From a virus, in IMG/VR virus record IMGVR_UViG_3300034283_003158, positions 1-24,706 of that record: a stretch of DNA of 24,706 bases; one strand, 5' to 3'. A model generated the notes under the pieces. That model was not told where the DNA came from. It saw only the letters and a program-made list of their open reading frames with translations, and ran no database searches. Position 1 is the stretch's first letter; the number at the start of each line of letters is the position of its first letter. A program made the translations under genes and the position numbers. Below are positions 1 to 24,706 of the stretch, piece after piece.

Positions 1-522
1 AAACTCATTTAGTCCACGTCCCCACCAAAACCAACAAGCACTGTAAATAGATCCATCTTTGGAACACAACTTATCCGGATCCTGAATCAGTGTGTCATCC
101 TCATAGAGATCCTGACTACAACGAGTATAGTTATCGCGACCAGTGATCTGAATAATTCCGCGACCACGGAATCTCCATCCGTCACCGCTGCTTTCAGGGC
201 CGTTGTTCATGCGACCACCATAGACTCGATTGGCGATTTTTTCTGGTTGTCGTGCATAACCCGCTGTACTTTCTGGAGTGGGAAAGTATTTCCGGAAAAT
301 CTTCTGCAAACCATCAGCACTGTAATTGAGATTTTCCTGCAATACCGTAAACTGTCCACTTTCGTGAGCACACTGAGCCATAAAAGCAGCCACACGAGGC
401 GCAGTGGTGATTTCGTAATCAGGAATAATCTGATCCAGATAATAAAACCACTCATCACATTCTTTGTTGCGTGGCAACATTTTTGCCAAAACTTCAGCAG
501 TAAAATTACATTCAAAAGGCAT
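1..522 (-). CDS. GH19 chitinase-like endolysin, N-terminal part (cut by window edge)
   Basis: The frame is open from an ATG at 522 through position 1, so the first 174 residues are present and the 3' end lies outside the window. The protein has the glycoside hydrolase family 19 pattern: AHESGQF around residues 52-58 with the probable general-acid Glu at 54, then NLNYSADGL, a KYFP segment, IANRVYGGRMNNG and the motif GDGWRFRGRGIIQITGR. Phage members of this family cut peptidoglycan glycan strands at lysis. No signal peptide is visible, so a holin or similar would be needed for export. A good ribosome binding site (AGGAG, about 528-532) precedes the ATG. The gene is divergent from the endonuclease remnant at 556-783. 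Seen: motifs and start. Inferred: lysis role. Confidence 0.86.
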   Translation of the reverse strand, partial: MPFECNFTAEVLAKMLPRNKECDEWFYYLDQIIPDYEITTAPRVAAFMAQCAHESGQFTVLQENLNYSADGLQKIFRKYFPTPESTAGYARQPEKIANRVYGGRMNNGPESSGDGWRFRGRGIIQITGRDNYTRCSQDLYEDDTLIQDPDKLCSKDGSIYSACWFWWGRGLNEF

Positions 523-555
523 AATTGACGCTCCTGTGAGTATTTATTTTGATAG

Positions 556-783
556 GTTCAAAATATTAAAGCACAGATAAATCTGATATCAATAGAATTT
601 TACAAACTAAGCTATGTACTTTGGACCAATGGAACTGATGTAATTTCCAGATATCGCTGCCAAAAAAATCAATTGAAAAAGTGGTTACAAAACTATGACG
701 CTGCACTAAGTGAAAGTGCTAACATGTTCAATCACAAATACAGGCGTTTTTGGGACTGTGGTAATTGGGTTTTAAAATTCTAA
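556..783 (+). pseudogene. 3' remnant of a homing-endonuclease-like gene
   Basis: This short open frame has no plausible start, but its end matches the C-termini of the two large endonucleases in this window. It reads ...YVLWTNGTDVISRYRCQKN... and ends KYRRFWDCGNWVLKF, against WDRVWDCGQDTWIWIA (820-2601) and YDRIWDCGQSTWIWHK (8511-10250). The YW/LW-T-N segment followed by a basic QK stretch also lines up with YWYTNYKQRF in the intact gene. Only about 65-70 residues of C-terminal domain survive. It is not a simple duplicate of the neighbouring endonuclease, since its sequence is quite diverged. Most likely it is what is left of an older element at this locus. Confidence 0.62.
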
Positions 784-793
784 AAGATTCTAA

Positions 794-801
794 CATAAAT
801 A
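794..801 (+). promoter_or_regulatory. late promoter box CATAAATA
   Basis: CATAAATA, one base from the T4 late consensus TATAAATA, lies 18 bases before the ATG at 820. A start about six bases downstream (near 807) would give a short leader containing the GAGG ribosome binding site at 807-810. The window encodes a gp55-type sigma factor that would recognise such boxes. No -35 element is expected for this promoter class. Confidence 0.55.
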
Positions 802-819
802 CACACGAGGATGTAGAGT

Positions 820-2601
820 ATGTTAGAACAAATACAACAAATGGTACAAGAATTGAGTCCCAAAAGTTATGGTAGATGGATCGCCAGCAGACCAGACTTA
901 CTACAATGGATTCAGCAGCAGCAACAAGATCTAAATACAAAATCAATTTCTGAAACTGTGTATTGTGTGATTAATCAGTGCAAACCCACTATGTGTGCTT
1001 GTGGTCAACCTGCTGTGTTCAACTCTGTGGTCAAAGGCTACAGAAAATTTTGCAGCCTAAAGTGCCCACAAAAGGGTCAAAAACACAGCCAAACCGTTCA
1101 ACAAATGTGGACTGATTCTGACAAATTACAGCAGATGGTTGAAAATCGCAAAAAAACTTGTTTGCAAAAGTATGGGGTAGAAAACGCTGCACTACATCCA
1201 GACATCAAAGAAAAGACCCGACAAACTGTGCAAGCAAGATGGGGTGCTGATACTCCGTTTGAAAGTGAAATAGTACAACAAAAAGCTGCACAAACAAATT
1301 TGCAAAAGTATGGCGTGGGAAAGCCACTTCAAAGTAAGGCGATTCAGCAAAAAACTAAAGACAGTTTTAAGCGCAATCATGGATTTGCTAACAAGATGCA
1401 ATTGGCTCGTGCAGCTTGGGAAAATCAGCATGGTGACACTAACCCATTTGAGATTGAAGCAATCAGGAATCGTGCTTTTGATACCATGATGAAAAAATAT
1501 GGAGTTAAGTATGCATTTCAAGATCCCGATTTATTCCAAAAACATGTAAGCACACATTTACAAAATTGGGGTCGTGCTAATAACGCACAAACGCACTTAT
1601 CTGACGAACAATATCAAATATTAAACAACCCTGAACAATTAAAAGCGTTGCTTGAAACAAAATCGTTAAGCCAAGCAAGTGTAGATACTGGTATTAGAAA
1701 ATCCTTAATACAGCGTTATCACGATCGATATCACATGGATGTTATCCCCAAGCAAAGCAGAAGCAGTTTTGAAGACGAAATTTCGAAATTTTTAGATCAG
1801 CACAACATTAGCTATCAGAAAAACAACAGAAAAATTATTGCTCCTCTAGAGTTAGATTTTGTAATAGATGACCGAATTGCTATTGAGTTTAATGGGTTGT
1901 ATTGGCATAGCGAGATTGCTGGTAAAAAACACAGGAAATACCATCAACAAAAAATGCAGCAATGTGAGGCAAAAGGTATTACTTTGCTGACTATTTGGGA
2001 CGACGAGTGGAGTGAAAAATCACAAATTTGTGAATCAGTTATTTTGTCCTACTTAGGTAAAAATCAAAAAATCGCAGCTAGAAAATGTGAAATTAAAGAA
2101 ATCTCCAATGCAGAAATCAAACATTTTATAGATCAAAATCATTTGCAGTCTCACAGTAATGCTAGTGTTAATCTTGCGTTATTTTATGAAGATCGTATTG
2201 TTTGCGCAATGACGTTTGCTCATTCACGTTATAACAAAAATGTAGAATGGGAATTGCTTAGAGCTGTTAGTGAAATAGGATGTGTTGTACAAGGTGGAAT
2301 GAGTAAGTTATGGAATCACTTTGTTAAAAATTATGCACCTAAATCAGTGGTGAGTTACTGTGATCGCAGATGGTTTACTGGAGGTATTTACGATCAATTA
2401 GGGTTTATAAAGAAAGTGAGCGGTGAGCCCACATATTGGTATACCAATTACAAACAACGTTTTCATCGAAGCGGTTTCACAAAGAAATCGTTAATTGACC
2501 GTGGCGCGGATGCTAATTTGTCTGAATGGAGGATCATGCAGCAATCTAAATGGGATCGAGTTTGGGATTGTGGTCAGGATACCTGGATTTGGATTGCATA
2601 A
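820..2601 (+). CDS. Large homing-type endonuclease (KYG-repeat, PD-(D/E)XK/Vsr-like core)
   Basis: 593 residues. The N-terminus carries a Cys cluster (CACGQP, then CSLKCP) that may bind zinc. Residues about 115-245 hold repeated KYGV-x(8)-I-x-x-K units, typical of modular DNA-binding regions in phage homing enzymes, followed by a helix-turn-helix-like stretch (LSQASVDTGIRKSLIQRY). The nuclease core is FEDEISKFL...LELDFVI...IAIEFNGLYWHSE, with acidic residues and a His arranged as in PD-(D/E)XK/Vsr-like (EDxHD) enzymes. The last 170 residues resemble a GNAT-like fold (MTFAHSRYN, SYCDRRWFTGGIYDQLGF) and end in the WDCGQDTWIW motif. It has its own late promoter and GAGG site, and sits alone on the + strand between the endolysin and capsid genes, as a free-standing homing gene would. 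A homologue lies at 8511-10250. Fold assignments are inferred from motifs. Confidence 0.78.
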   Translation: MLEQIQQMVQELSPKSYGRWIASRPDLLQWIQQQQQDLNTKSISETVYCVINQCKPTMCACGQPAVFNSVVKGYRKFCSLKCPQKGQKHSQTVQQMWTDSDKLQQMVENRKKTCLQKYGVENAALHPDIKEKTRQTVQARWGADTPFESEIVQQKAAQTNLQKYGVGKPLQSKAIQQKTKDSFKRNHGFANKMQLARAAWENQHGDTNPFEIEAIRNRAFDTMMKKYGVKYAFQDPDLFQKHVSTHLQNWGRANNAQTHLSDEQYQILNNPEQLKALLETKSLSQASVDTGIRKSLIQRYHDRYHMDVIPKQSRSSFEDEISKFLDQHNISYQKNNRKIIAPLELDFVIDDRIAIEFNGLYWHSEIAGKKHRKYHQQKMQQCEAKGITLLTIWDDEWSEKSQICESVILSYLGKNQKIAARKCEIKEISNAEIKHFIDQNHLQSHSNASVNLALFYEDRIVCAMTFAHSRYNKNVEWELLRAVSEIGCVVQGGMSKLWNHFVKNYAPKSVVSYCDRRWFTGGIYDQLGFIKKVSGEPTYWYTNYKQRFHRSGFTKKSLIDRGADANLSEWRIMQQSKWDRVWDCGQDTWIWIA

Positions 2602-2615
2602 TTAAAATTTAACCA

Positions 2616-2650
2616 CAAAAAGCCGCCCATTGCTGGGCGGCTTTTGTTTT
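2616..2650. terminator. Bidirectional hairpin terminator
   Basis: AAAAGCCGCCC-ATTGCT-GGGCGGCTTTT forms a GC-rich perfect stem flanked by A- and T-runs on both sides. It lies between the converging endonuclease (ends 2601, +) and capsid gene (ends 2667, -), so it can stop transcripts from both directions. Confidence 0.9.
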
Positions 2651-2666
2651 TGAGGTATTAACTCGG

Positions 2667-3851
2667 TTAGATGAAGCTGATGTTGCTCATTGTGATTTCA
2701 CCAACATAATCACCGGCATTACCCAGTGATGATGCTGTATTGGTTAGTTCCACATAACCATAACGTGTCATGAAGCTCACAACTGGTTCAAAGCTGCTGG
2801 GATCCAACACAACGCCACTGCTCATCAATGGGATGTATGGGCAGTAGAACGCAGCAGCATCGCTTTCGCTAGCACCCTTGTATCCTACCAGCACAGCAGT
2901 ATTATCGCTAGCATAAGTGTCAACGTAAACCTTCATTGCACCGTTCAAAGTACCAACAAACTTGGTGTTAGTTGGGGCTTCGAAAGTACCTTCAGTTGTA
3001 CGAGCAAATGCTGAAGTTGTTGCGCTCTGGAGCACAGTGAGAGCCTGTGGGCTCACAACTGCCCAGTTACCAGCACCACGGCGGGTGCGCTGAGCAATCT
3101 TGTTAGCAACGCGGTTGATCAACACAGCCAGGGCGGCATGTTCGTCACCAACAAATGTTGCAGTACCACTTACATTCAACTGGTTGAAAACTTCTTCAGT
3201 TGCAGCCAGGGCACGCAGGCTACCCAGGATTTCCTGATCGATTTCAGCAGTGATTTCCTGAGCCAGGGCTGCCATGATTTCGGCTTCCACGTCAATGCCG
3301 TGCATAGCCTGTGCATCCTGAGCAGCTTCAAATGTCCAACGTGCGCTCAGCTTGCGAGTCTTGGCTTCCACCATCTGCTTCAGGATCTGAACGTTCAGCT
3401 TGCTTCCAGCAACGCCTTCAAGTGCGCTGGTAGTAGCAGCCTTGCCAGTGGCAGTGCTGCCGCTGTAAGCAGTGGCAATCTTGAATGGGCTCAGTGCTTC
3501 GTCACCAGCAGTGGTGTCGGTGTCGAATGGAGCACTGGCTGTGCTGTTTACACTTTCAGCGTAGCGAACACGCAGAGTGTGGATCTGACCCACAGGGCCA
3601 GTCATGGGCTGGACGCCCACGATTTCATTAGCAATAACAGTGGGCATCACACGGCGGATGACTGGTAGAATCACGCGATTCAGCGTAGCGATGTTACCAG
3701 CAGCAGTTGCTCCAGTACCAGCAGTTTCCACCAAATACTTGCGAGTATTTTCCAGCACCACACTCATGTTGTTGCGGCGAGTTCCCTGCAAGCCTTCTAG
3801 CAGGGCGTCCTTGGTGTCATTCCAACGACCTTCCAATAAAATGTTACCCAT
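2667..3851 (-). CDS. 23: Major capsid protein (T4 gp23-like)
   Basis: 394 residues, the shell-forming protein of the T4-like head. The region LNRVILPVIRRVMPTVIANE followed by IVGVQPMTGPVGQIHTLRVRYAE is the family signature at residues about 58-105. The C-terminal part (YGYVELTNTASSLGN) is also typical. It is shorter than T4 gp23 (521 residues). A sequence KYLVE|TAGTG near residue 42 fits the T4 prohead protease rule (I/L-x-E), suggesting removal of an N-terminal delta piece by the protease encoded at 4969-5607. The ATG is preceded by AAGGAGA, and it is the last gene of the head cassette, closed by the hairpin at 2616-2650. The symbol follows T4 numbering. Confidence 0.93.
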   Translation of the reverse strand: MGNILLEGRWNDTKDALLEGLQGTRRNNMSVVLENTRKYLVETAGTGATAAGNIATLNRVILPVIRRVMPTVIANEIVGVQPMTGPVGQIHTLRVRYAESVNSTASAPFDTDTTAGDEALSPFKIATAYSGSTATGKAATTSALEGVAGSKLNVQILKQMVEAKTRKLSARWTFEAAQDAQAMHGIDVEAEIMAALAQEITAEIDQEILGSLRALAATEEVFNQLNVSGTATFVGDEHAALAVLINRVANKIAQRTRRGAGNWAVVSPQALTVLQSATTSAFARTTEGTFEAPTNTKFVGTLNGAMKVYVDTYASDNTAVLVGYKGASESDAAAFYCPYIPLMSSGVVLDPSSFEPVVSFMTRYGYVELTNTASSLGNAGDYVGEITMSNISFI

Positions 3852-3864
3852 TTTCTAATTCTCC

Positions 3865-4959
3865 TTAAGAATTTAACCCTGCCAGGCGTTTGATGTCGAT
3901 AATGTTGTTCTTATCTTCATTGTTCTTGGCAGTCTTGTTGCCTGTGACTTCGGTCTTACCTTCAGTAATAACAGTTTTCTTACTGGTTACTTTGTGGTCT
4001 TCATTTAGCACAGCAGGCAGATACTTGTCGAAAGCAGTGCGCAAATTGGCTGTTTTAACACTTTCCAAGAGTTCCTTCATCACGGTTTTCTTCTCACGGT
4101 TTAGTGGTGCCAACAGTTCATTCAACACTGTTTCACGTTCACGACGTTCATTGAGTGCGCGAATTTCTTTCATTTTGCTTTCCAGCACAGATTGCTTGTC
4201 AGCAACTATCTGTTCAGCTTTGGCTAGTTTTACGTCTTTCTGTTTGATAATTCCGTACAGTTTACGCAATTCAGCACTTTCGTTCAGTTGTGTATTGCTG
4301 AACTCACTAGCAAATGCTTCGAAAATTTTACGACCAAAGTTGTTTTGTTTGGCCTCTGTAATGTCTTCTCTGAGTTGTGACATTTCAGCCTTGAGGTGTT
4401 TGGTAACTGCTTCTTCAACAGCACGGCTGCTGCGAGAAACAAACTTCTTCTTGAGATCGTTCAACTGATTCTTGGCTTCAGCTACCAAACGCACCTTGGT
4501 TTCCACCACAGCACGCTTGTCCTGAGCAAATTCAGTGATTTCTTCAGCCAATGCCTGGAACACAAAGTTCTCCAACTTTGCTACAGCTTCCTGCATCTGC
4601 TTGCGATCTCGGCGGAATTCTGTAATTTCTTCAGCTAACTTATTGGTCAAAAACTGTTCAAATCGTGAACTTTTCTGTTTCATTTCGTTCACTACACGAA
4701 CTCGGTGTTCAGCAATGGCCTTTTTGTCAGCTTGAAATTCAGCAATTTCATCCTGAAGAGTTTCAGTTACCATCTTATCAAGAGCTTCAACCATCACGCT
4801 TTTATCGTGTTCATAACGGCCAGCAAATTCTTCACGAATTTCTGCACGAATGGCTTCACGTGCTTCAGTCAGCTTGGCTTCCCAGGCTTCGTTGATTGCA
4901 CTTCGAGTTTCTTCGTTTAATACACCGCTATCCAGCAATGGTTTTAGAGCTTCAAGCAT
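3865..4959 (-). CDS. 22: Prohead core scaffold protein (T4 gp22-like)
   Basis: 364 residues, almost entirely charged heptad-like helix. The phrases EEITEFRRDRKQM and EEITEFAQDKRAV recur with a period of about 45 residues through positions 70-200, giving a repeated coiled coil. The C-terminus (ELLESVKTANLRTAFDKYLPAVLNE) is the conserved end of gp22-type scaffolds. It forms the internal core on which the capsid assembles and is then degraded by the prohead protease. It lies between protease and major capsid genes, the T4 order 21-22-23. A GGAG site precedes the ATG. A low-complexity Lys/Asn/Thr tail follows the conserved part. Family call rests on context, coiled coil and C-terminal motif. Confidence 0.85.
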   Translation of the reverse strand: MLEALKPLLDSGVLNEETRSAINEAWEAKLTEAREAIRAEIREEFAGRYEHDKSVMVEALDKMVTETLQDEIAEFQADKKAIAEHRVRVVNEMKQKSSRFEQFLTNKLAEEITEFRRDRKQMQEAVAKLENFVFQALAEEITEFAQDKRAVVETKVRLVAEAKNQLNDLKKKFVSRSSRAVEEAVTKHLKAEMSQLREDITEAKQNNFGRKIFEAFASEFSNTQLNESAELRKLYGIIKQKDVKLAKAEQIVADKQSVLESKMKEIRALNERRERETVLNELLAPLNREKKTVMKELLESVKTANLRTAFDKYLPAVLNEDHKVTSKKTVITEGKTEVTGNKTAKNNEDKNNIIDIKRLAGLNS

Positions 4960-4968
4960 GGTATTCTC

Positions 4969-5607
4969 CTACAATTTTAAATCTTGAATCAACTTTACTA
5001 TTTCATTTTTGAAATACTTTTGTACTCTTGGGTCTTGCACTGATTCCTGTGCCATACCCCAAATCTTGTTTCCACCACGCATATTCATTAGGCTTTCATA
5101 TATGGCTTTTGGGTATGCATGGGGAGCACTGGGTTGGGCTACTACGTCCACAGTAATGATTTCAAAATCACTAACATGACCGTTACTTTCGTTAACATTA
5201 CCACTACCTCGACTACTAACACCCAACTTTACGCCTGACTCTGTCATGGTTTTTACTAAATTTCCCATGGGAGTTGGCAAAATCTTTAATTTACCAATAC
5301 CACGACTACCTTCCATGTAAATCTCAGTAATCATATGACTCACACGGTCCAAGTTAATTTTAAGATCACTAGGGTGATCTAACTCTCCCAACACACCACC
5401 ATGCTCTCGTATCTGTTCGTTAAGTGTCTTAACAGCTTTGGCAATTTCATGTGCTGGATAAATTCTCTGATTGGCATTTCTGACATCACCTTCAATAAAG
5501 ATGCCCTTCATGTACAAATTTTTACCACCCTGAGCTTCGTCCACAGACTCCAATGTAACACTGGCGGTAGTGGGATTCATGTATTCATATAGTGGTGTTT
5601 TATTCAT
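4969..5607 (-). CDS. 21: Prohead core maturation protease (T4 gp21-like)
   Basis: 212 residues, the same length as T4 gp21. Serine protease of the herpesvirus-assemblin type that cleaves scaffold and capsid proteins inside the prohead. Visible elements: GIFIEGDVRNANQRIYP near residues 35-51, ELDHPSDLKINL with the probable catalytic His at 78, GVKLGVSSRGSGNV with the probable catalytic Ser at 131/132, and FEIITVDVVAQPSAPHA near 148-164. It lies directly upstream of the scaffold gene (9-base gap). An AGGA site precedes the ATG. Nothing is missing or broken. Confidence 0.93.
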   Translation of the reverse strand: MNKTPLYEYMNPTTASVTLESVDEAQGGKNLYMKGIFIEGDVRNANQRIYPAHEIAKAVKTLNEQIREHGGVLGELDHPSDLKINLDRVSHMITEIYMEGSRGIGKLKILPTPMGNLVKTMTESGVKLGVSSRGSGNVNESNGHVSDFEIITVDVVAQPSAPHAYPKAIYESLMNMRGGNKIWGMAQESVQDPRVQKYFKNEIVKLIQDLKL

Positions 5608-5628
5608 TTATCTGAATCCTTTTACTCT

Positions 5629-5660
5629 TAAAGGCAGGGTGGTTTAATACCCTGCCTTTA
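5629..5660. other. Perfect 12-bp stem-loop between core protein and protease genes
   Basis: TAAAGGCAGGGT and ACCCTGCCTTTA pair perfectly around an 8-base loop. There is no T-run after the stem on the minus strand, so it is a poor intrinsic terminator for the head operon. It sits between the stop of the acidic core protein (5685) and the ribosome binding site of the protease gene, where an RNA processing or stability element is plausible. Confidence 0.6.
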
Positions 5661-5684
5661 CAGTACGAAGTCATTGCGGAGTTG

Positions 5685-6491
5685 TTATTTCTTTGTGCGT
5701 GGTTTACGTGATTCTAGTACGCTGTCCTTGTTGGTTCCAGCTACTTCTTTAGATACGGGCTTTGGAGCTTGGCTCTTGAATGCAACCTTGCCAGCAGCTT
5801 TGGGATCATTTACGCCCATGGGCTTGGCGCTGGGAGCAGTACGGCCTTTTTCAGTTCCGCCCTTAACGATGTTAGCAGTAGTACCGCCCATGTCGTTCTT
5901 TTTAGCCACAGTGCTGTGCTTGTTAACAGAACCTTCTTCACTAGTTACAGGCTTGGGGGCTTTTTCGGTGTATTCGCGAATAAAGGCTTCTTCAACTTCT
6001 TCTTCCTCTTCTTCGCCTTCCTCTTCGTCTTCGTCTTCTTCATCACTCATGTCTTCATCATCTTGTTTGCTCATGAGTTCACGAAATTGTTCTTCAAGTT
6101 CTGCCATTGCGTCTTCTAAGCTAACTACGCGGTCTTCCATGTCTCCGTCGTCGTCGCCCATGTCGTCGCCCATGTCGTCGCCCATGTCGTCACCTTCGGG
6201 TTCCATGTCGTCGCCCATGTCGTCGCCCATGTCGTCACCTTCGGGTTCCATGTCGTGATCCATGTCGTCACCTTCGGGTTCCATGTCAGCTTCCATAGTG
6301 AAATTGTCTACTTCTTCGGTTTCTACTTCATCAATAAATTCACCAACTCCTTCTTCCATTTCTTCTTCTTGTTCAAAAGATTCATAGATGTTGCGGCTCT
6401 TGGCTACAACAATTTCGTGAAAAAGTTTGCGAGCATTGGTTTCATCACTGTTAATGATGTATTCAATTAGCTTTTCAAAATTACGTGACAT
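5685..6491 (-). CDS. Acidic prohead core protein (T4 gp67/gp68-like)
   Basis: 268 residues from the ATG at 6491. That start is chosen because AAGGAG ends six bases before it; an in-frame TTG at 6506 would place this site inside the gene. The N-terminus (NFEKLIEYIINSDETNARKL then FHEIVVAKSRNIYE) matches small core proteins coded between portal and protease in T4-like phages. The middle is a very acidic tract made of MGDD/MEPEGDD repeats (about 6147-6290) followed by Asp/Glu runs. The C-terminal third is basic, rich in Lys, Ala and Pro, and ends RKPRTKK. It is probably a scaffold-core component. Whether it equals gp67 or gp68 cannot be decided here. Confidence 0.72.
   Translation of the reverse strand: MSRNFEKLIEYIINSDETNARKLFHEIVVAKSRNIYESFEQEEEMEEGVGEFIDEVETEEVDNFTMEADMEPEGDDMDHDMEPEGDDMGDDMGDDMEPEGDDMGDDMGDDMGDDDGDMEDRVVSLEDAMAELEEQFRELMSKQDDEDMSDEEDEDEEEGEEEEEEVEEAFIREYTEKAPKPVTSEEGSVNKHSTVAKKNDMGGTTANIVKGGTEKGRTAPSAKPMGVNDPKAAGKVAFKSQAPKPVSKEVAGTNKDSVLESRKPRTKK
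6147..6290. repeat. In-frame short tandem repeats coding MGDD / MEPEGDD
   Basis: The 12-base unit CCCATGTCGTCG and a longer unit containing ACCTTCGGGTTCCATG alternate several times. On the minus strand they code GDDM and EPEGDDM. The near-identity of units at base level points to recent slippage or unequal exchange. Confidence 0.85.
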
Positions 6492-6578
6492 AGTTTCTCC
6501 TTGCAATGATTCGTAATGGTATTTACAACAAACAGAAATAAACTAGTACTTTAAGCAGAAAAAACAGCATTTTCTGAT

Positions 6579-6791
6579 TTAAGCAGTGGCTTTGGGTTTA
6601 TACTGGCGCTGAACGTCCGCCATTCTTTTTTCTTCTTCGTATTTTCGAACGTCATTCATCATTCTCAAACTGTTGATGTGAGCTAGAGTAAGGCGAGTTT
6701 TACGAAGATCACTGAGTGTTGGGATTGAATGATCCTGCTGTGCATCATTAAACCCTAGTACTGATTTGTCATAAATTTCTGCAAGTAACAT
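6579..6791 (-). CDS. Small conserved protein between portal and core genes
   Basis: 70 residues, basic and helical: STLS-like PTLSDLRKTRLTLAHINSLR then MMNDVRKYEEEKRMADVQRQY. Similar small proteins occur at this site next to the portal gene in environmental T4-like phages, where they are usually unnamed. It is not acidic, so it does not look like T4 gp67 itself. The portal stop codon is nine bases upstream. A TATAAATA box ends exactly five bases before the ATG. No strong ribosome binding site lies at normal distance; a GAGG about 13 bases upstream is the only candidate. Probably a minor head or portal assembly protein, function unproven. Confidence 0.7.
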   Translation of the reverse strand: MLLAEIYDKSVLGFNDAQQDHSIPTLSDLRKTRLTLAHINSLRMMNDVRKYEEEKRMADVQRQYKPKATA

Positions 6792-6796
6792 AAAAT

Positions 6797-6804
6797 TATT
6801 TATA
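6797..6804 (-). promoter_or_regulatory. Late promoter box TATAAATA overlapping the portal stop codon
   Basis: A perfect T4 late consensus on the minus strand. It includes the portal TAA stop (6800-6802) and ends five bases before the ATG at 6791. With the T4 spacing, transcription would begin at or next to the A of that ATG, so a late transcript would be leaderless. Confidence 0.5.
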
Positions 6805-8491
6805 CCTCTGGTGTGGCTGCTGCACCACCTGCTGGGGCTTCAGCTGGTGCTGCTTCGGGTGCCGGAGCTTCAGCACCGGGTTCTGGTGACGTCAATCCGG
6901 TGATATCGGATTCAATACCAGCAGGACTGATGCCCACATTTCTGAGATTGACATCATCCTCTACAGAATCCTCAGCCTTGAGATTTTCTTCACGCCATAG
7001 CTGAGTGTTTTCCAACATTTCCTCTTCGCTTAGGCCCAGATAACGCTTGAGCAAGAATCGCTTGCTCATGTAGGGCACAGCTTCCAGCTGACTAAAACTG
7101 GATATTTTCGCAGCATCCAGCTCTGATTGACGATACTTGGCAAAGTTTTGTGGTTCATTCATCTTTAGTTCAAACATCGTATTGTCTATGTTCAAACCAC
7201 GCCACTTCATAAATGCCTTGAACTCAGTGTCCAGCGTGGCGCAGAGCAGAGCCTGTAACCTCTTACAATACTGATTAAACCGATGTTCTTGTATCAGTGC
7301 TGTTGCTACTTTGCCATCATTGTGTATTGCTGCACTGTCTTCAGCGCCAGTGGGCAAATAGCTGCTGGGAATTCGCAACCCTCTGAACAGCTTGTTGGTA
7401 AAGAACTTCAGATCATCAATTTCGCCCAGGTTTTGTCCGCCTGGTAGTGTTTCCACTTTGCTACCACGCCCTTCAGCAGTCTGTGGGAAGAAGTAGTCCT
7501 CGTTAATACTCAATGGATTGTAAGTTGAGTCCATGAAGCTCTGTCCACCGCTTTGTGTGGGAATTCTGCGCTGATGTATTTCGTTCTTAACACGTTCCAC
7601 AAATGCCATGGCCATGTGCGCAGGCATGCTACCCACGTCAATGTAAAACACACGACGTTCTGGGGCTCTCTGCACACGGTAAATCACAATGGAATCTTCC
7701 AGCAATTCCTTTTGTTTGTACACTTTAAAGATGTTTTCCAGAACACTCTGCCCAAAAGGCCAGTTACTATCCAGGCCTTCAGTCAAACTCAGATGTACTA
7801 TGTGCTGAGCTTCAATAGCCACCTCTTTTATCCCGTGTGCAAAACGACTGTTAGTGGTGTAGGGGTTATTGGGCATGTTATATGCAGCAGCACCATAACC
7901 ACTAGTGTTGGGCATGGTGTGGTAGATGTTATCAGCAGTGACCTGAGTTACTGTTAGGTTTTCAAAGTTGGGATTGATGTTTCTTAGAATATACTGTTCA
8001 GGACGCTTGCCATCGCTTTCATTTACAATGATTTTAACCACATTGGTCATGTCTACCCAAAACATCTTGAAGGTTTCTGGATCACGCAAAAATACCTGAT
8101 CACCGTACTTCAGAGTGTTTCTGAATATCTTGAACATGCGTTTGTCCAGTTCATTAAGAGAACACCAAGCACTCAGCTGTTTTTTAATAATGCTGACTTC
8201 AGTTTCAGTGGGTTTGTCTTTGAAGAACAAATCAAATGGTGTATTGTTCTGTTCGTTTTTTTGAGTACAGAATTCACTAATGATGTCCAGAGCACTATTT
8301 ACTTCGCTGTCAATGTCCATGGCTTCATATTGGTTATAGCGTTCCAGACGATTAGGGTGTCCCATGTAAACTTCAGGCAATAGACTGCCGTAGTTTTGAA
8401 ACTTGAAGTTATTCTGAGCACCAACACTAGCACCATTGATCGGGCTCAACACTCCACCAGATGCTGCTTTGAAATATTTCTTCCAAGACAT
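6800..8491 (-). CDS. 20: Portal vertex protein (T4 gp20-like)
   Basis: 563 residues, close to T4 gp20 (524). Forms the dodecameric ring through which DNA is packaged and to which the tail neck joins. Family features: N-terminal MSWKKYFKAASGG, YEAMDIDSEVNSALDIISEF near residue 55-75, FKVYKQKELLEDSIVIYRVQ and RAPERRVFYIDVGSMP near 255-295, and FFTNKLFRGLRIPSSYLP around 360. The C-terminus carries an extra Ala/Pro/Glu-rich tail (APAPEAAPAEAPAGG). The ATG is preceded by AGGAA at 8501-8505 and a CATAAATA late box at 8512-8519. It starts the head cassette. A damaged copy of its first 22 codons remains at 10302-10369. Confidence 0.93.
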   Translation of the reverse strand: MSWKKYFKAASGGVLSPINGASVGAQNNFKFQNYGSLLPEVYMGHPNRLERYNQYEAMDIDSEVNSALDIISEFCTQKNEQNNTPFDLFFKDKPTETEVSIIKKQLSAWCSLNELDKRMFKIFRNTLKYGDQVFLRDPETFKMFWVDMTNVVKIIVNESDGKRPEQYILRNINPNFENLTVTQVTADNIYHTMPNTSGYGAAAYNMPNNPYTTNSRFAHGIKEVAIEAQHIVHLSLTEGLDSNWPFGQSVLENIFKVYKQKELLEDSIVIYRVQRAPERRVFYIDVGSMPAHMAMAFVERVKNEIHQRRIPTQSGGQSFMDSTYNPLSINEDYFFPQTAEGRGSKVETLPGGQNLGEIDDLKFFTNKLFRGLRIPSSYLPTGAEDSAAIHNDGKVATALIQEHRFNQYCKRLQALLCATLDTEFKAFMKWRGLNIDNTMFELKMNEPQNFAKYRQSELDAAKISSFSQLEAVPYMSKRFLLKRYLGLSEEEMLENTQLWREENLKAEDSVEDDVNLRNVGISPAGIESDITGLTSPEPGAEAPAPEAAPAEAPAGGAAATPEV

Positions 8492-8510
8492 TTATTATTT
8501 TTCCTATGTG

Positions 8511-10250
8511 TTATTTATGCCAAATCCATGTGCTCTGACCGCAATCCCAAATTCGATCATATTTTAGTTGCTGCATGATTTGCCATTCGGTTAAATTTTC
8601 ACTGTTTTCGACGAGAGGTGCAATTTGTTTGCGCTGAAATTGCATCCTGTTCAAACGTTGTTTATAGTCTGTGTACCAATAACCCGTTTGTGTAGACTGA
8701 TATTTAAATCCCAGTTTATCATATACTTGACCAGTTCCCCAACTGTGATCACAATAACTTATTACACTAGTTGGGTTGATTTGCTTTACAAAAAACGCAA
8801 ACATGCGACCAGCAGCACCAGGCACTGAACCTGCTGTAGCCAATCTAATCAATTCCCATTCGTATTTTTTAGAAAATCTGGGTTTTCTAAAACTCATTGC
8901 AGCTACTAATTGATTTTGACATTTTAATCCCACGTGATATCTTGCACCTGCTGATCCCTGTATGTGGTGTTGATCAAAAAAATCTGCCGACGCTTCGGGC
9001 GTCATCCATTCAACTGTGCATTTCCTGGCTGAAACTGTAGATTGAGATGCCTTTAACAAATAAGTTAATCTCTGTTTACACTGGTCTTTTTTGAAATTCC
9101 ATTGATCTTCCCAAATTGTGATCAAATTAATTCCTAGTTTAGTACACTGTTGATATTTGTTTGTGTGATATTCTTTTGTTCGCTGTCCAGCAATCTCACT
9201 GTGCCAATACAGTCCTGAACATTCAATAGCCAATTGTTTTTGTGGAATATAGATATCAAGCTCTTTACCTAGTAGTACTGATCGATCACTACAAACAAAT
9301 TCAGAAGTAATTGATTGAACAAACGCTCTGACTTCAATTTCAAACTGTGACAGTTGTGGCTTAACAAATAAGGATTCAGCTGAATATTTTTTGCTGTACA
9401 AATACACTGTATGAGGATGAATATTCATCTGAGAACTCATTTGTTCTCTGGTATGTGTTTTTGCATACTCGCAAAACTTTTCAGCATTATCAAGTATATC
9501 CAGCACAGCCGGGTCCATACCAATTCGACTGGGGGCTGACACTGAATATTGTGTTTCAATTGTGTGTTTTGCTTTTTGGATCGATGCAGCTTTTTCTTCT
9601 GCAGAACGTAAACTCTGAGTTGCAATTGATTTTGCTAGAATATCAGCATTTTGTAACGGCCTGTTCACACCATATTTTTGTTGATTAGTTTGCTGTTGTT
9701 TGAGCAAGCATTGATCTGTCTTCATGTGATGATCGATGCCGTACTTTTTTATAGTAGTTGCTTTGCGTTTTTGTTGTTGATGCTGTTTTTGTTCAGCTGT
9801 GCGCAATTGATGAGAACTCAACAACTTTTCTTTAATTTTGGGGTTCTGAACCGGATAATCTACCCCATACTTTTGTTGATTGGTTTGTTTTCTTTTTTGC
9901 TTTACACCAGGCACTGCGTTCACAGTGTCAACACCGTATTTTTCTCTGAGAGTAATTTTTTGATTTTGCATGCGTAACTTGCCTACACATGCACACTTAT
10001 TACCCAGAACGCATCCTGCTCGATAACCCAGTTCCCAAGTATTAAATTGACGTTTGTTGCCTTGTTCACATACTGGTGGTTCACCGTTGATCAATATCCA
10101 CAATCTTTCACTTAGATTTTTTGGATCATATTTGTCTGTTGTTTGAGTTAGCTGCGCTAGCAAATTAGGCTGCTTTGATAATACAACAAAAAATCCTTTG
10201 GAGCTTTTGCCTTCAATTAATTGAGTAATTTGATCACGCAACTTGGTCAT
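8511..10250 (-). CDS. Large homing-type endonuclease, second family member
   Basis: 579 residues, homologous over its full length to 820-2601. It has the same order: an N-terminal Cys-containing domain (CEQGNKRQF, CVLGNKCACVGK), at least four KYGV/KYGI repeats (residues about 100-215), a helix-turn-helix-like stretch (REQMSSQMNIHPHTVYLY), the nuclease core (ELDIYIPQKQLAIECSGLYW, HSEIAGQ), and the GNAT-like end (SYCDHSWGTGQVYDKLGF) closing with WDCGQSTWIWHK. The key acidic residues and the WHSE histidine are kept, so it looks active. It lies between the tape measure and portal genes, beside a relic of the portal 5' end, which marks it as an insertion. The ATG follows a TATAAATA box by five bases and has no visible ribosome binding site. 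Confidence 0.78.
   Translation of the reverse strand: MTKLRDQITQLIEGKSSKGFFVVLSKQPNLLAQLTQTTDKYDPKNLSERLWILINGEPPVCEQGNKRQFNTWELGYRAGCVLGNKCACVGKLRMQNQKITLREKYGVDTVNAVPGVKQKRKQTNQQKYGVDYPVQNPKIKEKLLSSHQLRTAEQKQHQQQKRKATTIKKYGIDHHMKTDQCLLKQQQTNQQKYGVNRPLQNADILAKSIATQSLRSAEEKAASIQKAKHTIETQYSVSAPSRIGMDPAVLDILDNAEKFCEYAKTHTREQMSSQMNIHPHTVYLYSKKYSAESLFVKPQLSQFEIEVRAFVQSITSEFVCSDRSVLLGKELDIYIPQKQLAIECSGLYWHSEIAGQRTKEYHTNKYQQCTKLGINLITIWEDQWNFKKDQCKQRLTYLLKASQSTVSARKCTVEWMTPEASADFFDQHHIQGSAGARYHVGLKCQNQLVAAMSFRKPRFSKKYEWELIRLATAGSVPGAAGRMFAFFVKQINPTSVISYCDHSWGTGQVYDKLGFKYQSTQTGYWYTDYKQRLNRMQFQRKQIAPLVENSENLTEWQIMQQLKYDRIWDCGQSTWIWHK
8512..8519 (-). promoter_or_regulatory. Late promoter box CATAAATA for the portal/head cassette
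   Basis: CATAAATA on the minus strand, with the AGGAA ribosome binding site beginning about seven bases downstream and the portal ATG at 8491. The last codons of the upstream endonuclease (CAT AAA TAA) are this same sequence, so its stop codon lies inside the promoter. Confidence 0.62.
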
Positions 10251-10255
10251 ACTTG

Positions 10256-10263
10256 TATTTATA
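10256..10263 (-). promoter_or_regulatory. Late promoter box TATAAATA before the second endonuclease
   Basis: A perfect T4 late consensus on the minus strand, five bases from the ATG at 10250. T4-like spacing puts the transcription start on the ATG itself, predicting a leaderless mRNA, which agrees with the absence of a ribosome binding site. Confidence 0.5.
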
Positions 10264-10301
10264 CAGCAGTATTCGTTTCAGTTAATTTAACTATATTATA
10301 G

Positions 10302-10369
10302 TGTTCTGCCGTTCACTGGACTGAGTTGACCACCAGCGTTTGCTGTTCTGAAGTATTTTTCCAAGACAT
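10302..10369 (-). pseudogene. Relic duplicate of the portal gene 5' end
   Basis: Read on the minus strand, an ATG at 10369 follows AGGAAAAAAGA and opens with ATGTCTTGGAAAAA, as the portal gene does. Restoring one missing base after codon 4 gives MSWKKYFRTANAGGQLSP, against MSWKKYFKAASGGVLSP in the portal protein; similarity stops after about 22 codons. As it stands the frame shifts and ends early. An AATAAATA box at 10387-10394 mirrors the late box of the intact gene. It lies just upstream of the second endonuclease, so it is best read as the old portal start left behind when that gene was inserted. Confidence 0.8.
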
Positions 10370-10386
10370 TCTTTTTTCCTATTCAG

Positions 10387-10394
10387 TATTTATT
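10387..10394 (-). promoter_or_regulatory. Degenerate late promoter box AATAAATA of the relic portal start
   Basis: AATAAATA on the minus strand just after the tape measure coding end, followed by ACTGAATAGGAAAAAAG and the relic ATG. The arrangement matches that in front of the intact portal gene (8512-8519). It could still fire and read into the second endonuclease. Confidence 0.4.
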
Positions 10395-10395
10395 A

Positions 10396-13300
10396 TCAAA
10401 CGTTTTCTGCGATAGTATTTAAATACCCAACAGATTTGACCTGAATACTAATTAATTCTCTGATTGCTGCTAGCAAATCAGAATTATCGTTAGTAGTCAA
10501 ACTGGGAGTTGTGATGGTTTCTGGTTTAGGCAGTGTGTCGACGGGGAAGCTGTCAGTAACTTCTTGCAATAATTTATCCATCTGTTGTTGCGGAGTCATT
10601 ACCATTCTGCCAGCGTCCACTGGGGTTACCATCTCTGTCCCATGCATTGTTACAGGAAAACCAGACTCTGGACCAGAAAATACACCACCCTCTTTTGCTT
10701 GCAGAGGAACCTCAACGTGAAAATGTCCTGCTGTTGCTTTGGCACTGGGATGATTGTATTCATCAATAACGAAGTTAGCACCCATACTCTTGAGCATTTC
10801 TGTAATTTTTTGCCCTTGTTCCTCAGAAGGTGCTTGATTTAAAACAAAATCCATAGCAATTCCTTGAGTATGTCTGCTGCTTGGTGATTTTTCTTTATGA
10901 AATTTATCGTTGAGACCTGTGATTAATTTGAAACCTGGTATTCCCTCTTGTACTTTTTTAGCAAGTTCGATCAATCTGGGACTTATGCCACTGTCAGCAG
11001 CTTGTACGTCACCTTCTTTGATCTTCAATCCCATTTTTTTGAGATCTTCTTGTGATGTTACTTTAGAGTCAGCTGCTGGTGCTTTGGGTGCCCTTACTGA
11101 ACCCGAAGTTGTACTCGCGGCGCCTGGTGTAGCACTGGCTGTGGCACCAGGTGTGGCGCCAGGTGTGGCACCGGCAGTCACAGGTTGTGCTTCAGTTTTG
11201 GGTTTTGCTACTAAGTCTTCTGTTGTGGCTTTTTCTCTAGCTTTTGTTTCTTCTTCTATAGTTTCTTTTTGTTTTTTAGATGCCTCTGCTACTTTTCTCA
11301 ACTCCGCTGCTGAATTTTTAAATTCTGGACTTAACCATCCAAGTTTTTCAAAAAGGGAAGCCATGAAGTCATAAAAACCCTCTTTCATTGTGAGATAGAC
11401 ACTCATAATTCCATCTTTGACTTCAGTAAAGCTGGGTATCATAGGAGATATAGCGTTGTATAAGTATCCAAATAATTTGTACAAGGTTCCTATTAATATA
11501 CCAAAGGGTGTGAATTTTAAAATCAAATTCCCCACATTTAAAATCAAATTCCCCACCACATCTACGAGTGGTTTCCATAGCGCACCAATAAGTGGACTGA
11601 AGAAATCATAAAATGCTATGACAGCAGCAGTTAACAGAGCAAATTTAGCCGCAGCAAATGCCACCCCAGCAATCAACGGAGCCGCAGCAAATGCCACCCC
11701 AGCAGCAGTTGCGGCAAAACCAGCAGCAGTTGCGGCTAAACCAGCAAGCAACGGAGCAAAAGCAATACCCAAAGCTATCAATATGGGTTTCCAGTTATTG
11801 GATAAAAATTCAGCCACCCATTTAATCGCCGGCCACACTGTAGTAGTAACAAAACTACTAAACTGCAACAAAGCTGGCATCACTGTAGTAGTAACAAAAC
11901 TACTAAACTGCAACAAAGCTGGCACCAATGTGGTCATCGTAAAATTACCCAAGTTAGCCAAAGCTGGCATCACTGTGGTTATTAAAAAATCACCAAAACT
12001 TTTCAATGTGGGTATTAGTGTTTGATTGATGAAACTGTTGGGATCGTCAAACGATTTTATTAAACCTGTAACTCCATTTTTAATGGTTTCTATAAAACCC
12101 AAAAGAGTGGGCTTAAACTTTTCAAACAAAGGCATAATCAAATCATCAAACATTGTTTGTTTGAGTTTTTTCATTGTTTCATCAAAATCTTGTAATGATC
12201 TGGTGGTTTTGTCTTGGGTTTCTTGTTCTTTTCTAGCTGCTTCATTCTTTTCTTTTGCCGCAGCTTCATCCATTGTACCGTCTGCTTTGAGTTTATTCTG
12301 TGACGCGATTTGAATAGCTTCCATGGAACCCACAAAGGTGTTAACTCCACCAGCTTGCGCAACACTTAAATTGGTACTAAATTGTTTAGCACGTTTCATT
12401 ACTTCTATTTGACCAGCAGTGGTTGTTTCATCTAGTTTTTTCTTACGTTCAGCGTCATTTTCAATTACATTAGTACCTTTGACTATACCGTCAGTATAAT
12501 CAGTCATACCCTTCATGGCTCCGCCCATCACTGCCTGATAATTTCTCTGTGCTTCAGTTTGCGGAGCTATACCCAAGATTCTGAGTTTAACCATTTCGGC
12601 TCCACTTTCACCAAATTTTGCACGAGCTTGTATCATGGCCTCATTAAGTGCTTTTTGCTGAGTTTCACTCATGCCAGCCATTTTCATTCTAACGGCTGCT
12701 TCTTGCATAGTTTTGGCCTGAGCGTCTGCTTGCTCCTTACGAGATTTTCCAGTAAGTTTGGCCATGGCATCCATTTCCTTCATTAAATTGTTTGCCGAAT
12801 CCGCCATCTGCTCAGTAGTATAACTGTTTCCCTGAGCACCCTGACTAAATAAACTCATAATAGTGGGCAAAGATTCATTAACTTCCTGAGCACTCATTCC
12901 CAAAGCTCTTAAATCTTTTCTAACAGTTTCACTAACCTTGGCAAATTTCATCGCACCTTCAGTGACAGTACCAAACTGTGCAAATTTTTCAGTATTGGCG
13001 CTTACTGTGCTAGCAAACTGTTCCATCGTCTGTCCAGTCTGAAAGGCAGCACCACGCATCATCATGATGTTGTTATTGAAACTGGCTCCTGACGCACTGA
13101 CTGTTTCCAACGAATCCACATAGCTATCTAATGTTTTAGTTACTGCGGTCAACACACCAGTAAATATGCCTAAAATTCCACCTATTAGCGGCAAACTACT
13201 AACTGATTCATGCAGTGCTTCAGTAAAATCACTTAAACGAGTACCACCCACAAACAAAAATTTAGCAAATTCAAAACCAGCAGACACAAAATCACCCACA

Positions 13301-13839
13301 ACTTCTATGCCTGTTTGTATAACTGCTGCATAAAGATTCGCTTTAGAAGCCATTCCACCAACAGATTTTGCTGCCATGCCTGCTGCACCAGAAAATCCCT
13401 GTCCAGACTTTCCCATCATTCCAGCAGCTTGAGCAAAACTGCCGCTTAATCCACCAGTCATGCCACTCATTTCAGAAAAAAGAGTGTCCATTTCTCCGCT
13501 CATGTCAGTCAAGCTGGTTGCAGCCGAGGACCCAGCACTGGCCAGTTTACTCACAGAGCCACTGGCGTTATCCACGCCATCTCCCATGTTTTTTAGTTTG
13601 TCATTGAAGTTAGTAGCACCAGCACTTAGTAGGTCCATGACCTTCGCAGCTTTTCCAGCACTTTTGGCCAATTCATCAAGGGATTTCTTACTGGCAGGAT
13701 CCAATTTAATTTTGGCAGACGTGGAGCCTAATTTCTGCACTTCTTTGATCAGATCTTGCAAACTAGATTCTGTAGCAATTCCGTCAATTTCTGCCCCGTC
13801 CAACTGATTCGCGGTTGCTTTGATTATTACTGTAGCCAC
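10396..13839 (-). CDS. Tail tape measure protein with internal M15 peptidase domain
   Basis: 1147 residues from a GTG start (GGGGAT lies about 6-11 bases upstream; the nearby ATG is out of frame). The N-terminal two thirds is long helix with Gly/Ser/Met-rich stretches. Residues about 640-780 hold repeated hydrophobic segments (AATAAGFAATAAGVAFAAA) of the kind found in tape measures. A Pro/Ala/Thr linker (ATPGATPGATASATPG) leads to a peptidase M15-like domain at about 970-1045: SSRHTQGIAMDF (zinc His and Asp) and GHFHVEVP (second zinc His). The end (GGVFSGPESGFPVTMHGTEM) is usual for tape measures in this phage group. It would set tail length and cut peptidoglycan during DNA entry. It lies next to hub genes. 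The T4 counterpart would be gp29, but direct homology is not shown here. Confidence 0.82.
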   Translation of the reverse strand: MATVIIKATANQLDGAEIDGIATESSLQDLIKEVQKLGSTSAKIKLDPASKKSLDELAKSAGKAAKVMDLLSAGATNFNDKLKNMGDGVDNASGSVSKLASAGSSAATSLTDMSGEMDTLFSEMSGMTGGLSGSFAQAAGMMGKSGQGFSGAAGMAAKSVGGMASKANLYAAVIQTGIEVVGDFVSAGFEFAKFLFVGGTRLSDFTEALHESVSSLPLIGGILGIFTGVLTAVTKTLDSYVDSLETVSASGASFNNNIMMMRGAAFQTGQTMEQFASTVSANTEKFAQFGTVTEGAMKFAKVSETVRKDLRALGMSAQEVNESLPTIMSLFSQGAQGNSYTTEQMADSANNLMKEMDAMAKLTGKSRKEQADAQAKTMQEAAVRMKMAGMSETQQKALNEAMIQARAKFGESGAEMVKLRILGIAPQTEAQRNYQAVMGGAMKGMTDYTDGIVKGTNVIENDAERKKKLDETTTAGQIEVMKRAKQFSTNLSVAQAGGVNTFVGSMEAIQIASQNKLKADGTMDEAAAKEKNEAARKEQETQDKTTRSLQDFDETMKKLKQTMFDDLIMPLFEKFKPTLLGFIETIKNGVTGLIKSFDDPNSFINQTLIPTLKSFGDFLITTVMPALANLGNFTMTTLVPALLQFSSFVTTTVMPALLQFSSFVTTTVWPAIKWVAEFLSNNWKPILIALGIAFAPLLAGLAATAAGFAATAAGVAFAAAPLIAGVAFAAAKFALLTAAVIAFYDFFSPLIGALWKPLVDVVGNLILNVGNLILKFTPFGILIGTLYKLFGYLYNAISPMIPSFTEVKDGIMSVYLTMKEGFYDFMASLFEKLGWLSPEFKNSAAELRKVAEASKKQKETIEEETKAREKATTEDLVAKPKTEAQPVTAGATPGATPGATASATPGAASTTSGSVRAPKAPAADSKVTSQEDLKKMGLKIKEGDVQAADSGISPRLIELAKKVQEGIPGFKLITGLNDKFHKEKSPSSRHTQGIAMDFVLNQAPSEEQGQKITEMLKSMGANFVIDEYNHPSAKATAGHFHVEVPLQAKEGGVFSGPESGFPVTMHGTEMVTPVDAGRMVMTPQQQMDKLLQEVTDSFPVDTLPKPETITTPSLTTNDNSDLLAAIRELISIQVKSVGYLNTIAENV
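11514..11557. repeat. 21-bp tandem repeat inside the tape measure gene
   Basis: AAAATCAAATTCCCCACATTT is followed directly by a second nearly identical copy, coding the peptide pair NVGNLILNVGNLILKF on the minus strand. Confidence 0.75.
11642..11750. repeat. Ala-coding short repeats in the tape measure gene
   Basis: GCCGCAGCAAATGCCACCCC occurs twice, followed by two copies of CCAGCAGCAGTTGCGGC(A/T)AAA. Together they code the alternating Ala/Gly/Phe hydrophobic segment. Internal copy number probably varies between relatives. Confidence 0.75.
11836..11924. repeat. Two perfect 44-base copies, 45-base period, in the tape measure gene
   Basis: The stretch starting CACTGTAGTAGTAACAAAAC at 11836 is repeated without change from 11881, ending GCAACAAAGCTGGCA. 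The 45-base period is 15 codons (VPALLQFSSFVTTTV-type unit). Flanking units at 11925-12015 are diverged versions, so the array has grown recently in its middle. Confidence 0.9.
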
Positions 13840-13863
13840 TTTTTAATCCCCATTTTTACCATA

Positions 13864-13871
13864 TATAAATA
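13864..13871 (+). promoter_or_regulatory. Late promoter box TATAAATA for the hub operon
   Basis: A perfect T4 late consensus on the + strand, 34 bases before the ATG at 13906, in the short divergent gap between tape measure and hub genes. The predicted start is near 13877, leaving a normal leader with GGCGGA as ribosome binding site. Confidence 0.72.
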
Positions 13872-13905
13872 TCAAATACAAAGTTATTTATTGGCGGAAA
13901 ACTCT

Positions 13906-14772
13906 ATGAACAACCCTAATCCATTACAGAATTTTTTTAGAAAACCCAAATTTAGCATGTCGTTGCCCAGCCGAGGACGTTGGTATCCACCCAACACATT
14001 AAAAAGCACCGACGGCTCAGTGGAAATTTTCAGCATGACTGCTGCTGACGAAACCAAATTTAAAACCAACGAAGTTTTGATGAGCAGTCAAGCCACATAC
14101 GACTTGATCAAAAGTTGTGTGCCTGCTATAGTTGACCCTGAACTCATGCCCATTGTGGATCTGGATGCAGTGTTACTCAGCATACGCAGAGCCAGTTACG
14201 AAGATTCTATCACTTTCAAATCACCTATTCCCAATACATCATTGGTAGATGAATTTGAATTGAAAATTTCTGATCTCATAGACACTATGTCTAATGCTTC
14301 AGTATCATGGGATGAAGAGCTGAACATCGTGGAAGGCGACAGCACTGTGACTTTTCAGGTTGTACCATTGGCACTAAAGCATTTGTTCAGCACCACACGT
14401 CAAATCATGCGCCAGCAACAGCGTGCCGAATCCACCATCAATAACAGCATTGAACCTGATGAAAAACTCAACGAGATCAGTCAACAGTTGAAAACCATAG
14501 CAGATTTTGCTGTGAACAATGTAGCTGATTCCATCAAGAGCATCCGCACCAACAGTGGTTTTGAAACCAGTAAGCCACAGGAAATACGGGATCTGTTGTA
14601 CAAACTGGACCTGGAATATTTCCGAGCCATCAAGAATCATCTGGAACAACAGAAAAAGATAACAGGATTTAAACCGGTTATCAGAACCACCACACCAGAG
14701 CAGCAAGCACTGGGTGCTCCAGAGACATTCCCAGCAGAAATTACATTCAACCTCAGTAACTTTTTTGCATAA
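13906..14772 (+). CDS. Baseplate hub protein, gp26-type, copy 1
   Basis: 288 residues from the ATG at 13906, chosen because the longer frame (from 13756) would run through the late promoter and the start of the tape measure gene. The N-terminus has the family pattern FRKPKFSMSLPSRGRWYPPN, then IFSMTAADETKFKTNEVLMS, IKSCVPAIVDPELMPIVDLD and AVLLSIRRASYED, as in the T4-type baseplate family that includes gp26. Its paralogue at 14774 shares this pattern. It lacks the four cysteines of that paralogue. The C-terminal half (ALKHLFSTTRQIMR, EIRDLLYKLDLEYFRAIKNH) is helical. The two genes are separated by one base and are presumably co-translated. Likely role is hub assembly or structure. Confidence 0.75.
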   Translation: MNNPNPLQNFFRKPKFSMSLPSRGRWYPPNTLKSTDGSVEIFSMTAADETKFKTNEVLMSSQATYDLIKSCVPAIVDPELMPIVDLDAVLLSIRRASYEDSITFKSPIPNTSLVDEFELKISDLIDTMSNASVSWDEELNIVEGDSTVTFQVVPLALKHLFSTTRQIMRQQQRAESTINNSIEPDEKLNEISQQLKTIADFAVNNVADSIKSIRTNSGFETSKPQEIRDLLYKLDLEYFRAIKNHLEQQKKITGFKPVIRTTTPEQQALGAPETFPAEITFNLSNFFA

Positions 14773-14773
14773 T

Positions 14774-15592
14774 ATGAACCCACTTAAAGCATATTTTCGT
14801 CAACCCGAACTCTATATCAATCTGCCCAGTCAGGGAAAATACTGGCCCGAAGGCAGTATCATGATTCCTGTAAATGGTGAACTGCCAGTGTACAGCATGA
14901 CTGCTGCTGACGATATGCTCATGCTAACACCCGATGCTCTCATCAATGGCAGCGCCACTGTTAATTTGATTCAAAATTGTATACCCAACATACAGGATGC
15001 TTGGCAAACCCCCAGTGTGGATCTGGAATACTTATTAGTGGCTATCCGTATAGCCAGCAGTGGAGCAAACATTCAGATAGAAAGTGTATGCACCAGCTGT
15101 GATCAAAACAATGATTACAGCATTGATCTCAGGGTATTGCTGGAGCGATTTGACCCATCAGCTTGGCATCAGCCGCTGATACTGGGAGAATTGATGCTCA
15201 CATTCAGGCCTTTGAATTTTCAAGTACATAATGATTTCGCAAATAGATTTTTTCAGTGCAAGAAAAAACTCAGCCAAACATCCGCAATTGAAGACACAGA
15301 GCAGAGAGAACTTATCTCCAGTGAGATCATGAGCGAGGTTAACAAAATTGACCTGGAGTATCTGATATCCAATATCTTCATGATACAAACTAAAACAGTC
15401 ACAGTAACTGAACCAGAATTTATATCTGAGTTTGTTTTAAACTGTGACAAACGAACATACAATCAAATAAAGAATCATCTGGATCTTCTGAAAAAATCAA
15501 CTAGATGCGATCATCTGGAATTAATTTGCGATAATTGCGGACACCAGTACAGCTCAGAATTCAGCATGGACTACGCAAGTTTTTTCGAATAA
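14774..15592 (+). CDS. 26: Baseplate hub protein, gp26-type, copy 2 with zinc-ribbon cysteines
   Basis: 272 residues from the ATG one base after the stop of copy 1, with no ribosome binding site of its own, so translation is probably coupled. Family motifs: FRQPELYINLPSQGKYWPEG, PVYSMTAADDMLMLTPDALI, IQNCIPNIQDAWQTPSVDLE and LLVAIRIASSG. Cysteines pair as C106-x-x-C109 and C252-x-x-C255 (CTSC, CDNC), which suggests a zinc ribbon joining the two ends of the protein, as in gp26-type proteins of many T4-like phages. This makes it the better candidate for the true gp26 counterpart. The symbol is by family resemblance, not proven equivalence. Confidence 0.78.
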   Translation: MNPLKAYFRQPELYINLPSQGKYWPEGSIMIPVNGELPVYSMTAADDMLMLTPDALINGSATVNLIQNCIPNIQDAWQTPSVDLEYLLVAIRIASSGANIQIESVCTSCDQNNDYSIDLRVLLERFDPSAWHQPLILGELMLTFRPLNFQVHNDFANRFFQCKKKLSQTSAIEDTEQRELISSEIMSEVNKIDLEYLISNIFMIQTKTVTVTEPEFISEFVLNCDKRTYNQIKNHLDLLKKSTRCDHLELICDNCGHQYSSEFSMDYASFFE

Positions 15593-15621
15593 AGCTGCTT
15601 CGTTGCGACTCTAACCAAGCA

Positions 15622-15819
15622 GTGGAGAGACTGCTGGAGGGCATGGAGCGGCAGATAAATTCATTCAAAGAAGATTTGCTCAAGAGCATCTGGTACATGC
15701 GAGGATCAGTAAGCTATGCAGACATCATGCAGATGACAGAGAAAGAGCGAGCAATCATTGGAAAAATAATCAAAGAAAATCTGGAAACCACAAAAAAGAC
15801 TGGACTACCATATTTTTAG
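15622..15819 (+). CDS. Small conserved protein of the hub cluster
   Basis: About 65 residues: ERQINSFKEDLLKSIWYMRG, then SVSYADIMQMTEKERAIIGK and a C-terminus ENLETTKKTGLPYF. Small proteins with a W-x-M-R-G motif and an E-x-T-K-K-T-x-L-P end accompany gp26-type genes in T4-like phages; their job is not known to me, perhaps hub assembly. The start is uncertain. GTG at 15622 is used here; ATG at 15643 has GGAGG only two bases before it; a longer TTG-initiated frame from 15535 would overlap copy 2 by 58 bases. The stop lies in the loop of the inverted repeat at 15779-15868. Confidence 0.65.
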   Translation: MERLLEGMERQINSFKEDLLKSIWYMRGSVSYADIMQMTEKERAIIGKIIKENLETTKKTGLPYF

Positions 15820-15868
15820 AAGATTGGTAATCCAGTTTTTCTTTTCATAGTTTCCAGTCACAATATGC
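15779..15868. terminator. Long imperfect inverted repeat, likely terminator of the hub operon
   Basis: ACTGGACTACCA (15798-15809 region) pairs with TGGTAATCCAGT (about 15825-15836) with one mismatch, and flanking A-rich and TTTTTCTTTT tracts extend the pairing. The + transcript ends the stem in GTTTTTCTTTTC, as for a rho-independent terminator. Similarity of the two arms continues outward (CTGGAAAC on both), so the minus strand also reads LETMKRKTGLPIF*, like the LETTKKTGLPYF* end of the + gene. Confidence 0.6.
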
Positions 15869-15890
15869 TGCACAGTATCTGGGCAGTTGG

Positions 15891-15947
15891 GAGATGTGCT
15901 ACGCACATCTGTTATTTCGCTTGCTTCGCAAGCTCATAACGTTTTTT
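15891..15947 (+). terminator. Two adjacent stem-loops, the second followed by a T-run
   Basis: AGATGTGC-TAC-GCACATCT is followed directly by GTTAT-TTC-GCTTGC-TTC-GCAAGC-TC-ATAAC and then GTTTTTT. The second can act as a + strand terminator backing up the inverted repeat at 15779-15868. The pair has a related inverted copy near 16010-16050. Confidence 0.5.
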
Positions 15948-15961
15948 AAATCTACAGTTCT

Positions 15962-16210
15962 TTACGTTGATGAACTTTCTTTAGCTGAATACTCTTCATA
16001 GATCCTGCCATATTTCGCCCGTCCGCGGGGCGAAATAATAGATGTGGGTAAACCCTTCATGAGTCCACAGCCAATCAATAACAGAAGTATTAGCGGAGGC
16101 GGTTGACCGGTACCCCCAATCTTCTTATTCGGCAACAACGCTAACATTATGATCTCTGGAGTACACACAAAATGACCAGCCTCAGTGAGGACGGTTAGCG
16201 GTTGCGTCAA
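15962..16210 (-). CDS. Possible small membrane or lipoprotein ORF (doubtful)
   Basis: 82 codons from a TTG, or about 62 from an internal ATG near 16149. It contains a proline-rich turn and a single hydrophobic run, GQPPPLILLLLIGCG, whose LIGC could pass for a lipobox, followed by a polar tail (GRAKYGRIYEEYSAKESSST). Such a layout would fit a small outer-membrane spanin, but no inner-membrane partner is seen, no clear ribosome binding site is present, and the frame crosses one of the hairpin elements. It may be chance. I do not recognise the protein. Confidence 0.2.
   Translation of the reverse strand: MTQPLTVLTEAGHFVCTPEIIMLALLPNKKIGGTGQPPPLILLLLIGCGLMKGLPTSIISPRGRAKYGRIYEEYSAKESSST
16010..16050 (-). 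repeat. Inverted second copy of the two-hairpin element
   Basis: On the minus strand TACCCACATCTATTATTTCGCCC matches, with few changes, the + strand TACGCACATCTGTTATTTCGCTT beginning near 15900. Both copies fold into a short stem followed by a longer one (here GGGT-TT-ACCC and TTTCGCCC-loop-GGGCGAAA) even though the stem bases differ. Confidence 0.5.
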
Positions 16211-16401
16211 CGGGACGATGCTTCAGCGGTATTGACAGCGCCAAAGCAACTTATCAGTGGTTGTATCTTTTTCACAGAGCCACTATCGTTTAACTTAAAA
16301 AGTCTATTTTTGTAACACGCAAGATCCGACGGCCAATTTTTCAGGCAATCTCAATGCGAGTCGAGCAGCCTCGACCAAACAGCGTTACTATATAACCGGA
16401 G

Positions 16402-16830
16402 TTATTTTGAGATGGTCTCTGAAAGTTCCCTGATAGATTGTTTATTGATTTCGAAGAATGTTTTTAGATCTGAAAAAAACCAAGTTCCATGATGTTGTGA
16501 TTTATAATGAGTTCCATGAGGAGGTAAAGTGAGTTTTTCTTGTGCCGGGGTGGCTATGAATGTTCCATGATGTGTAATTTTGATGAACAGTACTGTGAGA
16601 TCACCCTCATCAGCTACCCCCACAGACTGTTCAATCCAATTTTCCAATAGTTTATTAGTGGTTCCTGAAAGTAATTGATGAAATCCAAAAGATTTATAAC
16701 TTTTACACTCGATATTTAGTCGGTCAAAGCTGGGCCCAGGTATAATATCGCCTTTGAAAGTTCTGATCTGCCCTTCGCTCAGTATCTGTTTTCTGTGAGA
16801 GTTTGCTCCACCTATGTAAGAGCATTTTAA
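16402..16830 (-). pseudogene. 3' part of a disrupted PD-(D/E)XK resolvase-like gene
   Basis: An open frame of 142 codons with no usable start near its beginning; the first candidate (TTG, 16647) would miss the catalytic motifs. It reads SYIGGANSHRKQILSEGQIR, then FKGDIIPGPSFDRLNIECKS, then FGFHQLLSGTTNKLLENWIE. GDI and ECK give the D...ExK centre of PD-(D/E)XK nucleases, as in phage Holliday-junction-resolvase-like proteins. The missing 5' end is found at 17948-18001, beyond the GIY-YIG endonuclease. About 15-25 codons between the two parts appear lost, judged from memory of the family. Two stop codons of the inserted gene precede it in the same frame, so read-through is unlikely. Function is probably abolished, unless a non-canonical start is used. 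Confidence 0.75.
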
Positions 16831-16833
16831 TTA

Positions 16834-17907
16834 TTAATCTGTAGGCTTAAATTTACAATTTTCGAAATGATATCTTTTCATGTTAGCAGCACCACCTGTT
16901 TTTTTACAATATACACATGTTGCTGTTTTTTTCTTATGCCCTTTAGAAGCTTGACTTAGTTTTTCTCCAAAACCATCAGGCTTTGGTTTTCCTTTGGAGC
17001 TTTTGCTTATGTTTTGCTTCCAAGCATCAATCTCCTCTTCGGTCATCTTGTAAAAACAAGGTTTGTTAAACATTCCATTTTTTTCCCCACGGTGAATTCT
17101 GCGCTTGTCATTTTTCCATTTTAATTTAGTTTCTTCAGTATGTTTCTTTCCAAACATTCCGTTTTCGTCACCGCGTTTTGGACATTTTTCACGCAAAATT
17201 TTTTTAATTTGAATGGATTTCTCTTCTCCAAAAAGTCCTTCATATTTTTTATTTTTATTATATGGTTCTTTTCCGTATTGAGGATTGTTTTTTCCTCTAG
17301 AATACATATTTAAAAAAGTTTCTCGTTCTTCATCATTCATTAGTCTATGAAGATAATGACTTTCACCTGAATAATACAGTTCATTTAATTTTTTCATCTC
17401 ATCACTAGATAATAGGGCTCTCCAGTGAGGGTTATTTTTATATCTCTCAGTTAAACTATTACTTATTTTTAAGCGAGTTTCTTCCAAGTGTTCTTCTGGT
17501 GGTATAAACTTTATGGCACCAATATGGCGATTGAAGTATTTTGGAGTCGACTGATTGGGCAATTTTGCTCTCAACACGTCTTCAAAAATTTGTTTTCTGA
17601 CCTCTTCATAAACTAACGAGCCTCTTGTTTTATGTAAGGATTCAATATAAAACAGATAATTTTCTTTTCCTTTACTAGAAATACATTGATTTAATAATTC
17701 AGATGAACCAGTGTACGATTTCCAATCAGATTCTTTTTTAATCCTTTTTTTATTCTTCTTACCTTTTACTGTTTTTCTTAAATACTGATGAAATTGCTTT
17801 TTGCCTATGTATTCTTTACCTGTATCACATTCAACTATGCGGTAGATAAATCCAAACCATTCATCAATATTAAACTCTTCAGGAAAAATCCAATGTCCGA
17901 TGTCCAT
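16834..17907 (-). CDS. GIY-YIG homing endonuclease inserted in a resolvase-like gene
   Basis: 357 residues. The N-terminal GIY-YIG nuclease domain shows FGFIYRIVECDTGKEYIGKK (residues about 18-37), a basic loop, then WKSYTGSS and a Glu-containing EEVRKQIFEDVLRAKLPNQS region. The middle has NUMOD-like DNA-binding segments (KISNSLTERY, GKNNPQYGKEPYNK, GDENGMFGKKHTEETKLKW, GEKNGMFNKPCFYKM). The end holds a Cys/His cluster (CVYCKKTGGAANMKRYHFEN followed by C), typical for Seg-like and cyanophage-type enzymes. The ATG has AGGAG at 17913-17917, inside a hairpin with a late promoter as its loop. It splits a gene coding a PD-(D/E)XK protein. Flanks are too short for a group I intron, so this is a free-standing insertion. 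Confidence 0.86.
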   Translation of the reverse strand: MDIGHWIFPEEFNIDEWFGFIYRIVECDTGKEYIGKKQFHQYLRKTVKGKKNKKRIKKESDWKSYTGSSELLNQCISSKGKENYLFYIESLHKTRGSLVYEEVRKQIFEDVLRAKLPNQSTPKYFNRHIGAIKFIPPEEHLEETRLKISNSLTERYKNNPHWRALLSSDEMKKLNELYYSGESHYLHRLMNDEERETFLNMYSRGKNNPQYGKEPYNKNKKYEGLFGEEKSIQIKKILREKCPKRGDENGMFGKKHTEETKLKWKNDKRRIHRGEKNGMFNKPCFYKMTEEEIDAWKQNISKSSKGKPKPDGFGEKLSQASKGHKKKTATCVYCKKTGGAANMKRYHFENCKFKPTD

Positions 17908-17946
17908 AAAAGCTCCTCATTTTATTTATGTAAATGAGTAGCTTTT
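17908..17946 (-). promoter_or_regulatory. Hairpin hiding the endonuclease RBS, with late promoter in its loop
   Basis: The arms at 17908-17922 and 17932-17946 match at 14 of 15 positions, and the loop (17923-17931) is ACATAAATA on the minus strand, containing the late box CATAAATA (17923-17930). The downstream arm holds GAGGAG, the ribosome binding site of the gene starting at 17907. A transcript coming from gp46 would fold and hide this site. A late transcript starting about six bases after the box (near 17917) would lack the upstream arm and expose it. Confidence 0.72.
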
Positions 17947-17947
17947 A

Positions 17948-18001
17948 TTGGTTTAAAACCCTTTCCCAGCTATTTCCCTTTTGTTTTTGCGGATTTGGCA
18001 T
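17948..18001 (-). pseudogene. 5' part of the disrupted resolvase-like gene
   Basis: From an ATG at 18001, ten bases after the gp46 stop, the frame reads MPNPQKQKGNSWERVLNQ and then meets TAA. KGNSWER with its Glu is the typical first motif of PD-(D/E)XK nucleases of phage resolvase type, whose remaining motifs are at 16402-16830. The break falls right where the hairpin and GIY-YIG gene begin. An overlapping ATG at 18008 opens only a 12-codon frame. Confidence 0.68.
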
Positions 18002-18010
18002 CACTCATAG

Positions 18011-19768
18011 TTATGCCGTCTCCTGCAAGTACTGGGTGAAACCATTTTCTTTAATCACCTTGAGTACGTTATTAACTCTGCTGGCCAATTCGTCTTTGTG
18101 ACTGATTAACCAAACACTGCGATGACGTTCGCGAGTCATGTGTTTGAGAACAGCCATGGCGTTTTCTACTCCAGCAGCGTCCATACCATTATCGATCATC
18201 TCGTCAATGAACAATAGATTAATGGGCTGATATAAACTTTCCCAAACATCTCTGAAACTCCAGCTCAAACACAATATTAAACGGGTACTTTCGCCGCGTG
18301 AGAGATTCCCCACATCTAGATCTCTACCCAATTCTTCAATTTTTACACTGAGATCGCTCTGGAAAACCACACGATGCGGTAACCCCATTTTGTACAGATA
18401 GTAACTGAGTCTCTGATTCAGATAGTTGAGGTTTTGTTCAATGATTCTTTTTCTAATAAAACTGTCTTTGTTAGTGAGCAGTTTCAACAGAAATTCCTCG
18501 TGATCCTGAACTTTTTTCAGCTGATTGATGAGATCATAGTTGATCTCCTCCAGTGCATGGGTAGTCATTTCAACAATCTGTTCCTGGTAAGGATCAGTCT
18601 GAGTTCGTTGTGCTTCCAATTGAGAATATAATGCCTGAAGATTGCTGCGATGTTCCACAGCATTTTCCACTGAATCATAGATGGTCTTGACTGGTTTATC
18701 CATGACACAGAGATTGCGCTGATCGTCAGAACATTTGGTTACTTCCAGCTGTAACTGATTTAACACCGATTGAGTTTCAGTCACTTGTAACTGTTTTGCA
18801 GCCAACTGTTTGTCCAGATCCGGAACTGGCTGTCCACAAGTGTAACAACGATTTTCACTTAAACTAATCAGTTCAGCCTGTAATCTTTCCAGTGTTTTTT
18901 GCTCACGTTTTAGAGCTAGACTTTTTTGCTGACACAACTGTTCCAGATGCTGACGTTGTTGTGTTAACTGCTGATATTGTTTCCAGCTTTCGTGTAAAGC
19001 AATTTCAGCTTCAATATCCACACTGCTCAGTTGTTCAATAGCTGATTCAGTGATTGCGATATCGGATTTTTTACGTTCCTGCCAGGTTTGTTGACGCTTT
19101 AACAGGTTAGAGATCTGCTCCTGTATACGCTTGTTGGCATTAGTGACTGCTTGAATTCTTTGTTCTTCCTGGGTGATCAGGTCTCGGGTGGCTTTCATTT
19201 GCTCACGAAGACGATCAGCTTTTTCACTTAGCAAAGTGATTCCCAAGAGCTGCTCAATGATGGTTCTCTGTTCATTGGCTTTTAACGCCAAGAACGGATT
19301 AGTATAAGTGTTGAGAGCCACCACATGCTGAAACATGTCGTGTGTCATTCCCAGCAATTGATCAATGGCATTTTGTGTTTCACGACTATCACCCTGTGCT
19401 TCATCTGCTGCCTGCTGTTCCTCATTGTTGATGAAGAACTTGAATACGTTGGGTTTTCTGCCTCGTTCAACACGATATGCCTGGCCTTGAATTTCAAAAT
19501 CCACTGTGACCAGCAGATTTTTTCCATTGGTTTTGTTGATGAGATTTTCTTTTTTGATGTTAGAGAGTGCTTGACCATATAAAGCATAACTCAGTGCGTT
19601 TAAAACGGCTGTTTTCCCTGTACCATTCCTTGAACCACCATCTTCGCCACCCAAGTCAATATTTTCACCCAGGACCAATGTGAGGTCCTGGGTGTCAAAT
19701 TTCACTGCTTGTGTATTCTGACCCACACTGAGGAAATTTTTAACTGTGATATTCTTAATCTTAAACAT
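18011..19768 (-). CDS. 46: Recombination nuclease ATPase subunit (T4 gp46, Rad50/SbcC-like)
   Basis: 585 residues, near T4 gp46 (560). SMC-like ATPase that pairs with gp47 to resect DNA ends for recombination-dependent replication. Walker A GSRNGTGKT is at 45-53, a zinc hook CYTCG at 308-312 in the middle of a long coiled coil (about 180-430), the ABC signature NLSRGE at 488-493, Walker B LLFIDE at 518-523, and the switch His in WLISHKDE near 555. All elements needed for activity are present. It begins one base after the gp47 stop. The ATG has little ribosome binding site, so coupling to gp47 is likely. Confidence 0.95.
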   Translation of the reverse strand: MFKIKNITVKNFLSVGQNTQAVKFDTQDLTLVLGENIDLGGEDGGSRNGTGKTAVLNALSYALYGQALSNIKKENLINKTNGKNLLVTVDFEIQGQAYRVERGRKPNVFKFFINNEEQQAADEAQGDSRETQNAIDQLLGMTHDMFQHVVALNTYTNPFLALKANEQRTIIEQLLGITLLSEKADRLREQMKATRDLITQEEQRIQAVTNANKRIQEQISNLLKRQQTWQERKKSDIAITESAIEQLSSVDIEAEIALHESWKQYQQLTQQRQHLEQLCQQKSLALKREQKTLERLQAELISLSENRCYTCGQPVPDLDKQLAAKQLQVTETQSVLNQLQLEVTKCSDDQRNLCVMDKPVKTIYDSVENAVEHRSNLQALYSQLEAQRTQTDPYQEQIVEMTTHALEEINYDLINQLKKVQDHEEFLLKLLTNKDSFIRKRIIEQNLNYLNQRLSYYLYKMGLPHRVVFQSDLSVKIEELGRDLDVGNLSRGESTRLILCLSWSFRDVWESLYQPINLLFIDEMIDNGMDAAGVENAMAVLKHMTRERHRSVWLISHKDELASRVNNVLKVIKENGFTQYLQETA

Positions 19769-19769
19769 G

Positions 19770-20786
19770 TTATAAGTTACGGTATATATCCATCAGCAGA
19801 TTGTTGTCATAAAATTCACTGTTGATATTAACAATTTGTGCATTTACAATCTGATCCACGCTCTCAAACTTCAGATCCGGCGCTGCGGTGTCTTCAGTGT
19901 GAGCATTGTCTTTTTGACTTATCAAACTAATTTCTCTGAGTTGATAAGTTTCGCAAAAAGTTTCTTTCACAAAGCTGGCTTCTTCGTAAGAGATATCCAC
20001 GTCCAGGCGAATCCTCACATAGCTGTTGGGCAACAGATAACGTTCTGGTTCCTGAATTACATCGCTGATGTTGAATACACGATAACGTGGAGCTCCGGGC
20101 CAAGCATAGTAAGTGGGTTCTGATCCCCATTCCAGTATCATGCAACCACGGTCATCGTCGCCGGCGTCACTAAAGTTGTGAGGGAAACAGTTACCCATGT
20201 AGGTGATGTTTCCCTGAGTCTGACGCTTGTGGAAGTGGCCTGTGAATACCTGACCAATACGCTGAAAATCGTCGGCTTTTAATTCGCCCAGATCCGGCAT
20301 CTGTACCATGGCATTCATGAGAAAGTTGGGCAACTCCAGATGCCCAAACAGATACTGCCCTTGTTGTTTTTGAATCTTTTTGTAGTCTTCTCCCACTAAC
20401 CAGGGTGCAAACACACAGTCGCCCTCGGTGTGGAAATCGTTGATGATATCCACACGATCTATGTTGCGAGCCCAGCTAACACTGTATAAGTCACGACGAT
20501 CACGGTAAAACAAATCGTGATTGCCGGGTATCATGATGGTTCTGGGAAAAGTCTTGCTTACTAATTCCAAACATTCCAGACTGTAATTCAGAGTCTGTAC
20601 ATTAATGGTGTTGCGATTGTTGTGAAAATCTCCCAAAAACAAACAGATATCGCAACCATGCTGCCGTCCTAAGTCGCACATCCACTGAACAAAATTCAAA
20701 CAATCCTGATTGTGTTGCAACCCATTGCTTTTATATCCCAGGTGAATATCAGTAAACGCCATGGCTTTTTTGAATAAATTGGGCAT
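19770..20786 (-). CDS. 47: Recombination nuclease subunit (T4 gp47, Mre11/SbcD-like)
   Basis: 338 residues, about the length of T4 gp47. Metallophosphoesterase motifs in order: FTDIHLGYK (residues 12-20), FLGDFHNNRNT near 50-60, PGNHDLF near 86-92, GHLE near 148 and TGHFHKRQT near 182-190. These coordinate the two metal ions of the nuclease site. The C-terminal part should contact gp46. It lies between the PiT transporter and gp46 with a 34-base gap upstream. The ATG has no close Shine-Dalgarno; a GGAG occurs about 20 bases before it. Confidence 0.94.
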   Translation of the reverse strand: MPNLFKKAMAFTDIHLGYKSNGLQHNQDCLNFVQWMCDLGRQHGCDICLFLGDFHNNRNTINVQTLNYSLECLELVSKTFPRTIMIPGNHDLFYRDRRDLYSVSWARNIDRVDIINDFHTEGDCVFAPWLVGEDYKKIQKQQGQYLFGHLELPNFLMNAMVQMPDLGELKADDFQRIGQVFTGHFHKRQTQGNITYMGNCFPHNFSDAGDDDRGCMILEWGSEPTYYAWPGAPRYRVFNISDVIQEPERYLLPNSYVRIRLDVDISYEEASFVKETFCETYQLREISLISQKDNAHTEDTAAPDLKFESVDQIVNAQIVNINSEFYDNNLLMDIYRNL

Positions 20787-20820
20787 AGTTAATTATATTT
20801 TAATAACTCCAGTAAGTCTA

Positions 20821-21813
20821 CTAAAAAGGTTTAAAACCGGTATAAAACGCTGCTGCTATAAGTGCGCTACAGGGTATAGTAATAACCCAGGCCATCACTA
20901 TGCGACGAGCAGTTTTCCACTTCACATTGGGTTCTGTTTCGCTCGCACCCACGCCCAAAATACCACCAGTAATAGTATGAGTAGTACTGACGGGAATGCC
21001 CATGCTACTAGCAATAAACAACATAATACTACCACCAGATTCCGCACAAAATCCTCCTCTGCTGTCCAGCTTGGTTAACTTAAACCCCAGTGTGTCAACG
21101 ATTCTCCAACCACCAGCCAATGTGCCCAACCCAATGGCCAAAAAGCTGGCCAGTATTACCCAGTAGGGTATAACATCAGTGGCTTTGAGCTGGCCGCCAG
21201 CCACCAATATCAGGAAAATAATTCCAGCAGTTTTTTGTGCATCATTGGCACCGTGACCCATGCTATAACATGCACTGCTGGCTAACTGGGCCCACCGAAA
21301 CTTCTGATCCAGCGTTTTATTGGTTGTGGGCCAGATAGCTCTGGCTGCTGTATTGATACCCGCACCCAGCATAAATCCAATCACTGGGCTCAGCACAATA
21401 AAAGAACCAATCTTCACGATGTTATCCCAAATCAGTGGGTCTGTACCGGTTTTGCACACAGTTGCTCCGATGAGTCCACCAATCAGTGCGTGACTGCTGC
21501 TGGTAGGCAATCCATAATACCAAGTGATCATGTTCCAGGCAATAGCACCCATTAGACATCCAAAAATCACATTGAGGTCAACCACGCTGGGTTGAACAAT
21601 GCCTTTGCCGATGGTGGCAGCCACGTGATTGCCAATAAAAAACACCGAGACAAAGTTAAAGACAGCAGCCATGGCCACTGCCTTTCTGGTGCTCAATGCT
21701 CCTGTGGCCACCACTGTGGCTATGCTGTTGGCTGCGTCATGAAAACCATTGGTGAAATCAAAAACCAATGCTATAAAAATTAAAAATAAAATACTGACTA
21801 ATACTGGGTCCAC
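20821..21813 (-). CDS. PiT-family inorganic phosphate transporter
   Basis: 330 residues, about ten hydrophobic segments. Carries both halves of the PiT/PHO4 signature: DFTNGFHDAANSIATVVATG near residue 19-38 and SMGHGANDAQKTAGI near 190-205, plus GLPTSSSHALIGGLIGA and GIPVSTTHTITGGILGVG, the paired helix-reentry repeats of the family. It would import phosphate with H+ or Na+ through the host inner membrane. Starts at GTG with AGGAG inside the end of the gp55 gene, one base apart from it, so it belongs to the gp55-gp47-gp46 operon. No damage is seen. This is a host-derived auxiliary metabolic gene; phages more often carry pstS or phoH. Confidence 0.93.
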   Translation of the reverse strand: MDPVLVSILFLIFIALVFDFTNGFHDAANSIATVVATGALSTRKAVAMAAVFNFVSVFFIGNHVAATIGKGIVQPSVVDLNVIFGCLMGAIAWNMITWYYGLPTSSSHALIGGLIGATVCKTGTDPLIWDNIVKIGSFIVLSPVIGFMLGAGINTAARAIWPTTNKTLDQKFRWAQLASSACYSMGHGANDAQKTAGIIFLILVAGGQLKATDVIPYWVILASFLAIGLGTLAGGWRIVDTLGFKLTKLDSRGGFCAESGGSIMLFIASSMGIPVSTTHTITGGILGVGASETEPNVKWKTARRIVMAWVITIPCSALIAAAFYTGFKPF

Positions 21814-21814
21814 G

Positions 21815-22660
21815 TTAAAACTCCTGACTGTTTGACCACTTCATCTGACGACTGAAACTGGGCGTTAGTCCATGTTGCTCCAGCAGGTCGTCACGCAGGT
21901 CCTGGTTGCGTTTTTCTATATTTAGGATGCGAGTAAAACTGTTGGTCAAAGTGGCAGTAAAATAACTGAAAGGATTGGAGCTTTTGCTCTCATCAAATTG
22001 CAATCCGATTTGGCTTAACTGTACCAATGCTGCGCCACGCATCTCTTCGTTGTAAGTATACCCACGCCAGTTACTGCGAGTGGCATAACGTTCACATAAC
22101 TTCAGGAACATCAGTGCCAAATTCTCAGTCATCTGACCATGCGTTTTACTAAAGCTGCCAGTGTCTAGGTCACCCGCCCAGTGACTTTTACCCACGCACC
22201 GCACACTGTGATCTACGTTGATTCTGTAATGTTGAAAAGGCGGAAAATTCACACGGATATGTGTGGGGTCTGGTGCTGTCATTATGAGCTTTTCGATGTC
22301 TTCTTCGGGTTCCTCTACTTCAGGTTCAATTTCCTCCAGAAATTTCTGTGCTTTGCTTTTTTTCTGTGCCTTGGGTGGTTTGGGTGGAGCCAGTGGAATA
22401 TGATCCCAGGTCATGATTCGGAACACCAGGTCACTCACTGGTATACACAGTGGATCTGCTTCTTCGCCGGTTTCACGGCGTATTCTTTCAGCTCGATTAG
22501 TCTGTGCAGCCAGGATGTTCTGATGTATGTCGGTGACTTTGTGTAAGATAACATCAAACTGATGATCATTGACTGGATCCTGAAAACTGCAATAACTATT
22601 TTTGCTAAGATGAATTTCCTTCATCATGTCGCGGTTGTTTAGGTAATTGGTTCTGCTCAT
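21815..22660 (-). CDS. 55: Late-gene sigma factor (T4 gp55-like)
   Basis: 281 residues against 185 in T4. Highly diverged sigma-70 relative that directs host RNA polymerase to TATAAATA promoters. The conserved core is GYTYNEEMRGAALVQLSQIG, then QFDESKSSNPFSYFTATLTN and SFTRILNIEKR (residues about 198-250), matching the sigma region 2-like part of gp55 (GYT...EM...G......FDETK..NP..Y.T......F......E.R). The N-terminus NYLNNRDMMKEI also fits. Between them is an extra segment of roughly 130 residues with a Pro/Lys/Glu-rich linker (PPKPPKAQKKSK). The sliding-clamp contact at the extreme C-terminus ends SNSQEF and was not verified. First gene of the leftward operon. Confidence 0.88.
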   Translation of the reverse strand: MSRTNYLNNRDMMKEIHLSKNSYCSFQDPVNDHQFDVILHKVTDIHQNILAAQTNRAERIRRETGEEADPLCIPVSDLVFRIMTWDHIPLAPPKPPKAQKKSKAQKFLEEIEPEVEEPEEDIEKLIMTAPDPTHIRVNFPPFQHYRINVDHSVRCVGKSHWAGDLDTGSFSKTHGQMTENLALMFLKLCERYATRSNWRGYTYNEEMRGAALVQLSQIGLQFDESKSSNPFSYFTATLTNSFTRILNIEKRNQDLRDDLLEQHGLTPSFSRQMKWSNSQEF

Positions 22661-22718
22661 ATCTAGATATATACATATATTTTAGCATGGATAAATAACT
22701 TAGTAAAGGAAATAAGTT
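22661..22718. promoter_or_regulatory. Divergent AT-rich promoter region with late box GATAAATA (+)
   Basis: The 58 bases between the gp55 gene (-) and the baseplate gene (+) are strongly AT-rich, with TATATACATATAT tracts that could serve a leftward early or middle promoter. GATAAATA at 22690-22697 on the + strand is one base from the late consensus and is followed by AAAGGA as ribosome binding site of the gene at 22719. Confidence 0.5.
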
Positions 22719-23843
22719 ATGGCCAATCCTTCCACGGCTGCAGCAACTACATCCACTGTATCACCAGATGATTCACAAACAAAAGCCACTGCGACTGTTC
22801 TGGCCAAGCTCACACACAAAATCAAAATTTCATTACCGCCCGCAGCGGTCGGAATTTTTTACAATGATCCCAGTAATCAGTTATTACTTCCTCTAAAGAA
22901 AACAGCAGGATTTTTATTTCCTATTCAGCCAGCTATTACTACAGGTTTTGATGCAAAATACCAGGAAATTGCACCCACCCACAGTAATTTTCCCTATCAG
23001 ATGTATCAGAGCAGCAGCATGAAACCCATTAGTTTAACTGGAGATTTCATAATCAGAAATCAATACGACGCACAATATGTTAATGCTGGCATACATTTTT
23101 TACGCTCACTAACCAGAATGTTTAATGCTCGTGATGGAGTATATGCTGGTGCTCCGCCGCAAGTGGTTAGGTTGCATGGGTTGGGATTTACTGCTTTTGA
23201 CAACATACCCTGTGTGTTGACTGATTTATCTATAACATTTCCCGATAGTGTTGATTACATAACTTTTCAAATTAATAAATCATCTTCAGTTTTTGGCTCC
23301 GAAACGGCCAGAATACCAGTGAATCTCAGTATTCAGGTTTCATTGACTCCGGTGTTTAGTCGTGATTTTATCACCAACACTTATAGCACTATTGGCTTCA
23401 GTAGTGGCGCTGTGCGTCTGCTGGGGCGTAATGAAGAAAAACAAAAAAATAAGTCAGCTGATGAGACAGCAGGTGCAGTCAACGGATCAACAGATGCCTC
23501 AGTTCCCAGCAACAGTGCGAGCCCAAATACTAACGCACTAAGTGTGGAATCCAAAAAACAAGTATTATCCAATGCAGTTAAAGGAATCACAAAAGCTTCG
23601 GATTTGCTGAATAAAGGAAAAGAAACTCTAAGCAAAATAACCAGCTCTCCCAGCACAGGTTTAGCAAAATTGACCAGTAAACTCCCGGGCGTATTACCCA
23701 ACGTGGGATCTGCTATTGGCACCACTGCGTTAAATGCAGTAACCAATAAGGCCTTGGACAAACTGATCAACACTCCGGGACAGCAGTCTGGAGTGGCAAA
23801 AGTCCTGGGCCAGGGCGTAAAAGTTGTGGGTAAATTCATGTGA
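22719..23843 (+). CDS. Baseplate / tail-tube junction-type protein
   Basis: 374 residues. The ordered part spans about residues 35-240: LLLPLKKTAGFLFPIQPAIT, PTHSNFPYQMYQSSSMKPIS, GIHFLRSLTRMFNARDG, PPQVVRLHGLGFTAFDNIPC and a final IPVNLSIQVSLTPVFSRDF. This pattern is common in baseplate/tail-tube junction proteins (gp48/gp54 class) of environmental T4-like phages, though I cannot tell which T4 protein it equals. The last third is low-complexity Ser/Thr/Asn followed by an Ala/Leu/Lys helix region (SKLPGVLPNVGSAIGTTALN). It starts the rightward baseplate cluster, with AAAGGA before the ATG and gp53-type gene next. Confidence 0.72.
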   Translation: MANPSTAAATTSTVSPDDSQTKATATVLAKLTHKIKISLPPAAVGIFYNDPSNQLLLPLKKTAGFLFPIQPAITTGFDAKYQEIAPTHSNFPYQMYQSSSMKPISLTGDFIIRNQYDAQYVNAGIHFLRSLTRMFNARDGVYAGAPPQVVRLHGLGFTAFDNIPCVLTDLSITFPDSVDYITFQINKSSSVFGSETARIPVNLSIQVSLTPVFSRDFITNTYSTIGFSSGAVRLLGRNEEKQKNKSADETAGAVNGSTDASVPSNSASPNTNALSVESKKQVLSNAVKGITKASDLLNKGKETLSKITSSPSTGLAKLTSKLPGVLPNVGSAIGTTALNAVTNKALDKLINTPGQQSGVAKVLGQGVKVVGKFM

Positions 23844-23858
23844 GATTTGAGTAAAAAA

Positions 23859-24161
23859 ATGAAATATTCCAAACACAGTCCCTATTATGAAACACAAAAC
23901 GATGCTACCGGGAAATATCTGGATCAGATGGTCAGCAGAAATGTTCCAGCGTCTATAAATGATCTAACTTATGAAATCACCTCAAAATATAATCAGCGTC
24001 CTGATCTTTTGGCTTATGATCTTTACGGAAAAAGTGAACTCTGGTGGGTCTTTGCTGAGAGAAATCCCAATACGCTGGTGGACCCCGTGGGTGATTTTCG
24101 AGTGGGTGTGAACATCAGTATACCTGACAAAAAGACACTGTTTAGTGCGATGGGAATCTAA
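23859..24161 (+). CDS. 53: Baseplate wedge protein (T4 gp53-like)
   Basis: 100 residues from ATG at 23859; an in-frame TTG at 23847 is possible but less likely. The stretch YNQRPDLLAYDLYGKSELWW followed by VFAERNPNTLVDPVGDFRVG and VNISIPDKKTLF is the conserved LysM-like part of gp53, the wedge protein that holds neighbouring wedges around the hub. It is about half the length of T4 gp53 (196), as in other environmental relatives. It lies 15 bases after the upstream baseplate gene and one base before the next gene, so all three are one operon. Confidence 0.85.
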   Translation: MKYSKHSPYYETQNDATGKYLDQMVSRNVPASINDLTYEITSKYNQRPDLLAYDLYGKSELWWVFAERNPNTLVDPVGDFRVGVNISIPDKKTLFSAMGI

Positions 24162-24162
24162 C

Positions 24163-24706
24163 ATGGCCAACAGTATACAATATTCACGTTTAATCAAACA
24201 ATCCAAGGAAGAGATCGCTCAATTACAACAGTGGGCAGCTGAACTCAATGCTATTCCTAAGCCCACTGCTGGGCAGATTCGGGCTCGGGATGACTTTTTT
24301 CAAAAAATTACTGCACTTCAGCAAGAACTTCAACAATATCAGCAAGGATATGATCAAGCATTAAAAGATGAACTGGAATATCAGAAAAAAGCTGATGAAA
24401 AGGCTGCTGCTGACAAAAAAGCTGCTGATGAAAAGGCTGCTGCAACAGCGGTTGATGAAAAAAAAGCAGCCGGAGAAAAAGTCAAATCACAAACTCAACC
24501 CACGGCTGCAGAAACTGCCAGCGCAGATCCCAATGCTAAAGTACAAACACCCAATGATAAACCCAATACACAACAACCCAAATCTCAAGTAAGCGGTACA
24601 GAATCATCTAAATCTGTTTCTGAAGATCAGACCACGCCGTCAGCGCAATCCACAGTGACAAAAACAAACACTGACGTGGTAAAAGCTGGATCAGCGAAAA
24701 CTACCG
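24163..24706 (+). CDS. Coiled-coil, Ala/Lys-rich structural protein (cut by window edge)
   Basis: Open frame from the ATG at 24163, one base after the gp53-type stop, through the right edge: 181 codons seen. The first 70 residues are a Gln-rich helix (EEIAQLQQWAAELNAIPKPT, ALQQELQQYQQGYDQALKDE), followed by an imperfect repeat of KKADEKAAAD-type units and then a Pro/Gln/Thr/Ser-rich disordered stretch. I do not recognise it. Position suggests a baseplate or tail component whose folded domain lies beyond the window, possibly a hub or spike protein. Confidence 0.65.
   Translation, partial: MANSIQYSRLIKQSKEEIAQLQQWAAELNAIPKPTAGQIRARDDFFQKITALQQELQQYQQGYDQALKDELEYQKKADEKAAADKKAADEKAAATAVDEKKAAGEKVKSQTQPTAAETASADPNAKVQTPNDKPNTQQPKSQVSGTESSKSVSEDQTTPSAQSTVTKTNTDVVKAGSAKTT

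Follow-up and report, generated by a model that had tools for sequence, protein, structure and literature searches.

Hef-like homing endonucleases are free-standing enzymes encoded beside essential phage genes, and described representatives include U5 Hef, the Acj9 enzyme, F-LimIII, F-LimVII, F-LimVIII and F-LimX of LIMEstone1 and those of Campylobacter phage IBB_35. The reported cleavage target of U5 Hef is nrdB (PMC2988022), and F-LimVIII is reported to lie between the tail tube and portal genes (PMC3296691). From another direction, a fusion of Mom with a nuclease (REase) in jumbo phages has been described as a predicted restriction-modification device, and phage PA5oct has been credited with five momylating enzymes (Iyer et al., 2021; PMC7824862). 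PA5oct contains five places of the Hef-like family, and the matching count suggests that the five momylating enzymes are its five Hef-like genes. One family thus apparently figures in two literatures, where annotators write of Hef and assume homing, whereas the paper on Mom-REase fusions assumes restriction-modification. The present data speak for homing in the case of the gene and for descent from Mom in the case of its C-terminal tail, which raises the testable question of whether a homing nuclease can be self-protected by modifying DNA.

Hef-like proteins beside capsid and portal genes

The window, the whole stretch of DNA analyzed here, is a 24,706-base IMG/VR virus fragment carrying a T4-type head cluster which includes major capsid and portal genes (PHROG matches). 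Two intact open reading frames encode proteins of 593 aa (P1; 820–2601, plus strand) and 579 aa (P2; 8511–10250, minus strand). P1 is convergent with the major capsid protein gene (2667–3851, minus strand), a site occupied by the Hef-like family in other phages as well, while P2 lies in the same orientation as the portal gene (6800–8491, minus strand), its probable target, and 19 bp upstream of it. The two proteins are paralogues which align end to end with 32% identity and 50% positives over 618 columns, and PHROG homing-endonuclease families match most of the length of each. As the initial annotation had proposed, they share four modules. The Cys region lies at the N-terminus and is followed by KYG repeats, which match DUF7487, then by a Vsr/EDxHD-like core and finally by a GNAT fold at the C-terminus, and the motifs LYWHSEIAG, SYCD, WYTxYKQR and WDCG are present in the sequences. 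Its assignment of both proteins to the homing class holds, but it overlooked that this architecture is the one of a known family: tblastn and profile comparisons, which covered proteins annotated as Hef with the U5 Hef sequence outside the set, reveal a full-length relationship, and by sequence P1 and P2 belong to the Hef-like homing endonucleases. A second class of homing nuclease is represented in the window by a SegE-type GIY-YIG endonuclease with a NUMOD3 motif (16834–17907, minus strand). Elsewhere, a 330-aa open reading frame (20821–21813, minus strand) gives the impression, from its sequence, of a phosphate transporter, and Rfam and tRNA scans of the whole window returned no matches.

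The Cys region of P1 (C59, C61, C78 and C82; 994–1065) may bind metal; P2 has Cys residues at positions 61, 80, 86 and 88, and the region is weakly conserved within the family (majority fraction 0.24). It is followed by the repeat array (1156–1575 in P1; 9666–9953 in P2), which is likely DNA-binding and matches Pfam DUF7487 with E-values of 3.6e-26 and 5.3e-17, respectively. P1 contains seven [KRHNQ][YWH]G repeats (residues 117, 140, 163, 186, 203, 226 and 249) spaced 17–23 residues apart, and P2 contains four. Shuffled sequences (2000 for each protein) gave mean counts of 0.9 for P1 and 0.8 for P2 with maxima of 4 and 5, so that the count in P2 is less striking taken alone.

The nuclease core extends from 1762 to 2034 in P1 and from 9066 to 9350 in P2. 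Used alone, it matches the catalytic domain of I-Bth0305I (3r3p; E = 9.4e-7), and further matches are found to Pfam REase_MTES_1575, below the family cut-off, and between P2 and the TIGR vsr profile (E = 0.013). In a non-redundant alignment of 47 rows comprising P1, P2 and their IMG/VR relatives, residues E344, D346, E356, H363, Y374, H375, K378 and W397 (P1 numbering) are invariant. Twelve more divergent members from named phages all retain D346, E356, H363, H375 and K378, and eight of them retain E344. The deposited 3r3p chain has Ala opposite D346 and H363, so the mapping of the EDxHD residues is insecure. Secondary structure is predicted as helix, three strands, helix and strand. On the strength of these sequence matches and of the predicted secondary structure, the core is a predicted Vsr/EDxHD-like nuclease, in agreement with the Vsr-like core of the initial annotation.

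Insertion sites, lineages and decayed copies

Matches to P1 occur in 418 of 50,697 phage records, and a single plasmid record among 72,556 has a family match; the family is therefore essentially phage-borne. Its members are free-standing genes at conserved phage loci, present or absent among relatives. Of 80 capsid-anchored loci, 52 include 2 kb or more of sequence beyond the capsid gene on its downstream side, and 28 include as much ahead of the portal gene. A full-length family gene follows the capsid gene in 3 of the 52 loci (two of which, L016 and L021, seem to represent a single phage), with a fragment in one, and precedes the portal gene in 1 of the 28. A separate set was anchored on the tail and consists of the best 80 of 343 loci found with the patterns Y[WAF]YT... 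and [DY]R[IV]WDCG. Here, a portal gene immediately follows P2 and seven other members, all of which share its orientation (spacing between a 3-bp overlap and 49 bp). Another seven come right after the capsid gene in sense (gaps of 14–143 bp), and P1, together with its relative L088 (70%), occupies that position in antisense. The family also neighbors capsid genes in the named phages PA5oct, Abraxas, phiA8-29 and pSal-SNUABM-02, and the Acj9 member sits between nrdA and nrdB.

The eight portal-upstream and seven capsid-downstream members form separate groups on a maximum-likelihood tree of core and tail, where the portal group has a support of 89/94 without L111, whose placement is open. Site labels in four states could be given to 18 rows of the tree, including one protease-site row, the other 29 of the 47 rows being unlabeled. 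These labels require three changes, the least possible number, as opposed to at least six in 300 shuffles, and each lineage is therefore tied to one site.

Some carriers also retain scars of insertion. Between the stop of the tape-measure gene and P2 lies a portal-start-like fragment (10310–10393, minus strand), a frameshifted portal-gene 5′ end which probably represents target sequence left by insertion; one of its frames reads EKYFRTANAGGQLSPVNGRTL, followed by a stop. This fossil scores 51 against the present portal start of the same phage (shuffle maximum 27–30) and higher against the native portal starts of two other phages (62 for L063 and 61 for L042). P2 may thus have arrived together with its own portal 5′ end, the old start being left behind, which would place the insertion point inside the portal gene. 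A second portal fossil, in L100, scores 33 against a shuffle maximum of 27, and in L103 an exact 38-bp repeat, derived from just beyond the capsid-gene stop, is found on both sides of the family gene. Flank duplication was therefore seen in 3 of the 15 carriers tested (eight at the portal and seven at the capsid gene), namely P2, L100 and L103, with 12 negative, and a search for such a duplication beside P1 found none.

Decayed copies were found as well. Directly upstream of P1 lies the decayed C-terminus of a third family member (556–780, plus strand; E = 4.4e-11), which is nearest to the Hef of Campylobacter phage IBB_35 (46.5% over 43 residues) and indicates that this spot was invaded at least twice. 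Two sister phages of about 79% identity (L102 and L105) keep only a frameshifted P1 end; their tail decayed once the nuclease was gone, and it therefore shows no visible independent benefit.

Several arrangements among the relatives may be mentioned in addition. Campylobacter phages CP81, F207, F361 and F341 carry 9–11 tail-family places per genome of about 130 kb, and in another phage a pair of family genes occurs in adjacent, tail-to-tail arrangement close to a capsid gene (L126:2846–6142). Portal genes with an in-frame insert occur at L004:11985–13772, L091:4589–7651 and L111:4604–7672, and in L091 and L111 the insert matches HNH endonuclease families and is therefore probably an intein; the portal gene thus seems to draw several unrelated mobile elements. 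Judged by the DNA patterns of the family, the interpretation of P1 and P2 as homing endonucleases is well supported.

The C-terminal tail and its relation to Mom

The tail (2050–2598 in P1; 8514–9068 in P2) is predicted by AlphaFold2 to adopt a GNAT fold (pLDDT 93.6), and a structural search with the model likewise retrieved GNAT proteins, in line with the GNAT-like domain suggested initially. In Foldseek, the top solved structure for the tail alone is phage Mu Mom (8bv8; E = 4.4e-8, the next entry having 5.4e-5), which is again the best solved structure when the whole protein is used. VIA-align superimposes the tail on Mom over 140 residues (Z = 13.4; 3.3 Å), a score with which many ordinary GNATs tie, and yields Z ≥ 8 for 894 of the 999 chains compared. 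Since Mom is tied with so many ordinary GNATs, the fold alone says GNAT, while it is the sequence profiles which say Mom.

Among the 47 tails, 24 have a Pfam Mom match at E ≤ 0.1 (the best being 5e-8), although the P1 tail (E = 0.0039) stays below the curated cut-off, and 32 match phrog_1384 at E ≤ 0.01. An ordinary GNAT Pfam family matches a single one of the 47 tails, and a generic acetyltransferase reading of the tail was accordingly rejected as too broad. The description of the tail as acetyltransferase-type in the initial annotation was thus right about the fold but too general, the relation to Mom having been missed. A hhalign comparison of a 14-sequence Mom profile with the tail profile gave a probability of 98.4% (E = 9.6e-15 for that single pair), whereas the Mu Mom sequence alone against the tail profile gave a non-significant 2.5%. 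A search of PDB sequences with the tail-alignment profile returned nothing useful, with one ribosomal protein at E = 0.55; Mom surfaced only via the fold, the Mom families or a Mom profile. Taken together, sequence profiles and predicted fold provide good support for the tail being, by descent, a Mom-family GNAT domain.

In the hhalign pairing, Mom residues H58, E108, R111, D149 and Y159 (241-aa numbering) correspond to H441, E478, R481, D515 and Y524 of P1. Mutants of Mu Mom in H48, R101, D139 and Y149 (231-aa numbering, equal to H58, R111, D149 and Y159) are reported to be impaired. All five P1 residues are invariant across the 47 tails, which were retained by a redundancy filter from 75 proteins (P1, P2 and those of 73 of the 80 loci, open-ended or short ones having been dropped). 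With the 12 named-phage members added to these 47 rows, P1 and P2 included, H441, R481, G492 and Y524 are kept in 59 of 59 proteins and E478 is Glu or Asp in all of them. D515 is kept in 54 of 59, being replaced by Asn, Gln or Ala in five of the 12 named-phage members (Asn in Acj9 Hef and Gln in PA5oct). S495, the likely counterpart of Mom S124 in a part where the alignment is uncertain, is Ser in 29 of the 47 tails and Gly in P2; the title of entry 8bv8 calls Mom S124A “inactive”. H441, R481, G492, D515 and Y524 are absent from the search patterns, whereas WDCG and Y541 are invariant by construction, being part of the patterns. G521 is a further residue of the Mom-type tail. The active-site look is thus largely kept in these sequences, with one key position drifting, and the Gly-rich loop with its invariant G492 is suggestive of acyl-CoA binding. 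The mean majority fraction is 0.58 for the tail and 0.56 for the nuclease core. Most pairs are saturated at synonymous sites in a per-domain dN/dS comparison, which therefore speaks for general purifying selection and nothing beyond it.

A GNAT-like domain on a homing enzyme had been called unexplained in the initial annotation. For jumbo phages, an explanation of the Mom-nuclease fusion is in print (PMC7824862), and two Acinetobacter phage records are annotated “nuclease/acetyltransferase”, so the fusion as such was already known.

Possible roles of the tail and comparison with known systems

The features described above can be combined into one proposed mechanism. P1 and P2 would act as free-standing Hef-like homing endonucleases. 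Contacts to a long target would be made by their Cys region and KYG repeats, and the Vsr/EDxHD-like core would cut the copy of the neighboring essential gene in a co-infecting phage, that is, the portal gene for P2 and most likely the capsid gene or its flank for P1. Repair from the carrier would then copy the homing gene across, the homing itself being suggested by the DNA pattern. The tail would most likely still be an acyl-type transferase which modifies an adenine in or near the same target, and a carrier whose target was incompletely destroyed by the insertion would thereby be spared from its own enzyme. This explanation as a whole, homing nucleases with a Mom-family tail which modifies their own target for self-protection, is given a probability of roughly 0.5.

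Its parts differ in strength. Among the possible roles of reading DNA, modifying it or protecting the target, the kept active-site-type residues favor modification, although the chance that the tail still modifies DNA is about even. Protection of the target in the carrier itself is a more tentative proposal, with less than even odds. The invariant His, Arg, Tyr and Gly positions and a conservation equal to that of the core count for a DNA-modifying, self-protecting tail, while two observations count against it: D515 and S495 drift, and the tail decayed in the two sister phages. Homing nucleases normally need no modification domain, which also counts against the proposed mechanism. A speculative extension, on balance doubtful, is that of a self-protecting homing endonuclease in one chain, where a shared DNA-reading array directs two activities, the nuclease and a modifier of the Mom type, to a single long site. 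The target in the carrier would then be marked, and only rivals lacking the mark would be cut. If so, phage marker exclusion would work like a single-site restriction-modification system moving by homing.

A serious rival, likewise possible but not favored, is a non-catalytic tail which lost its catalysis or never used it and serves as a DNA-contacting or positioning domain, with self-immunity provided, as for other homing nucleases, by disruption of the target. The replacement of D515 in five of 12 named members, the variability of S495 and the joint decay of tail and nuclease would all fit such a domain, and EDxHD enzymes are reported to usually make extended, multi-part DNA contacts (PMC3943268). 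However, a scaffold would be expected to need less conservation than the tail displays, with its majority fraction matching that of the nuclease core and H441, R481, G492 and Y524 invariant in all 59 proteins. It is these positions which keep modification by the tail the favored reading. The restriction-modification device proposed by Iyer et al. (2021; PMC7824862) for jumbo-phage Mom-REase fusions, in which the Mom domain shields all phage DNA, the nuclease attacks host or rival DNA and homing is incidental, agrees with the conserved Mom residues but appears improbable, as lineages tied to single sites, duplicated flanks, patchy occurrence and decayed copies fit a mobile gene and up to 11 places per genome fit transposition better than genome-wide protection. 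Least probable is acylation of a protein (e.g., host RNA polymerase) or a small molecule as by ordinary GNATs, which the GNAT fold and VIA-align scores of N-acetyltransferases as high as that of Mom would allow, but for which the profiles (Mom in 24 of 47 tails, the ordinary family in one) and the lack of any reason for fusion to a DNA nuclease leave little room.

An open-licence literature search found no paper joining Mom with homing endonucleases, the one text containing both words (PMC13232217) having them in unrelated places. Joining the homing and Mom readings in one enzyme may be new, and if the tail protects, homing and restriction-modification would be joined in an enzyme common in phages. 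The described Hef-like enzymes resemble P1 and P2 in being free-standing beside essential genes, but P1 and P2 occupy capsid and portal sites and not nrdB, and the best-matching place reaches 60% identity to P1 in none of the matching records from the phage collection. I-Bth0305I has a related EDxHD/Vsr-like catalytic core (E about 1e-6), but its structure covers the catalytic domain only, with the two Ala substitutions noted above. The jumbo-phage fusions contain the same domain pair as P1 and P2 but are read as restriction-modification, and the word “homing” is absent from the text of that paper (Iyer et al., 2021; PMC7824862). Phage Mu Mom (8bv8, PF25680, phrog_1384), finally, shares with the tail the GNAT fold and the conserved H, E-x-x-R, S-[FY]-x-D and G-x-x-Y positions at about 17–19% identity, and differs in being free-standing where the Mom-like domain of P1 and P2 is fused to a nuclease, and in having NSES roughly where the tail has its Gly-rich loop.
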